Below, one piece after another: positions 1-64,000 of a stretch of 64,000 nucleotides of DNA. The DNA is taken from assembly GCF_008973485.1 (NCBI RefSeq), contig NZ_CP031223.1, positions 2,790,001 to 2,854,000 on the forward strand. Reading direction: 5' to 3'. The notes beneath the pieces were generated by a model. It was given only the letters and a program-made list of their open reading frames with translations. It was not told the origin of the DNA and made no database searches. The stretch comes from Psychrobacillus glaciei. Lineage in GTDB: Bacteria; Bacillota; Bacilli; Bacillales_A; Planococcaceae. A program made the translations under genes and the position numbers. The stretch's first letter is position 1, and each line of letters opens with the position of its first letter.

Positions 1-222
1 CGTATCCTGAATAGTTCCATCGACTGTTAATACAGCTACCCGGTTGTCTATATCTCCTTCTTCTAATACAGTTTCATAAAAATCAGAATTAGATATAGAT
101 GCAAATTCATCCATTAAAGATGTCCAGTCCGTTGAAAATACAGTTGATAAAGTGTTTACAAAGATTGATATTACTAATAATATGGATGCTCCTAAAATGG
201 CAAACCAACGTTTCATATTCAT
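1..222 (-). CDS. sppA: Signal peptide peptidase SppA, N-terminal part (cut by window edge)
   Basis: Only the first 74 codons lie in the window. The protein begins MNMKRWFAILG, followed by a hydrophobic helix at about residues 7-28 that would be the membrane anchor. The last visible residues, RVAVLTVDGTIQDT, match the first beta strand of the ClpP-like serine protease core of SppA, which degrades cleaved signal peptides and membrane protein fragments at the cytoplasmic membrane. A strong ribosome site, AGGAGG at about 230-238, precedes ATG 222; ATG 216 is a second candidate. It is divergent from the NAD kinase gene, as sppA is next to ytdI in B. subtilis. The catalytic Ser/Lys dyad lies outside the window, so activity cannot be judged. 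Confidence 0.85.
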   Translation of the reverse strand, partial: MNMKRWFAILGASILLVISIFVNTLSTVFSTDWTSLMDEFASISNSDFYETVLEEGDIDNRVAVLTVDGTIQDT

Positions 223-358
223 ATTGGTGCTCCTCCTTTTGTTCTCCTCTTAACATACGAAAAGAATTCCTAAACGTTTCATAAAATGGTAAAATAAATA
301 TAGAAAAGCGCACGGCACTGTAGCTATCTCTCATTCTAATTTGAAAGGAGAATGCAAG

Positions 359-1159
359 ATGAACTCCCGAAATGCAATATATCTTTATACTAAGAATGAC
401 ATAGAATCCTTACAAAAAAAAGACGTTTTAGCGAAAGTCATAAACCAATATGGCTTTCAAGTTGTTGAAAACGATATCGAGGCTTCTATAATTGTGAGTA
501 TTGGTTCAGATGGTACTTTTTTGCAAGCGGTTCGTAAGACTGGATTCCGCGAAGATTGTCTATATGCCGGTATCTCAACAACAGGCACATTAGGTATGTA
601 TTGTGACTTTTTAATAGAAGATATGGAAGCAATGGCGGAAGCTGTGTTACAGAATGAAATGGAAGTTCGTAAATACCCTTTACTGGAATTATCGGTCAAT
701 CATCATCCTAAATTTTATTGCTTAAATGAGTTCACTATACGTTCTAATATCATCAAAACTTTTGTATTGGACATAATAATTGACCACAAACTTTTTGAGA
801 CGTTTAGAGGCGACGGAATAGTTATTTCGACTCCGACTGGAAGTTCTGCTTACAATAAGTCGCTTAACGGGGCAATAGTAGACCCACTACTTCCTTGTAT
901 TCAAGTAACAGAGATTGCTTCCATGAATAATAATGAATATAGAACACTTGGTTCTCCCTTCATTCTGAGTGGTAGTAGGTCGCTTGAACTTAAATTACAT
1001 AAAGACTGGAATGACTATCCGTCCATGAGCACCGACAACGAGGCTTTAAGTATACAACATGTGGAGACCGTGTCTATCGCATTAAGTAATCAAGTGGTGA
1101 AAACAGTGAAATTAAAAAATAATAGTTACTGGGAAAAGGTAAAACGATCCTTTTTATAA
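359..1159 (+). CDS. ppnKB: NAD kinase 2 (ATP-NAD kinase)
   Basis: The protein phosphorylates NAD to NADP in the cytosol. The 266-aa length equals the second Bacillus NAD kinase (YtdI). Visible signatures are the ATP-binding loop SIGSDGTFLQAV near residue 50, where the usual GGDGT reads GSDGT, the STPTGSSAYNKSLNGAIVDP segment near residue 160 that binds NAD, and the C-terminal GSRSLEL region. I chose ATG 359 because AAAGGAG at 344-350 sits eight bases upstream; an in-frame TTG at 341 overlaps that ribosome site. Transcribed alone, divergent from sppA, and ended by a hairpin shared with rarD. Most Bacilli have two NAD kinases; the other one is not here. Confidence 0.92.
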   Translation: MNSRNAIYLYTKNDIESLQKKDVLAKVINQYGFQVVENDIEASIIVSIGSDGTFLQAVRKTGFREDCLYAGISTTGTLGMYCDFLIEDMEAMAEAVLQNEMEVRKYPLLELSVNHHPKFYCLNEFTIRSNIIKTFVLDIIIDHKLFETFRGDGIVISTPTGSSAYNKSLNGAIVDPLLPCIQVTEIASMNNNEYRTLGSPFILSGSRSLELKLHKDWNDYPSMSTDNEALSIQHVETVSIALSNQVVKTVKLKNNSYWEKVKRSFL

Positions 1160-1160
1160 A

Positions 1161-1191
1161 AAACAGGTAGACATAGCGCTACCTGTTTTTT
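1161..1191. terminator. Bidirectional terminator between ppnKB and rarD
   Basis: A 10-bp stem (AAACAGGTAG / CTACCTGTTT) around an 8-base loop is followed by a T run on the plus strand and flanked by A residues on the other side, so it can stop both converging genes. It overlaps the rarD stop codon. Confidence 0.85.
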
Positions 1192-2075
1192 CTTACTTCT
1201 ACAATTTTAGAAATAGTAAATAAGATTAATGCTGCCCAAATAAATGAAAATGAGATAAATTCAATTTTGCTAAACTTTTCATGATAAACAAAGATGCCAA
1301 CTAGGAGCATAATAGTTGGAGCAAAATATTGAATAAAGCCAGACATATAAAGTGGCATTGTTTTCGTTCCTTTTGCAAACATCACAAGTGGTACCGCGGT
1401 TGCTACACCAGTTAAGGCTAGTAAAATCATGGTACTAGCATTTGATTGAAAGAAAACCGCTTGATCCGTCACTAATAAATATCCAAAATAAATAAGTGCT
1501 ACTGGAAAAACAAACATTGTTTCTATTGTTAAGCCTCTTAATGGATCAATTGTTAAACTTTTTTTAATAAAGCCATAAAAAGCAAATGTCAAAGCTAGTG
1601 TAACAGCAATCCATGGAATTTCTCCATATGAAACTGTTAAGATAGTAACCCCAGCTGCTGCAATTGCTACAGAAAGTTGTTGAGCCCTTGATAGTTTTTC
1701 TTTTAAAAAGATAATGCCTAAAAGTACAGATATTAATGGGTTTATGTAATATCCTAAACTCGATTGTACTATATACCCTGCATTTACTGCATATATGTAA
1801 GTAAACCAATTTCCAGTTACTAAGTACGAAGCAAGTACGAGACTCCAAAAAGCCTTTTTATTCTTCCAAAGCTCCTTTAAATCACTTATCAACGTCTTAA
1901 AATTTTTGCTTAAGATAACTACGAAAAATGTAAAAATAAATGACCAAATCACTCGACTCGCAAGTATTTCATCACTTGAAACATTAACTAGTAGCTTCCA
2001 ATAAATCGGCATGAATCCCCAAAATATATATGCAATTGCTACGATAAGTATTCCTTGTTTTTCTTCTGCTTGCAA
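1179..2075 (-). CDS. rarD: RarD-type EamA family transporter
   Basis: A polytopic membrane protein of 298 aa with about ten hydrophobic helices, typical of the two-EamA-repeat drug/metabolite transporter superfamily. The early sequence GILIVAIAYIFWGFMPIYWK is the signature of the RarD subfamily. The substrate is not known; RarD in Pseudomonas was linked to chloramphenicol resistance, but this does not transfer safely. The longest frame begins at ATG 2108 without a ribosome site; TTG 2075 (LQAEEKQG) has GGGGTG five bases upstream and gives the normal family length, so I prefer it. Monocistronic and convergent with ppnKB. Confidence 0.85.
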   Translation of the reverse strand: MQAEEKQGILIVAIAYIFWGFMPIYWKLLVNVSSDEILASRVIWSFIFTFFVVILSKNFKTLISDLKELWKNKKAFWSLVLASYLVTGNWFTYIYAVNAGYIVQSSLGYYINPLISVLLGIIFLKEKLSRAQQLSVAIAAAGVTILTVSYGEIPWIAVTLALTFAFYGFIKKSLTIDPLRGLTIETMFVFPVALIYFGYLLVTDQAVFFQSNASTMILLALTGVATAVPLVMFAKGTKTMPLYMSGFIQYFAPTIMLLVGIFVYHEKFSKIEFISFSFIWAALILFTISKIVEVRKNR

Positions 2076-2246
2076 AACTTCACCCCATTTTTCAAACCCA
2101 AAATACATGCATTATTATATTACTTTATCACACTAAAGTAAACAAATAAATTCCTTTATATGGACAAATAATCCAGTAGATTAGAAATGAAGGTGGACTA
2201 GATATTAAAAATCAAATTAATTTTAAAATTTACCATAAGAACAACA

Positions 2247-2277
2247 AAACACGAAGAACCACATGTTCTCCGTGTTT
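2247..2277 (-). terminator. Terminator of mbcS
   Basis: A 13-bp, nearly perfect stem (AAACACGGAGAAC / GTTCTTCGTGTTT) directly follows the acyl-CoA ligase stop codon on the minus strand and continues into TTTTGTTG. Confidence 0.85.
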
Positions 2278-2285
2278 TTTCCAAT

Positions 2286-3863
2286 CTATTTTTTCATCTC
2301 TTCTCGTTTTCTAAGATCAATACGTCTGATTTTACCTGAAGTTGTTTTTGGCAACTCTTCGATAAACTCAATCTCACGCGGATATTTGTATGGGGCAGTC
2401 ATGGATTTAACATGCTCTTGAAGTTCCTTTACTAACTCCTCTGCCCCCTGTTTTAAGGGCTCACGTAAAACAACAAATGCTTTTACAATTGTTCCGCGTA
2501 GTTCGTGTGGGCTTCCAACTACTGCACATTCTTGTACAGCTGGATGTTTTGTAAGTGCATCTTCCACTTCAAATGGTCCAATCGTATAACCGGAACTTAT
2601 AATAATGTCGTCTCCTCTACCTTCAAACCAGAAGTATCCTTCTTCATCTTTTTTAGCTTGATCACCAGTAATATAGTAATCTCCTCTAAATTGCATAGAA
2701 GTTCTTTCTGGGTCCTTCAAGTATTCTTTAAATAGAGCAGGAGTTTCTACATGTACTGCAATATCTCCAACTTCACCAGGAGCGCAAACTTCTCCATATT
2801 CATTTATTATTTCTACTGTATTTCCAGGTGTCGGTTTCCCCATAGAGCCTATTCTACTTTCCATTCCTTTCATCGTTCCAATAAGTAATGTATTTTCCGT
2901 TTGACCATAGCCATCTCTAACTTCCAAGCTAAAAAGTCTATCAAATGTTTCAATAACCTCTCTGTTTAATGGTTCTCCAGCTGATACAGCACTATGTAAA
3001 GAGGAAAGATCAAAGTTCGATAATCCTTCTGTTTTAGCCATTATTCGATATTCAGTTGGAGTGCAACAAAGGACATTTACTTTTTTCTCTTGAATCTTAT
3101 TTAAATATATTTTGGGTTCAAATTTCCCATTATACACATAACCAATCGCACCACTCCCTAACGTTGCAAGGAAAGGACTCCATATCCATTTTTGCCATCC
3201 AGGACTTGCAGTTGCCCAAACGATATCTCCTTCTTGAATACCAAGCCAATTAGGACCAGACGTTCGTAAATGTGCGAAAGCCCAACCATGTGTATGTACG
3301 ACACCTTTTGGGTTTCCTGTTGTACCACTTGTATACGATAGAAAAGCCATATCGTCTTTTAATGTATCTACTGCTTGAAACTGGTCAGATTCATGTGTCA
3401 TTTCATTCGTAAGAGATGTCCATCTTCCTTGGCCTTCACCAATTACTAGTAGTAATTTCTCGTCAAGATGCTGCACTTTATCGAATTGATCTAGAAATGG
3501 TTCATATGCAATAATAGCTTTTGCTTCACTATGTATAAGACGATATTCAATATCTTTCGCCCGAAGCATTTCAGAACTCGGTATTACTACTAAACCTGCT
3601 TTCAATGCAGCAATATATACTTCATATGCCTCTATTAAGCGAGGAACCATGATTAAAATGACATCCCCCTTTTGAAGACCTTTTTTTGTAAATAAGTTTG
3701 CCACTTTATTTGCTCTTTGTATTAATTGTTTATATGTACATGACTTATTTTCACCTTTATCCGATTCCCAAATAAGTGCTATCTTTTCTTCATCTGCGCT
3801 ATATTTTTCAAATTCGCTAACTAAATTGTAATTGTTTGGTGCTATCAAATTTTGTTTATTCAT
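2286..3863 (-). CDS. mbcS: Acyl-CoA ligase, MbcS/YtcI type
   Basis: An AMP-forming acyl-CoA synthetase (525 aa) that activates a carboxylic acid through an acyl-adenylate. Core motifs are in order: SYTSGTTGNPKGVVHTHG near residue 180 (phosphate loop), YGQTEN (adenine/acyl pocket), YYITGDQAKKDEEGYFWFEG with the hinge aspartate, and PKTTSGKIRR at the C terminus with the catalytic lysine near 511. The position beside sspA and thiI matches B. subtilis ytcI, characterised as a 2-methylbutyryl/branched short-chain acyl-CoA synthetase, so precursors of branched membrane lipids are the likely substrates; this is inference from homology and synteny. A GAGGAGG site precedes ATG 3863. Another ligase of the superfamily, acsA, is at 23.7-25.4 kb. 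Confidence 0.88.
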   Translation of the reverse strand: MNKQNLIAPNNYNLVSEFEKYSADEEKIALIWESDKGENKSCTYKQLIQRANKVANLFTKKGLQKGDVILIMVPRLIEAYEVYIAALKAGLVVIPSSEMLRAKDIEYRLIHSEAKAIIAYEPFLDQFDKVQHLDEKLLLVIGEGQGRWTSLTNEMTHESDQFQAVDTLKDDMAFLSYTSGTTGNPKGVVHTHGWAFAHLRTSGPNWLGIQEGDIVWATASPGWQKWIWSPFLATLGSGAIGYVYNGKFEPKIYLNKIQEKKVNVLCCTPTEYRIMAKTEGLSNFDLSSLHSAVSAGEPLNREVIETFDRLFSLEVRDGYGQTENTLLIGTMKGMESRIGSMGKPTPGNTVEIINEYGEVCAPGEVGDIAVHVETPALFKEYLKDPERTSMQFRGDYYITGDQAKKDEEGYFWFEGRGDDIIISSGYTIGPFEVEDALTKHPAVQECAVVGSPHELRGTIVKAFVVLREPLKQGAEELVKELQEHVKSMTAPYKYPREIEFIEELPKTTSGKIRRIDLRKREEMKK

Positions 3864-4344
3864 CTGATTTCCTCCTCGTTCTTACGTTTTAATTATAAAG
3901 TAAATAGTCAGATTTTTAAATAAAAAGTTAATCTTCTGATTTGTTTCGAAAAATCAAGTTTCCTTTAAGTGCATCTAATCATTTACCAATTCCCAAATAC
4001 TCTGGACTAAAGCATGACTACGACTTTAACGGAGTATCAACAAATAAGTTAAAAATTCTTATTCAACTAAACCGAAATTATTTTAAGTGAAATTTTTCAC
4101 AATTTCTAAATTTATTTTAACCTAAAAGTTCAATTTTCCCTCAATAAATAAGTCTAGTATAGTAAAACTTACAATTTGGACCACGTCTGTTTATTATCCA
4201 TTTTGTTACATAAAATACATGTAAGTAAAGGGAAAAAACTTATAATAATTTGTTTGTTTTCAGTTCGATATGGATGAAGGGTACAATTTTGGTGACTTCG
4301 ATGCTTTTTTACGCGCAGTATTTATATAGTGCGCACTAAAGAGG

Positions 4345-4492
4345 CTCTATTATGTGACCGCTAGGATTTTCGCTACAGGGCGGACGCTTTCCGCCGGGTG
4401 AGCGATGAGCCATCGCCGACGCTACGCGTTCGCCTGCGATTGCTCATCTGTCTCACTCATCCGGCTGGAGTCGCCGCCATTTCGCTACAATC
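4345..4492 (-). repeat. Family A GC-rich palindromic repeat (unit A1)
   Basis: About 148 bp, far richer in GC than the flanks and internally palindromic (TGAGCCATCGCC with a matching GCGATTGCTCA arm). In reverse orientation it closely matches 51750-51893, including the GCGGACGCTTTCCGC arm and the outer CGCTACAATCC end. Shared with A2-A9 in this window. It has the look of the high-copy intergenic repeats known in Bacillaceae genomes; I could not search for it. Confidence 0.8.
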
Positions 4493-4633
4493 CAATCTTA
4501 TGAAGTATTTTCTAATATAAAATCGAATAATTGGATGAACGAGACAAACCACGTAGAGATCGCGGCCACTTTCACATAATAAAGCTTTAACATGGGATGA
4601 GATGGTACTGATTAAGTGTGCGCTATCCTTGTA

Positions 4634-4745
4634 TTGCGCAAATCCGTCCAAATGTTGCGCGTATCGCGTTCTATATTGAGCATATACCTTGTAATGTTGC
4701 GCACAACGTATTCTATATTGCGGATAAAGGATAAATATTGCACAT
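4634..4745 (+). repeat. 21-nt periodic TTGCG array (copy 1)
   Basis: The core TTGCGC/TTGAGC/TTGCGG recurs at 4634, 4655, 4676, 4697, 4718 and 4738: five steps of 21, 21, 21, 21 and 20 bases. The bases between cores are less conserved. The same period occurs in composite copy 2 at 51552-51643. Confidence 0.75.
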
Positions 4746-5085
4746 GATTGATTGGAGCGCAAGGCGACGACTCCAGCGGGATTTAGCGGGAGGCCACTGA
4801 AAAAGTCCAATTTTCCCGAAAATGAAAATTTCATAAAAACTCATTCCCAAAAAAGTACTATTCTTAGCTACTAAAGTGGGGGTAACTCTACTTATTCTCA
4901 AGGTTTATACCTATGAAAGTTGGGGTAAGAATTTTCAAGATTTTTAAATTCAAATTTTTAGTCACTTTTTCAGTGGCCTCATTTAGCGGGACAGGTGAGA
5001 CCCCGCAGTGGAGCGACTAGCGACCGAGGAGGCTCACCGCCCGACCCGCAGAAAGCGTCCGACTGAAGCGGAAATCATTGCGGTT
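4745..5085 (+). repeat. Family A repeat (unit A2), interrupted by a small element
   Basis: The unit reads in from GATTGGAGCGCAAGGCGACG and ends at GCGTCCGACTGAAGCGGAAA. Removing 4790-4980 and one copy of the flanking 9-bp duplication restores a continuous family A sequence of about 140 bp. Its middle (CGAGGAGGCTCACCG) belongs to a different subtype than A1 and is closest to A6 at 51.2 kb. Confidence 0.8.
4790..4980. mobile_element. 191-bp MITE-like insertion with TIRs and target duplication
   Basis: The ends are a perfect 17-bp terminal inverted repeat (GAGGCCACTGAAAAAGT at 4790-4806 and its complement at 4964-4980). It is flanked by the 9-bp direct repeat ATTTAGCGG at 4781-4789 and 4981-4989, the footprint of a transposition event. 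The interior is AT-rich and non-coding, so the element must have been moved by a transposase encoded elsewhere. The parent insertion sequence family is not determined. Confidence 0.88.
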
Positions 5086-5371
5086 ACCTTATAGCGCTTC
5101 TAATACGTTCTTTATTAACAATGCGTTCTTTGTCCACTTTAATATGAGCAGGGTTTGTTTGTATAGATGCTGCATAGATAAAAGTTAAACGGTAATTTAC
5201 TGGTCATTTTTGGCTATTCAACTGACCTGAATTTGGACGGAAATTATTGGGACGCTTATTTGTAGATTCATTTCACAAGCCACTTTTTTAGTGCCTTTCA
5301 ATTTTTATAAATAACTGTAAATTCCAGATTCCTAGCACGCCAAATTTATATGCTTTTTTTTAAATAAAAAA

Positions 5372-5393
5372 ATCGGCAGCCTAAGCTGCCGAT
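5372..5393 (-). terminator. Terminator of sspA
   Basis: Perfect 9-bp stem ATCGGCAGC / GCTGCCGAT with a 4-base loop, followed on the minus strand by a run of seven T. Confidence 0.92.
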
Positions 5394-5405
5394 CTTTTTA
5401 TTTTC

Positions 5406-5609
5406 TTATTTGCTATACCCATTCATTTGGGATTGAGCCTGTTGCACTAATCGCTTTGTAATTTCTCCGCCTACGGATCCGTTGGCACGCGATGATGCAT
5501 CAGGTCCAAGTTGTACTCCAAACTCTTGAGCAATTTCATATTTCATTTGGTCAATCGCTTGTTTTACTCCTGGTACTAGAAGTTGATTTGATGAGTTATT
5601 GTTTGTCAT
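5406..5609 (-). CDS. sspA: Small acid-soluble spore protein, alpha/beta type
   Basis: A 67-aa protein that coats and protects DNA in dormant spores. It carries both family signatures: [23 protein letters not shown], which includes the Glu-Phe-Gly site cut by the GPR germination protease, and the C-terminal [14 protein letters not shown] helix. ATG 5609 is preceded by AAGGAGGTGAG; the GTG at 5618 lies inside that ribosome site and is not the start. It stands alone between mbcS and thiI as in B. subtilis, and a sigma-G-like promoter lies directly upstream, consistent with forespore expression. Confidence 0.95.
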
Positions 5610-5631
5610 GTCTCTCACCTCCTTGTGAAAT

Positions 5632-5661
5632 TAGAATGGTCGTTTTCACGAAAATCATACA
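5632..5661 (-). promoter_or_regulatory. Putative sigma-G promoter of sspA
   Basis: On the minus strand, TGTATG, a 17-base spacer and CATTCTA precede the gene. This fits the forespore sigma-G pattern (TGaATA, 17-18, CATnnTA) and lies about 22 bases upstream of the start codon. Pattern match only. Confidence 0.6.
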
Positions 5662-5690
5662 TAAGGAGGCAAGGTATATTTTGCTATTTT

Positions 5691-6893
5691 TTAAAGTAAA
5701 TTTTCAAAATCGTTTTTCTTACTATTTGGAAACGACAAAACTTCTCTCTTTTCCACAGCTTCTTTTATTAGTTCATCAAAATCCTTAAAGCTTTCATAGT
5801 ACTCCACTTTTTCAAGTTTCGGTTTTGTTTTAGGACAAGATGAAGTAAATATCGTACAACAATCTTCATATGGTAAAATGGACGTTTCATATGTTCCAAT
5901 TTTTTGGGCAATATCAATAATGTCAAGTTTATCTGATGAAATTAATGGTCTGAAAATAGGTGTAGTTGTTACTGCATTAATGGCTGTTAAACTTTCTAAC
6001 GTTTGACTAGCAACTTGTCCTAAACTTTCCCCAGTAACTATTCCTAACGCACCGATCTCTTCTCTTACTAAGTCTGCTATTTTCATCATCATTCTTCTTG
6101 TTGTCGTCATCGATACATTGTCTGGTATTTGAGCTTGAATACTCTGTTGAATATCTGTAAAAGGAATGACATGCAATCTCACCGATGCTCCAAAGTGACT
6201 TAGCTGATTAGCTAAGTCCATCACTTTTTCTTTTGAGCGTTCACTTGTAAAAGGTGGACTATGGAAATGAATTGCATCTAAACGTACCCCTCGTTTTAAT
6301 AACATATAACCAGCAACCGGACTATCGATTCCTCCTGAAAGCATTAACAAAGAACGGCCATTGGAACCAAGCGGCATTCCACCTGCTCCCGGAATAACTT
6401 CTGCCATCATATAGACAGCATCTGATAAAACCTCTATCCGTAAGTCAATATCTGCGTCTTTCATTTGTACCTTTAAGCTTGGAAAATTACTTAGCACATG
6501 ACTTGCGACAGTTCGCTGTAATTCATACGTATCCAACGGAAATCTTTTATCTGTTCTTTTCACAGTGACTCTAAAAGTTTTATCTTGGTGTTCTAAACTT
6601 TTCATTATTTTCAAAGCAGTTTCTAGTATATCATCCATTTCCTGTGTGCTTGATGCAACTGGACTAAAGGATTGTATACCAAATATTTTCGGTAATCTTT
6701 CAATAAGCTGTTGTATTTCAGCGTCATCCTTTGAAGTTAAAAACATTCGATCTCTCTCTGCAGTCATTTTAAAGTTCGGCAAATCAATAAAAGAAAATTT
6801 TATATTGTTTCGAAGTTGCGTAATAAACGTCTTCCTATTTTTCCCTTTTGTTGATAACTCACCGTATCTAACTAATATTTTTTCCCATTTCAT
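5691..6893 (-). CDS. thiI: tRNA 4-thiouridine synthase ThiI
   Basis: This enzyme adenylates uridine 8 of tRNA and inserts sulfur; in many bacteria it also sulfurates the ThiS carrier for thiamine synthesis. The 400-aa protein has an N-terminal ferredoxin-like/THUMP region (about 1-165) and a PP-loop ATPase with SGGIDS at 186-191. There is no C-terminal rhodanese domain, which is normal for Bacillus ThiI; the motif CCTIFTSSCPK near residue 345 carries the remaining cysteines. Its start lies 5 bases after the stop of the cysteine desulfurase gene, with AAAGGAG upstream, so both are made from one message and the desulfurase is the likely persulfide donor. Confidence 0.95.
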   Translation of the reverse strand: MKWEKILVRYGELSTKGKNRKTFITQLRNNIKFSFIDLPNFKMTAERDRMFLTSKDDAEIQQLIERLPKIFGIQSFSPVASSTQEMDDILETALKIMKSLEHQDKTFRVTVKRTDKRFPLDTYELQRTVASHVLSNFPSLKVQMKDADIDLRIEVLSDAVYMMAEVIPGAGGMPLGSNGRSLLMLSGGIDSPVAGYMLLKRGVRLDAIHFHSPPFTSERSKEKVMDLANQLSHFGASVRLHVIPFTDIQQSIQAQIPDNVSMTTTRRMMMKIADLVREEIGALGIVTGESLGQVASQTLESLTAINAVTTTPIFRPLISSDKLDIIDIAQKIGTYETSILPYEDCCTIFTSSCPKTKPKLEKVEYYESFKDFDELIKEAVEKREVLSFPNSKKNDFENLL

Positions 6894-6898
6894 CTTTT

Positions 6899-8032
6899 TT
6901 AGTCTCCTTTAATTACGTTCATCACTTTAGTAAATATCTTTTTAAATTGCTGTACTTCTTCCTCCGAATTCAGATGAGAAAAACTAAGTCGGATGACTCC
7001 TTTAATATAATCATCTTCTAAATGCATAGCTTTTAACACATGACTTGTTTTTGTTTGTTTGGAAGAACATGCACTACTCGTGGAGACAATCACATCTTCT
7101 TTTTGAAGTCCATTTATAAATACTTCTCCTTTCACTCCACGAACCGAAAAAGAGACAATATGTGGTGCTCTTATTTCCGGGGAAATGATTTTGATAGAAG
7201 AAAAAGTTTGTAAAAATGTCACGATATCGTCTGTCATGCTTTTCATAATCATACTATTTTTTTCCAGATTAGAATTTGCTAGTCGAATTGTCTTTGCAGT
7301 ACATACAGCTAATGGTACGGATGTTGTTCCACTTCTAACACCAAATTCTTGCCCTCCACCATAAAGGATAGGTGTGATCTCCGTAGAACCTTTTAAAACA
7401 AGTACTCCAGATCCTTTCAGGCCATGAATTTTATGTGATGAAATAGTTATTGCATCTACCTGTTGCTCCTCAAAGTTAACGACCAATTTCCCAAAGCTTT
7501 GCACAGCATCCATGTGAAAAACTGCTCTGCTTTTTGACTTTATCAAAGTAGCAATTTCATTAATTGGCTGGATGGCACCAGTTTCATTATTAACATGCAT
7601 GACACTTACTAAAACTGTATCGGGACGAAGAAGTGACTGGATAGAATCTAATGAGATAAACCCTTCTTTATTGACAGGGATAAATTCTACATTAAATCCT
7701 TGCAGTTGAAGCTCTTTCGCAGATTCTAGGACAGAAGGATGTTCAATTGCAGAAATAAGTACATGATTTCCACGATGCTTATATTTATTAGCTAATCCAA
7801 ATATAGCTAAATTATTCGATTCTGTCCCCCCGGAAGTGAAATACACTTTTTCTTTAGCTGTTTTAATCACATCAGCAACTTGTGTTCTTGCCGTTTGTAA
7901 TAATTCGTTTGTTTGATGACCGAACTCATGGATAGACGCAGGATTTGCCCAATATTTTTCATTCACCAATACAAATGTATCGATTATATCTTTATGAGCT
8001 TTCGTTGTCGCACTATTATCAAAATAAATCAT
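6899..8032 (-). CDS. nifZ: Cysteine desulfurase, ThiI partner (NifS/NifZ type)
   Basis: A PLP enzyme (377 aa) that removes sulfur from cysteine and holds it as a persulfide. The PLP lysine is K201 in SSHKIHGLKGSG; the loop STSSACSSK holds the catalytic C322. It starts at ATG 8032 behind AAAAGGAGTG. Directly upstream of thiI in one operon, as in B. subtilis where the desulfurase NifZ feeds ThiI specifically. It is shorter than IscS/SufS-type housekeeping enzymes and is therefore assigned to tRNA thiolation and possibly thiamine rather than general Fe-S assembly. Confidence 0.9.
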   Translation of the reverse strand: MIYFDNSATTKAHKDIIDTFVLVNEKYWANPASIHEFGHQTNELLQTARTQVADVIKTAKEKVYFTSGGTESNNLAIFGLANKYKHRGNHVLISAIEHPSVLESAKELQLQGFNVEFIPVNKEGFISLDSIQSLLRPDTVLVSVMHVNNETGAIQPINEIATLIKSKSRAVFHMDAVQSFGKLVVNFEEQQVDAITISSHKIHGLKGSGVLVLKGSTEITPILYGGGQEFGVRSGTTSVPLAVCTAKTIRLANSNLEKNSMIMKSMTDDIVTFLQTFSSIKIISPEIRAPHIVSFSVRGVKGEVFINGLQKEDVIVSTSSACSSKQTKTSHVLKAMHLEDDYIKGVIRLSFSHLNSEEEVQQFKKIFTKVMNVIKGD

Positions 8033-8058
8033 GTTTCATTCACTCCTTTTCGGAAAAA

Positions 8059-8088
8059 AACCACCTTCACAATTATAGTGAGGTGGTT
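8059..8088 (-). terminator. Terminator after ezrA, before nifZ
   Basis: Stem AACCACCTcAC / GTgAAGGTGGTT on the minus strand with a 6-base loop, followed by TTTTTCC. It separates the ezrA transcript from the nifZ-thiI operon. Confidence 0.8.
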
Positions 8089-8129
8089 CAGACTTGTATA
8101 CACAATCTAAATACTAAAATAGATATTTT

Positions 8130-9830
8130 TTATGTACGCAAAGTATCTTCTTTCACAAGCACTTCAATCTTCTTTAGAGCACCAGGTTCAATCTCTTCGA
8201 CTGCAGTAGCTGCATCTTCCAAAGCTTTTGCATATCTTAGTTGTCTAAATGATTCTTCTGCTTCAAGTAATCGCATATGAACATTTGGATGATTTGCTCG
8301 ATAACGATTACCATATTGAATAATCTTCTCCGTTAATAACACGTTTTCAAGCATTTCTTTCGCCTTTTGATGAACTTCCTCCATACAAGCTTCTGCTTGC
8401 GATAAGTAGGTATCCACTAATATCATGTTCAAAGGAACTTCTTGGAGACTTTGCATAGCTACATAAATATGTTCTTCTGCTTCCTCTAAGCGTACATCCA
8501 TGTCTTCAGGAATTCCAGGAATATTCGCTTTCTGAAGCATACGATCCGTTTCATGAAGTAATGTTTTTAAATCATCTAGCTTTGCACGTGCTTTGTTTTC
8601 ATCGATACGAAGATTTTTTAAACGATTGGCAAAACGATCTTGCTCGTCATATAAGCGATCAATTTCTTCCGATATATCATTTAGTTCTTCTTGTAAGCTT
8701 GAATAGGCTGATTGTTCTTCCTCTACACGCCTTGAAAGTAGTTCAAATTTCTTATGTAACTCTTCCAATTCTTTTAAACAGCTTTGCGGAATTTCTGCTT
8801 CTTTTTCTGGTAAGCGATAACTTTGTTGTACATAAGCAGCTTCCTCACTTACAGCACGAGTAACCGATGTAACTTCTTCTAGGCGGCTAGCTGTTTTTTC
8901 TTTATGTTGATCTACATATTTTTTGGCTATTACTTCTTTTTCCAATAAATCATAGAATGTTTCGATTTCATCTTTTATTTCTTCCACTCTCGCAATTGTT
9001 TTAATCACTTTCAGTTCAATAATTGCCTCTTTCAATTCCTTCAATTCTTCTTCAATTCCATCTAATTTCGCTGACATTTCGAGATGTTGTAAGTAGTATG
9101 AACTTTCTTCCATTTCTTTTTGACCATTTCTTAATTCATAAATACTCGCTGGAATTTTATGTTGAATTTCCGAGAGTACTGTTGGAATATCATTTAGAAC
9201 ACGAAAAAACTTTTGGCCATCATCTTGAACAGAAATAACAATCTCTCGTGCACTTAAGTAATTCCCTGTTTCCGTCAATTTATCAAATTCTTCAAAATGA
9301 GGAATAAATGACTCTAGTTTCGATTCTAGTGCAGGAACTGCATCACCAAATGAATACTGGTGTGCTAGTACTGTTTTTCTTGCAGCTCGATATTGCTCCT
9401 TTAATTGTTCCATCTCTATTCGGTTCTTCTCTTCACTGCCAATTAACTCTTCTAGTTCTTTTAATATACTCGACATTTTCTCGTCACATGTAGAAATTAA
9501 AGTTTGAAGCTCTTTTTCAATTTTTGACGCTTTGACAAATAGAAACTTGTCTACATTTTCTTCTGCATCAAATAAAAGAACATCGATTTTAGGCATTAGA
9601 ACGTCCATTACTTCCGTCCAAGTATTTCTCCATCTTTCAAACATTTCTTCTGTTTGACCATTCATATTTAATTGTTTTACTTTTGTCATCTCTTCTAAAA
9701 TAGGTTTGTTTTGAATTTGATGCTTTTCATGTTCTAATCGTTCAATTTCTGAATTATGTTTTCGTCTTATAATAAATGCAAAAATTGCAATGATTAAAAG
9801 TATAATAATCACTGGGATGATATACTTCAT
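8130..9830 (-). CDS. ezrA: Septation ring formation regulator EzrA
   Basis: EzrA restrains FtsZ ring formation at cell poles and joins the divisome at midcell. The 566-aa protein begins with one transmembrane helix (residues about 3-21, IIPVIIILLIIAIFAF) and continues as a long coiled-coil rich in Glu, Lys and Leu, matching the spectrin-like repeats of the family. The length is family-typical (562 aa in B. subtilis). Located between nifZ and the divergent hisJ, the same neighbourhood as in B. subtilis. Confidence 0.95.
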   Translation of the reverse strand: MKYIIPVIIILLIIAIFAFIIRRKHNSEIERLEHEKHQIQNKPILEEMTKVKQLNMNGQTEEMFERWRNTWTEVMDVLMPKIDVLLFDAEENVDKFLFVKASKIEKELQTLISTCDEKMSSILKELEELIGSEEKNRIEMEQLKEQYRAARKTVLAHQYSFGDAVPALESKLESFIPHFEEFDKLTETGNYLSAREIVISVQDDGQKFFRVLNDIPTVLSEIQHKIPASIYELRNGQKEMEESSYYLQHLEMSAKLDGIEEELKELKEAIIELKVIKTIARVEEIKDEIETFYDLLEKEVIAKKYVDQHKEKTASRLEEVTSVTRAVSEEAAYVQQSYRLPEKEAEIPQSCLKELEELHKKFELLSRRVEEEQSAYSSLQEELNDISEEIDRLYDEQDRFANRLKNLRIDENKARAKLDDLKTLLHETDRMLQKANIPGIPEDMDVRLEEAEEHIYVAMQSLQEVPLNMILVDTYLSQAEACMEEVHQKAKEMLENVLLTEKIIQYGNRYRANHPNVHMRLLEAEESFRQLRYAKALEDAATAVEEIEPGALKKIEVLVKEDTLRT

Positions 9831-9978
9831 TGTAAGCCCCCTGTTCCAAGATCAAAAGTTCTTTTTCAAATGTTACTATATATATTACCATGCTTTTTAT
9901 GTTATTGTTTCATAAAACAATAGAAAAGCAATGAAATCTTTGAAATATTTGTATTTTAAAGAGTGGAGGTTGGTTTTT

Positions 9979-10788
9979 TTGAAAAAAGATGGTCATATCC
10001 ATACTCCCTACTGTCCGCATGGAACGCTTGACTCATTTCAAGATTATATTGAAAAAGCAATTAAAAGTGGGTTTAAAGAAATAACTTTTACAGAGCATGC
10101 CCCTTTACCGTTAAATTTCATCGATCCTACTCCTGATCAAGATAGCGGCATGAATATAAACAAGCTCGAATCTTATTTGTCTGATTTAAATGATTTGAAA
10201 AAACAATATAGAAAAGATATTATTATTTCATCTGGATTGGAGATAGATTTTATCTCTGGTTTTGAACATGAGATTATTTCTTTTTTAAATATATACGGGA
10301 AATATTTAGACGATTCTATTTTATCCGTGCATTTTTTACATTTTCAAAATACATACACTTGTATTGACTTTTCAAAAAATATTTATTTAGAATTTATCAA
10401 ACAAGTAGGAAATCCAATCTCCGTGTATAGATTGTATTATAAAACACTTATGGATTCAATAACGAGTGATTTAGGAAAATATAAACCAAAACGAATTGGT
10501 CACATAACGCTTGTACATAAATTCCAGCATGCATTGACCGAAAAAGTTGATGACCAAGAGGAAATTGTTTCTATATTAAAAGAAATAAAAAATCAACATC
10601 TTCAACTTGACCTAAATAGTGCAGGACTTGCAAAACCCTATTGTTTGGAAAGCTATCCTCCTCCACCCTATATAATTATGGCAAAGCAATTAGGAATTCC
10701 TTTAGTGTTCGGTTCAGATGCCCATCAAGTAAACGATTTACATCAATTTTACGACGAATTTAAACTATTTATGGAGAATGGAGAATGA
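9979..10788 (+). CDS. hisJ: Histidinol-phosphatase, PHP family
   Basis: Dephosphorylates histidinol phosphate, the penultimate step of histidine synthesis. The 269-aa protein opens with the metal-binding DGHIHTPYCPHG, followed by TEHAPLP, a histidine in SVHFLHF and FGSDAH near the C terminus, all metal ligands of the PHP fold. The start is TTG 9979, with GGAGG nine bases upstream; the ATG at 9931 would add 16 residues absent from homologs. Followed three bases later by the GAF-domain gene. Its isolation from the his operon is usual in Bacillales. Confidence 0.93.
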   Translation: MKKDGHIHTPYCPHGTLDSFQDYIEKAIKSGFKEITFTEHAPLPLNFIDPTPDQDSGMNINKLESYLSDLNDLKKQYRKDIIISSGLEIDFISGFEHEIISFLNIYGKYLDDSILSVHFLHFQNTYTCIDFSKNIYLEFIKQVGNPISVYRLYYKTLMDSITSDLGKYKPKRIGHITLVHKFQHALTEKVDDQEEIVSILKEIKNQHLQLDLNSAGLAKPYCLESYPPPPYIIMAKQLGIPLVFGSDAHQVNDLHQFYDEFKLFMENGE

Positions 10789-10791
10789 AAA

Positions 10792-11271
10792 ATGTTTACA
10801 AAAACGAATTATTCACAGGATTTATCGGCTAATTACACGATGTTATCGAAACAATTAGATGCCCTATTAACTGGAGAAAAAAATGTTATTGCAAATTTAA
10901 GTAATGCGTCGGCATTATTAAATCAATTTTTTGATCAAATTAATTGGGTTGGCTTTTACTTAATGGAAAATAACGAATTAGTATTGGGGCCATTCCAAGG
11001 ATTACCTGCCTGTGTAAGAATACCTCTTGCTAAAGGTGTTTGTGGCTCAGCTGCCAGCACTAAAGAAACGGTCATCGTTCCTGATGTACATGCTTTTCCA
11101 GGACATATTGCATGCGATGCAGCATCTCAATCGGAAATCGTCGTACCTATTGTAAAAGATGGAGTTCTATTAGGTGTACTAGATATCGACAGTCCTATAA
11201 AAGAACGATTCTCCGAGCAAGATAAAGAAGGTTTAGAGCAATTCATTCAAGTTTTAATCGCACATATATAA
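10792..11271 (+). CDS. ytsP: Free methionine-(R)-sulfoxide reductase, GAF domain
   Basis: A single GAF domain of 159 aa that reduces free methionine-R-sulfoxide, a repair and antioxidant role. The three conserved cysteines of fRMsr proteins are visible in PACVRI, KGVCGSA and HIACDAAS, and the SEIVVPI stretch and DIDSP near the end fit the family. Translationally close to hisJ (gap of 3 bases) and ended by the hairpin at 11352-11394. Confidence 0.9.
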   Translation: MFTKTNYSQDLSANYTMLSKQLDALLTGEKNVIANLSNASALLNQFFDQINWVGFYLMENNELVLGPFQGLPACVRIPLAKGVCGSAASTKETVIVPDVHAFPGHIACDAASQSEIVVPIVKDGVLLGVLDIDSPIKERFSEQDKEGLEQFIQVLIAHI

Positions 11272-11351
11272 TAATCACAGCTATTTTCGCATGCACCACT
11301 ACTTGATGATAATTTTATACTGCGTCTATCCAACAACAACGGCTAGATTTC

Positions 11352-11394
11352 AAAAGGATTGGAAAGTGGTGGCGTCACTTTTCGATCCTTTTTC
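11352..11394 (+). terminator. Terminator of hisJ-ytsP
   Basis: A long imperfect stem (AAAAGGAT..GGAAAGTG / CACTTTTCGATCCTTTT) ending in TTTTTC about 80 bases after ytsP. The following 11395-11622 has no gene; it is the leader/promoter region of the next gene, and I see no clear promoter. Confidence 0.75.
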
Positions 11395-11640
11395 GGTACT
11401 CTTCTAATGAACGTTTAACCTCCCCCCTCTTGAAATTTGCAGAGACTTTGTGCATTTTGTTTGGATAGGGAGAAATAAAAACCGGTTTAAAAACTAAAGC
11501 AGACAAAAAGTCATTCCGTTCGTTTAGCAGATCTTTTATTCATCAGATACTCTATATTTTTTCTAATTCCACTCTATAATGGAATTTATCGTCTATTATA
11601 ATGGTAAACTATTAATAAAATAATGAGAGGAGTGAAGGAT

Positions 11641-13200
11641 GTGTCTTGGATGGAAACTATTTCGATTTCTACGACATTACTAATTATATTTCTTGTTATC
11701 GTACCAATTATTGCTTTTGTCTTTTTATATTTTTATGATCGAAAGCAAAAGCAACATGCTATACTTCGTAATTATCCGATTTTAGGCCGCATGCGCTATA
11801 TATTGGAGAAAACTGGTCCTGAGCTAAGACAATATTTATTTGATAACGATAATGGAGGAGAACCGTTCAACCGCGAGGAATATTTGCATATGGTTCTGCC
11901 AGGAAAATACTTGAACAGTATCATTGGTTTCGGTTCGAAGCGTAATTTTAATGAAGCAGGCTATTTTATTCGAAATGCGATGTTTACGAAACAAAATGAG
12001 GAAATGCGCGTGGATAATGAAATCATGGTAGATACAATGCGTTATGTGCTCGATGAAGATAATTTATTTTCAAGGAAAGAGCATTTGGAAGATATCCCTG
12101 CATTGTCATGGCTATTACCAGAAGAAGATGCGATTATTATCGGACCTAATTGTAAGCACCCTTTCCATGTTCGTAGTATGCTCGGGCAATCCGCGATGAG
12201 TTACGGAGCACTTGGAGAAAATGCAATTACAGCTTTATCGAAAGGTATTGGTATGGCTAAAGGTGCTTGGATGAATACGGGCGAAGGCGGTCTGTCCCAG
12301 CATCATTTAGCTGGTGAAGCAGATATTATTGCACAAATTGGGTCAGGTCTATTCGGTTTCCGTACAGAAAATGGAGAATTTAGTTGGGAACGACTTCGTG
12401 AGAAAGCGGAAATTCCACAAGTGAAAGCATTTGAACTTAAATTAGCACAAGGAGCTAAAATGCGTGGCGGACACGTTGAAGGAGCGAAAGTGACAGAGGA
12501 AATAGCAGCTATCCGAAACGTTACTCCATATAAAACAATCAACAGCCCAAATCGTTTTCACCAATTCGACGACTATCCTACTATGTTCGATTTTATCGAT
12601 AAAATCCGGCAGCATTCCGGCAAACCAGTAGGTATAAAAATAGTAATTGGAAGCAAACAAGATGCGGAAGAATTAGCATCATTTATGCGGGAAACCGGTA
12701 GTGGACCAGATCATATTTCGCTTGATGGTGGCGAAGGCGGTTCAGGAGCAACTTATCAGGATCTTGCTGACAGTGTTGGTTTACCACTTCGATCATCCCT
12801 TATTCTTCTGGATGATGCATTAAAGAAATATGGTGTAAGAGATCGAGTGAAGATTATTGCATCTGGTAAAATTACAACACCTGATCGAGCTGCGATTGCC
12901 TTAGCAATGGGAGCCGACCTCGTTCAAATTGCACGAGGCTTTATGATATCAGTAGGTTGTATTATGGCACATAAATGCCATACAAATACATGTCCAGCGG
13001 GCGTTGCTACTACAGATAAGAAGTTGCAACAAGGACTTGTTGTAGAAGAAAAGAAATATCGCGTTACCAATTATATTTTGACTATGCGTGAAGGACTTTT
13101 CCGAATAGCATCGGCTGCTGGTCTTGACTCACCGACAAAGCTTGATCGCCAACATGTAGTTTACAAAGATGAGCGAGGTAGGGTTTTCACGATAGAATAA
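11641..13200 (+). CDS. yerD: FMN-binding glutamate synthase family protein, YerD type
   Basis: A 519-aa protein with an N-terminal membrane helix (about residues 8-28) followed by the FMN-binding alpha/beta barrel of the glutamate synthase large subunit. Visible signatures are LGQSAMSYGALGENA, NTGEGGLSQHH, SLDGGEGGSGATYQD, and the cysteine cluster CIMAHKCHTNTCPAGVAT that in GltB holds a 3Fe-4S centre. It lacks the glutaminase domain, so it is not a full glutamate synthase; the physiological reaction of the YerD group is not established. The GTG at 11641 has GAGAGGAG eight bases upstream; ATG 11623 lies inside that site. Confidence 0.85.
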   Translation: MSWMETISISTTLLIIFLVIVPIIAFVFLYFYDRKQKQHAILRNYPILGRMRYILEKTGPELRQYLFDNDNGGEPFNREEYLHMVLPGKYLNSIIGFGSKRNFNEAGYFIRNAMFTKQNEEMRVDNEIMVDTMRYVLDEDNLFSRKEHLEDIPALSWLLPEEDAIIIGPNCKHPFHVRSMLGQSAMSYGALGENAITALSKGIGMAKGAWMNTGEGGLSQHHLAGEADIIAQIGSGLFGFRTENGEFSWERLREKAEIPQVKAFELKLAQGAKMRGGHVEGAKVTEEIAAIRNVTPYKTINSPNRFHQFDDYPTMFDFIDKIRQHSGKPVGIKIVIGSKQDAEELASFMRETGSGPDHISLDGGEGGSGATYQDLADSVGLPLRSSLILLDDALKKYGVRDRVKIIASGKITTPDRAAIALAMGADLVQIARGFMISVGCIMAHKCHTNTCPAGVATTDKKLQQGLVVEEKKYRVTNYILTMREGLFRIASAAGLDSPTKLDRQHVVYKDERGRVFTIE

Positions 13201-13202
13201 AT

Positions 13203-13240
13203 AAAGTACCGTTCTACCAGTGATGGTAGGACGGTACTTT
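13203..13240 (+). terminator. Terminator of yerD
   Basis: Near-perfect 16-bp stem AAAGTACCGTtCTACC / GGTAGgACGGTACTTT directly after the stop codon, followed by ATTTATT. Confidence 0.85.
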
Positions 13241-13312
13241 ATTTATTAAAGCAATACTCCCACTTGAATAGAGGAAAGGAAATAGCCAATTAGAAGATAG
13301 ACCGGATACGGA

Positions 13313-14500
13313 TTAAAGGTTAGAAAAAGCTTGCTGTAAATCCTCTATTAAGTCTGTAGAGTTTTCTAGACCTACCGATAGGCGTAGCAATCCATCTGTG
13401 ATACCCATTTCTAATCTTTCTTTTTCTGGTACGACAGAATGAGTCATCGTTGAAGGATGTTGAATTAGTGTTTCTGCATCTCCAAGACTTACAGCGATTT
13501 TTATTAAATTTAATGTATTCATTAGCTTTTGTGCATTTTTCATCCCACCTTGAACGGTAAATGAAATTAGCCCTCCCCCTGCTTTCATTTGTTTTTTGGC
13601 AATTTCGAATTGGGGGTTGTTCTCATCAAAAGGGTAGTAAATGTTTTCTACCATAGAACATGTTTGTAAAAAAGAGAAAAGATCTGCTGCATTTTTCGTA
13701 TGACGGTCCATCCGTACATGCATTGTTTTCAAACCTCGAATAAGTAACCAAGCATCAAATGGAGAAATGATACCACCATAATCTTTTTGCACAGACATAC
13801 GTATTGTCTCTATTTCTTCTTTTTTCTTACCAACAAGTATTCCTGCAATAACATCCCCGTGCCCATTAATATATTTAGTGGCACTATGCAATACAAAATT
13901 TGCTCCTAACTCCAAAGGGTTCTGCAAATAAGGAGATGAAAAAGTATTATCTACTACTACTTGAATGCCGTGTTTTTTCGCAACCCGTGTTATTAATCCA
14001 ATATCCACCATTTCCATTGTAGGATTAATGGGAGTCTCTATATAAATACAAACCGTATTTGGTTTAATAGCTGCTTCAATCTCTTCTTCTGTTGCTAGTG
14101 TTGAAAAGTCATGTGAAATATTGTACTTTTGCTTCAATATATTTAAAAAGCCGAATGTGCAACCATATATTCCTCGAGTACAAAGAATATGATCTCCGGT
14201 CTTCGTTAAATGAACTAGAATCGCACTAACCGCAGCCATCCCTGAACCAAATGCGAGAGCTCCTTCCCCGTATTCCAGTGCGGCCATCCGCTCTTCTAGT
14301 ACTTTGACTGTCGGATTCCCTAATCTCGAGTAAATTCCACCAGTTTCTTCTCCTGCAAATCTACTTGCACCTTGTTCAGCCGTTTCAAATGCAAATGTGG
14401 AAGTTTGATACAGAGGAACTGCCAGACTATCATGATGATTAATAGAACTATACCCCTTATGAATATATAACGTTTCCTTTTGATAATTTTCTTTCTCCAT
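13313..14500 (-). CDS. Methionine gamma-lyase / Cys-Met metabolism PLP enzyme
   Basis: A 395-aa member of the cystathionine gamma-synthase/lyase superfamily. It has YSRLGNPTV (phosphate-binding Tyr/Arg), GSGMAAVSAIL, the active-site loop SATKYINGHGDV with the PLP lysine, and the C-terminal LSVGLENSTDLIEDL. The stretch SPFDAWLLIRGLKTMHVRMDRH and a cysteine in RGIYGCTFGF near residue 112, in the position of the methionine gamma-lyase active-site Cys, favour methionine gamma-lyase (methionine to methanethiol, ammonia and 2-oxobutyrate) over cystathionine enzymes. ATG 14500 follows GGGTG at a spacing of 8; further upstream starts would add non-homologous residues. A perfect cre site lies 18-31 bases before the start, pointing to carbon catabolite control. 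Confidence 0.85.
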   Translation of the reverse strand: MEKENYQKETLYIHKGYSSINHHDSLAVPLYQTSTFAFETAEQGASRFAGEETGGIYSRLGNPTVKVLEERMAALEYGEGALAFGSGMAAVSAILVHLTKTGDHILCTRGIYGCTFGFLNILKQKYNISHDFSTLATEEEIEAAIKPNTVCIYIETPINPTMEMVDIGLITRVAKKHGIQVVVDNTFSSPYLQNPLELGANFVLHSATKYINGHGDVIAGILVGKKKEEIETIRMSVQKDYGGIISPFDAWLLIRGLKTMHVRMDRHTKNAADLFSFLQTCSMVENIYYPFDENNPQFEIAKKQMKAGGGLISFTVQGGMKNAQKLMNTLNLIKIAVSLGDAETLIQHPSTMTHSVVPEKERLEMGITDGLLRLSVGLENSTDLIEDLQQAFSNL

Positions 14501-14517
14501 TTCACTTACACCCATTT

Positions 14518-14531
14518 TGTAAACGCTTACA
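14518..14531. promoter_or_regulatory. Perfect catabolite-responsive element (cre)
   Basis: TGTAAACGCTTACA matches the cre consensus TGWAANCGNTNWCA at every position. It lies between the methionine gamma-lyase start codon and the terminator of the upstream gene, so the promoter must overlap or sit just upstream, and bound CcpA would block transcription. ccpA itself is at 28.1-29.1 kb. Confidence 0.85.
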
Positions 14532-14560
14532 CTTAGTCTACACGGAATGATACAAAAAGA

Positions 14561-14594
14561 AAAGGCACTCATCCTATGAAAGATGAGATGCCTC
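14561..14594 (-). terminator. Terminator of the GGDEF gene
   Basis: On the minus strand GAGGCAtCTCATC and GATGAGTGCCTTTT pair around an 8-base loop and run into CTTTTTG. The stop codon TAG of the gene falls in the loop. Confidence 0.75.
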
Positions 14595-16439
14595 AAAAAT
14601 ACGCATTTGATTTTTTCCGTTATTTTTCGCTTCATATAAAGCCATATCTGCATAATGGAAGAGATTGTGAAAAGTTACCTTATGTTCTCTTTCCCACACA
14701 CTCACTCCCATTGAAACTGTTACACTTGGATTTGTTTGCATCGGAATTTGCGCTATTATTTGTTTCGATTCTTCGATCCCTTGTGTAATAGTCATTTGTG
14801 AGAAATAGATAGCAAGTTCTTCTCCACCCCATCTAGCTCCAATACCTATTCCATCTGTTCGTTTTTGAATAATTGAAGCAATTTTTTTTAATATTTCATC
14901 TCCGACTTGATGACCATAGGTATCATTCACTTGTTTAAAATTATCGATATCCAAGAGTATGAAGACACCTCGCTCTTCATTTTCCAGTGATGTTTCCACA
15001 TATTTGTCTAAATACTTTCTTGCATAGAGATTAGTTAAATGATCACGATTCACCATTTCTTGCAATTTATGACGTAATTTTGAGTTACTAATTGCAATGG
15101 AGGAGTGTTGAATTAACGATTGCATTAATTTAAAGCTGTCGAATGAAAAGAAGTATGGTTCTCTATGTAGCACAAGACTGAATCCCGTTATATGATTTTG
15201 CTCTTTTAACGGTATGGCAACTAGGGAACGATATTCATATTTTAGATCTGCAAGACGATTGAAATCTGCAATAAAAAGAGGGTCGCTCATTTTGAAAAAA
15301 TGATTTACTACAAGTTGGATATATAATTGTCCATCAATCGTATGAAAAAATTCTGAACTCGCTGTGGATACTTGGTATTCCTCCTCTTCTCCTAAAAAGA
15401 CGAAACAAATTTGTTCTGGATGAAACGATTTCATTAATTGATTTCGTAAAAACAAAAGCATTTCTTCTAGCGATAAATTCATATTTAGCTTATGTGATGT
15501 TTCATTAATTAATTGTAAATCTGCTACCAATCGATGTGATTGAATATATAACTTTGCATTTTCTAATGCATTTCCAGTAGCAGAGGCAAGCAATGACGCA
15601 AATTCTTTTTGTCTCATGGAAAATAAATAGTCAAGTGGTGTAGACATCTGCATTATACCGTAAATGCCTTGTTTACCTTTAATAGGAACATTTAATAAAC
15701 GAACCCCTAAATCTGTTGCTAGTTCAGATGTAATCTCACCCGAAACATATGCTTCTATTGTCGCCGGCCTTTCAGATGTGTAGTCAAACAACTTATATGG
15801 AATCGGTGTCTTTCGTTCTTGGTCATTTGATAATATTAAATTGGAATGGAAGCTAGGAAATGCGTCTTGTATAGCATTTAATGTTCCTTCTAATATCTGA
15901 CCAATATCAAATGTAGAGTGAAACATTTTCGTTACATTAAATAGGTTTCGATATTGATGTTCTTGGTGGGTTAATAAGATTGTTTTCCTAATTATTTGCA
16001 CTAATTTACTGAGTAAAAAGATAAAATCATTTACTTCTGAAGAGCAGGAAAATTCTTTCCATTTAGAAGTAGACTCCATAGTCAACAATCCTAAAGGTTG
16101 GTTCTCCATATCTCTTAATAGAATGGACACTTCCCCATCAGTCATATAACTTTTTTGAAGTAACGGAACAAATGTAAAGGTATTTTCGAAAAAAAAGGAT
16201 TCAATCTCAATCCATTTAATCGCATTTATTTTTTTGGTCAATGAATGATTCCATTTCAGTTGTAAAAATGTACCTGCATCATAAATATAGTAATTAGCTA
16301 CCTCGACGTCAAAAAAATCTGAAAGTATAGCTTTTAAATCGTCAAACCAACTAATACTTGATATATTTGAGAAGGCGGTTTCTGTCCAAATGTCTAACAC
16401 TCGGCTTTTTATTTGATCCATTATTGTTGTTTCTGTCAT
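14574..16439 (-). CDS. GAF and GGDEF domain protein, probable diguanylate cyclase
   Basis: A 621-aa soluble protein with GAF-like sensor regions (about 170-330 and 340-455) and a C-terminal GGDEF domain from about 455. The domain has the nucleotide/metal segment LLDIDNFKQVNDTYGHQVGDE near residue 490 and the active-site loop RWGGEELAIYF near 537. GGEEL replaces the canonical GGDEF/GGEEF; the catalytic acidic residue is kept, so cyclic di-GMP synthesis is plausible. No RxxD inhibitory site is seen five residues upstream of the loop. There is no EAL domain. In B. subtilis a related gene, ytrP, also sits next to rpsD. It starts at ATG 16439 behind AGAGGTG. Confidence 0.85.
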   Translation of the reverse strand: MTETTIMDQIKSRVLDIWTETAFSNISSISWFDDLKAILSDFFDVEVANYYIYDAGTFLQLKWNHSLTKKINAIKWIEIESFFFENTFTFVPLLQKSYMTDGEVSILLRDMENQPLGLLTMESTSKWKEFSCSSEVNDFIFLLSKLVQIIRKTILLTHQEHQYRNLFNVTKMFHSTFDIGQILEGTLNAIQDAFPSFHSNLILSNDQERKTPIPYKLFDYTSERPATIEAYVSGEITSELATDLGVRLLNVPIKGKQGIYGIMQMSTPLDYLFSMRQKEFASLLASATGNALENAKLYIQSHRLVADLQLINETSHKLNMNLSLEEMLLFLRNQLMKSFHPEQICFVFLGEEEEYQVSTASSEFFHTIDGQLYIQLVVNHFFKMSDPLFIADFNRLADLKYEYRSLVAIPLKEQNHITGFSLVLHREPYFFSFDSFKLMQSLIQHSSIAISNSKLRHKLQEMVNRDHLTNLYARKYLDKYVETSLENEERGVFILLDIDNFKQVNDTYGHQVGDEILKKIASIIQKRTDGIGIGARWGGEELAIYFSQMTITQGIEESKQIIAQIPMQTNPSVTVSMGVSVWEREHKVTFHNLFHYADMALYEAKNNGKNQMRIFEASHLS

Positions 16440-16585
16440 TTTAACACCTCTTAGCTTTCCAAGAGTGAATATGTTACTTTTATCATATATATATTATAAT
16501 TCTATTTGACTATACATCTCATAATTTGTCAATTGATTTCCTATTAAAGGATATAGTAATTAATTTTAAGAAAGTATGAATTATA

Positions 16586-16614
16586 TTGACTTTAGTCGCT
16601 TCAAAAGGTACAAT
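16586..16614 (+). promoter_or_regulatory. Strong sigma-A promoter of rpsD
   Basis: TTGACT, a 17-base spacer and TACAAT. Transcription would start near 16621, leaving a leader of about 190 bases. Confidence 0.85.
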
Positions 16615-16620
16615 GAGGTT

Positions 16621-16811
16621 TGTGTAAAATAAATGCAGCAGTTGTATGGTCTAGATTGCTCATTTTGTTCCTCTATTCAACAGAGTAGATGGTGTATCCC
16701 GTAACCCTTTGGCTGCATGGGCGATGATACATGAAAACAAAATGGTACTAGTTTGGATACATCTGGTCTTATTTTACAACAAAATAAAACCAATAATAGG
16801 AGGAATTTTTC
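16621..16811 (+). promoter_or_regulatory. rpsD leader, likely S4 autoregulatory RNA
   Basis: A long untranslated leader with complementary blocks: TGCAGC near 16633 and GCTGCA near 16711, and a hairpin TTATTTT/AAAATAA near 16769-16788 just before the ribosome site at about 16799. In B. subtilis, S4 represses rpsD through a structured leader; I infer the same here. Sequence alone does not prove S4 binding. Confidence 0.6.
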
Positions 16812-17414
16812 ATGTCACGTTATACAGGTCCAGCATGGAAATTATCACGTCGTCTTGGTATCTCACTAAGCGGTACTGGTAAAGAATTAGAAAAACGCGC
16901 TTACGCACCAGGACAACACGGTCCAACACAACGCAAAAAATTAACAGAGTACGGTCTTCAATTACAAGAAAAACAAAAACTTCGTCACACTTATGGTGTT
17001 AACGAACGTCAATTCCGTACTTTATTTGATAAAGCTGGTAAAATGCAAGGTAAACATGGTGAAAACTTCATGATTCTTCTTGAAACTCGCCTAGATAACG
17101 TTGTATACCGTTTAGGTCTTGCTCGCACTCGTCGTGGAGCTCGTCAATTAGTTAACCACGGTCACGTAATGGTCGATGGTAAACGCGTTGATATTCCTTC
17201 ATTCCGTTTAAAAGCAGGTCAAGAAATTTCTCTTCGTGAAAAATCTCAAAACCTTGACGTTGTAAACGAATCAATGGAAGTTAACAGCTTCGTACCTGAT
17301 TACTTAACATTTGATGCAGACAAAAAAGTTGGTACTTTCGTTCGTCTTCCAGAACGTAGCGAACTTTCTGCTGAAATTAACGAAGCTCTTATCGTTGAGT
17401 TCTACTCTCGTTAA
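16812..17414 (+). CDS. rpsD: 30S ribosomal protein S4
   Basis: The 200-aa primary 16S rRNA-binding protein that nucleates 30S assembly. It begins [21 protein letters not shown] and has an S4 RNA-binding domain ([26 protein letters not shown]) from about residue 93. There is no N-terminal zinc cysteine cluster, so this is the cysteine-free form. The codon choice (CGT, GGT, AAA, ATC) is strongly biased as in highly expressed genes. A ribosome site AGGAGGAAT precedes the start; the strong terminator at 17442 follows. Confidence 0.97.
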
Positions 17415-17441
17415 TAGCTATACTCTGCAAAGAGTAGTATT

Positions 17442-17486
17442 AAAAGCCCTAGAATCCTTGTTAAATCAAGGTTTTGGGGCTTTTTT
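17442..17486 (+). terminator. Terminator of rpsD
   Basis: AAAAGCCCtAgAAtCCTTG / CAAGGtTTTgGGGCTTTT with a 6-base loop and six T. Confidence 0.9.
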
Positions 17487-17551
17487 ATTATTTACTATAT
17501 AAAAAAACCAACCTACCCCATTTAGAGCAGATCGTCTTTGTGCCACAGTAA

Positions 17552-17806
17552 TTAATTTATATCCATCTTCATACCCTCTATTAAATCGAGGAGTCTTTGT
17601 TTGGTAACATCCGTCTCTTCTTTCAAAGCTTTAAAGTCATAGCCACATTTATCTTTATTAACATGCACTTCTAATAAATCTCCTACTTTTGCATTTATCG
17701 TAAACTTACTTTTTAAAATGACTAGTTTATTTACTTTATTATCTTTTTCCAAAAGAACAACAAAAAAATCATCGAAACGATCAACTACGTATCTATTTGA
17801 ACCCAT
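17552..17806 (-). CDS. DUF3006-like small protein
   Basis: An 84-aa protein without a membrane segment. Its beginning (RYVVDRFDDFFVVLLEKD) and end (TDVTKQRLLDLIEGM) resemble the DUF3006 family, short beta-rich proteins that often sit beside metallo-hydrolases or cell-envelope genes; no function is established. I chose ATG 17806, preceded by GAGGGGC; the longer frame from TTG 17827 overlaps that site. It is convergent with rpsD and alone. Confidence 0.65.
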   Translation of the reverse strand: MGSNRYVVDRFDDFFVVLLEKDNKVNKLVILKSKFTINAKVGDLLEVHVNKDKCGYDFKALKEETDVTKQRLLDLIEGMKMDIN

Positions 17807-18004
17807 TACGAACAGCCCCTCGACCAAATTAATATAAATAAAAAATGTAGAAAATTTGTTTATCTATATTATTCTATACTATTTCTTACTCATTTTTCAT
17901 CTTTTTTTGATTAATATTTATATTATTTTAATATTTTCATGACTATTTGTCTATTCTGTGGAAACACTAAGAAAGAAAATAGACAAAAAAAAGGAGGATA
18001 TCAT

Positions 18005-18172
18005 TTGATAAATAATAATAAGAATAATTCACCGAACAAAAAGTCGAGTAAACAGGGCGTTAGCGAAAGGTTTAACGAACCAGAAAGATTAAGTGAGGAT
18101 GAGAAAAGAAATCTTCAAGTTAAAGATGGTCAACATAATCATCATGTAGACGAACGTGGCGGAGCAAACTAG
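18005..18172 (+). CDS. Small hydrophilic protein of unknown function
   Basis: A 55-aa protein rich in Asn, Lys, Glu and His (NNNKNNSPNKKSSKQG at the start, HNHHVDERGGAN at the end). Start TTG 18005 is supported by AAAGGAGG seven bases upstream; the ATG at 17939 has no ribosome site and would add unrelated residues. I do not recognise a family. The low complexity and high hydrophilicity resemble small spore-associated or stress proteins, but no sigma-F/G promoter is evident. A family B repeat begins 12 bases after the stop. Confidence 0.55.
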   Translation: MINNNKNNSPNKKSSKQGVSERFNEPERLSEDEKRNLQVKDGQHNHHVDERGGAN

Positions 18173-18183
18173 TGTTTTCAAAT

Positions 18184-18535
18184 CTTAAGAAACGCTCCAG
18201 CGTCCTTTAAGTGCATCTTGTCTTTACTATTTCCAAAGTGCTTTGGACAAAACATCAGGTACACTATTACCGTTGGAATTTTTGTGGCTCGTGTAGTGAC
18301 TGCGTCACTGCACGAGCCATTTTATTCGGTAATCTTGCGGCGGGCGTTTGTCCGTAACGCTCCTGAAGCGTTTAGAGACAAGGTGCATAAAGTTTGGTTA
18401 ATGAGGGACTAGATTCTTAACTACTCATTTAAAAGCGGACGAAGATACAATTCCGTCCGCTTTGTGCTTCTTTATCAATGGATGCTATCTATTTTTCCCA
18501 AGCACTACCCATTCTTATAAAATAACCACTGTATC
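18184..18535 (+). repeat. Family B structured repeat, copy B1 (full length)
   Basis: This copy shows the complete layout: head TTAAGAAA..GC..AGCGTCC, 5-prime arm (GTGCATCTTGTCTTTACTATTTCC), segment ATTACCG, apical hairpin 18284-18320 (GGCTCGTG / CACGAGCC), CGGTAAT, 3-prime arm (AGAGACAAGGTGCA), then the hairpin GCGGACGAAG / TTCCGTCCGC near 18434-18460 and a tail ending in ATGGATGCTATCTATTTTTC. The 5-prime and 3-prime arms are complementary, so the whole can fold as one long hairpin followed by a terminator-like stem. No credible reading frame. Confidence 0.85.
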
Positions 18536-18561
18536 ATATAAACTTTCTATTTTAAGAAAAA

Positions 18562-18598
18562 GTAAAGCTACTTCCCTGTTATAGAGAAGTAGCTACTT
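18562..18598 (-). terminator. Terminator of tyrS
   Basis: GTAGCTACTTCtC / GgGAAGTAGCTTTAC on the minus strand, followed by TTTTTC, directly downstream of the tyrS stop codon. Confidence 0.85.
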
Positions 18599-18604
18599 TA
18601 CAAA

Positions 18605-19882
<1,278 letters not shown>

Positions 19883-19884
19883 CT

Positions 19885-20125
19885 AAATAAAATAAAAAAG
19901 TCCCTGCACGAAATAAATCATGCAGGGACGCTTTGTCAATTAGCGCGGTACCACCCAGCTTGAAGGAAAAATCCTTCCGCTTCAATCACGATATCGTTGT
20001 GAAAACGTCTAACTCCAAGCCTGTAATTCGTTTTTATACACTGACTAGCTTTCACCAACCGCTAGCTCTCTACACAGTATGTACAAACACTACTTCGGAC
20101 TTTTCTTCGTTAAAATTATATACCT
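19885..20125 (-). promoter_or_regulatory. T-box riboswitch of tyrS
   Basis: The minus-strand leader contains the invariant antiterminator sequence GGTGGTACCGCG (complement at about 19945-19956), the AGAGAGCTAGCGGTTGGTG stem I region, and a terminator stem (AGTCCCTGCA / TGCAGGGACT, about 19897-19929) with a T run. A TAC triplet followed by A in GAATTACAGG, at the usual place on the 3-prime side of stem I, is the likely tyrosine specifier. Uncharged tRNA-Tyr would stabilise the antiterminator and allow tyrS transcription. Confidence 0.92.
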
Positions 20126-20153
20126 ATTTTACATAATATAAAACGGTTGTCAA
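20126..20153 (-). promoter_or_regulatory. Sigma-A promoter of tyrS
   Basis: On the minus strand TTGACA, a 16-base spacer and TAAAAT stand just upstream of the T-box leader. Confidence 0.7.
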
Positions 20154-20180
20154 TAACTATCGTCTATTGATATTCGATTA

Positions 20181-20189
20181 TGGTATAAT
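20181..20189 (+). promoter_or_regulatory. Extended -10 promoter of the PBP gene
   Basis: TGGTATAAT is an extended -10 box about 29 bases before the start codon; no good -35 box is seen 17 bases upstream. It is back to back with the tyrS promoter. Confidence 0.5.
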
Positions 20190-20217
20190 AATCCTTGATT
20201 TGGGGGTCGAGCTATTA

Positions 20218-23085
20218 ATGGATAAATGGATAAAGAAAATCCAATTTTACAAAGATAAATTTGAAAAATTGCAAACAACTAAATGGGCTAAAGCCCTACG
20301 CATTTCATCTGGCGTTATATGGAATTTATGTTTACTATTTTTAATTGTAGGTCTCACCTTTGGAATTTTTGCTGCTACAGTTGGAGCTGGTTATTTTGCT
20401 TCGTTAGTAAAAGAAGAACCTTTACGTGATAAAGAAGAAATGAGAACTGCTGTATTTAATTATGAAGAAACCTCCGAAATCTATTTTGCTGGAGATGTAT
20501 ATATTGGTAAGTTAAGGACAGATCTTGAACGTACTGAAACCAAACTTTCCTCCATTTCTCCAGACGTAATACATGCTGTGTTAGCTACAGAAGATGAATA
20601 TTTTGAGGTACATAATGGGATAGTTCCAAAAGCAATTATTCGTGGTTTACTTCAAGATGTTACTAACTCTGATACAAAAACAGGGGGATCTACTTTAACG
20701 CAACAATTAATTAAGAACCAAATATTAACAAACGAAGTGTCTTATGAACGAAAAGCAAAAGAAATTCTTTTAGCTATGCGTCTTGAACACTTCATGACGA
20801 AAGATGAAATATTAGAAACTTACTTGAATATCATTCCTTACGGTCGAAATGCAAACGGCAAAAACATTGCAGGTATTGAAACGGCAGCGAACGGAATATT
20901 CAATGTAAAAGCGAAGGATTTATCTTTACCACAAGCAGCCTATATCGCAGGAATCCCGCAATCCCCATTCGCTTATACTCCTTTTAGAAAAGGCGGAGTA
21001 TTAAAAGAAGGAAAAGCATTGCAGGCTGGAATTGAGCGGATGAAGACTGTTTTATTCCGAATGAAAGAAACGGGTTATATTACTGATGAAGAATATAATT
21101 CTGCAAAAGATTACGATATTACAAAAGATTTTAGACAACCGGAAGTCGTTTCGGAAGATAAGTATCCATGGTTGACTTCTGAAATTGAAAACAGGGTAAA
21201 AGAAATACTTAGAGTACAATTTGCTGCAGCAGATGGAATTGATCCGGAACGCTTAAAAAATGAATCTAAACTCTATGAAAAATACGATATTATCGCTAAA
21301 AGGGCTGTAAGTACAGGTGGTTACCGAATTCATACAACCATCAATAAAGAAATGTTTGAAGCGATGATTAAAGTAAAAGATGAATTCGATACGTATGGTC
21401 ATACGTATACAAAAGAAGTGAAAGATCCAAACACAGGCGAAATTATCGAGCAAGATTTTCCTGTACAAGTAGGAAGTATGATGATTGAGAACGGAACAGG
21501 TAAAATATTATCTTTCCTAGGTGGACGTGATTATAATTTAATACAGTTTAACCACGCTACACAAGCTGTCCGACCAATTGGTTCTACAATTAAGCCTTTA
21601 CTCGTTTATGCACCTGCAATTGAATATGGGGTCATTGGAGCTGGAAGCCCTGTTGTCGATGTAAAACTAGAAAACTTAGGACGTACCACATGGAAGGAAT
21701 CGCCTTCTAATTATACGAAAGAGCAAGAAAAAGGAATTATTTCTGCACGCGACGCATTAAAAACGTCACAAAACTTATCGACTATTCGTTTATATGATTT
21801 AATAATGGATAGAAAGCCTACTGACTTCCTCAAAAAAATGGGATTTGAACATATTGAAGATAATGAATATGCAAATCACGCTTTAGCTATTGGTGGGATG
21901 ACAAATGGAGCGACGGTTGAAGAAAATACAAATGCCTTTGGAACTTTCGCAAACAATGGTCAATTCATTGATGCATATATGATCGAAAAAATTGAAGATG
22001 TTAATGGGAATTTAATCTACCAACATAAAACGGAACCAGTACAAGTATTCAGTCCTGCGACTGCTTATATTATTACCGATATGCTTCGGGATGTGTTATC
22101 TGGAGGAACAGCAGCTCTTGCAAATTCTAGATTAAAATTTAAATCCGATTTTGCAGCTAAAACTGGTACGACACAAAATCATAATGACTCTTGGCTCGTC
22201 GGATACAATCCAAATATTTCTCTAGGCGTATGGCTTGGTTACGATGATAATCAATTATCCTTATTTTATATGAACAATCGTTATAATCATCCAAGCGTTC
22301 GAGTAAATATGTTTTGGTCCAATATGATGAATGCCATGTATGACGTGAATCCTGGGCTTGTGGATGCTCCAAATCCTTTCCCAGTCCCTAAAGGTGTAGT
22401 TACTAAATCATTCTGTGGTATTTCAGGGTTGGCCCCTTCTGATGCATGTGCACAAGCAGGATTAGTCAAATCTGATTTATTTAATGAAGCTGCAATGCTC
22501 CCAACTGCACCAGATGATAGTTTAATATCATCATCTTATGTAGTGATCAACGGGAATAGATATCGCTCTTTGGATTCTACCCCAAGTGAATTTGTTGTAA
22601 AAGGCGGATATGGAGTAAATGAAAGCTTTATTACACGAATGCTTGGAAAATTTGGTGGAAATGCAAGTAAACTATTCCCAGAAAACTCTTCTTTTGCGGG
22701 AAATGTAGTATCAGAAGAAATGTTTAAAGCAGATGGTAGTCCTCCAAAAGCTGTTATTGCTTCTCTCTCTGAAAAAACGTTAACTTGGACCAAATCGGAG
22801 TCATATGACGTTGTAGGATATCGAATATTCAAAGTGGTTAACGGTGACAGAGTCTTAGTGGCTTCTAAACTGGAAGCGGAGGATAATAGCTATACTATTA
22901 ATGGTACCGGGCAATATATCGTTGTGTCTGTTGATATTACAGGACTACAATCAGCGGCTTCTAATATCGTTTCAATAGAGGAAAAAAATCCTGAACCACC
23001 AACGGAAATCGTAATACCACCAATTACATCGGACGATGAGGATAAACCTCCTACAGATGATGAAGAACAAATAGGTGATGACTAA
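20218..23085 (+). CDS. Class A penicillin-binding protein (bifunctional)
   Basis: Polymerises and cross-links peptidoglycan outside the membrane. The 955-aa protein has a short cytoplasmic tail, one membrane helix (about 32-62), a glycosyltransferase domain (EDEYFEVHNG at 125-134 with the catalytic Glu, GGSTLTQQLIKN, ETYLNIIPYG), and a transpeptidase domain with GSTIKP (active Ser about 456), SQN near 517 and KTGTT near 647. The C terminus adds a fibronectin III-like domain (about 840-930) and an acidic Pro/Asp/Glu tail. This resembles Bacillus PBP1a/1b-type proteins but I cannot assign a specific paralog. ATG 20218 (MDKW) follows GGGGG at a spacing of 11. Confidence 0.93.
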   Translation: MDKWIKKIQFYKDKFEKLQTTKWAKALRISSGVIWNLCLLFLIVGLTFGIFAATVGAGYFASLVKEEPLRDKEEMRTAVFNYEETSEIYFAGDVYIGKLRTDLERTETKLSSISPDVIHAVLATEDEYFEVHNGIVPKAIIRGLLQDVTNSDTKTGGSTLTQQLIKNQILTNEVSYERKAKEILLAMRLEHFMTKDEILETYLNIIPYGRNANGKNIAGIETAANGIFNVKAKDLSLPQAAYIAGIPQSPFAYTPFRKGGVLKEGKALQAGIERMKTVLFRMKETGYITDEEYNSAKDYDITKDFRQPEVVSEDKYPWLTSEIENRVKEILRVQFAAADGIDPERLKNESKLYEKYDIIAKRAVSTGGYRIHTTINKEMFEAMIKVKDEFDTYGHTYTKEVKDPNTGEIIEQDFPVQVGSMMIENGTGKILSFLGGRDYNLIQFNHATQAVRPIGSTIKPLLVYAPAIEYGVIGAGSPVVDVKLENLGRTTWKESPSNYTKEQEKGIISARDALKTSQNLSTIRLYDLIMDRKPTDFLKKMGFEHIEDNEYANHALAIGGMTNGATVEENTNAFGTFANNGQFIDAYMIEKIEDVNGNLIYQHKTEPVQVFSPATAYIITDMLRDVLSGGTAALANSRLKFKSDFAAKTGTTQNHNDSWLVGYNPNISLGVWLGYDDNQLSLFYMNNRYNHPSVRVNMFWSNMMNAMYDVNPGLVDAPNPFPVPKGVVTKSFCGISGLAPSDACAQAGLVKSDLFNEAAMLPTAPDDSLISSSYVVINGNRYRSLDSTPSEFVVKGGYGVNESFITRMLGKFGGNASKLFPENSSFAGNVVSEEMFKADGSPPKAVIASLSEKTLTWTKSESYDVVGYRIFKVVNGDRVLVASKLEAEDNSYTINGTGQYIVVSVDITGLQSAASNIVSIEEKNPEPPTEIVIPPITSDDEDKPPTDDEEQIGDD

Positions 23086-23111
23086 TAGTCAATAATTCTA
23101 TTTTTGAAATG

Positions 23112-23154
23112 AAAAGCCACAGCTATCCTGATTTGTCAGGTCGCTGTGGCTTTT
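23112..23154 (+). terminator. Terminator of the PBP gene
   Basis: 12-bp stem AAAAGCCACAGC / GCTGTGGCTTTT with an inner CCTGA/TCAGG stem. Confidence 0.9.
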
Positions 23155-23389
23155 ATTAAGAGAGAAAGTATATGAATTCTGCTGCAAGGAATCAAGTAAT
23201 TGCAGAGCTATGTAGTGTCTACTAATGATGACTTTCTGATTTAGCATTCTCTAATAGACTTTTTCAGAAGCGCCTTAGATTGAATTTAACTTATCGCTTC
23301 AGCCATTGTTACTTTTATCGGACAAAATTTATATGATGCAATAGGCATCTCGTAAGAATTGGTGGAACTAGAGAAAAAACAAGTAGGAA

Positions 23390-23683
23390 TAACTGTTAAA
23401 GAAGTGCTGAGCGGACGAAATTGCATCTTCGTCCGCTTTTAAAAGAATAGGAAAGTATCTAATCTCTCATTAATTAAACCTTACGCACCTTGTCTCTAAC
23501 TATTCCAAGAGGGCGACGGACAATCATCCGCCACAAGATTAATGAAAAAAATGGATCGTGAAGTGACGCAGTCACTTCACGATCCACAAAAAAACACCGG
23601 TAATAGTGTAGCGATGATTCGTCCAAAGCACTCTAGGAATAGAGAAGACAAGAGCACTTAAAGGACGCTTGCGATTTTTCTTA
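23390..23683 (-). repeat. Family B structured repeat, copy B3 (minus orientation)
   Basis: Read on the minus strand it begins at the acsA stop codon (TAAGAAAAATCGCAAGCGTCC). The arms pair over about 45 positions: CTTGTCT, CTATTCC, AGAG, GGAC and ATCATC of the 5-prime arm have complements in order in the 3-prime arm. The apical stem 23552-23586 is perfect (GGATCGTGAAGTGAC and its complement around GCA). The 3-prime hairpin GCGGACGAA / TTCGTCCGC is at 23408-23436. The stretch 23155-23389 contains a short match to the tail shared by other copies (GGTGGAACT..GAGAAAAA) but no gene. Confidence 0.85.
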
Positions 23684-25399
23684 GTCTTCCATAGTGGATA
23701 AGTCGCCAGTTGGTAATTTCAATTCCCAAGCTTTTAAAACCCTACGCATAATTTTACCGCTTCGAGTTTTTGGTAACTTCTCTTTAAATTCAATTTCCCT
23801 AGGGGCTGCATGTGCAGCAAGTCCTTTTTTAACAAATTGCTGAATGTCGGCAATCAATTCGGCTGAAGGTTCATATCCTTCATTCAAAGCGACGAATGCT
23901 TTGATAATTTCTCCACGAACAGGATCTGGTTTACCGATTACTCCAGCTTCTAATATAGCAGGATGCTCTAGTAGCTTGCTTTCCACTTCAAATGGTCCTA
24001 CACGTTCACCAGAAGTCATGATCACATCGTCTACTCGTCCTTGGAACCAATAATATCCTTCATCATCCATATAAGCGGAGTCTCCTGAAAAATACCATTC
24101 ATCATTCATAAAAGTTGACTCGTATTTTTCTTTGTTATTCCAAATTTGACGCATCATAGATGGCCAACCTTTTTTAATCGCTAGATTCCCCATTGTGAAT
24201 GGCGGAACAACATTTCCTTGATTGTCTATAATGGCTGCTTCTAATCCCGGTAAAGGTTTACCCATCGATCCAGGTTTGATCGGTAAACAGCCGTAATTAC
24301 AAATCATTTGTGCTCCTGTTTCTGTCATCCACCAAGTATCATGAATTCGCTTGTTAAATACATGCATTCCCCACTTGATCACTTCAGGATTTAATGGTTC
24401 CCCTACGGATAGTACATGGCGTAAAGTGGATAAATCATGTGCTTTAACAATCGCGTCCCCTGCTCCCATCAACATACGAAATGCAGTTGGGGCACTATAC
24501 CAAACCGTGACTCCATACTCATCAATCGCGTTATACCATGCATCTGGCGAAAAACGTCCCCCAAGCACAAGAGAAGTAGCACCTGCAAGCCACGGGCCAA
24601 ATACACCATAAGATGTACCTGTCACCCATCCAGGATCTGCTGTGCACCAGTAAATATCTTCATCTCTAATATCCATAACCCATTTCATAGATTGGTATTG
24701 TTGAACCATTGCATAATGCACATGCAAAATGCCTTTTGGCTTCCCTGTTGAACCGGATGTATAATGTAAGATTAGACCATCCTCTTTATCAACCCATTCT
24801 ATGTCAAAAGAATCAGACGCCTGCACTAATGACTTATTAAAATCTATAAATTTTTCTGTTTCTTCTATAGTTTCACCCACTAAAAAAACTGTTTCTAAAT
24901 GAGGTAATTTATCCAACGGAATTCTATTAAGTAAATCTGGAGTAGTAACAATAGCTTTCGCTTCACTATCTAGTAAGCGATCATAAACTGCACCTTCCAT
25001 GAATGCTTCAAATAGAGGACCTACAATAACACCCATTTTAACCGCACCTAGAAGTGCAAAATATAATTCAGGTGACCTAGGCATAAAAATAAAAAGACGA
25101 TCTCCTTTTTTAAGGGTAGAATTTTGTTTGTATACATTTGCTGCTTTATTGCTCCTATTTTTCATGTCAAGGAATGTATAAGATTCTTTCCTATTGGCAT
25201 CTTGGTAATACAGTGCAACTTTATCTTTTCTATAAGATTCAGCATGTCTATCAATAGCTTCATAGGCCATATTAACTTTTCCAGTTTCATACCATGAAAA
25301 GTTCTTCTCCGCATCTTCCCATTGAAAGGATTTTGCAGTTTCGTCATAATCCTTTAATTGATAGTCTCCAGATACCACTGGTAATACTTCTATTTTCAT
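23681..25399 (-). CDS. acsA: Acetyl-CoA synthetase
   Basis: Activates acetate to acetyl-CoA with ATP, allowing growth on acetate. The 572-aa protein has LHYTSGSTGKPKGILHVH near residue 212, the WWMTETG motif, YYWFQGRVDDVIMTSGERVG with the hinge region, and PKTRSGKIMRR near 548, whose lysine is the residue acetylated by AcuA in B. subtilis. The end, LPTGDLSTMED, is conserved with that protein. ATG 25399 gives exactly the B. subtilis length; the GTG at 25408 is part of the ribosome-site region GGGTGAAGAGG. Divergent from acuABC, which encodes its acetylation control. Confidence 0.95.
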   Translation of the reverse strand: MKIEVLPVVSGDYQLKDYDETAKSFQWEDAEKNFSWYETGKVNMAYEAIDRHAESYRKDKVALYYQDANRKESYTFLDMKNRSNKAANVYKQNSTLKKGDRLFIFMPRSPELYFALLGAVKMGVIVGPLFEAFMEGAVYDRLLDSEAKAIVTTPDLLNRIPLDKLPHLETVFLVGETIEETEKFIDFNKSLVQASDSFDIEWVDKEDGLILHYTSGSTGKPKGILHVHYAMVQQYQSMKWVMDIRDEDIYWCTADPGWVTGTSYGVFGPWLAGATSLVLGGRFSPDAWYNAIDEYGVTVWYSAPTAFRMLMGAGDAIVKAHDLSTLRHVLSVGEPLNPEVIKWGMHVFNKRIHDTWWMTETGAQMICNYGCLPIKPGSMGKPLPGLEAAIIDNQGNVVPPFTMGNLAIKKGWPSMMRQIWNNKEKYESTFMNDEWYFSGDSAYMDDEGYYWFQGRVDDVIMTSGERVGPFEVESKLLEHPAILEAGVIGKPDPVRGEIIKAFVALNEGYEPSAELIADIQQFVKKGLAAHAAPREIEFKEKLPKTRSGKIMRRVLKAWELKLPTGDLSTMED

Positions 25400-25499
25400 C
25401 CTCTTCACCCTTTCAATCGATATACTCTTTTATTCTACAATACTCTTTTATACTTTTGCCAATGTTTTTACTTTTTAGAATGTTTTACGATCTTTAGAT

Positions 25500-25514
25500 A
25501 ATGAATCGCTTTCT
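25500..25514. promoter_or_regulatory. Weak cre-like site in the acsA-acuA intergenic region
   Basis: AATGAATCGCTTTCT keeps the central CG, the AA before it and the C-W end of the cre consensus, but not the leading TG. It lies about 17 bases before the -10 box TATAAT at 25531-25536, where CcpA binds in B. subtilis acuABC. A weak match. Confidence 0.4.
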
Positions 25515-25571
25515 TTTAGAAATATCATGTATAATAATTTCAATTGACATTATTTTATAGGTGGTGAATTT

Positions 25572-26204
25572 GTGATACATAACAAAACGTATAATGCGAT
25601 GGAACTAGAAACAAAGCATGGCACCCTTATCGTAGAAGGACCGATGCAATCGGAGATAATAGCTAATTTAGAGTTCCATGAAGATTTAATTGCTTTTCGA
25701 GCACCTGCTCAACAACATAAAGCTATCATTGACATAGCTAAACTACCTGAAGGAAGAATTATTATTGTACGCAATGAACAGAAAATTGTGGGATATAGCA
25801 CATTTCTTCATCCTGATCCACTTGAACGATGGTCTCAAGGAAATATGGAAAACTTAATCGAACTTGGTGCGATTGAAGTAATTCCAACGTTTCGTGGAAC
25901 AGGAGTAGGGAAAACTCTTCTACGTGTATCTATGATGGATGACATGATGGAAGATTATATTACAATCACCACTGAATATTATTGGCATTGGGATTTAAAA
26001 GGAACAGGGTTAAACGTCTGGGAATATCGAAAGGTAATGGAGAAAATGATGCAGGCTGGGGGATTAGAATACTTTGCAACAGATGAACCAGAGATTAGTT
26101 CCCATCCAGCTAACTGTCTCATGGCTAAAATAGGTAGTAGAGTAGATGTTAAGTCCATTCAGCAGTTCGATCAGTTACGCTTTATGAATCGGTTTATGTA
26201 TTAA
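25572..26204 (+). CDS. acuA: Acetoin utilization/protein acetyltransferase AcuA
   Basis: A GNAT acetyltransferase of 210 aa that inactivates AcsA by acetylating its catalytic lysine. The acetyl-CoA binding motif is seen in VIPTFRGTGVGKTLL near residue 115. The start is GTG 25572, five bases after a GGTGGTG ribosome site; this agrees with the family length (210 aa in B. subtilis). First gene of acuABC, divergent from its target acsA. Confidence 0.95.
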   Translation: MIHNKTYNAMELETKHGTLIVEGPMQSEIIANLEFHEDLIAFRAPAQQHKAIIDIAKLPEGRIIIVRNEQKIVGYSTFLHPDPLERWSQGNMENLIELGAIEVIPTFRGTGVGKTLLRVSMMDDMMEDYITITTEYYWHWDLKGTGLNVWEYRKVMEKMMQAGGLEYFATDEPEISSHPANCLMAKIGSRVDVKSIQQFDQLRFMNRFMY

Positions 26205-26244
26205 TATCAAAAGAACAAGACAAATAGAAAGGGAGTCCATTCCA

Positions 26245-26892
26245 ATGATTGTAGAAGATATAATGAATACATCTGTACCTACATTAACCCCTTCTCATAC
26301 GATTAATGATGCATTACTACTCTTAAAAGAGAAAAGAATACGTCATTTGCCAATTATCAATGAGCAGCGAGAAGTCATTGGCGTTGTGACCGATAGAGAC
26401 TTAAAAGAAGCAACCCCATCGTCACTTCTGAGCATCCAAAATCCTGAAATTTATGAACTTCCCCTAGAAGAAATTATGACGAAAAATCCAATTACTGGCC
26501 ATCCACTAGATTTTGTAGAAGAAACGGCCACTATTTTTTACGATAATCGTATTGGATGCTTGCCGATTGTTAGTAAAGGTAAACTTGTCGGTATGATTAC
26601 GGAATCTGACCTATTATACAAATTCATTGAACTAACAGGCGCACATCAGCCTGGTTCTCAAATCGAAGTTCGTGTTCCCAATCAACCAGGAATATTGTTT
26701 GAAGTATCTAAAATTTTTTATGAACAGAAAATGAATGTATTAAGTGTTTTGGTGTATCCAGATAAAGTAAGAAGTGATTACAAAATATTAGTATTACGTG
26801 TCAAAACAATGAACCCTCTCCAACTCATCGAAGCAATAAGAGCAGAGGGTTTCGAAGTTTTATGGCCAAATCATCCGGGAATGAATCTATGA
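26245..26892 (+). CDS. acuB: AcuB, CBS-pair and ACT domain protein
   Basis: A 215-aa protein with two CBS motifs (MIVEDIMNTSVPTLTP start, second at about 78-130 with GCLPIVSKGKLVGMITESDL) and a C-terminal ACT domain (about 140-210, VPNQPGILFEVSKIF). Such pairs bind adenine nucleotides and small metabolites. The exact role in acetoin/acetate use is not established. It overlaps acuC by 4 bases (ATGA), showing translational coupling. Confidence 0.93.
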   Translation: MIVEDIMNTSVPTLTPSHTINDALLLLKEKRIRHLPIINEQREVIGVVTDRDLKEATPSSLLSIQNPEIYELPLEEIMTKNPITGHPLDFVEETATIFYDNRIGCLPIVSKGKLVGMITESDLLYKFIELTGAHQPGSQIEVRVPNQPGILFEVSKIFYEQKMNVLSVLVYPDKVRSDYKILVLRVKTMNPLQLIEAIRAEGFEVLWPNHPGMNL

Positions 26893-28070
26893 AAAAGGAT
26901 GCAGTCTTTATCTTTTCAGAAGAACAATTAGGTTATAAGTTTTCAGACACACATCCATTTAACCAAAAGCGATTAACTTTGACGGTCGACTTATTAAGAG
27001 AATTGAACGCTTTATCATCATTGGATATAGTAGCACCTAGAACTGCAACGGACGAAGAATTGAGCTTAGCACATGATCCTCACTATATTGAAATTGTAAA
27101 GAAAGCCAGCTTAGAAACAACCGAAACAAGTATATATGAAAGTTATGGTATTGGTACAGAAGATACACCCATTTTCCCACATATGCATGATGCGAGCGCT
27201 AGTCTTGTAGGAGGAACTCTAACTGCAGTGGACTATGTGATGGAAGGAAAATCATCTCATGCACTTAATCTAGGTGGTGGTCTTCATCATGGTTTTAAAG
27301 GACGTGCCTCAGGTTTCTGTGTTTACAACGATAGTTCAGTAGCGATTAAATATATGCAGCAAAAATACAATGCACGCGTTCTATACATAGACACAGATGC
27401 TCATCACGGAGATGGTGTGCAATGGAGCTTTTACGATGATCCCAACGTATGTACAATTTCTCTTCATGAGACTGGAAGATATTTATTCCCTGGTACAGGT
27501 AATATTACAGAAAGAGGCTCTGGAGAAGGTTATGGTACTTCCTTTAACTTTCCAATGGATGCTTTTACGGAAGATGATTCATTCTTAGAGATTTATCGTA
27601 CAGCATTTAAAGAGATCATAGATTCTTTTAAACCGGATGTCATTCTAAGTCAGAATGGTGTAGATGCCCACTACTTTGATCCATTAACGCATTTGTATGG
27701 CACGATGAAAATTTATCAAGAAATCCCTAAATTGGCCCATGAACTTGCGCATGAATATTGTGATGGAAAATGGATTGCTGTCGGAGGTGGTGGATATGAT
27801 ATATGGAGAGTAGTCCCTCGTGCCTGGTCCTTACTATGGATGGAAATGAATAACATAAAGGCTCCAGAAGGGGAACTGCCGAAAAATTGGCTAAATCGTT
27901 GGACTAAAGAGGCTCCTATTCCCTTCATTCCAACTTGGATGGATCCAAATCCTCTATATGAACCAATTCCCCGAAAAGCAGAAATTACGGAGAAAAATAA
28001 ACAAATGCTTGATAAAGCGTTACTCTTGCTTCGTCAGCAGCAATCATACAAAAACCACCAGCAACATTAG
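26889..28070 (+). CDS. acuC: AcuC, class I/II histone deacetylase-like protein
   Basis: A 393-aa zinc-dependent deacylase that removes acetyl groups placed by AcuA on AcsA. It shows the deacetylase motifs LGGGLHHGFKGRASGFCVYND (catalytic His pair), YIDTDAHHGDGVQ (Zn ligands Asp/His), HETGRYLFPGTG and SQNGVDAHYFDPLTH (third Zn ligand Asp). ATG 26889 overlaps the acuB stop; the longer frame from 26862 lies inside acuB and is not needed. The stop codon falls in the loop of the downstream terminator. Confidence 0.95.
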   Translation: MKKDAVFIFSEEQLGYKFSDTHPFNQKRLTLTVDLLRELNALSSLDIVAPRTATDEELSLAHDPHYIEIVKKASLETTETSIYESYGIGTEDTPIFPHMHDASASLVGGTLTAVDYVMEGKSSHALNLGGGLHHGFKGRASGFCVYNDSSVAIKYMQQKYNARVLYIDTDAHHGDGVQWSFYDDPNVCTISLHETGRYLFPGTGNITERGSGEGYGTSFNFPMDAFTEDDSFLEIYRTAFKEIIDSFKPDVILSQNGVDAHYFDPLTHLYGTMKIYQEIPKLAHELAHEYCDGKWIAVGGGGYDIWRVVPRAWSLLWMEMNNIKAPEGELPKNWLNRWTKEAPIPFIPTWMDPNPLYEPIPRKAEITEKNKQMLDKALLLLRQQQSYKNHQQH

Positions 28071-28083
28071 CTACTGGTGGTTT
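28052..28083. terminator. Bidirectional terminator acuC / ccpA
   Basis: Perfect 10-bp stem AAACCACCAG / CTGGTGGTTT with a 12-base loop that holds the acuC stop codon; the T run is better for the ccpA direction. Confidence 0.85.
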
Positions 28084-28088
28084 CCTTA

Positions 28089-29087
28089 TTACTTCACAGA
28101 ATCTCTTTCCTCTATTCGGTAAGGAAGAATAACTGTTTGTTCGTCAATTTTTTCTTTGTTCATAAACTTTGTCAATAACCTCATTGAAACTGCTCCGATA
28201 TCATATAAAGGTAATACTACGCTAGTTAATTGAGGCCTTACCATTCGAGCAAGTTTGGAGTTTTCAAAACTAATGACCTCGATATCCTCAGGAACTCTAA
28301 AACCATTATCTTGAGCACCGTGAATTAAACCTATGGCAATTTCGTCATTTCCTGCAAAAAATGCTGTTGGAGGATTTTCAAGCTCACGAAGCTTTTTCCA
28401 AGCTAGAAGTCCATCATCATACGTATTATCAATGCCTACAATTAAATCTGAGTCAATTTCTATATTTGCCTTTTCTAGCGCCTCCTTATAACCAGATAAC
28501 TTGAACAATTGATTAATAGCCGATGATATTGAACCAGAAACAAAAGCAACACGTTTATGTCCATTTTGAAGTAAACGATTAGCTGCATCAACTGCTGCTT
28601 CATGATATTCGATATTTACAGAAGGAAACGAGTTAGTAGCCTCAATTGTACCTGCTAACACGATTGGAACTTGTGACCTTTCCATCTCTTTAAACATATC
28701 TTTTGTTACTTGATCACTCATCATGACAACTCCATCTACTTGCTTACTAAATAAGGTTGAAAGTAGTTGAACTTCTTTGTCTTCTTGTTGATCGGAGTTC
28801 GTTAAAATAATATTGTATCTATACATCGTTGCAATATCTTCTATTCCTCGCACAAGCTCCGCATAAAACACATTTGAAATATCTGGTATAATTACTCCAA
28901 CTGTTTTTGTCTTTTTACTTGCTAATCCTCTTGCGACTGCATTCGGTCTATAATCTAGTCGCTCGATTACTGCTAACACTTTTTGACGAGTGGCAGGTTT
29001 TACATTTTGGTTTCCATTTACTACACGAGAAACGGTTGCCATCGATACATTTGCTTCCCTTGCTACATCATATATTGTAATAGTCAA
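28089..29087 (-). CDS. ccpA: Catabolite control protein A
   Basis: A LacI-family regulator that, bound to HPr-Ser46-P, controls carbon catabolite genes at cre sites. The 332-aa protein has the helix-turn-helix [22 protein letters not shown] at the N terminus, the hinge helix [12 protein letters not shown], and a periplasmic-binding-like core ([28 protein letters not shown]). The start is TTG 29087 with AAGGAGGG seven bases upstream; in-frame ATGs farther up would add about 25 residues foreign to CcpA. Located between acuC and aroA as in B. subtilis, though motPS is absent here. Candidate cre targets in this window are at 14518 and 25500. Confidence 0.96.
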
Positions 29088-29171
29088 CGCATAACCCTCC
29101 TTCACTACCATGAATGTTTCTACTATATATAAATAATACTGTATGTTCACTATGATTTTCAATCATATAGT

Positions 29172-29201
29172 AAAACCGACTCTAGAAGAAGAGTCGGTTT
29201 T
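29172..29201 (-). terminator. Terminator of aroA
   Basis: Perfect 12-bp stem AAAACCGACTCT / AGAGTCGGTTTT with a 6-base loop, between the aroA stop and the ccpA start. Confidence 0.88.
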
Positions 29202-29220
29202 GTGAATAATTATAATCTAA

Positions 29221-30306
29221 TTATGCATGTACTTCATGAGTTTTCATAAATCTTTGTAACGAATCGTAAAATTCATCGAATTGCTTTAAGTTCATTTGTT
29301 GAGCTGCATCGGATAATGCCACTGCAGGGTCAGGATGAACTTCTGCCATTACCCCATCTGCTCCAATAGCAATTGCAGCTTTCGCGGCAGGCAATAAAAT
29401 ATCTCTGCGTCCAGTAGAATGCGTTACGTCAACAAATACAGGTAAATGTGTCTCTTGTTTCAATATTGGTACTGCAGAAATATCCAATGTATTTCTCGTA
29501 GCTCTTTCATACGTACGAATACCTCGTTCACATAAAATAATTTGATCATTACCTTGTGACATAATGTATTCAGCAGCGTGTATAAATTCATCTAAAGTAG
29601 CGGCAATTCCACGTTTTAGAAGTACTGGTTTATTAATCGAACCTACTGCTTTTAATAACTCAAAGTTTTGCATATTACGAGCACCAACTTGCACAACATC
29701 TATATAATCAAGTGCTTCCTCTAAATGGCTAGGTGTAACGATTTCAGACACTACCGCTAATCCATACTCTTGTGAAATTTGTTTTAATATTTTTAAGCCT
29801 TCTAATCCAAGTCCTTGGAAATCATATGGAGAAGTACGTGGCTTGTAAGCCCCACCTCTAATAAGTTTTAATCCTTTTGCTTGAATTGCTGCGGCAACCT
29901 CTGCAACTTGCGTATAAGATTCAACGGCACATGGACCAAATACAAAGGAAGGTGTACCTGTTCCAATTTTTTCACCATTAATCTCTACAATCGTATCTGC
30001 TGACTTCTTTTTACGTGAAACAAGAAGTGCTTTTTTCTGATCATCCACTTGCAGTTCTAAAGCAGTTTTGAAAATTTCTTTAAAAATGTGCTCCACTGTG
30101 GACTGTGGTAGCGGGCCATTATTGTTTTCTTTTAAATGATCTAGCATATTTCTTTCGCGAAGAGGGTCATATCTATTTACACCTTGTTTTTCTTTTACTC
30201 TTCCAATTTCTTGAACGACTCCAGCTCTTTCATTAATCAACTGTAAAATTTCTACGTTGATTTCATCTACACGTGTGCGTAATCCTTCTAAGTCTACTTG
30301 ACTCAT
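29221..30306 (-). CDS. aroA: DAHP synthase fused to chorismate mutase
   Basis: First enzyme of the shikimate pathway, condensing PEP and erythrose-4-phosphate, fused to an AroQ-type chorismate mutase that acts as feedback sensor in Bacillus. The mutase occupies about residues 1-85 ([37 protein letters not shown]); the synthase domain follows from about 105 ([59 protein letters not shown]). Length 361 aa, close to the 358 aa of B. subtilis AroA. Neighbour of ccpA as in that species. Confidence 0.96.
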
Positions 30307-30475
30307 AGTTAATTCTCCTCTCTTCTCTCCAACGACACTTTATATCGACTGAAGATTATGATACATTTTTAGATATAAGACATATTATAATCAATGCATG
30401 CATGAATGTCACGCATTTTATTTTAACGCTTCAACTCGCTAAAGTATTTGCTATTAAGAAAAGGGACGTGAGAAT

Positions 30476-32611
30476 TTGTCAACCAAGTTATTTGCACTGG
30501 ATATAGGTACAAGATCTGTAGTTGGAATCATCTTAGAAGAACGCGACCAATCATTTCACGTTGTGGATATACTAGTTAAGGAACACAAAGAACGAGCAAT
30601 GGTTGATGGGCAAATACATAATGTTCTTAAAGTAGCGGAAGCAATTATTTCTATTAAAACACAATTAGAAGTAAAACACGGACCACTTGAAAAAGTAAGC
30701 GTTGCCGCTGCTGGACGTGCGTTAAAAACAGAACAAGCCATGGTAGAACTGGATATTAAAAACAGACCTATATTTTCAGAGGAAGACGTTAGTCGCTTGG
30801 AACTATCGGCGGTCCAAAAAGCTCAAACTAATTTAGTCCAAAAAGATTTCGAAAAACACTCTAGTCATTATTATTGTGTTGGATATAGTGTATTATACTA
30901 TCGACTTGATGGGGAAGAAATAGGAAGCTTAGTTGACCAACAAGGGACAGTGGCTTCTATCGAGGTAATCGCTACTTTCTTGCCTAGAGTTGTCGTCGAA
31001 TCATTATTATCTGCTTTAAAGAGAGCAGGTTTAGAGATGGAAGCTTTAACTTTAGAACCAATTGCTGCTATTAATGTATTAATACCGCCATCTATGCGGC
31101 GACTAAATGTTGCTCTTGTTGATATCGGTGCAGGAACGTCTGATATCGCTATCACAGATCACGGTACGGTTGTTGCCTACGGGATGGTTCCAAATGCCGG
31201 TGACGAGATAACAGAAGCATTAAGCGACCATTATTTATTAGACTTCCCGCTTGCAGAAGAAGCGAAGCGAGCTATTAATCAAAATGACTTTATACGTATT
31301 CAAGATATTTTAGGTTTTGATCAAAATATACCGAAAGAAGAAGTCATAGATGTTATTCGACCAGCGACTCTTGAATTAGCTACCTCTATTTCAAATGAGA
31401 TACTTCGATTGAATAATAACAAACCAACCAAAGCAGTTATGCTTGTTGGAGGAGGCAGTTTAACTCCATCACTTACTACTATTCTTGCAGAAAAATTAGA
31501 GCTTCCTTCTAACCGTGTAGCTGTTCGTGGAATTGATGCTATTCAAAATTTAACGAAAGAAGACCATATTCCAGTTACACCTGAATTAGTTACACCTATT
31601 GGGATTGCAATCGCTGCAAAACGAGCACCAATTCAATATATGTCAGTAGAAGTAAACAATCAAATCGTTCGACTATTTGAATTAAAAGAAATGACTGTCG
31701 GAGATGCACTACTTGCAGCGAATATATCGGCACGAAAACTATATGGAAAGCCAGGTGCGGCACTTGCTGTTCAAGTAAATGGAAGAGACATTTATATCCC
31801 TGGCGAACACGGGAAACCAGCTCTTATTCACTTGAATGGACATGAAGCTAATACTAAAAAAACAATTAAAAGTAACGATAAGATTGAGCTATTTGAAGGT
31901 CAAGACGGGAAGGATGGGGAGGCAACGGTTCGAGATTTACTTGATGATGCTTCTGTTAAAACCGTTACATGTCAAGGAGTTATACATATAGTAGAACCAA
32001 TTATTTCTATTAACAACCAAAAAGCATCTCTTGATACCGTGCTAAAAGAGAGAGATAAACTAACAGTAGAAACACCACAAACAGTGGAACAAGTATTAGT
32101 AGCAATCCGGAAAGAAAGTTATCTTTCTCAACTAAAACCATTTTCGATTACAATCAATGATAAGAACTACTTTATACCAGAGTTCACTACGTCGTTATGG
32201 TTAAATAACAATCCTGTGAAACTACAATATCCTGTTCAAGATAATGATATTTTAGAAATAAAAATAGTAAGCTCACCAAAGCTATTACAAATTGCTAATC
32301 AATTAGATAGAAAACTAGTCGATCAAATTAAAGTTATTTTTCAGAATGAAGAAATTGAACTATTTAAATCATGTGCAATTGTTTCCAATGGAGCAACACC
32401 TATTACTTCAGAGGATATCGTTCCAAATGGTTCAATTCTTCAATGGCAAGATGTCAATACTTCTTCTTGGATCTTTCAAGATGTCTTTCGCTTTTCTAAT
32501 TGGACTTTACCGGATGCTAAGGGTTCCTTTCAAATTAGGAAGAATGGACAAGCATCTGGTTTTGATGAAGAAATCTTCGGTGGAGATCAACTAGAGATCG
32601 TTTTTAATTAA
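30476..32611 (+). CDS. Large FtsA-like actin-family ATPase with repeat C terminus
   Basis: A 711-aa cytoplasmic protein. The first 385 residues form an FtsA/PilM-like actin fold: ALDIGTRSVVGI (phosphate 1), LVDIGAGTSDIAITDHGTVV near 220 (phosphate 2), MLVGGGSLTPSLTTILAEKL near 325 (adenosine loop). The rest (390-711) is an extension with about five similar units, each with a V/I-N strand and an end like NDKIEL, RDKLTV, NDILEI, NGSILQW or GDQLEI, reminiscent of beta-grasp repeats. Homologs annotated as cell division protein FtsA exist in Bacillales, but the true FtsA sits beside ftsZ, so this is a paralog of unknown role. TTG 30476 follows AAGGGACGTG. A family B repeat starts at its stop codon. 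Confidence 0.75.
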   Translation: MSTKLFALDIGTRSVVGIILEERDQSFHVVDILVKEHKERAMVDGQIHNVLKVAEAIISIKTQLEVKHGPLEKVSVAAAGRALKTEQAMVELDIKNRPIFSEEDVSRLELSAVQKAQTNLVQKDFEKHSSHYYCVGYSVLYYRLDGEEIGSLVDQQGTVASIEVIATFLPRVVVESLLSALKRAGLEMEALTLEPIAAINVLIPPSMRRLNVALVDIGAGTSDIAITDHGTVVAYGMVPNAGDEITEALSDHYLLDFPLAEEAKRAINQNDFIRIQDILGFDQNIPKEEVIDVIRPATLELATSISNEILRLNNNKPTKAVMLVGGGSLTPSLTTILAEKLELPSNRVAVRGIDAIQNLTKEDHIPVTPELVTPIGIAIAAKRAPIQYMSVEVNNQIVRLFELKEMTVGDALLAANISARKLYGKPGAALAVQVNGRDIYIPGEHGKPALIHLNGHEANTKKTIKSNDKIELFEGQDGKDGEATVRDLLDDASVKTVTCQGVIHIVEPIISINNQKASLDTVLKERDKLTVETPQTVEQVLVAIRKESYLSQLKPFSITINDKNYFIPEFTTSLWLNNNPVKLQYPVQDNDILEIKIVSSPKLLQIANQLDRKLVDQIKVIFQNEEIELFKSCAIVSNGATPITSEDIVPNGSILQWQDVNTSSWIFQDVFRFSNWTLPDAKGSFQIRKNGQASGFDEEIFGGDQLEIVFN

Positions 32612-33060
32612 GAAAAGCGCAAGTGACCTTTATGTTCATCTTGTCCTCTCTGTTTCCAGAGTGCTTTGGACTAAATCCTCATCTACACTATTACCGTAGT
32701 AATTTGGCTCATGAAGTGACTGTGTCACTTCACGAGCCATTTTTTCAGGTAATCTTGTGGCTGGTGTTTGTCCGTCGCCATCTTGAAATAGATAGAGACA
32801 AGGTACATAAGCTTTGGATAATGAAAGAATAAATCCTATTCTACTCTTTTAAAAGCGGACGAAGATACAATTTCGTCCGCTCAGCGCTTCTTTATCAATG
32901 AATACTATCTATTTTTTCAGTTTCCACCAACTCTAATCATACACCCACTGATTCATGTATACTGTGTAAGTTAAAACTAAAAAAATCAAAATCTACCCCT
33001 TAAAGTTATACAATGAAGCCTTACTATTACTGAATTCCTAGCGATAGCTGGGCTAAATCT
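32609..33060 (+). repeat. Family B structured repeat, copy B2 (full length)
   Basis: It begins TAAGAAAAGCGCAAG, where TAA is the stop codon of the preceding gene. Apical stem at 32706-32738 (GGCTCATGAAGTGAC / GTCACTTCACGAGCC, one mismatch). Arms: TTATGTTCATCTTGTCC.CTCTG against ATAGAGACAAGGTACATAA. The 3-prime hairpin GCGGACGAAGATACAATTTCGTCCGC is followed by the family tail. From about 32930 to 33060 it aligns with 38870-39010 (for example CTTACTATTACTGAATTC), so the repeated block is larger than the hairpin itself. Confidence 0.85.
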
Positions 33061-33084
33061 TCTTGTTAGGTACTACTCACTTAA

Positions 33085-33240
33085 AGGATTGGAGTGAAAG
33101 GTGGCGACTCCGGCGGGATGAGTGAGACAGATGAGCCATCTCAACGACGCGAATGCGGCGGTGATGACTCATCGGTCACCCCGCGGAACGCGTCCACCTG
33201 AAACGGAAATCCGGGGTATTTTTTAATTCTTTCAAGTAAT
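33085..33240 (+). repeat. Family A repeat (unit A3)
   Basis: GGATTGGAGTGAAAGGTGGCG at one end, palindromic middle GATGAGCCATC..GATGACTCATC, and CCGCGGAACGCGTCCACCTG at the other end. The flanks match those of unit A4 at 39.0 kb. Confidence 0.8.
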
Positions 33241-33284
33241 ATGAACGCTGGTTTCGCAGGTTGATAATCCATAAACTTTCTTAT

Positions 33285-33520
33285 CTTTTTAGATAAACGC
33301 AAGCACCATTTAGGTGTATCTTACCTTCTCTATTTCCAAGTGCTTTGGACGAAACATTTGCTACACTATTGCAGTTAGAGTAATGGATGCTATCTATTTT
33401 CTTAAGTTCCACCAATAATTTATCTACCGCTTGAATCCTGTATACCGTGGACCGTAGAGGAAGGCGCCAAGATGGTTCGATCTCGGAAAGCAAGTATCTT
33501 TTTCCAATTTCGTTTTAACG
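33285..33520 (+). repeat. Family B repeat, shortened copy B4
   Basis: It keeps the head and 5-prime arm (TAAACGCAAGC.CC, GTGTATCTTACCTTCTCTATT, GTGCTTTGGACGAAACAT) and then jumps to the tail TAATGGATGCTATCTATTTT. The apical stem, 3-prime arm and terminator hairpin are missing. Confidence 0.75.
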
Positions 33521-33535
33521 TAAGCCATTCCAAAT

Positions 33536-33585
33536 AAAAGTGGTAGTCCCTTCGTAATAATACGACTTAAAGGACTACCACTTTT
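33536..33585 (-). terminator. Terminator of ytxG-ytxH
   Basis: 14-bp perfect stem AAAAGTGGTAGTCC / GGACTACCACTTTT with an inner CGTA/TACG hairpin, directly after the ytxH stop codon. Confidence 0.88.
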
Positions 33586-33589
33586 ACGT

Positions 33590-34177
33590 TTAGTTATTTG
33601 ATTTGTTATTTACAACTGCATCCTTTATTGCTTCTGCAACTGATGTTGCATCATCATCTTCGTCCTTTTCGTCTGCTGTTACCTCTTCTGTCGTATGCGA
33701 AATAGTTTCCATATAGTCCATTGACTCTTCCCCTTCTGATGATGCAGTCCCATCATCTTGAGGAGAAGTTGGCATACCTTTAATCGATTTTACTTTCTCT
33801 ACAAGTTGTCCCGATTGCTCTTGCAACTGCTTAGACAATTGAGTTGTCTTTTCCATTGCAGTTGAAGATAAATCTTTTGTTTTATCCTTTAATTGACTAG
33901 CTTGAATTGTAATATTTTCTCTCAGTTCTGTCCCAGTCTTTGGTGCTAATAATAATGCTGTAGCTGCTCCAATTATGCCACCAACAAGAACTCCAAGGAT
34001 AAAGTCTTTACCATTTACTTCGTCATTACGGTAAATAGTTTCTCTACTTTCGTTATTGTAAGGTAGAGGTGGATACGTAGACTGCATTTGTTGGTTATAC
34101 GATGATTGATTTTCATAATACTCATTATTGTGTTTTGCATCATTATAATTTGGTTTATTGTGATTATAATTGCTCAT
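33590..34177 (-). CDS. ytxH: YtxH domain general stress protein
   Basis: A 195-aa protein with a Gln/Asn/Tyr-rich N terminus (1-50), the YtxH core at about 55-82 (GKDFILGVLVGGIIGAATALLLAPKTG, one glycine-rich membrane helix), an amphipathic helical stretch to 135 and an acidic C terminus. The function is unknown; in B. subtilis the ytxGH genes belong to the general stress and stationary-phase regulons. GGAGGAAG precedes the start, 21 bases after ytxG. Confidence 0.88.
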   Translation of the reverse strand: MSNYNHNKPNYNDAKHNNEYYENQSSYNQQMQSTYPPLPYNNESRETIYRNDEVNGKDFILGVLVGGIIGAATALLLAPKTGTELRENITIQASQLKDKTKDLSSTAMEKTTQLSKQLQEQSGQLVEKVKSIKGMPTSPQDDGTASSEGEESMDYMETISHTTEEVTADEKDEDDDATSVAEAIKDAVVNNKSNN

Positions 34178-34198
34178 TTGACTTCCTCCAATAACTTA

Positions 34199-34654
34199 TT
34201 ATTTTTTTTTCGAATCGTATTCATTATAACCTGCTTCTTCTAATGCTTTCCGCTCTTTCCATTTGTCTCGAACGCCAAGAAAAACATTACTCCATTGAAT
34301 CACTTGTGCAATCTTCTCTTCGTTTTTTTCTACCTCTGAAGAAACGGAAGAAGTAATCCGTTGAATAGAATAGTTTAAACCATTAACAGACGTTCCTACA
34401 TTTTTTACTGCATCTACAACCGTGTTCAACTTCTCTGATTTTTTTTGAATATCTTCAGCTAATTCATTTGTTTTATGAAGAAGTTGCGCTGTTTCTTTCG
34501 TTACATTTTGTAAATTTGTATCTAGCCCTTCCAGTGTACTAGCAACATTATTTAATGTCTTTTTCACAGAAAATAAAGTAACTGCCAGGCTTATACAAAG
34601 TACTAAAAATGCAATTGCAGCTATAATAGCAGCTATGTATAAGAGATTTTCCAT
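34199..34654 (-). CDS. ytxG: YtxG, DUF948 membrane-anchored coiled-coil protein
   Basis: A 151-aa protein with an N-terminal membrane helix (about 3-26, LLYIAAIIAAIAFLVLCISL) and a helical region with heptad character (TLNNVASTLEGLDTNLQNV). DUF948 proteins accompany YtxH in Bacillales; no activity is known. ATG 34654 follows GAAGGAGG. A sigma-B-like promoter lies 34 bases upstream, and ytxH follows, so the two form a stress operon. The third B. subtilis gene of this group, ytxJ, is not present here. Confidence 0.87.
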   Translation of the reverse strand: MENLLYIAAIIAAIAFLVLCISLAVTLFSVKKTLNNVASTLEGLDTNLQNVTKETAQLLHKTNELAEDIQKKSEKLNTVVDAVKNVGTSVNGLNYSIQRITSSVSSEVEKNEEKIAQVIQWSNVFLGVRDKWKERKALEEAGYNEYDSKKK

Positions 34655-34687
34655 TTTGTATCCTCCTTCAATTGTCATATATCATTT

Positions 34688-34712
34688 TTACCCTAAAAGA
34701 ATAAAAATAAAC
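34688..34712 (-). promoter_or_regulatory. Putative sigma-B promoter of ytxGH
   Basis: On the minus strand GTTTAT, 13 bases, GGGTAA: five of six and six of six positions of the general-stress pattern GTTTAA / GGGWAW at the usual spacing. The start codon is 34 bases downstream of the -10 box. Confidence 0.65.
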
Positions 34713-34762
34713 TTCTTTCTATATAATACTATACTACGGTTCTTTCGAATATTCTTTAAATA

Positions 34763-34798
34763 AAAAATGCTTAATCCGAAAATGGATTAGGCATTTTT
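34763..34798 (-). terminator. Terminator of murC
   Basis: AAAAAATGCctAATCC / GGATTaaGCATTTTTT on the minus strand with a 6-base loop and a long T run. Confidence 0.85.
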
Positions 34799-34857
34799 TA
34801 TTTAATCAGATAAGTAATTATACAATCCCAACTTAGTTACTGTCTAGAAACAAGTAA

Positions 34858-36156
34858 CTAAACAAGCTTCTCTTCAAATGCTTGTTGATATTTTTGAACA
34901 TCTCCTGCTCCCATAAATAAAAAGACTGCATTATCATAACGGAGCAATTGATTTACATTTTCTTCTGTTAAAATAATACTTCCTTCAATAATATCGGCTA
35001 ATGTATGAATAGTTAGGTCTCCAGCATTTTCTCTCGCCGATCCAAAAATATCACATAAGAATACTTGATCTGAAAGATTTAAACTCTCGCCAAATTCATT
35101 TAAGAATTTTTGTGTTCTCGTAAAAGTATGTGGTTGAAAAATAGAAATAATTTTTCTATCTGGGTATTTTTGTCTAGCCGATTGTATCGTAGCTTTTATT
35201 TCAGTTGGATGATGTGCATAATCATCGATTATCATACGATCTCCAATAATCGTTTCTGTAAAGCGTCTTTTAACCCCTTCAAATGTTTCTAACCCTTTTT
35301 GAATAATTTCTGCAGGTACGTCCTCATAATGACAAAGAGAAATTACTGCTAAAGAATTCAAAACTGCATGATCACCGAATAAAGGAATTGTAAAACGATG
35401 GTAAAATTCATGACGAACAAATACATCAAAAGAAGTGCCTTCTGTCGTTCTTTCTAAGTTCCTAGCAGCAAAGTCATTTTGTTCCCCGAAACCATAGTAA
35501 AGTACAGGGACTGGAGCTTTAATTTCCTGTAAATACTTGTCGTCTCCACAAGCAATAATCCCTTTTTTCACTTGCATGGCCATGGATTGAAAAGCATTAA
35601 ATACATCATCAACATCATGGAAATAGTCTGGATGATCAAAATCAATATTTGTCATAATTGCATAGTCTGGATGATAAGCTAAAAAATGTCTGCGATATTC
35701 GCATGCCTCAAACACAAAGTTAGCTGCATCTTTCATCCCTTTTCCTGTGCCATCTCCAATTAAAAAGGTGGTAGGTTTATATCCGCTTAATACATGCGAA
35801 AGTAGTCCTGTAGTAGACGTTTTGCCATGAGCACCAGTTACTGCTACTGAGGTAAACTGACTCATATAATTGCCTAAAAATTCATGGTATCGAATGATTG
35901 GCAAACCAAGTTCCTTCGCCTTTACTAACTCAGGATGACTATCTGGGAATGCGTTACCTGCAATAATAGTTATTCCTTCTTCAATATTAGCTTCATCAAA
36001 TAATAGAACTTTTATATCTCGTTCATGTAATGGTTTTTCAGTAAAAAAATACTTTTCAATATCAGATCCTTGTACCTCGTTACCAACATCATGTAATATT
36101 TGTGCCAACGAGCTCATTCCAGACCCTTTAATGCCTGTAAAATGATATTTTGTCAT
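34858..36156 (-). CDS. murC: UDP-N-acetylmuramate--L-alanine ligase
   Basis: Adds L-alanine to UDP-MurNAc, the first amino-acid step of peptidoglycan precursor synthesis. The 432-aa protein shows the Rossmann start [18 protein letters not shown], the ATP loop GAHGKTST at 108-115, [10 protein letters not shown] and [10 protein letters not shown], all Mur ligase landmarks. The ATP loop reads GAHGKTST, as in Bacillus MurC. ATG 36156 has AGGAGG eleven bases upstream; the longer frame from 36186 overlaps it. The length equals B. subtilis MurC. Downstream of sftA on the same strand. Confidence 0.96.
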
Positions 36157-36281
36157 ACGTTGTAAACCTCCTGGGATATTCCCCATTTATATGCATATTC
36201 GAATCATAAATAGTTTATTCCGCCTTAGTAGACGTATTCCCAATTATATCATTATTTAATCGTTAATATTAATAAACTATA

Positions 36282-38474
36282 TTAACTAAAAATTTGTTCC
36301 AGACTATCGTCTGTAAGTAGCACTTCTCTTGCTTTACTGCCTTTTTGCTCCGTTACATATCCATTTTCATACATTGCATCAATAAGTCTTGCTGCACGAT
36401 TATAACCTAAATGAAATTTTCGCTGAAGTAAGGAAGTAGAGGCGGAACCTTGCTCCACAATAAACCGACATGCTTCCTCAAAGAGTTCATCTTGTTCTGA
36501 TACATTCTCTGCCTTTTGAAGCAATTCCTCTTGTTCGAACATATACTCCGGTGTACCTTGTGTTCTTGCATAATCGATGATCGTTTCAATTTCTTCATCT
36601 GTTACAAACGTTCCTTGAATACGAACTGGGCTAGACATGCCATTACCTTGATATAGCATATCCCCTTTCCCTAATAATCTTTCGGCCCCTTGCTGATCTA
36701 AAATAGTACGCGAATCAATTTGTGAAGAAACGGAAAAAGCTATACGTGTTGGAATATTTGCTTTTATAAGTCCAGTTATAACATCAACTGATGGACGTTG
36801 TGTTGCCAATACTAAATGAATGCCACACGCTCGTGCTTTCTGAGCAATACGACAAATTGCGTCCTCTACTTCCGTAGGTGCCATCATCATTAAATCTGCA
36901 AGTTCATCTATTACAATCACAATAAACGGCAGCTTTTGAGCAAATTGTCTTTTCTCTGTTGCAAGTGAATTGTATCTATTTATATCTCTTACACCAATGT
37001 GAGCAAATAATTGATAGCGTCGTTCCATTTCTTCTACTGCCCATTTTAACGCGGCTGTTGCAGCCTTCACATCTGTAATTACAGGACTCACCAGATGAGG
37101 AATATGATTAAATGGTGCAAGCTCCACCATTTTTGGATCAATCAATAAAAGCTTTACTTCTTCTGGGGTTGCTTTATATAAAAGACTCACAAGAAGTGAA
37201 TTAATAAAAACAGATTTCCCTGAACCTGTAGCACCAGCAATTAACCCATGGGGCATTTTCCGCAAATCCAGTGTCACAGGTTTTCCCGTAAGATCTAATC
37301 CTAACGCTACTTCAAGAGGAGATTCGGATTCAAAAAACACATTTGTATTAATCACTTCCGATAATCGGACAGCTCTTGATTTTCGATTCGGAATCTCTAT
37401 ACCAATAGAACTTTTCCCTGGTATTGGTGCTTGAATACGTATATCTTTTGCTGCCAAAGCAAGCTTTAAGTCGTCAGATAAGTTTCGAATTTTACTTACT
37501 TTTGTCCCGTGAGCTACGGTTATTTCGAATTGTGTTACAGCAGGACCTTGATCCATTTGAACAATTTCACCAGTTACCTGAAAATGAGATAATGCTTCTA
37601 TAAGTGTAAATGCCTGCTCTTCCATCCATTCTCTATCTTCATTTTTCAATTCTGGTGGAAGTAAATAACTTAAATCTGGTCTAGCATAATTCGAAGGACT
37701 AGATGCTGGTTTTGAATCCGTTTCTAGCACTATTTTTTCTACCTTATTCGGTTCTTTCTTCGGCTGATAGACCGGCATCTCTTTTACTAGATTATTCATT
37801 TTTTCTTTATCCGATTTAAGCATTAGTACATTAAACGGTCTTATATTTTCTTTTTGTTTACTTGGTTTGACTTCAGACACCGTTTCTAAAGGAGTATCTT
37901 GTACTTGTTCATCTATATGCTTTGACGGTAATACTTTTTCCTCTTCGGTAAATGATACAAGAGGTAATACTTCATTTTCTTCCGCTTGTGTTGGAATTGC
38001 AGTAATTGCTAATTCCTCAAAGGGTAATTCTATTTCCCTTATTGTCTGCTCAATTGGTTCTTCTATTTTATTTTCTTGATTTCTCGAAAATCCAAAAACA
38101 GGTGAAGGTACTTGAGTTGGAGTAAATGCTTTTTTTCGTTTTTCTTTCACAGGTGGTTCTATTATTTCTTTTTTTGGCGCACGGTGCACAATTGGTTCTT
38201 GCTTTCTTTGTTGCCATAGTTCATGTGTATAGAGAGGTCTATACGGCTGATCATCTCTTATATGTTTATCTTTTATTGGTTGTCCCATTTCTTTTTCTAT
38301 TTTCAGCTCACCAAATAAGCTATCTTTCTTTTCATCATCAGTTATTAAAGGAAATCGAAAAGGGGTTCTAGAGTGAGTTGGTGTAACCAGTTCTTCATCA
38401 TCTTCTAATACTTGTGCTTCTCTATATTCATCTTCATTCGTCGCAAATAATTTTTTAAACCATTTCAAATTCAT
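36282..38474 (-). CDS. sftA: Soluble septum-associated DNA translocase SftA
   Basis: A FtsK/SpoIIIE-family motor that moves chromosomal DNA away from the closing septum. The 730-aa protein lacks N-terminal membrane helices, the trait separating SftA from SpoIIIE. A disordered, charged linker covers about 25-270; the motor has Walker A GATGSGKSVFINSLL near 415, Walker B IVIVIDELADLMM near 518, and ATQRPSVDVITG. A winged-helix gamma domain at the C terminus (RKFHLGYNRAARLIDAMYENGYV) would read the polarity sequences. ATG 38474 is chosen; its ribosome site (AGAAAGAG) is weak. Neighbour of murC and ytpR as in B. subtilis. Confidence 0.93.
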   Translation of the reverse strand: MNLKWFKKLFATNEDEYREAQVLEDDEELVTPTHSRTPFRFPLITDDEKKDSLFGELKIEKEMGQPIKDKHIRDDQPYRPLYTHELWQQRKQEPIVHRAPKKEIIEPPVKEKRKKAFTPTQVPSPVFGFSRNQENKIEEPIEQTIREIELPFEELAITAIPTQAEENEVLPLVSFTEEEKVLPSKHIDEQVQDTPLETVSEVKPSKQKENIRPFNVLMLKSDKEKMNNLVKEMPVYQPKKEPNKVEKIVLETDSKPASSPSNYARPDLSYLLPPELKNEDREWMEEQAFTLIEALSHFQVTGEIVQMDQGPAVTQFEITVAHGTKVSKIRNLSDDLKLALAAKDIRIQAPIPGKSSIGIEIPNRKSRAVRLSEVINTNVFFESESPLEVALGLDLTGKPVTLDLRKMPHGLIAGATGSGKSVFINSLLVSLLYKATPEEVKLLLIDPKMVELAPFNHIPHLVSPVITDVKAATAALKWAVEEMERRYQLFAHIGVRDINRYNSLATEKRQFAQKLPFIVIVIDELADLMMMAPTEVEDAICRIAQKARACGIHLVLATQRPSVDVITGLIKANIPTRIAFSVSSQIDSRTILDQQGAERLLGKGDMLYQGNGMSSPVRIQGTFVTDEEIETIIDYARTQGTPEYMFEQEELLQKAENVSEQDELFEEACRFIVEQGSASTSLLQRKFHLGYNRAARLIDAMYENGYVTEQKGSKAREVLLTDDSLEQIFS

Positions 38475-38547
38475 CACTCTTTCTACTAGATACATTCTAT
38501 TTTAACAGTAATAACGGCTATCGTCCTTACTTATCTGAAGAAATTTA

Positions 38548-38960
38548 GAAAAACGCTAGCGTCCTTTAAGTGCATCTTGTCTTTACTATTTCCAGAGTGC
38601 TTTGGACGAAACATTGGTTACACTATTAACAGGGGAATTTTTGTGGATTGAAAAGTGACTGCGTCAATTCTCAATCCACTTTTTTCGGTAATTTTGTGGC
38701 GAATGTTTGTCCGTCACCTTCTCGAAATATGCAAAGTCATAATGCATTAGGTTTGGATAATGAGAGAATAAACCCTATTCTACTCTTTTAAAAGTGGACG
38801 AAGAGTCAAATTCGTCCGCTCTGCTCTTCTTTATCAATGGATGCTCTCTATTTTTCTCTAGTAGCGCCCGCTCTAATCATACACCCACTTATTCATATAT
38901 ACTGTGTACGGTAAAAGTAAAAACAATCAAGATCAAGCCTTTGAAAATATACTATGAAGC
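38548..38960 (+). repeat. Family B structured repeat, copy B5 (full length)
   Basis: Head TTAGAAAAACGCTAGCGTCC, the 5-prime arm, apical stem 38643-38679 (GTGGATTGA / TCAATCCAC at the base), a 3-prime arm with TGCAAAGTCATAATGCA, then the hairpin GTGGACGAAGAGTCAAATTCGTCCGC near 38792. Apical stem bases differ from B1 and B2 in both arms at once, keeping the pairs. It starts 74 bases upstream of the sftA start, pointing away from it. Confidence 0.82.
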
Positions 38961-39024
38961 CTTACTATTACTGAATTCTTAGCGATAGATTGGGAAAATC
39001 TGCTTGTTAAGTACTACTCACTCC

Positions 39025-39090
39025 ATGGATTGTAGTGAAAGGTGGCGGCCCCGCGGAAAGCGCCCACCTAAAACGGAAATCCGCGGTATT
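39025..39090 (+). repeat. Family A repeat remnant (unit A4)
   Basis: Only the two ends are left, joined: ATTGTAGTGAAAGGTGGCG directly next to GCCCCGCGGAAAGCG. The palindromic centre is deleted. Flanks on both sides match those of A3. Confidence 0.75.
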
Positions 39091-39166
39091 ATTTAATTCT
39101 TTAAATTACTATGAACACTGCTTTCGCAGGAGGAAAATTCATATACTTTCTTATTCTTGGCACAAA

Positions 39167-39195
39167 AAAAGCACACCAAATTGGCATGCTTTCCT
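39167..39195 (-). terminator. Terminator of ytpQ-ytpR
   Basis: AAAGCAtgCCAA / TTGGtGTGCTTT on the minus strand, then seven T, next to the ytpR stop codon. Confidence 0.8.
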
Positions 39196-39198
39196 TCT

Positions 39199-39804
39199 TT
39201 ATTGTAAAAACGAACGTCCCACTTCTTCTTGTTCCTCTAAAATTAGAATCCCTTTTACTTCTGGTGCGTTTGGGAGTGCTAATTCTCGAGCAGAACAAAG
39301 CATACCACTAGAAGCCACTCCGCGAAGCTCAGCATCTTTAATAACCATTCCTGAAGGCATTACTGCTCCCACTTTCGCAACGACAACTTTTTGGCCAGCT
39401 TCAACATTTGGTGCCCCACAAACTATTTGTAAAGTATGTTCTCCAATATTTACTTGGCAAACTTTTAACTTATCGGCATTTGGATGTTGTTCCAATGATT
39501 CAACGTAACCTACAACAAATTTTGGCGAAAGGTCTACATTTAGTATGTAATCTATTTCATTGGAAACTAAAGCTTGTTCTACTTTAGCTACTAGTTCTTT
39601 CGTTAAATTTACGATTCCGTTATCTTGAATTTCGGCGTAATTACTGAATTTAAAGATATTGATCGCCACTACTTCATTAGATTGAGCATCTTTAACAAGT
39701 GTTATATCACCTTTCGTCTCCGTTACTACTTTTTCAATTTTTTCTGGAGTTAGTTGTAGCAATAATACATCGCCAACTCCTTCTAGGTTGTAAAAAACAT
39801 TCAT
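39199..39804 (-). CDS. ytpR: YtpR, tRNA-binding-domain protein
   Basis: A 201-aa protein whose C-terminal half (about 85-195) is an EMAP/Arc1p-type tRNA-binding OB domain (VVGYVESLEQHPNADKLKVCQVNIG, IVCGAPNV, GMLCSARELALP), as in the N terminus of the phenylalanyl-tRNA synthetase beta chain. The N-terminal half carries a DUF4479-type region. It is a free-standing homolog, not a synthetase subunit; its partner is unknown. It overlaps ytpQ by 4 bases (ATGA), so translation is coupled. Confidence 0.9.
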   Translation of the reverse strand: MNVFYNLEGVGDVLLLQLTPEKIEKVVTETKGDITLVKDAQSNEVVAINIFKFSNYAEIQDNGIVNLTKELVAKVEQALVSNEIDYILNVDLSPKFVVGYVESLEQHPNADKLKVCQVNIGEHTLQIVCGAPNVEAGQKVVVAKVGAVMPSGMVIKDAELRGVASSGMLCSARELALPNAPEVKGILILEEQEEVGRSFLQ

Positions 39805-40616
39805 TTTTCGTCTTTCTCCTTCACTACTCGATTTTTTGCTAATATAAATATTGGCTCTAAATTTCCATTTTCATATATAAAAGACAATGAAGTAATGGGT
39901 ACAGTTCCAACTGTAAAAAAATGCATCGTCATTTGAGCTAGAACATCGTATCCCGTTTCATTTCTTATATCACCAATAATCATAACATCTTGATGGGGTA
40001 CAGAAACAGTCATATCACCGATAATTATCTTTTTCATTTCCTTTAGTAGAGATTCATTGAGTATTCTGCTTGCATCATACCCATCATTGTTGTTGAAGAA
40101 ATAAAAAATATTTCCAGCTACTTCATCTTTTTTAAAGTTATTTACTAAATTTCGAACTTGAAAAATGGACCTCTCTCGAATCTCAGTTTCACGAATCCCC
40201 CAACCCTCTAGCATCTTTTCATCAAGTAAACGATAAGTTTTCCCAAGATCTAATGCATAATATATTCTCGTTTCTGCCGTATGATCTTTGGTGATAAAAC
40301 GATTTCCTTCATTCGATTTTGTAGGAAAGGATGTAGAACGTATGACTGGATAAATAGATGAAGATGGATTGATGTCTCCAGCCTTTTCCTTTTCCATCGC
40401 TTGGAATGTTTGATGAATCATATAGATTACTTCTTCAATAACTTGTTCTTTTTTTGTTTCGTATTTTGCTAAAATCGGAGGCACAGAAATATCAATTCCT
40501 TTGTTAATCGTTTTATGTGTAAGGCGAAGTTTGTTCGTCTCTCGATTATAATCGTATTCATATGTTTCTTCCGAAAGCTTCGTTTTTAATAAACGTATAA
40601 GTTCTTGCGCTTGCAT
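39801..40616 (-). CDS. ytpQ: YtpQ, DUF1444 family protein
   Basis: A 271-aa protein of the UPF0354/DUF1444 family, found throughout Bacillales next to ytpR and ytpP. It begins QELIRLLKTKLSEETYEYDY and has the VSVPPILAKYE-like segment and a C-terminal beta-rich half (VPITSLSFIYENG). No enzymatic motif is evident. ATG 40616 (MQAQ) is preceded by AAAGGAGGGG; the longer frame from 40661 overlaps it. Function unknown. Confidence 0.88.
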   Translation of the reverse strand: MQAQELIRLLKTKLSEETYEYDYNRETNKLRLTHKTINKGIDISVPPILAKYETKKEQVIEEVIYMIHQTFQAMEKEKAGDINPSSSIYPVIRSTSFPTKSNEGNRFITKDHTAETRIYYALDLGKTYRLLDEKMLEGWGIRETEIRERSIFQVRNLVNNFKKDEVAGNIFYFFNNNDGYDASRILNESLLKEMKKIIIGDMTVSVPHQDVMIIGDIRNETGYDVLAQMTMHFFTVGTVPITSLSFIYENGNLEPIFILAKNRVVKEKDEK

Positions 40617-40689
40617 TGTTACCCCTCCTTTTTTATTAGAAATTGCTTTTTCAGTTATCATTTCGAACGTTTCAGATTTATTTATAAAA

Positions 40690-41000
40690 CATTAAGAAAA
40701 GCTCAAGTGTTCTTTACATCTCGTCTTTACTATTACCAGAGTGCTTTGGACGAAACATCAACTAACACTATTACCGTTGGAATTTTTGTGGCAGATGTTG
40801 GTCGGTCGCCCTCTTAATATATTTAGAGACAAAATACATAAGGTTTGAATAATGAGTGAATAAATCCTCTCCTACTCTTTTAAAAGCGGACGAAGAGTCA
40901 ATTTCGTCCGCTCAGCACTTTTTTATGAATGAATGCTACCTATTTTTCTCAAGTTCCACCTAATCTAATCATCTACCCAATGATTTATATGCACTTTAGA
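40690..41000 (+). repeat. Family B repeat, copy B6 lacking the apical stem
   Basis: Head TTAAGAAAAGCTCAAG, 5-prime arm and ATTACCGTTGGAATTTTTGTGGC are present; the next bases already belong to the 3-prime arm (AGATGTTGGTCGGTCGCC). The missing piece lies exactly between two TTGTGGC copies found in full elements, so it was probably lost by recombination or slippage between them. The hairpin GCGGACGAAGAGTCAATTTCGTCCGC and the tail are intact. Confidence 0.8.
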
Positions 41001-41154
41001 CAATGGGTATAAAAGGAATACCAAGTAGAGATTAAGACTTAGTGAGTTGAAAGGTTTCACGTATCAGCGTCTACTCTATGTATCTCTGTCTAAACACTCA
41101 TTATAAGCACTAGTTTCTAATGTCGACCAAGCATATTGTCTTTCTTATTTATCC

Positions 41155-41225
41155 AGTTGATTGAAGCGGAAGGCGGCGATGGCTCACCCCACGGAAAACT
41201 TCTGCCTGCAGCGGAAATCAACCTC
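41155..41225 (+). repeat. Family A repeat remnant (unit A5)
   Basis: TTGATTGAAGCGGAAGGCGGCG joined to GATGGCTCACCCCACGGAAAA and GCCTGCAGCGGAAATC. Most of the palindromic middle is gone. Confidence 0.7.
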
Positions 41226-41264
41226 TTATGATCAAAAGTTTATACACTTTCTAATTCTTTAAGA

Positions 41265-41430
41265 AAAGCCCAATCGTCCTTAAGTGCATCCAGTGTTTGT
41301 CCTTCGCCTTCTTGGATTTTGTAAAGACATGATGCATTTGGTTTGGATAATGAGAGATAAGATGCTATCTTAATCTTTTAAAAGCGGACGAAGATTCGTC
41401 CGCTCAGCGCTTCATTATCATTAGACACTA
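41265..41430 (+). repeat. Family B repeat, shortened copy B7, reused as terminator
   Basis: Head TTTAAGAAAAGCCCAATCG, short 5-prime piece, then TTTGTCCTTCGCCTTCTTGG of the 3-prime arm. Its final hairpin (AGCGGACGAA / TTCGTCCGCT, 41383-41403) has lost the usual loop. On the minus strand this hairpin lies about 30 bases after the ytpP stop codon and runs into TTTT, so it probably ends the ytpP transcript. Confidence 0.75.
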
Positions 41431-41431
41431 A

Positions 41432-41743
41432 TTAGATTGTTCGTAAAAACAATTCGATTTCTTCTTGTGTTTTGCGATCTTTGCTAACAAAACGTCCTTT
41501 TTCTTCCCCTTTGTCAAAAACAATGAAACTAGGAATGCCAAAAATATCCATTTGAATACAAAGATCCATAAATTTGTCTCGATCAACGGATATAAATTGA
41601 AAATCCGCAAAATTTTCTTCCACTTCCTTCATAAAAAGATCTATGAAATGGCAGTCTGGACACCAGTCCGCTGTAAATTTAAAAACTACTTTGCTCGCTT
41701 GTTTAAGCTCATCAAATTGTTCAATAGATGTTAGATTTTCCAC
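41432..41743 (-). CDS. ytpP: Thioredoxin-like protein YtpP
   Basis: A 103-aa single thioredoxin fold with the active-site motif WCPDC near residue 28 (FTADWCPDCHFID), differing from WCGPC of canonical thioredoxin, and the cis-proline segment FGIPSFIVF. It likely reduces disulfides or assists bacillithiol-related redox reactions; the exact target is unknown. Located next to ytpQ-ytpR as in B. subtilis, with a lipoprotein gene 13 bases upstream in the same direction. Confidence 0.9.
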   Translation of the reverse strand: MENLTSIEQFDELKQASKVVFKFTADWCPDCHFIDLFMKEVEENFADFQFISVDRDKFMDLCIQMDIFGIPSFIVFDKGEEKGRFVSKDRKTQEEIELFLRTI

Positions 41744-41756
41744 TTATGTCCCTCCT

Positions 41757-42269
41757 TTAGTTAGTTGAAATGGATCTTACAATCTTCATCATATGTTCTA
41801 AGTTTAAAGCAATATTATGCTGTTTTGATATAGTTGTAAGTTTAATTCCACCAATACTCGTGATTAATTCAAAGTTATCTTCACTGTTTTGAATGATTGT
41901 TGCAAAACCAAAACGTCCATTTTGTTCAAATGTATTCTTTTCAACTATTTTTAAATTAGTATCTGCGATCATTAAATCATAATATAGTCGACTTCCAGGA
42001 AGCTCATTTGGGTTAACAAATAAAATGTATGAATCTTTTCCTTTAGATAATAAAATATTAGTTTGATCCGATGCGTTTTCAATAGCAAACCCCGTTGGCA
42101 AGAAGACTTTCAAGTTACCTACTTTTTCGTTAGCCTTTTCAGCATCTCCTTGAAACACTATTTTGGCATTCTCAATCCCATCTGTTGCTTGCTCTTCTAC
42201 TGAAGAACAGCCTACCAATAAAATGACAGCTAGTGACACGATACATAATCGCATCCAATGTCGAGTCAT
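41757..42269 (-). CDS. Putative lipoprotein of unknown function
   Basis: A 170-aa precursor with a type II signal peptide: MTRHWMRLCIVSLAVILLVGCSS, cleaved before the cysteine at 21 and lipidated there. The mature part (about 150 aa) is a small mixed alpha/beta domain (VFLPTGFAIENASDQTNILLSKG) without a motif I recognise. The short gap to ytpP suggests co-transcription. Anchored on the outer face of the membrane. Confidence 0.78.
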   Translation of the reverse strand: MTRHWMRLCIVSLAVILLVGCSSVEEQATDGIENAKIVFQGDAEKANEKVGNLKVFLPTGFAIENASDQTNILLSKGKDSYILFVNPNELPGSRLYYDLMIADTNLKIVEKNTFEQNGRFGFATIIQNSEDNFELITSIGGIKLTTISKQHNIALNLEHMMKIVRSISTN

Positions 42270-42332
42270 TTACCTTCCTCCTATCAAAGCATAACTGCTA
42301 TATAGTTTAACGATGATTCATACTCCATGCAA

Positions 42333-42854
42333 CTACATTAACTTTTTAGAAAGCTCGTACTGTCCAATTAGAAGCAACATAATGTGCTCGAACATATCAC
42401 TTCTTTTAACAAAGCCATTCGTAAATACGCCAATTGCGCCTTCATCGTGACGGATATCATTCTTATTCGTATAGACGTCCATTACTGGCCCAAGTTCCGA
42501 ACCCGCTTTCAACTGAATTGCAATTTCTATCGGCAAAGGGATACCCGCTCCAGCTGCAGTAAAAACTGTACCATCATTTGTTACAAGAGCCCCCCAATTA
42601 CAAATATACATGATTCCATCTATTTCATGCACTCCACCTTCTAATCCTACTCCAAAGGTTCCTTCCGTGTTCTTCATCAACTGTTTCGCACGGTTTATGG
42701 CACCTTTTCTAGTTTCTTCATCACTCATTGGTTGGTTTGATACAAGAGATGGTACTTCTATGTTTATAAATTCTGCATCTGGATAATATATTGTAGCGAT
42801 TGTGCGCACAGCTTTTGTTTTAGCTCTATTATTGGTTCCTATTAATATTTTCAT
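42333..42854 (-). CDS. DUF84/YjjX-type non-canonical purine NTP phosphatase
   Basis: A 173-aa protein of the inosine/xanthosine triphosphatase family (YjjX, DUF84), which removes deaminated purine nucleotides from the pool. Signatures are the start KILIGTNNRAKTKAVR, the segment GVGLEGGVHEIDG and the C-terminal GAIGVFTNGFVKRSDMFEH. The family often prefers ITP and XTP; substrate inferred from homology only. It lies between ytoP and the lipoprotein gene and is separated from ytoP by a terminator. Confidence 0.8.
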   Translation of the reverse strand: MKILIGTNNRAKTKAVRTIATIYYPDAEFINIEVPSLVSNQPMSDEETRKGAINRAKQLMKNTEGTFGVGLEGGVHEIDGIMYICNWGALVTNDGTVFTAAGAGIPLPIEIAIQLKAGSELGPVMDVYTNKNDIRHDEGAIGVFTNGFVKRSDMFEHIMLLLIGQYELSKKLM

Positions 42855-42874
42855 ACAATGTATCTCCTATCTAG

Positions 42875-42899
42875 AAAAAAGGATGCCACTAGGGCACCC
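42875..42899 (-). terminator. Terminator of ytoP
   Basis: On the minus strand GGGTGCC / GGCATCC around a 5-base loop, followed by TTTTTT, directly after the ytoP stop codon. Confidence 0.85.
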
Positions 42900-42901
42900 A
42901 A

Positions 42902-43975
42902 TTATACATTTGCTTTTATTGTTTCTAAAGTTGTTCGGTCACATGTTTTTACTAATTTAGTAATCAATTCTTTTGCTGCAGCATAATCATCTGTATGAAT
43001 AATGGAAGCAGAAGTATGGATATAACGAGAGCATATTCCAATTACTGCACTTGGTATTCCTTCATTTGATGTATGAACACGACCTGCATCTGTTCCACCT
43101 TGAGAGATGAAATATTGATAAGGGATTTTATGCGTTTCTGCTGTATCTAATACAAATTCTCTCATACCTCGATGGGTTATCATCGTACGGTCAAAAATAC
43201 GTAAAAGAGTTCCTTTTCCCAGTTGACCAAATTCATTTTTATTCCCAGAAGCATCATTCGCAGGGCTTGCGTCTAATGCAAAGAATAGATCAGGGTTAAT
43301 CATATTCGCTGAAGCTTGTGCACCGCGTAGGCCAACTTCTTCCATTACATTTGCTCCTGAATAAAGCATATTCGGTAATTGCTCATTTTGCACTTCTTTT
43401 AATAATTCAATAGCAAGTCCGCAACCATAACGGTTATCCCAAGCTTTTGCCATAATTTTTTTGTCATTTGCCATTGGTGTAAAAGGACATACAGGAACAA
43501 TTTGATCTCCTGGTTTCACACCCATCCGAAGCACATCGGCTTTATCGTCAGCACCAATATCGATTAACATATTCTTAATATCCATTGGTTTATTTCGCAT
43601 CTCATCACTCAATAAGTGAGGTGGTATCGATCCAATTACACCAGGAATTGTTTTTTCATTCGTCACAATCTCTACTCGTTGAGCAAGTAAAACTTGGCTC
43701 CACCATCCACCCAATGTTTGAAAACGAATCATACCGTTATCTGTAATGCCGGATACCATAAAACCAACTTCATCCATATGACCTGCTACTAAAATTTTCG
43801 GTCCATTTTCATCGCCTTTTTTTAAGCCGAAAATACCACCTAAATTATCTTGTACAATTTCATCTGAATACTTTTCAAGCTCACTGCGCATAAAAGACCG
43901 AACTGCATGCTCATTACCTGGTGCACCTGGTAATTCTGTTAATGTTTTAAATAGCGAACGTGTTTCCTCATTCAT
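42902..43975 (-). CDS. ytoP: M42 family glutamyl aminopeptidase-type peptidase
   Basis: A 357-aa di-metal aminopeptidase of the M42 family (related to TET and PepA-like enzymes), trimming cytoplasmic peptides. Metal and catalytic residues are seen in [46 protein letters not shown] and [18 protein letters not shown] 43975 follows GGAGG. The same gene order beside ytzB and ytpP occurs in B. subtilis. Confidence 0.93.
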
Positions 43976-44146
43976 CTGTAAAGCCTCCTAAAGCTACGTA
44001 TCAATTTAATTTAGTGAAAATAGAGATTCCTTTTCTATTGTAATAAAAGTTTGAACTGTTTACTACAGATAAACTTCGACTTCCGAAAAATTTATTTGAA
44101 TGGTGATATATGTTACACTAAAAAAAAGACGCAAGGAGGAGTAGTA

Positions 44147-44464
44147 TTGAAGCTTCGTGATTATATGATGGGTCTTGGAACAGGTATTGTAATTGGAATA
44201 GTCGCTAGTCGAGCAGCAAGCAAAATGGATATTAATCGATCTGCAGAACTTATTTTAAAGGAAATAAAAAATTCTTTTAAAAAGGAAGGTCCAATCGATG
44301 GTTCATGGATTTTCATGAGTCCTGAACCTTTTCAGAAAGAAGCTATTCATATAAATGTATATAAAGGCGGAATTACTCGAGTGAAAAATGGTCTACTCGA
44401 ACAATTTGAATTTGCTGCTGACGCAAAAACGGGAACAGTTGTGGAGTTAGTGAAAGTTCAATAA
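44147..44464 (+). CDS. ytzB: YtzB, PepSY-like small membrane-anchored protein
   Basis: A 105-aa protein with an N-terminal hydrophobic segment (about 5-22, YMMGLGTGIVIGIVASRAA) and a PepSY-like domain (HINVYKGGITRVKNGLLEQFEFAADAKTGTVVEL). The role of these proteins is unknown; PepSY domains are proposed to bind or inhibit peptidases. TTG 44147 has AAGGAGG seven bases upstream; a longer frame from ATG 44051 lacks a ribosome site. Divergent from ytoP. Confidence 0.8.
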   Translation: MKLRDYMMGLGTGIVIGIVASRAASKMDINRSAELILKEIKNSFKKEGPIDGSWIFMSPEPFQKEAIHINVYKGGITRVKNGLLEQFEFAADAKTGTVVELVKVQ

Positions 44465-44523
44465 TTTTTACTAGGAATAACTAAACTTTCGCAGTGTGAA
44501 ATAAAAAAATGGTCAAATATTAT

Positions 44524-44557
44524 AAAAGCGTCCGAAGATACAACTTCGGACGCTTTT
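44524..44557. terminator. Terminator of ytzB and ytnP, derived from a family B tail
   Basis: Perfect 14-bp stem AAAAGCGTCCGAAG / CTTCGGACGCTTTT around ATACAA. The loop and following bases (TTTATTAATGGATACTATCTT) match the end of the family B repeat, while the stem bases differ in both arms. It can serve the two converging genes. Confidence 0.88.
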
Positions 44558-44582
44558 AGTTGCTTTATTAATGGATACTATC

Positions 44583-45431
44583 TTAATATCGTGTTCGTGA
44601 CATTTTATTCACTATTTCTTTCCCATCCTCTGACCATTTGATCATACGATAAAAGGCATCGTGATAAAAGCTGAACCAATAATTTTGGTGTAACCCTTCA
44701 TTCACCCATTTTTCTTTGGCGAATACAGAAGTCATTGGATAATCGTCGTATGCTAATACCCACAAAGGATTTTGATGTGCATGAGTGGGCATCAAGTCTG
44801 CCATATGAATAATGGTTTCTCCATTTTGTTTAAACAAAATAATACTATGCCCATCGCTATGACCACCAGTATGAATCATCTCAATACCATCCAATACTTC
44901 AATGGAATTTGAAAACGGGATAACTTGCCCTTCAACTGGTTCCCAGTTCTCTTTCCAATAAGTATTTCGTGAACGAATATTTGGATTTCTCATCTCATTC
45001 CATTCGACATCTGATACGTAAATTTTCGCATTTGGAAAACTTGATACCAACTTATCATCTTCCCATCTTGTTAAACCACATGCATGGTCAAAATGGAGAT
45101 GCGTCATGAGAATTAGATCAATTTCTTCAGGTAAAATTCCTAGTTGAGCTAGATCGTCCTCCACCTGAGATTGATCGGACACTCCGTAATTTCTGAGTTG
45201 TTTCTCTGTAAATTTTCCGAAGCCAAGTCCTGCTTCTATCAATATATTATGTCCTTTGTATTGAATGAAAAGAGGATCTGATGGTAACTCAATTTGATTT
45301 TTTTCATTGACGGGGTATTTCTTTTCCCATAGTGGTTTTGGCACTACTCCGAACATGGCACCCCCATCCATGTAAGTTGTCCCGCCCTTTAGCCAAGTTA
45401 ACGACATGTCGTGAAATTGAAACGTATCCAT
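44583..45431 (-). CDS. ytnP: MBL-fold lactonase YtnP
   Basis: A 282-aa metallo-beta-lactamase-fold hydrolase. The zinc motif HLHFDHACG lies near residue 109, with histidines in [10 protein letters not shown] and an aspartate in HMADLMP. In B. subtilis YtnP inhibits the signalling of Streptomyces development, suggesting quorum-quenching lactonase activity; this is homology only. Followed by trmB 16 bases upstream in the same direction. Confidence 0.88.
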
Positions 45432-45447
45432 TCTCCCAGGTCCCCTT

Positions 45448-46089
45448 TTACACGTATTTTGCTTCTACTCGATAAATCGGTTGTCCCTTTGCAGAAAATT
45501 TTTCTTCGTATTCTGTCATAATATTATCTTCTGGCATATTTGCATGTAAATCGAGTGACACATCTTTTATTAACATCCCATAAGCCGACATGCTAATTAA
45601 AGAATATTCGAATAAACCTCGATTATCCGTTTTAAAATGAATTTCAGCATTATCTACTAAAATAGATTCATATAGTTTTAAAAACACTTCATGTGTTAGA
45701 CGTCTTTTTGCATGTCTAATTTTCGGCCAAGGATCAGAAAAGTTTAAATAGACGCGGTCTACATCATTTTTTTCAAAGTACTTTGCCAAATCTGCTCCAT
45801 TTACTTTTAGCAAGCGTAAGTTCGGTAGTGGTTGTGCAGCAAGCACATTTTCTAATGCACTTACGATTACACTATCATATAGCTCAATCCCAATATAATT
45901 AATAGCAGGATTTTGTTTAGCCATGCCCGTTATAAACTGACCTTTTCCTGTACCAACTTCTATATGGAGTGGATTATTATTTTTAAATTCAGTATTCCAT
46001 TTTCCTTTTAGGTCTTCCGGATTTGGAATTACAATTTCAGGATGAGCAATTATAAAATCATCTGCCCATGGTTTATGTCTTAGCCTCAT
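45448..46089 (-). CDS. trmB: tRNA (guanine-N7)-methyltransferase
   Basis: Methylates N7 of guanosine 46 in tRNA. The 213-aa Rossmann-fold protein has [16 protein letters not shown] (SAM-binding), [18 protein letters not shown] (the TrmB signature) and a C-terminal [16 protein letters not shown]. Translationally close to the lipid kinase gene (gap of 4 bases). The B. subtilis neighbour ytmP is missing here. Confidence 0.95.
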
Positions 46090-46093
46090 TACA

Positions 46094-47032
46094 TTAACTC
46101 CCTTTACTTTTTGGTTTTGCCAAATTCCAAGCTTTTGATTGTACAGAAAAAGAATAACTTTGATCTACATACGTCATACAAGAGAACTCTCCATCTACAT
46201 GTCCATATACTTGATCATGCATTGTTATTCTAAAATTCTTCGCTTGAAATTGTTTCACTTCTTTATACTTTGTATGTTTTCCGAAAAAAACAGTTCCGAA
46301 TATAAATAATAACTTCCATCTAGTTAATTTATTCACAACTGTCATTTCGATTAATTGATCATTTGGTTGAGAGTTTGGAGATATCTTCATTCCTCCACCG
46401 AAAAACGGCTGATTGCATACGACAATAAACCAAACATCATCAAACTTTATCGTATCTTCTTCCGTATGTAAAGTGAAGGAAAATCTATTGAATGTTAATA
46501 GTTCTTTTATCACATATAGTATGTACGTTAATTTCCCTAATTCTAATGCATTTAACCACTTTTTCCACTTGGAATTATTGACAGAATAAACTACTTTCGC
46601 ATCAAAACCAAAACCTGCATTATTTACAAATCCATAGGAATCTTGAGGAGCTGTTAATTTCCCAAAATCTAATTCCTCATATGGATTAAAATCATTTACA
46701 TACTCCTGTAACTGTTCTACCGTTTGAAAAATAGAAAATGTCCGACCAAAGTCATTTCCACTACCTGCAGAAATAACTCCAATTCGAACATGTTCATATT
46801 CAGTTACACCAGAAATAATTTCGTGAATTGTTCCATCTCCACCAATAGCAATAATGAATACATCTTCCGTGCTATTTTCTGCACAATTCTTAGCAATTTC
46901 TGTAGCGTGTCCGGTATATTCTGTAAGATAATAACTGTAAGGAAAGGTTATTTTAGCTTTCCAAGCCACCCATATTTTTTTCGCTCGTCCACGACCTGCA
47001 TATTCGTTCACAATGAAGACGACTTTATTCAT
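46094..47032 (-). CDS. ytlR: Diacylglycerol/lipid kinase family protein
   Basis: A 312-aa DAGK-catalytic-domain protein, related to YegS and BmrU. The nucleotide loop [17 protein letters not shown] lies near residue 68 and [14 protein letters not shown] follows. It should phosphorylate a lipid such as diacylglycerol or a related alcohol; the true substrate is unknown. It overlaps the NERD-like gene by 8 bases. Gene order matches B. subtilis ytlP-ytlQ-ytlR. Confidence 0.85.
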
Positions 47033-48005
47033 TTATTTCCTCACCGTCTACTTCCCAACCCGCTCTTGAATAGGAGGTTGTTTGTACTAGATCAAGTATC
47101 GACTGTGCAGCTTTAAATTGCATATGCTTCATAGGTGATGGGGATGACTTTAATGTCAAAAACCACTCTGGAAATTTTCTTGAATCTACAAATTGCGTAT
47201 TAAAAGAAGTACCCGGATAATCAATATATCCATTTCTCGATAGAATTACCTTTTTAATTGGCAAATCAATCTCTTCTTTCTTAAAAATTTGCAATAGGAT
47301 TGACTCCATCCGGTTCAATCCAACCATAGGACTCAATATTTTCTTCTCTTCCGTACCGCTTTTTCGAACCCAGAAACGATCGCTGCTTCCAATATAAGCA
47401 TCCAAATCTTTTGCCTCAAGTACAACTAGACAAATAATTTCTGTAGGCAATATTAGAAGAATATCCAGTTCAACTGGAGCTTTTTTTAGTTTTAATATGG
47501 GATAATAAAACAAGAAATAATTATCTGGAAGTTGTAAGGTAAGGGATCGCAATAATTTATCTCGCATAAACTTTGGATCAACATATGACTTTTCACGTAA
47601 TGTTGAGCTAGCCCACTTCAATTGAAAATGAAAAAGCTGATTTAAATACATTCGCTTTAACTCTTCTTTCGTTTGTGGGTTGTACACAATATTAGGCTGA
47701 AAATGTAGCGTTGTAGCCTCCTCTAGGACAACATCTTCTTCTTGTAACTCCGTTGGTTCCCATGTAATTTCTTCCAATTTTTCTTCTTTCTTGCGATTAA
47801 GAAACTTTGAGAAAAGGGATTTTTTCTCAGACACTTCTACTTCATCTTCCTTTTCTAGCCAAGATGAATCAAAAGCTCCTTTTTCCCATTCCACTTTTGT
47901 TCGTTCCCACTGTTGCTTCTTTAATCGAACAAATTGAGTTGGGTATCTCTTTAGATCAACTTGATAACGAGATATATAGTCTTGAAGCTTTACTAGTTGA
48001 GCCAT
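47025..48005 (-). CDS. ytlQ: NERD-like nuclease-related domain protein
   Basis: A 326-aa protein. The N-terminal third is charged and probably flexible (KKSLFSKFLNRKKEEKLEE). The second half has a NERD-like core: PVELDILLILPTEIICLVVLEAKD near residue 185, where the Asp and Glu-x-Lys arrangement resembles restriction-endonuclease-fold nucleases. No helicase or kinase domain is attached. It is encoded between the 2-5 RNA ligase-type and lipid kinase genes as in B. subtilis, where the function is also unknown. Confidence 0.65.
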   Translation of the reverse strand: MAQLVKLQDYISRYQVDLKRYPTQFVRLKKQQWERTKVEWEKGAFDSSWLEKEDEVEVSEKKSLFSKFLNRKKEEKLEEITWEPTELQEEDVVLEEATTLHFQPNIVYNPQTKEELKRMYLNQLFHFQLKWASSTLREKSYVDPKFMRDKLLRSLTLQLPDNYFLFYYPILKLKKAPVELDILLILPTEIICLVVLEAKDLDAYIGSSDRFWVRKSGTEEKKILSPMVGLNRMESILLQIFKKEEIDLPIKKVILSRNGYIDYPGTSFNTQFVDSRKFPEWFLTLKSSPSPMKHMQFKAAQSILDLVQTTSYSRAGWEVDGEEINE

Positions 48006-48008
48006 TTC

Positions 48009-48554
48009 TTAACCTCCCCCACTATGCATGATATATAATTCCTCGTAGCGAGGTGTATTAGTTGGACTTACTCTAAATAAAGAGATATTAGTAACCTTAA
48101 AGGTTGTACTTTCAAGAGGAAAATTTTCCATGGATAGTAATCCTTTAGAGGCCCATTTTTTGGCTATCGTAATATGGGCATTAAACTCTTTCCGATTATC
48201 AACTTCTATATAATTAGAAATTGTTCTAGTAACCTTTTCCTGCAATAATGTTAAAGATTCACTTTCTTTTAGTGCTGTATATACTACTCTCGGAGTGAGA
48301 TTATTTCCAAAATGAGAGATTCCATTCGTCGTTAGATCAAAAGATTTCCAGTCGATATTTTGATCTAACGACTGGATTATTTGATCTACAGAATTTTGCT
48401 CAATCTGGCCTAAATAATAGAGCGTAATATGCAAGTCCTCCGCAACAGGCAATATTTTATGCGTTTCATGCAAATTAGTTGTATCTCTTGCTTCAACGAT
48501 AGAAGTTGCAAGATTACTCGGAATTTTAATACCTATAAAATAATGTGTGTTCAT
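48009..48554 (-). CDS. thpR: RNA 2',3'-cyclic phosphodiesterase (2H family)
   Basis: A 181-aa 2H phosphoesterase (LigT/ThpR type) that opens 2',3'-cyclic phosphate RNA ends. The two catalytic HxT motifs are HITLYYLGQ near residue 45 and HITIAKK near residue 126. It corresponds to B. subtilis ytlP. The start overlaps the dat stop by 4 bases, so the genes are translationally coupled. Confidence 0.9.
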   Translation of the reverse strand: MNTHYFIGIKIPSNLATSIVEARDTTNLHETHKILPVAEDLHITLYYLGQIEQNSVDQIIQSLDQNIDWKSFDLTTNGISHFGNNLTPRVVYTALKESESLTLLQEKVTRTISNYIEVDNRKEFNAHITIAKKWASKGLLSMENFPLESTTFKVTNISLFRVSPTNTPRYEELYIMHSGGG

Positions 48555-49402
48555 CCTTTATAAGATGTTGGTATTTTTTTCTCAAAAGCTTGTTGTATCT
48601 TTTCCGTCCATTCACCACGTTTTGCGTTTCCAATTGCTTGTCCATTAATCGAAATAACCGGCATCACTTCCGCATTTGTTGAAGACATGATAAATTCATC
48701 CATTTCTAATGCTTGTTGTTTTGTAAAAGCTTCTTCTACAACAGGTAAACCAACCTCTTTGCAACAATCCAAAATAACGTGTCTTGTAATCCCATTTAAT
48801 ATCAAGTTACTTACTGGATGTGTATAAAGTACACCATCTTTTATGCCGTACATATTAGAAGATGATCCTTCTGTAATTGTTTCACCTCGGTGTAAAATTG
48901 CCTCATAGCAATCTTTACTAATTGCTTCTTGTTTTGCAAGGACATTCCCTAGAAGATTTAAAGACTTTATATCGCAACGAAGCCATCTTATATCTTCTAC
49001 AAAACATGCTTTTACCCCATTCTCCAGTTGATCTAATGGACGTGTAGTTTCTTTTGTATAAGCCGTCAGTACTGATTCTACTGCAGGAATCGGAAAATTA
49101 TGCTGTCTAGGAGTAGTCCCACGAGTAACTTGCAAATAAATTTGACCATTTTGCACTTCATTCGTTTCGATTAATTCATGTATCATTTTATGCAGTACAT
49201 CTTTTGTATAAGGGATGACTAATTGAATTTTATCTGCACTTGCATATAAACGGTCAATATGTTCCGTGGCAGTAAATACATCGCCATTATAAATTTTGAT
49301 CACTTCATAAATTCCATCTCCAAATTGATAGCCACGATCTTCGTATCCAATTTTTACTTCCTGTTCACTTACAATTTGATCATTCCACAATATTTTTGCC
49401 AT
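48551..49402 (-). CDS. dat: D-amino-acid aminotransferase
   Basis: Interconverts D-alanine and D-glutamate with 2-oxo acids, supplying cell-wall D-amino acids. The 283-aa fold-type IV PLP enzyme starts with ILWNDQIVSEQEVKI and has GYQFGDGIYEVI, the PLP lysine K145 in CDIKSLNLLGNV, and TEGSSSNMYGI for cofactor phosphate. Its ATG shares one base with the pepV stop; the two genes are therefore coupled, an arrangement also known in related bacilli. Confidence 0.94.
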   Translation of the reverse strand: MAKILWNDQIVSEQEVKIGYEDRGYQFGDGIYEVIKIYNGDVFTATEHIDRLYASADKIQLVIPYTKDVLHKMIHELIETNEVQNGQIYLQVTRGTTPRQHNFPIPAVESVLTAYTKETTRPLDQLENGVKACFVEDIRWLRCDIKSLNLLGNVLAKQEAISKDCYEAILHRGETITEGSSSNMYGIKDGVLYTHPVSNLILNGITRHVILDCCKEVGLPVVEEAFTKQQALEMDEFIMSSTNAEVMPVISINGQAIGNAKRGEWTEKIQQAFEKKIPTSYKG

Positions 49403-50811
49403 TAGATGTCACCTGCTTTTGTATTTTTTCCCGCTAGTTCAACGATTGCGTCCGCATAAATTGCAGTAGCTTTGACTAGATCATCAATATCTACATATTC
49501 ATCAACTTGGTGTGCTACATCTTTTCTCCCTGGAAAAAGCATACCGAATGCAACACCTTTTTTAAGAACACGCGCATATGTGCCACCACCGATAGCTAAC
49601 AATTCTGCTTCTTCTCCCGTTTGTCTCTCATACACTTTTTGTAGTGATTTTATAAGTATATCTTCTTTATCGACATAATGAGGCTTAGAATTAGACCCAA
49701 GATCAAGTGTAATTCCTGTATGTTGAAGTGTTTCTCTGCATAGACTTAGTTTTTCTTCAAATGGGTAACTAACCGAATAACGCATACTAACTTGGGTGCA
49801 AGACCCTTGTGCTGGGGCATAATGAATGACACCAGCATTTAATGTAGTATCTCCAGAAACTTCATCTGTAAAGTTTAAAGATAAAGCATGTCCTCTACTT
49901 TCATCTCCAAATGATGTTACTAGAAACTCTACAAATGCTTTGGAATGAGGAGTTAAACTAATTGTTCTTAAAAATTTTGCTAATAAAATTCCTGCATTCA
50001 CTCCATCATTCGGCTCCATTGCATGCGCCGATTTCCCATGTACTAATACTTTCAACATAGATCCTTCTTGAACTACTTCTCCAGTAATGTGATGTTCAGA
50101 TGCAAATTCATTAAACTTCTCTTTAATGGAATGTAACCCTCCAAAAATAAGTGCAAATGCTTCCTCAGGAACCATATTTGTTCGTTTCCCAGCCTGGAAA
50201 AACTGAATAGTCTCCGTATCAGATGAGCCTGTTTGTGTAAAAATCAAAGTTGCGATGCCTTTTTCAGCGTTTATAATTGGAAAATCTGCATCAGGTGCAA
50301 AACCTATTTGTGGCATTTGTTCTTTTGCAAAATAGCGATCTACACAACGAAATCCACTTTCTTCATCCGTCCCAATAATTAGACGTACTTTTTTAGAAAG
50401 TTCAATACCTGCTTCTTTTACTAATTTCATCGCCATCCAAGCTGCAATGGTTGGTCCTTTATCATCAATAGCCCCACGTCCGTATACTTTATCATTTGCT
50501 ACAGCACCTTCAAATGGAGGATAAGTCCATCCTTTCCCCTCAGGTACAACATCCACATGACACAGAATCCCGAGAATTTCTTCCCCTTCTCCCATTTCAA
50601 TATGTCCCGCCATATTATCAATATTCTTTGTAATAAGCCCTGCTTTTTCACCTTCACTTAACATATGAAGAAGTGCTTCAAGGGGTTTTGGTCCAAAAGG
50701 CATTTCTTCCGTAACAGCTTTTTCATCCAGCACACTAGGAATTTGAATCAATCTTTGAAGGTCTTCTACAATTTCCGTTCGCTTTAGTTCCGCTAATTCT
50801 AACCAGTTCAT
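49402..50811 (-). CDS. pepV: Dipeptidase PepV, M20 family
   Basis: A 469-aa di-zinc dipeptidase for small cytoplasmic peptides. Zinc ligands and catalytic residues are in GILCHVDVVPEGKGW near residue 85, GAIDDKGPTIAAW near 117, IIGTDEESGFRC near 148 and FAPDADFPI. It corresponds to B. subtilis YtjP. Supply of D-Ala or D-Asp-containing dipeptides to dat is a possible link, but this is inference. The AGGAGG start is at ATG 50811. Confidence 0.93.
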   Translation of the reverse strand: MNWLELAELKRTEIVEDLQRLIQIPSVLDEKAVTEEMPFGPKPLEALLHMLSEGEKAGLITKNIDNMAGHIEMGEGEEILGILCHVDVVPEGKGWTYPPFEGAVANDKVYGRGAIDDKGPTIAAWMAMKLVKEAGIELSKKVRLIIGTDEESGFRCVDRYFAKEQMPQIGFAPDADFPIINAEKGIATLIFTQTGSSDTETIQFFQAGKRTNMVPEEAFALIFGGLHSIKEKFNEFASEHHITGEVVQEGSMLKVLVHGKSAHAMEPNDGVNAGILLAKFLRTISLTPHSKAFVEFLVTSFGDESRGHALSLNFTDEVSGDTTLNAGVIHYAPAQGSCTQVSMRYSVSYPFEEKLSLCRETLQHTGITLDLGSNSKPHYVDKEDILIKSLQKVYERQTGEEAELLAIGGGTYARVLKKGVAFGMLFPGRKDVAHQVDEYVDIDDLVKATAIYADAIVELAGKNTKAGDI

Positions 50812-51144
50812 TGTTATTTCCTCCTACCCTATTCGTATAACGCTATTTTACACTTTTTTTCAACTTATCACACGAAAAGAAGGCATTTTCAGACTTCTAT
50901 TTCCGCTTGGTAAAGAGGTCTATTCTATTCATTTCACGAAAAACATATATAAAGTCGCGTTTGTTTATTAACCACTTTCTTACACAAAATACTTGTAAGG
51001 AAAGCATTAAAATCTTAGTTAGAATTTGTTTGTTTTAGTTTCGGTTTGGTGGAGGATACAATTTCGGGCAAAACGTATTTTTATTACGCGTAATATAGAA
51101 CGGTTTTTTTATAGAGTGCGCAACAGGTAATCTAAACAGTAATC

Positions 51145-51247
51145 ACCGAGATTTAGCGCTCTGGTATTCGCTTTCCACGGGCGTGGCCTCAGCCTCCTCG
51201 CTGCGTTGTGGGGTCTTCAGCTAACGCTATTTCCGCAGGAGTCTCAT
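51145..51247 (-). repeat. Family A repeat (unit A6)
   Basis: Contains CGCTTTCCACGGGCGTGGCC and CAGCCTCCTCGCTGCG followed by GGGGTCTTCAGCTAACGC; this subtype pairs with A2. It ends in CCGCAGGAGTC, where the 33-bp tandem units begin. Confidence 0.75.
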
Positions 51248-51370
51248 GCTCCTGCGCGAGCTCGTCGCAAAAAAGAAGTTGCTCCTGCGCGAGCTCGTCG
51301 CAGAAAAGAAGTTGCTCCTGCGCGAGCTCGTCGCAGAAAAGAAGTTGCTCCTGCGCTAGCTCGTCGCAAA
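51248..51370 (+). repeat. 33-bp tandem repeat, 3.7 units
   Basis: GCTCCTGCGCGAGCTCGTCGC plus A-rich AAAAGAAGTT repeats at 51248, 51281, 51314 and 51347 (last partial). Units 2 and 3 are identical; unit 1 differs by one base. Each unit includes a near-palindrome GCGAGCTCGTCGC. Because 33 is a multiple of 3, open frames run through it, but there is no ribosome site and no homology, so I treat them as by-products. Spacers are not unique, so it is not a CRISPR array. Confidence 0.9.
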
Positions 51371-51551
51371 TGCAATTTACCGCCGCGCTAAATCCACATA
51401 ATGTAGTATTCTTTAAAATAAAAACCGATAAGTGAATAAGCTAAAAAATACGCTTTAAATGTGACCGCTGTCTCTTAATATAGGTTTTACTTGGTATGAG
51501 ATGACGTTTATAAAGTGTACACTACTTAAATTGAACATAACGGTAGCTATC

Positions 51552-51643
51552 TTGCGATTAAAGGGTTCTAATTTGCGATTAGGATACTTTACTTTGCGAT
51601 TTCGGTGTTAGATCTTGCGATTCAAGGATACTATCTTACGATT
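51552..51643 (+). repeat. 21-nt periodic TTGCGATT array (copy 2)
   Basis: TTGCGATT recurs at 51552, 51573, 51594 and 51615, and TTACGATT at 51636: exact 21-base steps. Intervening bases are only partly conserved (AAGG, GGATA). Confidence 0.85.
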
Positions 51644-51749
51644 AGAAAAAAGTTGCATCATCTTATAATAGAAAGCACCTATCCTGTGGTAACGAGTCCC
51701 TTTTTGCGCATAATTTATGCGACGGCACATAGTATAGCCAACAAGCTAC

Positions 51750-51893
51750 GTTGATTGTAGCGAAAGGGAGGCGACTCCAGCTGGATGAGTGAGACAGATG
51801 AGCAATCGCAGGCGAATGCGTAGCGTCGGCGATGGCTCATCGCTCACCCGGCGGAAAGCGTCCGCACTGTAGCGAAAATCCTAGCGGTAACTA
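51750..51893 (+). repeat. Family A repeat (unit A7)
   Basis: TTGATTGTAGCGAAAGGGAGGC to CTGTAGCGAAAATCCTAGC. In reverse complement it matches A1 nearly throughout, including GATGAGCAATCGCAGGCG and the CCGGCGGAAAGCGTCCGC arm. Confidence 0.8.
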
Positions 51894-52214
51894 GTACGCA
51901 CTATATAAACAATGCGTTCTTTGCACTCTTTAATATGAGTGATACAAGTTTAAAATAGATGCTTCATAGATAAAGTTAAGCGGTAATTTACTGGTCATTT
52001 TTGGATAATCAACAGACCTGATATAAAGTTTTTGTAAATAAACTGCTTTTTTATAGAAATTTTATCGTTAATCTACTATAATTAAATTGTCAGATAATAT
52101 ATTACTGACTACCAATATAGTAAAGGGGCTGTAAATTGCAATTACCTAGTTGCTTTTCACCCAAGTCGTCCGCTAGTCTAGCCACGAGATATGAAGATGA
52201 AGGAGTGGTTACTT

Positions 52215-52436
52215 TTGAAACCTACTACTGATCGGATGCTCAATCGAATTAAAGATATGTATATGTTCATCCTTGATCACGGAACTGTTACAACTCAAGA
52301 TTTAGTCGATGAATTTGGCATCACTCCTCGCACAATTCAACGAGATTTGAATGTACTTGCGTTTAATGACTTAGTCATTAGCCCAACCAGAGGCAAATGG
52401 ACCACGACGAACAAACGCATTAAAATGACATCTTAG
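52215..52436 (+). CDS. ytzE: Small DeoR-type HTH protein YtzE
   Basis: A 73-aa protein that is almost only a DeoR-family helix-turn-helix: RIKDMYMFILDHGTVTTQDLVDEFGITPRTIQRDLNVL. It has no effector domain, so it may be a stand-alone DNA-binding regulator. The start is TTG 52215 with AAGGAGTGG six bases upstream; the frame from 52191 overlaps the site. Convergent with the pseudouridine synthase gene through a shared terminator, as in B. subtilis. Confidence 0.85.
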   Translation: MKPTTDRMLNRIKDMYMFILDHGTVTTQDLVDEFGITPRTIQRDLNVLAFNDLVISPTRGKWTTTNKRIKMTS

Positions 52437-52449
52437 ACCTTGCCATATG

Positions 52450-52485
52450 AAAAGAATGACCCCGCCTAGGCGAGGTCATTCTTTT
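52450..52485. terminator. Bidirectional terminator ytzE / ytzG
   Basis: Perfect 12-bp stem AAAAGAATGACC / GGTCATTCTTTT, with an inner CGCCTAGGCG palindrome. Confidence 0.92.
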
Positions 52486-53188
52486 ACTGTATACTTTCTA
52501 ATTCTTCTTCTGTTAACTCCCTATAAGAGCCTTCCATTAAAGATTCATCCAATTTCAATGCACCCATAGACAGCCTTTTTAAATAAATTACTTTTTTCCC
52601 AACGGATTCAAACATTCTTTTTACTTGGTGAAACTTGCCTTCTGTAATGGATAATTCAATTTCAGAAACCTCGCCTTTACTTAATATATTTAAAATGGCA
52701 GGCTTCGTTTTGTATCCGTCATCTAGAGTTACGCCATCTACAAACGCTTGAATATCAATTTCATCTACAATTCCCTCTACTCTTGCAAAGTATACTTTTG
52801 GTACATCTTTATTTGGAGACAAAAGACGATGCGTTAAAGCACCATCATTTGTTAATAAAAGCAATCCAACTGTATCCTTATCTAGTCTTCCTACAGGATA
52901 GGGTTCAAAATGATGTACATCCACATCCAATAATTCAATTACTGTACGATCTCTCGAATCCTCTGTTGCAGATACAACACCAACTGGTTTATTTAGCATT
53001 AAATAAATAAATTCTTTGTACTTAACTATTTCCCCATACACAGAAACTTGATCAGTAGTTTCTTTTATATGCATTGAACTGTCTTTTACAACGACGTCAT
53101 TTACTTGAATTGCTTTAGACTTAACTAATATCTTCACTTCTCTTCTCGTTCCAAATCCCGTACGTGCTAGAAATTTATCTAATCGCAT
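52484..53188 (-). CDS. ytzG: RsuA/RluB-type pseudouridine synthase
   Basis: Isomerises a uridine in rRNA, probably 16S rRNA position 516 by the RsuA precedent. The 234-aa protein has an N-terminal S4 domain (MRLDKFLARTGFGTRREVK) and a catalytic domain with the Asp in YPVGRLDKDTVGLLLLTND near residue 102, then the KFHQVKRMFESVGKKV segment. It starts 9 bases after the flippase gene and was probably co-transcribed with it. Same order as B. subtilis ytgP-ytzG. Confidence 0.9.
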   Translation of the reverse strand: MRLDKFLARTGFGTRREVKILVKSKAIQVNDVVVKDSSMHIKETTDQVSVYGEIVKYKEFIYLMLNKPVGVVSATEDSRDRTVIELLDVDVHHFEPYPVGRLDKDTVGLLLLTNDGALTHRLLSPNKDVPKVYFARVEGIVDEIDIQAFVDGVTLDDGYKTKPAILNILSKGEVSEIELSITEGKFHQVKRMFESVGKKVIYLKRLSMGALKLDESLMEGSYRELTEEELESIQ

Positions 53189-53197
53189 TTCATTCTC

Positions 53198-54814
53198 CTA
53201 AAAACCAAATTTTTTCGTAAAACGTGTAATCTTTTCTCCAAAGAGCTTTTGTGCAAGACCCAGTCTAAGCGTAACATAGCCATAAAAAGCCGCTCCAATT
53301 GAAGCTGTAACGAAAATTACTAGTAAAGCACCAAACTTACTATCCACCGTGAATAAATGCTCGATTCCCCATTTACAAACGAAGACAAGGCTTAGCATAG
53401 CAACGTTAATGATCACTATAAGTAAAATTCTCCGCATAACCATACTAGATTTATATTGTAAAGTTTTTGTAATAACAACCATATTTAATACGATCGCTAC
53501 AATGTAACCAATAGAAGTAGCTAAAATGGCACCATCTGTTTCAAACGCTTTAATCAAAGGAGTATTTAACACGAGTTTCGTTAAAATACCGATTAATAAG
53601 TTTAAAATGATCAGTTTTTGACGATCAATTCCTTGTAAAATGGCAGTCGTTACAGGATAAAGTGCAAATAATATGGCAACCGGTGCGTAATGCGCCAAAA
53701 CCGTTGAACCTATATCACTTTGCTCGTAAAACAAATGGTAAAATTCATTGGATAAGACAGCAATTCCTAAAGCAGCTGGCATTGTTAAAAACAATAATAT
53801 TTGAAATGCCTGATCTAATGATCTTCGCACTTGTACAAAATCTTGTTTTGCATAGTAACTCGTGATAAATGGAATTAATGCCATCGAAAAACCAGTTGCT
53901 AACATAACAGGTATCATTACAAGTTTTTGAGTCGTAAGATTTAACATCCCTAAAAGCACGCCTGATTCTTTTCCGCTTATTCCAATTTGCGTCATTGCAC
54001 TATTAAATGTAATCATATCCACAAATTGAAATAAAGGATTGATAACACCTACCAAAGCAAAAGGAACGGTATAAACTAAGATCTCTTTATATATATTTTT
54101 CAAAGATACATCAGAAGTTGTATTTCCACTTTCCTCAAGTAACTCATTAAATTCTGGTTTTAACTTTCTCCAATACCAATATAAAACAAACATACTTGCA
54201 ATTGCCCCAATAAACGCGGCAAATACAGCAAAAGAAACAGCAGTGTTCTCTGTACCTTTAAACACCTTAATAACTAGAAATGCTCCGGCTAAAACGAAAA
54301 TCACACGGACAATCTGCTCGATCAACTGTGAGACAGCTGTCGGTGTCATATGTTGATATCCTTGGAAAAATCCTCTAATTAAGCTCATCACTGGAACGAC
54401 AATTACTGCAAAACTCACATATTGAATAACAGTTGCTACATTGTGAACTGTTACAAATGCATCATTATCTTTAATAACTAAGCTTGCGATAGGTTCTGCT
54501 AGTGTGTACAAAATAATAAATCCTAACACACCTGTTATCGTCATTATTACCATACTTGATTTCACTAGTTTTCTACCTGTCGCATAGTCACCAAGCGTAT
54601 TATATTTCGCTACAAACTTAGAAACAGCTACTGGCATACCAGAGACAGCTAGTGCTAGCATGATAGAATATGGTACATATGCATATTGATACAGACCGAT
54701 ATACTCTTCTCCAATTAGTTGATAGAAAGGAATAATGTAAAGCACACCCAGAATTCTAGATAATAAGAGACCAATCGTTAATATCATTGTCCCTTTTAAT
54801 AAATTTGATGACAT
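53198..54814 (-). CDS. murJ: MOP-superfamily flippase, MurJ/YtgP type
   Basis: A 538-aa membrane protein with about 14 hydrophobic helices, a multidrug/oligosaccharidyl-lipid/polysaccharide flippase. It corresponds to B. subtilis YtgP, assigned as a MurJ-type lipid II flippase. Signature-like pieces are GTMILTIGLLLSRILGVLYIIP at the start and PVMSLIRGFFQGYQHMTPTA near residue 140. The substrate is inferred from homology; polysaccharide export is an alternative. It has AAGGGAC as weak upstream ribosome site. Confidence 0.85.
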   Translation of the reverse strand: MSSNLLKGTMILTIGLLLSRILGVLYIIPFYQLIGEEYIGLYQYAYVPYSIMLALAVSGMPVAVSKFVAKYNTLGDYATGRKLVKSSMVIMTITGVLGFIILYTLAEPIASLVIKDNDAFVTVHNVATVIQYVSFAVIVVPVMSLIRGFFQGYQHMTPTAVSQLIEQIVRVIFVLAGAFLVIKVFKGTENTAVSFAVFAAFIGAIASMFVLYWYWRKLKPEFNELLEESGNTTSDVSLKNIYKEILVYTVPFALVGVINPLFQFVDMITFNSAMTQIGISGKESGVLLGMLNLTTQKLVMIPVMLATGFSMALIPFITSYYAKQDFVQVRRSLDQAFQILLFLTMPAALGIAVLSNEFYHLFYEQSDIGSTVLAHYAPVAILFALYPVTTAILQGIDRQKLIILNLLIGILTKLVLNTPLIKAFETDGAILATSIGYIVAIVLNMVVITKTLQYKSSMVMRRILLIVIINVAMLSLVFVCKWGIEHLFTVDSKFGALLVIFVTASIGAAFYGYVTLRLGLAQKLFGEKITRFTKKFGF

Positions 54815-54918
54815 AAAACCCGCCCAATCATATATTTTGTCTACACTACAGTTTACATCTGTCGAAAGAAAACCACAATCATGTATAATAAAGAAAAAAG
54901 GGAAAGTGTGAACTTATT

Positions 54919-56184
54919 ATGTATGACGTAATTATAGTAGGCGGGGGTCCTTCAGGATTAATGGCCGCTGCAGCTGCAGGAGCAGAAAACAAGAAAGTAT
55001 TGTTAATTGAAAAAGGTGCTAAGCTCGGGAAGAAGCTTGCAATCTCTGGCGGAGGTCGTTGCAACGTAACTAACAGACTCCCTCAAGAAGAAATCGTAAA
55101 AAACATTCCTGGTAACGGACGATTTCTTTTCAGTCCGTTTTCCGTTTTTAATAATGAAGATATTATCGGGTTTTTCGAAAACCTTGGAGTAGCATTAAAA
55201 GAAGAAGATCATGGAAGAATGTTCCCTGTTTCCAATAAAGCAATGGATGTAGTAAATGCCTTACTGGATGAGTTAAAGAGACTCCACGTGGAAATAAAGT
55301 TGAATTCCCCAGTAGCTAAATTATTGATGAATGATGAAAAGATTATTGGAATCCGGCTTGCAACTGGTGAAGAAATTGTTGCTGGTGCAGTAGTCATTGC
55401 AGTTGGAGGGAAAGCAGTACCTCAAACCGGATCCACAGGAGACGGATATCCTTGGGCTGAAAAAGCCGGACATACCGTTACCGATCTTTATCCAACAGAG
55501 GTTCCTCTATTATCCAATGAGCCTTTTATTAAATCCAAAGAACTGCAAGGCCTTGCACTTAGAAATGTTGCCGTTTCTGTTTTAAATAAAAAAGGGAAAG
55601 CCATCATTACCCATCAAATGGACATGCTATTTACTCATTTTGGGCTAAGTGGTCCAGCAATTTTACGATGTAGCCAATTCGTAGTGAAAGAGCAAAAGAA
55701 AAATGGTGGCCAGCTTGTCCAAGTTCGTATAGATAGTTTACCAGAACTAAATCAAGAGGAAACTTTCCAGGCCCTTCTCTCTTCTATTAAGGAAGATCCG
55801 AAAAAAGCAGTGAAAAATGTGTGGAAAGGTATGGTACCGGAAAGATGGTTGTTGTTTTTACTTCAACATGCAGAAATCCAAGAAAGCGAAGATGGACAAA
55901 ATCTATCCCACGAAAAAATTAGAGCATTGGCACATTTATTCAAACAATTTAGCGTTAATGTTTATGGGACACAGCCACTAGACAAAGCTTTTGTAACAGG
56001 CGGAGGCGTGTCCATAAAAGAAATAGAACCAAAAACAATGGCATCCAAGAAAAAAGCAGGACTATATTTTTGTGGAGAAGTATTAGATATTCACGGCTAT
56101 ACAGGCGGCTATAATATAACTTCGGCACTTGTAACCGGTAAAATTGCTGGGATGAGTGCTGCATTGTCAACCGGTTTAAAGTAA
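54919..56184 (+). CDS. ytfP: BaiN/HI0933-type NAD(P)/FAD-dependent oxidoreductase
   Basis: A 421-aa flavoprotein with the FAD-binding [17 protein letters not shown] at the N terminus, the family signature [14 protein letters not shown] near residue 42, [19 protein letters not shown] near 155 and the C-terminal [18 protein letters not shown]. Members reduce alkene bonds in bile acid (BaiN) metabolism or have unknown substrates; B. subtilis YtfP is of unknown reaction. A TG-TATAAT box lies at 54882-54889. Divergent from the flippase gene. The next downstream feature is a large repeat, not a terminator. Confidence 0.88.
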
Positions 56185-56324
56185 CTTATGTTTTTAAGAT
56201 AGTTTTGAATAAAGTATTGAACCAAGTCTGTCTTTTATCCAAACTTTTCCACTAAACAAAACAAGAAGATGGCTTACAGTTTTATAATTCAGTTCGCTTT
56301 TTAGAAATAGTGCGTCTTAGTAAC

Positions 56325-56462
56325 CGCCGGGATTTCCGCTCTAGGCGGACGCTTTCCGAGGGGGGAGCGATGAGCCAGCACCGTCGCATGTGCGCCGCTT
56401 GTGCGTTCTCATCTGTCTCCCTGATCCCTTCGGAGTCGCCGCCTGCCGCTGCAATCCAGCAT
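56325..56462 (-). repeat. Family A repeat (unit A8)
   Basis: CTAGGCGGACGCTTTCC, then GGGAGCGATGAGCC, an irregular centre, TTCTCATCTGTCTCCC and GGAGTCGCCGCCTG.CGCTGCAATCC; the same design as A1 with a changed centre. Confidence 0.75.
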
Positions 56463-56779
56463 ATTTGCTAACTATTCAGTTTCACTATACACTTTTCAAT
56501 CTTAACTGTATTATCTGAATAAAAATCCAAATAATGGGTGATCGACAAGAATCACATGATGAACACGACAAATTTCTCATAATAAAGTTTTAACTTGGCG
56601 TGAGATGGCATTGATTAATTGCACGCACTCTTAATAACGCGTACTAACAAAAAACCTCTATTCTTGTGGCACTCTTTAATATTTAGTTGGAAAAAAGGGA
56701 AGTTTAGTTAAAAAAGAAATTATTCTTCTCTTTTTTATACACAATTCCCCAACTCAGAATAACTAGCAAGCTCTAGTCG

Positions 56780-56928
56780 ATTGTAGCAAAAGGTCGGCAA
56801 CTCCTGCGGGATGAGTGAGACAGATGCCCCATCACATCGTACGCGTAGCGTCGGTGATGGGGCACCGCTCACCCCGCGGAAAGCGTCCGCCCTGCAGCGG
56901 AAATCCCAGCGGCAACTTTCTTACGACG
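56780..56928 (+). repeat. Family A repeat (unit A9)
   Basis: GTCGATTGTAGCAAAAGGTCGG, GATGCCCCATCACATCG with the complementary CGGTGATGGGGCACCG, and CCGCGGAAAGCGTCCGCC to the end. GATGCCCC/GGGGCA has changed in both arms compared with GATGAGCC/GGCTCATC of A7. Confidence 0.78.
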
Positions 56929-57039
56929 TACTATTTCTACAGTAAGACGGAAAAATAATCGTACATAAACCTAAATGTATTAGTTGGAAAAAATATGATA
57001 ATTAACAGTCATGGTATTGAACAAATCTTTCAGCAATCG

Positions 57040-57075
57040 AAAAGAAACCATTTTGAAAATAAAATGGTTTCTTTT
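57040..57075. terminator. Terminator-like hairpin with no gene next to it
   Basis: Perfect 15-bp stem AAAAGAAACCATTTT / AAAATGGTTTCTTTT with a 6-base loop. The nearest gene reading toward it from the left is ytfP, more than 850 bases away across composite copy 3. Confidence 0.8.
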
Positions 57076-57284
57076 CTTATCACTGAATTTACTATTTTTG
57101 TAGTTCTACTTCTAGTAAAGCGCTCATTATTTGAACAAGATATTTTTACTTTTTAACCCCATAATGTAGTTCTACAAATTGATTGAAGGTCCTGGTTCCT
57201 TTCAAATTAAGGTCTAATCAATAATCTCCTTCTTTAAATAACGGAATTCTTTTTCCAATTATAGTAGGGCATTTTGCCTTCCTA

Positions 57285-57770
57285 CTAATACTCCATGGCT
57301 AGACGTTCATCAATTCGCTCCAGCACACTTTTAGATGGCCTTTTAGAAAATTGGTACCAATCCATTCTTTTATCTCCGACTTCATCGATTAAGTCAGTCA
57401 CTGTAAAGGCTAGCTTTCGTAAATCTGTATGTAATGTAGTTAACTCCTCCTCATTAAGAGAATTTACCGCAAACAATTGATGGTCGGTATCCCTTAGTAG
57501 ATTAGCTAATTCTTGATGCTGAAGGGTAAAGGAAATATCCGATAAATAGAATGGCTGATATCGAAATAGAATCGATTCCCCAAATGCCTGTAGCTCTGTA
57601 GATGACATCCTTGATAAGGCCTCTAAATAGCCACTTCCCTGAAGCATTTCCCTTTGATATTGCTCACCTAGCTCCCTTTTCAATTCAATATTCTTCGTCA
57701 AAAAAGCACTGCTTATTATAATTATTGGTACAACTAAAATCAAAAGCTGTTTTAACCTAGATTTCATCAT
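57285..57770 (-). CDS. Small membrane-anchored protein of unknown function
   Basis: A 161-aa protein with one N-terminal membrane segment (LKQLLILVVPIIIISSAFL, about 6-24) followed by a soluble helical region with Leu-rich repeats (STELQAFGESILFRYQ, LLRDTDHQLFAVNSLNEEELTTLHTDL). I recognise no family. ATG 57770 has GGGAGGG four to five bases upstream. A separate gene of similar design lies 147 bases upstream (57941-58393), so the two may form a small operon. Confidence 0.7.
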   Translation of the reverse strand: MMKSRLKQLLILVVPIIIISSAFLTKNIELKRELGEQYQREMLQGSGYLEALSRMSSTELQAFGESILFRYQPFYLSDISFTLQHQELANLLRDTDHQLFAVNSLNEEELTTLHTDLRKLAFTVTDLIDEVGDKRMDWYQFSKRPSKSVLERIDERLAMEY

Positions 57771-57940
57771 AAAAACCCTCCCTATTATTTTCATGGTAGT
57801 TTTACAAGTTCAACAAAATTCACGATTAGCTGTTACAAGAAATAAAATAAATCCCCTAAGTTATCAGGTTCCGTTTCCGTAATTTTTGCCGTTATTGTAG
57901 TACTTATTAACACCCTTCCACTTGCCTGAAAATAATGAAA

Positions 57941-58393
57941 TTAGTTTACTTTTAATAACAACGGATTAAAATGCTCCAAAAATTCTTCATCAACCGTTTC
58001 AATAAACACCGTCGTACCAATCACACTGAACTTACTTGATATTTGCCCTGTGCCATTTTCATAAAGCGTTAATTGCATTCGATAGCCCTTGCTATCTTCA
58101 AACGTCAGCTTGTAATGATTTTCTGTCTCTTTCGCCTTTCTCACTGTTCGAATATTCATGCCTAAAAAGTTTTCTAAGTATTGCTGCACTTCCTCTTTAT
58201 CCCTCGTGTCATAAATATCTGTTGCTGGATACGCCACTATAAACATATGATTTAATGAATGTAAATCTATAATACCGGCTTCATCCGCAACTTCTCCTAA
58301 ATGCTGAATTTTTAGCTTTGCATATACTTCATGCCCCACATAAACTAAAATGAGGGTGAACAAAATACCCATTCCCCATAATTTCCATTTCAT
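57941..58393 (-). CDS. Small exported or anchored protein of unknown function
   Basis: A 150-aa protein with an N-terminal hydrophobic segment (about 4-22, LWGMGILFTLILVYVGHEVY) and a soluble domain of beta-strand character (YKLTFEDSKGYRMQLTLYENG, FSVIGTTVFIETVDEEFL). No cysteine lipobox is present. Function not recognised. It lies upstream of the other small membrane protein on the same strand. No strong terminator is seen between the two. Confidence 0.68.
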   Translation of the reverse strand: MKWKLWGMGILFTLILVYVGHEVYAKLKIQHLGEVADEAGIIDLHSLNHMFIVAYPATDIYDTRDKEEVQQYLENFLGMNIRTVRKAKETENHYKLTFEDSKGYRMQLTLYENGTGQISSKFSVIGTTVFIETVDEEFLEHFNPLLLKVN

Positions 58394-58803
58394 TACTTCC
58401 CTCTTCTCACTATCTTATTTCTTGCTGCACTTTAGTTGAATAAAAACATTCCATTTAGGTTTCTCATATAATCATTCAACATATATTAAAGAAATCCCTT
58501 CTACCTAAAAAAAGTATATGAAACCAATACATTCACATTCCTTATTCAACTAACCTTTAGTTCAATAAGGAAATTGAGCACCTAAGCAGCTCAATGCTCT
58601 TCCAGTAAATCCCCCGTTAGCCATCCATGCAGCACAAAATCAGTGCTGCAACACAGAAATTGAAAATGGTCAGGAAGTGTCAATACTGATACTGACCGTA
58701 ATCCATAGACTTATTTACGCTCGCCTCTTTTTTTAAACGATTAAGATGGGGTCTTCTTAAGTATTGTCATTTTTCTTTTCTTGAGAAAGTAGTTCAAAAA
58801 AAC
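58394..58803. other. Gap with small hairpins and no credible gene
   Basis: ATTGAGC/GCTCAAT near 58575-58597 and GCAGCAC/GTGCTGC near 58629-58649 can form short hairpins. On the minus strand a short open stretch (PDHFQFLCCSTDFVLHG) is interrupted by stops, perhaps a gene remnant, but I cannot support a family. No T runs follow these hairpins. Confidence 0.4.
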
Positions 58804-58832
58804 GTACCCTTCAGCAAAAAGCCAAAGGGTAC
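58804..58832 (-). terminator. Terminator of the YdeI gene
   Basis: GTACCCTT / AAGGGTAC on the minus strand around a 13-base loop, followed by TTTTTTT, about 80 bases beyond the stop codon. Confidence 0.7.
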
Positions 58833-58912
58833 ACTTTTGTATGCAGTATTTTTTTTTAGCTAGTTTGCGTAATACCTTCAAGTTCGATTAATTTATTTAC
58901 TCATCGAATATA

Positions 58913-59506
58913 CTAATCATTTAATCCCTTACCATCAAGAATTTGCTGCCTATATTTTTCAACTCTTGACTCCCGTGTTTTGGATTGTTTGGGTTGAGAG
59001 AAATGAAGAATGTATGCTCTTTGTCGCCCCGGTGTCAATGCTTCAAAAGCAGTTTTTAATTCCCGAATATCATCGAATTTATTTTGAAGTTCTACAGGAA
59101 TTATGTATTCTGTATTCTTTTTAAAATTCACTTCCAAACCGGCTTTTTCAACTTCAACGGCTTCATATATATAGGATTTCAAGATGTCTTCCATTTCAAC
59201 TATTTCTTGAACATTGGTGAACCGAATCTGGCGCGCTGCCTGTACATTCTCCGTTTGTTGAATTAGAATTCCATGTGCATCCTTTAACAAGACTCCCTTG
59301 TTAAACAAAATTGCACAATATTCTTTAAATCCGTGTATTAGAACGATGTTTTTTTTCTCAAACATGTAACAAGGATGCATCCACTTAAATTCTTCGGTCA
59401 ACTCACAGTCAAGAACGATATTTCGCAACTGCCCATATTCTTCCTTCCACTTTTTAGCTTTACTTAAAAATTCATCAACTTTAGGATTCGTTTTACTATT
59501 TGTCAT
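58913..59506 (-). CDS. ydeI: YdeI family protein (DUF1801 plus OmdA-like)
   Basis: A 197-aa protein: a DUF1801 domain (about 20-115, LRNIVLDCELTEEFKWMHPC, YCAILFNKGVLLKD) followed by a C-terminal helical segment (LKTAFEALTPGRQRAYILHF, ESRVEKYRQQILDGKG) typical of the YdeI/OmdA group. The length equals B. subtilis YdeI. No enzymatic role is established. ATG 59506 has AGGAG nine bases upstream; TTG 59509 immediately before it is an alternative. 59507-59848 holds no gene that I can support. Confidence 0.82.
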   Translation of the reverse strand: MTNSKTNPKVDEFLSKAKKWKEEYGQLRNIVLDCELTEEFKWMHPCYMFEKKNIVLIHGFKEYCAILFNKGVLLKDAHGILIQQTENVQAARQIRFTNVQEIVEMEDILKSYIYEAVEVEKAGLEVNFKKNTEYIIPVELQNKFDDIRELKTAFEALTPGRQRAYILHFSQPKQSKTRESRVEKYRQQILDGKGLND

Positions 59507-59848
59507 CAAGGAACACTCCTCTTCAATTTTTCGATCGGCTTACAGTCAAAATGATCATACTGTCACTATCGACTTTATTTTAATATTCATTAACCTTGAA
59601 TCAAGGTTCCCGATTTATAATAGGACTTTAATTGGCGTCGTGTCAAGCGGACCCGGCTTTGATACACAATCACAAGCCCAATCTAAAACATTAAATGCTT
59701 TTCAAAAGTTATTGTAATGCATTACCCAGAATTCCTTCAACAAGTTTTGAAGACTTTATTTTATCCATGCAATTTTTTCTTTCCTCTTGATAATACAAAT
59801 TCCATCTCCTCCTTTACTCTCCTAATTCCCTTTAGAAAGCAGCACTTA

Positions 59849-60393
59849 TTAACTTTGAGCTATCGTAACAATATCCCGAATAACAGACTGAACTTCATCC
59901 ACATTTTCGATTACAAATAAATGGTCCGATTCTCCCTCTGTTGGCGCCACCACATCCCCTTTATTTGTCTCACCCTCCTGCCTAGTAAGTACTTCGTCGA
60001 AAGATGAAACGGTCCTTAGTATCGTTGTACTACGCTGGCCTTTCAAAATCCGCTCTTTAAGAATATGTTCTGGAAGATCAAAATTCACAATAATGCTGGT
60101 AAATCCTTTGTTGTGATATTGTTCAAGCAGTTTCAAACGCCCTTTACGACTGCGATTTGAGTTGCAAAGAATGAGGTGGCAATTCGTCTCATTAATTGTA
60201 TAATTCACAATGGTTTGTGTGAGAGCGTACTTGATCGTATTATGTCCTAGTTTTGGTAATAAGTATGGAGGAATTCAGCATGGTTATCTTGATCAATCAC
60301 AATCGAATTAGAGATCTGTTCTTCTAAAGCTTTCGCAAAAGTAGTTTTACCGCTATGAGTTTTACCGACTGTCATAATAACTAATCTATTCAT
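59849..60393 (-). pseudogene. Frameshifted P-loop AAA/kinase-type protein
   Basis: From ATG 60393 the first frame gives 48 residues with a Walker A motif (VGKTHSGKTTFAKAL) and VIDQDNHAEFLHTYYQN, then stops at TAG 60249-60247. The continuation is in another frame (YLLPKLGHNTIKYALTQTIV, then NYTINETNCHLILCNSNRSR, GQRSTTILRTVSSFDEVL) to 59849. The two halves together make a normal predicted kinase of about 180 aa; a deletion of roughly ten bases near 60247-60268 would explain the break. The Asp-x-Asp and SNRSRKGR parts are conserved, so the damage is probably recent, or a sequencing error. Confidence 0.75.
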
Positions 60394-60564
60394 GAACGCA
60401 ACTCCATTCTTCAAAGTTTAGGTTTAATCTCTCATCTCACTTTTATTCTATCAGACTAATTATTTGTTAAAAATGAACATTCAAACTATTACTTATATAA
60501 TACTTGAAATGTAAAACTAAAACAGCTAGACATTTTGATAAAAGAACGAGAAGAAATGAAAAAA

Positions 60565-60606
60565 AAAGTTGCTTCATCTCTCATGTCGAGAGACGAAGCA
60601 ACTTTT
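60565..60606 (-). terminator. Terminator of leuS
   Basis: AAAAGTTGCTTCgTCTCTC / GAGAGAtGAAGCAACTTTT on the minus strand with a 5-base loop and a long T run, just after the leuS stop codon. Confidence 0.9.
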
Positions 60607-60614
60607 GTTTTTCA

Positions 60615-63026
60615 TCAAATAACGATATTCACCATTTTACCAGGAATCGCAATGATTTTCTTTACTTCTTGCCCTTCCAACCACTGTTGTACTTGTTCAG
60701 AATTTAACGCTAACGCTTCTAGCTCTTCTTTTGTTGCTTCTTTTGAAACAAGTAGTTTTGTTCGTACTTTCCCTTTAATTTGAACAGGGATTTCTACTTC
60801 ATTATCCACTAATTTAGCTTCATCAAATGTTGGCCAAGCTTCATACGTAATCGTATCCTCATGTCCTAGGATAGCCCAAAGCTCTTCTGAGATATGTGGA
60901 ACAATTGGAGAAATTAATTTAACAAATCCTTCTACATACTCTTTCGAAATACGCTCTGCTTTATATCCTTCATTAATGAATACCATCATTTGTGAAATAG
61001 CGGTATTATAATGCATGGATTCGTAATCTTCCGTAACCTTTTTAACCGTTTGATGGTACACTTTCTCCATATTTTCAGAAGATGTATCACTTACTTTATC
61101 GCTAAGTTTTCCATCTTCATTTACAAACAAACGCCAAATACGATCTAGGAACCTTCTTGAACCATCTAATCCGTTTATAGACCATGGCTTTGAAGAATCA
61201 AGTGGTCCCATAAACATTTCATATAAACGAAGAGAATCTGCACCATGACTTTGTACGATATCATCTGGATTTACTACGTTTCCTTTTGACTTAGACATTT
61301 TTTCATTATTTTCTCCAAGAATCATTCCTTGGTTAAATAGTTTTTGGAAAGGCTCTTTTGTTGTAACTACACCAATATCGTAAAGGAATTTATGCCAGAA
61401 ACGTGCGTACAATAAATGCAATACTGCATGCTCCGCTCCACCTACATAAATATCGACTGGCAACCAGCGTTTTACTAGTTCTGGATCCACAAGTGCTTCA
61501 TCATTGTTAGGATCTATATAACGTAGGTAATACCAGCAGCTACCTGCCCATTGTGGCATCGTGTTTGTCTCACGTCGTCCTTTTTTCCCCGTTACTTGAT
61601 CTACAACGTTTACCCATTCCGTAATATTTGCAAGTGGTGATTCACCTGTTCCACTCGGTTTAATATCTGTTGTTACTGGTAACATAAGTGGTAATTCAGA
61701 CTCATCTACGGCTGTTGAAGTACCATCTTCCCAATGAATAATTGGAATTGGCTCACCCCAATAACGCTGACGACTAAATAACCAATCACGCAAACGATAC
61801 GTAATTTTCTTCTCGCCTTTACCGTTCGTTTCAAACCATTCAATTGCTTTAGCAATCGCTTCTTGTTTGTTTAAGCCATTTAAGAAGCCCGAGTTAATCA
61901 GTTTACCATCTTCTGTATATGCTGCTTCCTCGATATTTCCACCTGAAACAACTTCTACAATTGGTAAGTCAAATTGTTTTGCAAATTCATAGTCACGTTC
62001 GTCATGTGCAGGAACTGCCATAATTGCACCTGTACCGTAAGTTGATAATACATAATCTGCAGTCCAGATAGGCATTTTTTCGCCACTTACAGGATTGATA
62101 GCATATGCTCCTGTAAAAACACCTGTTTTATGTTTCGCAAGGTCCGTACGCTCTAGATCACTTTTTAATTTTACTTGATCTTTATATGCTTGCACTGCTT
62201 CCATCTGTTCAGTAGTGGTAATTACATCCACTAACTTATGTTCCGGTGCTAGAACTGCATAGGTTGCACCAAAAATTGTATCGGGGCGAGTTGTAAATGC
62301 TCGGAATGATTCTTTCGTGCCATCAACTTCAAAAGTAAGTTCAGCACCTTCCGAACGACCAATCCAGTTACGTTGCATTTCTTTTAAACTTTCCGGCCAA
62401 TCCAGTTCATCCAAATCTTCCAAAAGTCGATCTGCATAAGCAGTAATACGAAGAACCCATTGGCGCATTGGGCGACGTTCTACGGGATGCCCTCCACGTT
62501 CTGACAATCCATCGATTACCTCTTCATTCGCAAGAACAGTTCCGAGTGCTGGACACCAGTTTACAGGTACTTCGTCTACGTAAGCCAACCCTTTTTTGTA
62601 AAGTTGAATGAAAATCCATTGTGTCCATTTATAATAAGAAGGATCAGTTGTGTTAACTTCTCTATCCCAATCATATGAAAAACCAAGATCATTCATTTGG
62701 CGTTTAAAAGTAGCAATATTTTTTGCCGTAAATTCAACTGGATCATTTCCCGTATCGATTGCATATTGTTCTGCAGGAAGACCAAAAGCATCCCATCCCA
62801 TTGGATGAAGCACGTTATACCCTTGTTTACGTTTAAATGCGCTTAAAATGTCTGTAGCAATATATCCAAGTGGATGACCTACATGAAGTCCAACTCCTGA
62901 AGGATACGGGAACATATCTAATGCATAAAACTTTGGTTTGGAAGGATCATCGACCATTTTATACGTTTTATTTTCTTTCCAATAATTTTGCCATTTTTTT
63001 TCGATTGCTTCATGATTAAAGCTCAT
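60615..63026 (-). CDS. leuS: Leucyl-tRNA synthetase
   Basis: Charges tRNA-Leu. The 803-aa class I synthetase has the HIGH equivalent HVGH at 48-51 ([16 protein letters not shown]), an editing (CP1) domain about 220-420 ([12 protein letters not shown] for post-transfer editing), KMSKS as [11 protein letters not shown] near 578, and the C-terminal tRNA-binding region ending in [17 protein letters not shown] 63026 follows AAGGAGG. The upstream T-box and a GC-rich insertion are described separately; no other gene is in the same operon. Confidence 0.97.
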
Positions 63027-63045
63027 TAAAATTCCTCCTTAAATT

Positions 63046-63265
63046 AAGAAAAGTGTAAGCGCCTATGTCTGCCCCGACAGGCAAATGGAGAAAGTGTAGG
63101 TCTGCAAAGTACGCCACATCCTGTGGCAAAGCAGACATGACCCGCATCGTGCTGGCCCAGGAGGCAGCTCCACAGCCACCACATACGCTCTTGTTTGCGA
63201 CGAGCTTGCTCAGGAGCAGCTTTTTCACATTTGACCCCGAGGGGCAAGGCGCTGAAACTAGACAA
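63046..63265. repeat. GC-rich inserted repeat between the leuS T-box and leuS
   Basis: About 220 bp, much richer in GC than its flanks. The ends are complementary in blocks (GCGCCT..GCCCC against GGGGC..GGCGC), so it can form a cruciform. It begins TTAAGAAAAGTGTAAGCGCC, closely similar to the head of family B (TTAAGAAAAGCGCAAGYG). Open frames run through both strands because of the base composition; none has a ribosome site. It lies between the T-box terminator and the leuS ribosome site, so it is transcribed as leader RNA. Confidence 0.75.
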
Positions 63266-63267
63266 AT

Positions 63268-63520
63268 AAAAAAAATCTCGTCCCTTAAAAAACTAAGGGA
63301 CGAGAGTATATACTCACGCGGTACCACCCAAATTAGTGAAAAATTCACTCAACTTGACTCCTTAACGCGGAAAACGGTATAAGCTACTATCAGTTCACTC
63401 ATACAGACTCAAAGGCGAGTTCAATAATTCGTCACGCTAACTTCCACCAACCGTTAGCTCTCTATATTAACGAGGGTTATTTACTAATCCTTTTCACAGT
63501 CAACTTCTATTAAAACTAAT
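63268..63520 (-). promoter_or_regulatory. T-box riboswitch of leuS
   Basis: Invariant GGTGGTACCGCG (complement at 63318-63329), stem I segment AGAGAGCTAACGGTTGGTGG, and terminator stem TCTCGTCCCTT / AAGGGACGAGA (63275-63305) with seven T. The triplet CTC followed by G, in TTGAACTCGCC, is the likely leucine specifier. Uncharged tRNA-Leu would favour readthrough into leuS. Confidence 0.92.
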
Positions 63521-63584
63521 AATAATGGATTTCGGAATAAATTACAAGCTGCTCTTATATCAAATAGGTCTCGACATATTTGAG

Positions 63585-63640
63585 CCTAGATTTTGCACTC
63601 GGCTCACCAGGTGGACTCCTTTACAAAATCTATGGCATCC
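63585..63640. other. Small hairpin in the leuS-scoB gap
   Basis: AGATTTTG and CAAAATCT flank CACTCGGCTCACCAGGTGG, forming an imperfect hairpin downstream of scoB on the minus strand. No T run. It may be a short repeat or a processing site; I see no gene in 63521-63695. Confidence 0.4.
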
Positions 63641-63695
63641 GCCGGAAGCTTGATATAATTGTATTCGGTAGGTTTTTATGTACTACTGAATATAA

Positions 63696-64000
63696 TTATA
63701 TTGAAACATTTTCTTTTACGTCTTTAATAATAAGCGTAGCTTCCGTTGCATCAATAATATCTTGTACAGTATAACCCTCAAATACTTCTTTTAATTCAAG
63801 GCCATTTTCCGTTACTTCTATCATTGCCCGTTCTGTAATTATTTTATTCACAACAGCTTTCCCTGTTAAAGGTAATTCGCATTCTTTTTTAATTTTGGCA
63901 GAGCCATCTTTTGCACAATGATCCATGATGACGATAATTTTTTTCGCGCCATGCACTAAGTCCATCGCACCACCCATTCCTTTTATCATTTTCCCTGGAA
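63696..64000 (-). CDS. scoB: 3-oxoacid CoA-transferase subunit B, C-terminal part (cut)
   Basis: The last 100 residues of a CoA-transferase beta subunit, open to the window edge (the visible part begins PGKMIKGMGGAMDLVHGAKK). The family segments GKMIKGMGGAMDLV, HCAKDGSAKI and CELPLTGKAVVNKIITERA are present. With its A subunit it would move CoA between succinyl-CoA and acetoacetate or similar acids. The N terminus with the catalytic glutamate lies outside, so substrate cannot be judged. Confidence 0.88.
   Translation of the reverse strand, partial: PGKMIKGMGGAMDLVHGAKKIIVIMDHCAKDGSAKIKKECELPLTGKAVVNKIITERAMIEVTENGLELKEVFEGYTVQDIIDATEATLIIKDVKENVSI

Follow-up and report, generated by a model that had tools for sequence, protein, structure and literature searches.

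A covarying hairpin family in Psychrobacillus glaciei is probably the left module of mosaic mobile elements with IS91-family termini

The DNA at positions 23390-23682 carries a long hairpin that recurs nearby with compensatory base changes, and the question raised by this locus is whether such an element should be regarded as a structured RNA or as a mobile piece of DNA. The initial annotation of the window (the whole 64-kb stretch that was analysed, C1:2790001-2854000 of the 4.35-Mb Psychrobacillus glaciei genome, G000) had read the base changes as a sign of selection on the fold, and had named both a new structured RNA and a MITE-type repeat as candidates.

Four long copies, each with a left end, outer arms, core, apical stem and 3′ hairpin, are indeed found in the window. 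Three lie on the plus strand, at 18186-18535, 32609-32960 and 38545-38960 (the last including the start of a downstream tail), and the copy under study, 23390-23682, lies on the minus strand. The 126-nt core was represented by a covariance model built from 49 sequences (R1), which matches these copies at 18236-18361 (124.9 bits), 32659-32781 (115.6 bits), 38595-38720 (134.3 bits) and 23510-23633 (128.2 bits), respectively. The left boundary of the long copies is (T)AAGAAAA. For the copy under study this left end, at 23682, coincides in part with the stop of gene 23681-25408 on the minus strand, and that of the 32609 copy falls at the stop codon of the plus-strand gene 30476-32611. The apical stems quoted in the initial annotation (GGCTCGTG/CACGAGCC, GGATCGTG/CACGATCC and GGATTGA/TCAATCC) can be read in the sequence, as can the variant 3′ hairpin at 44524 (GCGTCCGAAG ATACAA CTTCGGACGC). 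The inner ATTACCG/CGGTAAT pair is likewise present, with imperfections in the copies at 38548 (ATTAACA) and 23390 (CATTAAT on the 3′ side). Shortened copies were also recovered on the plus strand: 33289-33420; 40693-41000, which lacks the apical stem (core 40739-40812, 53.1 bits); 41260-41430, which retains only the left end, the outer 3′ part and the 3′ hairpin; and an isolated 3′ hairpin near 44524-44553, which together with its flank occupies 44524-44580.

Collecting the copies in this genome and its relatives and building a covariance model, the course that the initial annotation had suggested, yields a large family, far beyond chance. The R1 search returns 150 core matches in P. glaciei, all with E <= 1.4e-5. 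Because five of these are opposite-strand echoes, they mark at least 145 distinct places, and this count is a lower bound in that the best 150 of 1967 first-look candidates were scored. Five complete relatives hold 27 (G008), 4 (G011), 119 (G012), 130 (G014) and 106 (G015) matches, echoes included. Among 250 sampled genomes of the family, with at most the best 14 candidates scored per genome, the core was found in 36: all 19 of the genus, nine in genus g3, seven in g11 and one in g14. A search of plasmid and phage collections in distant mode, with one copy of the hairpin as query, gave no match. Three P. glaciei copies (L008, L012 and L014) have a hairpin module about 34 nt longer than usual, and about 10 copies are crowded within 50 kb of G015 (C1:2317778-2365719), a cluster that should be close to the expected terminus because it lies near the middle of the chromosome.

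The fold itself covaries strongly. In an alignment of 38 copies, pairing is kept in 85.1% of cells, and 54 of the 88 pairs show changes in both partners; the structure scored here was predicted from this same alignment, and none of 500 shuffles reaches any of five covariation measures, with slid structures pairing in 40-48% of cells. Long-range arms contribute as well, as evident by helix 2, where both sides have changed in 11 of 12 pairs. As far as covariation goes, the claim of selection on the fold is therefore supported.

The kind of departures from canonical pairing bears on whether this selection acts on an RNA. Selection on an RNA should leave an excess of G.U over A.C, the counterpart of G.U on the opposite strand, and the two are nearly equal: 15 to 14 in the apical stem of the 49 sequences, 40 to 34 in that of 121 P. 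glaciei loci, and 118 to 103 for pairs that the folds of the two strands share. Such near-equality would be expected if the fold is kept in DNA, or if one arm is copied onto the other. In an Rfam search of the element nothing reached gathering score, and there were only sub-threshold matches. Among the latter was a group I intron match in one copy (24 bits, E 5e-4), which was dropped because larger searches with stricter filters omit it for eight other loci and for the other copies in the window. A separate observation made by eye is that the apical hairpin of L053 is the exact reverse complement of that in L055 and L068, all loci of P. soli, which suggests that hairpins flip or that one arm is copied from the other.

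When the sequence beyond the fold is compared among copies, the hairpin (~330 nt) is seen to form the left part of larger mosaic elements whose ends are fixed, TAAGAAAA...CATATACTTTCTTATCTT. These composites are about 0.35-1 kb long, many are truncated, and no frame of 120 or more amino acids is present in the hairpin module. Most of the 45 P. glaciei copies compared share a left end consisting of (T)AAGAAAA, a short hairpin and CCTTT. Downstream of the hairpin, several alternative tails follow, some running through a second repeat (family A), and many of them reconverge on the right end CATATACTTTCTTATCTT. This right-end 18-mer occurs at 53 places in the genome with at most two mismatches, compared to three for a backward control, so that about 53 right ends stand against 145 cores. 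In the window, the composite that begins at 32609 continues on the plus strand with a tail and then a family A module through 32961-33269, and ends at 33270-33287 (CATAAACTTTCTTATCTT, one mismatch). The shortened copy 33289-33420, whose left end has three mismatches to the pattern used, abuts this right end in tandem. The composite that begins at 38545 ends at 39140-39157 on the plus strand (two mismatches), and an A-run follows shortly after. Of the 52 right ends that have enough flank, 20 are directly followed by the next left end in such head-to-tail arrangements. Inspection by eye of both ends revealed no shared flanks or target-site duplication, and the inverted similarity between the ends amounts to just ~7-8 nt (TAAGAAA/TTTCTTA). 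The putative insertion junctions would be (T)AAGAAAA and CTTATCTT.

Several other modules are associated with these composites. Family A repeats (GGCGACTCC...GATGAGTGAGACAGATGAG), which form an inner module of several composites, occur in the window at 4354-4492, 33083-33224, 51750-51892 and 56776-56917. Inserts with GCCACTGAAAAAGT-like bounds, which may be IS1182-like ends, are nested in the composites of L017, L018, L024, L028, L132 and L136. In copies L089, L090, L094 and L099 from genus g3, another GAAATTGNATCTTC-like hairpin is present in inverted form towards the 3′ end, and several g3 copies have a left end of the GTTGATTAACC type. Matches to the Rfam Bacillaceae-1 RNA (RF01690) fall within or near composite members in six of 18 loci searched (L138 at 1111-1177, L146 at 2840-2906, L128, L002, L130 and L217). 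It also occurs in the window, at 63089-63155, enclosed by a probable related element at 63045-63274 (plus strand) that has the same left end (two mismatches) and a different inside, of the same kind as in L138. The right-end motif was looked for in this element and was not found; the element extends up to an A-run that adjoins a hairpin, next to a T-box leader. Given that RF01690 is located within or near composites, 'Bacillaceae-1 RNA' may be a transposon hairpin module. Its 67-nt model is separate from that of the hairpin described here, and a likeness between the two was not noticed in passing.

A candidate partner for the composites is present in the same genome. At four right ends sits a 1.57-kb insertion sequence (IS), as four near-identical copies that are 98.7-99.8% alike over the 1525-1585 nt compared. 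Its 428-aa product matches the IS91 transposase model NF033538 over the cut-off (E 2.3e-90) as well as the Zn_Tnp_IS91 (7.5e-19) and Y2_Tnp (1.5e-41) domains, and HVH and YIGRY motifs can be read in its translation. The right terminus of the IS is the composite 18-mer, identical in all 18 letters, together with the subterminal palindrome; a typed composite right end scores 25 against it, whereas 1000 shuffles give 15 or less. The left terminus of the IS, ATAAGAAAAACCGGGC...GCCCGGTCCTTT, forms a 36-nt terminal hairpin that recurs in five copies picked by eye, one each from P. glaciei, G012 and G013 and two from G014, with scores of 23-33 versus 14 or less in shuffles. The short hairpin that is the common left end in P. 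glaciei behaves otherwise, as its typed consensus scores 10 against the IS and the best of 1000 shuffles also scores 10. A GC-rich terminal stem-loop is found in the IS and in L072, L075, L080, L087 and L130, with shorter stems in most P. glaciei copies. In the IS this hairpin is on the tnpA stop-codon side, and excerpts from PMC3189936 place it at the left end of IS91-family elements. CTTG (CAAG) adjoins the right end in all four IS copies; over 87 right-end-like sites the tetranucleotide is CTTT in 36, TCTT in 11, CTTG in nine (four of them the IS itself) and CTTC in three.

The same AAAGATAAGAAAGTATA end is carried by IS91 relatives in four genomes from three other genera (G110, G019, G069 and G241). 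Partner and core are seldom found together: an IS91 transposase that passes the cut-off was found in only two of the 36 genomes with the core (G000 and G214), and the core is absent from six of the eight sampled genomes that have such a transposase. Within the genus the transposase occurs only in P. glaciei, yet each of the five complete sister genomes has between 4 and 130 core matches. It follows that amplification elsewhere is past or was carried out by another enzyme. Further IS91 elements of Bacilli have other ends, namely TAGGAAATTATAAAA (L220, L221, L222 and sister loci) and, in plasmids, TATAAGG.ATTATAAAA (L212 and L213), and these mostly start behind terminator-like T-tracts.

The flanks of the composites also point to a target preference. 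After 23 of 32 non-tandem right ends there is an A-run followed by a hairpin, which is the back of the neighbouring gene's intrinsic terminator, and this arrangement is found at 31 of 2000 random positions. The matched element begins within 3 nt of the upstream gene's stop codon in 10 of 45 loci. When the IS91 loci from genomes other than P. glaciei were inspected by eye, a hairpin and T-tract were found directly before 13 of 16, and the same is true for three of three IS91 plasmid copies from Lactobacillales.

With replication origins placed by dnaA, the orientation of the family is seen to follow the replication fork. In P. glaciei, 134 of 145 places among the matches listed read against the fork (p 5e-28), and the copy under study is one of the 11 that are oriented with it. 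In four relatives, 141 of 149 among the matches listed read against the fork (G015 38/40, G012 43/46, G014 51/54, G008 9/9). All 53 right-end 18-mers with at most two mismatches share this orientation in P. glaciei, and a looser right-end 15-mer gives 82 of 87 against and 5 of 87 with the fork. We considered that the bias might be a by-product of gene direction, and for P. glaciei this was rejected by counting copies according to gene context (112 of 121 loci classed with a simple frame caller). Sites between convergent genes have 47 copies against the fork and six with it, and those between divergent genes five and none. Between tandem genes read with the fork the numbers are 40 and 4, such that 40 of 44 copies are antisense, and between tandem genes read against the fork they are 9 and 1.

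IS91 genes themselves are equally biased. In four genomes all 18 are co-directional with the fork (G000 4, G195 7, G214 6, G110 1), and for the P. glaciei IS this corresponds to the same polarity as that of the composites. This count sets aside copies on draft contigs (G019, G069, G179 and G241) and degraded copies (G032, G047, G132, G143, G185 and G230); within it, the 13 genes from G195 and G214 belong to elements with ends of a different type, the flanks are the same for two of the G195 copies, and G214 contributes one split and one truncated copy. Cores in genus g3, counted over four genomes, are not clearly biased with respect to the fork (4 of 8), and several of these copies have another left end, which hints that the bias follows the ends and not the core.

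What is observed, then, is a shared right end, a few shared left hairpins, head-to-tail arrays, a terminator flank and a fork orientation that is independent of gene direction. We conclude that the hairpin is probably the structured left module of mosaic mobile elements that share IS91-family termini, with the elements most likely moved in trans by that type of HUH (Y2) transposase. The mobile-DNA half of the initial annotation is thereby strengthened, and its RNA half is not supported.

There are nevertheless features that would suit a new structured non-coding RNA, whether trans-acting or a 3′-UTR or attenuator element, that is merely carried in many copies. The strong covariation extends to the long-range arms, the core is present in at least three genera, and a T-run comes after the apical stem, as in an intrinsic terminator. 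Moreover, some of the U.G pairs hardly vary on the plus strand, and this strand folds with lower energy in 33 of 38 copies. However, the mean difference in energy between strands (-9.4 kcal/mol) is near that of approximate dinucleotide shuffles (-5.9 kcal/mol), and the near-equality of G.U and A.C and the lack of an Rfam match at gathering score also speak against RNA. Likewise, the copy number, tandem layout and fork-locked orientation are traits of mobile DNA, and between tandem genes read with the fork the copies are mostly antisense. On balance an RNA of this kind seems unlikely, although it is the alternative that survives best.

The orientation by replichore, at 92-100% in five genomes, could also be expected of a polar signal in the chromosome, of the Chi or KOPS kind, with its direction selected along each replichore. 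This is very improbable in our estimation, since the right-end motif is a transposon end held in common with the IS, whose IS91 relatives show the same bias in all 18 genes, and since the copies are mosaics of 0.3-1 kb, many of them truncated, with g3 copies unbiased.

An equally poor prospect is a REP-like element mobilised by a RAYT-like transposase (Y1 HUH). Matches to Y1_Tnp occur in 18 of 19 genomes of the genus (one to three each), and Y1 transposition tracks the lagging-strand template according to the accessible text of PMC5371812 and PMC6006769. However, a full core match lies near only two of the 20 Y1 loci that were fetched (from 27 matches, 8-11 kb each), at ~4 kb from the gene. 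Y1_Tnp is found in 166 of the 250 family genomes versus 36 for the core, and G003 has the core and no Y1_Tnp. On the basis of these flanks and this family-wide distribution, a RAYT-like Y1 transposase was rejected as the mover. P. glaciei does have a low-copy Y1 transposase (L108, C1:998144-998482, minus strand) that is also present in 17 of 18 other genomes of the genus and that we label 'RAYT-like'. A different palindrome, GGTGCCAGGCACC, is located upstream of this gene, and the two are probably a separate REP/RAYT system.

Least probable of all is that the covariation is partly a mutational artefact, in which template switching at quasi-palindromes copies arm onto arm so that perfect stems persist unselected: the apical hairpin is nearly perfect and exactly inverted between L053 and L055, and the G.U to A.C ratio is as expected without RNA selection, but far-apart outer arms covary and the flanks GCTTTGGAC and TGTCCGTCGCC are conserved too.

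We return to the reading of the composites as mobile elements with IS91-family termini, which are best understood as non-autonomous IS91-type elements that spread via single-stranded DNA, coupled to replication and aimed at terminators. An IS91-type TnpA would attach the element, as single-stranded DNA, to a T-tract that adjoins a terminator hairpin exposed on the lagging-strand template. The right end (in reverse complement ...TTTTTT-NAAG-ATAAGAAAG) would then land behind the terminator of a leading-strand gene, and an element placed in this manner reads against the fork. Because the joined strand is the lagging-strand template for a gene that is co-directional with the fork, a single insertion orientation per replichore would result.

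The initial annotation had noted that its proposal would fail if the ends of a known insertion element explained all of the pairing. The ends described above account for mobility and do not account for the conserved internal fold. Neither mobility alone nor the ends explain why the core has been kept in at least three genera. We favour a role for the core at the level of DNA, where the fold may be kept as a single-stranded hairpin, as a two-way terminator, or as both. Portable terminators of this sort would make insertion between genes harmless.

We tentatively extend this proposal, with rather less confidence than we have in the reading above. IS91-type transposition in Bacilli might be physically coupled to the fork and target terminator hairpins extruded on the lagging-strand template, and it might in this way have seeded more than 100 fork-oriented elements resembling a bacterial form of Helitron. 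The conserved fold would then be a working single-stranded DNA device, such as a site from which second-strand synthesis begins, or a terminator that acts in both directions and so protects the insertion.

Non-autonomous Helitrons depend on a rolling-circle HUH partner, lack coding capacity, carry a hairpin near one end and have mosaic insides. The composites resemble these eukaryotic elements in each of these respects, and they differ in being bacterial, in having an IS91-type partner and in their fork and terminator bias. The IS91 family (IS91, IS801, IS1294), with its one-ended and miniature derivatives, is like the P. glaciei IS in having an IS91 transposase, a GC-rich stem-loop at one end and CAAG at the other. 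Excerpts from PMC3189936 describe the stem-loop end as conserved, list CAAG among the target tetranucleotides of IS801, and report that IS801 transposase acts in trans and gives one-ended products of 229-679 nt; rolling-circle transposition of IS91 proceeds via single-stranded circles according to a portion of PMC5714925. Unlike members of this family, the composites exist in more than 100 copies and have a conserved structured core, two fixed ends, a mosaic inside, a terminator flank and a fork-locked orientation; the position of the GC-rich hairpin relative to tnpA in the P. glaciei IS is a further difference.

Orientation determined by the fork is known from IS200/IS605 and Tn7, and for IS200/IS605 single-stranded transposition on the lagging-strand template leads to a genome-wide orientation bias, as stated in those sections of PMC5371812 that were available. 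The same sections cite a 2014 survey, which may cover IS91, for fork bias in several further IS families. The composites share such a bias with IS200/IS605 and RAYT/REP (REPIN) systems. However, their partner is Y2/IS91 rather than Y1, and they do not flank Y1 genes at the 20 loci fetched. In the portions of the open-access literature available to us, we found no description of IS91-type elements as biased by the fork or directed to terminators.

The family provides hundreds of natural insertions in five genomes, with gene direction serving as an internal control in one of them. With this family, the link between rolling-circle transposition and replication can be tested directly, and terminators are named as a target. 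The family also serves as a warning that covariation alone can mark mobile DNA as RNA. For the bacteria that carry them, these elements would represent a route by which non-coding families are amplified, as Helitrons do in eukaryotes.
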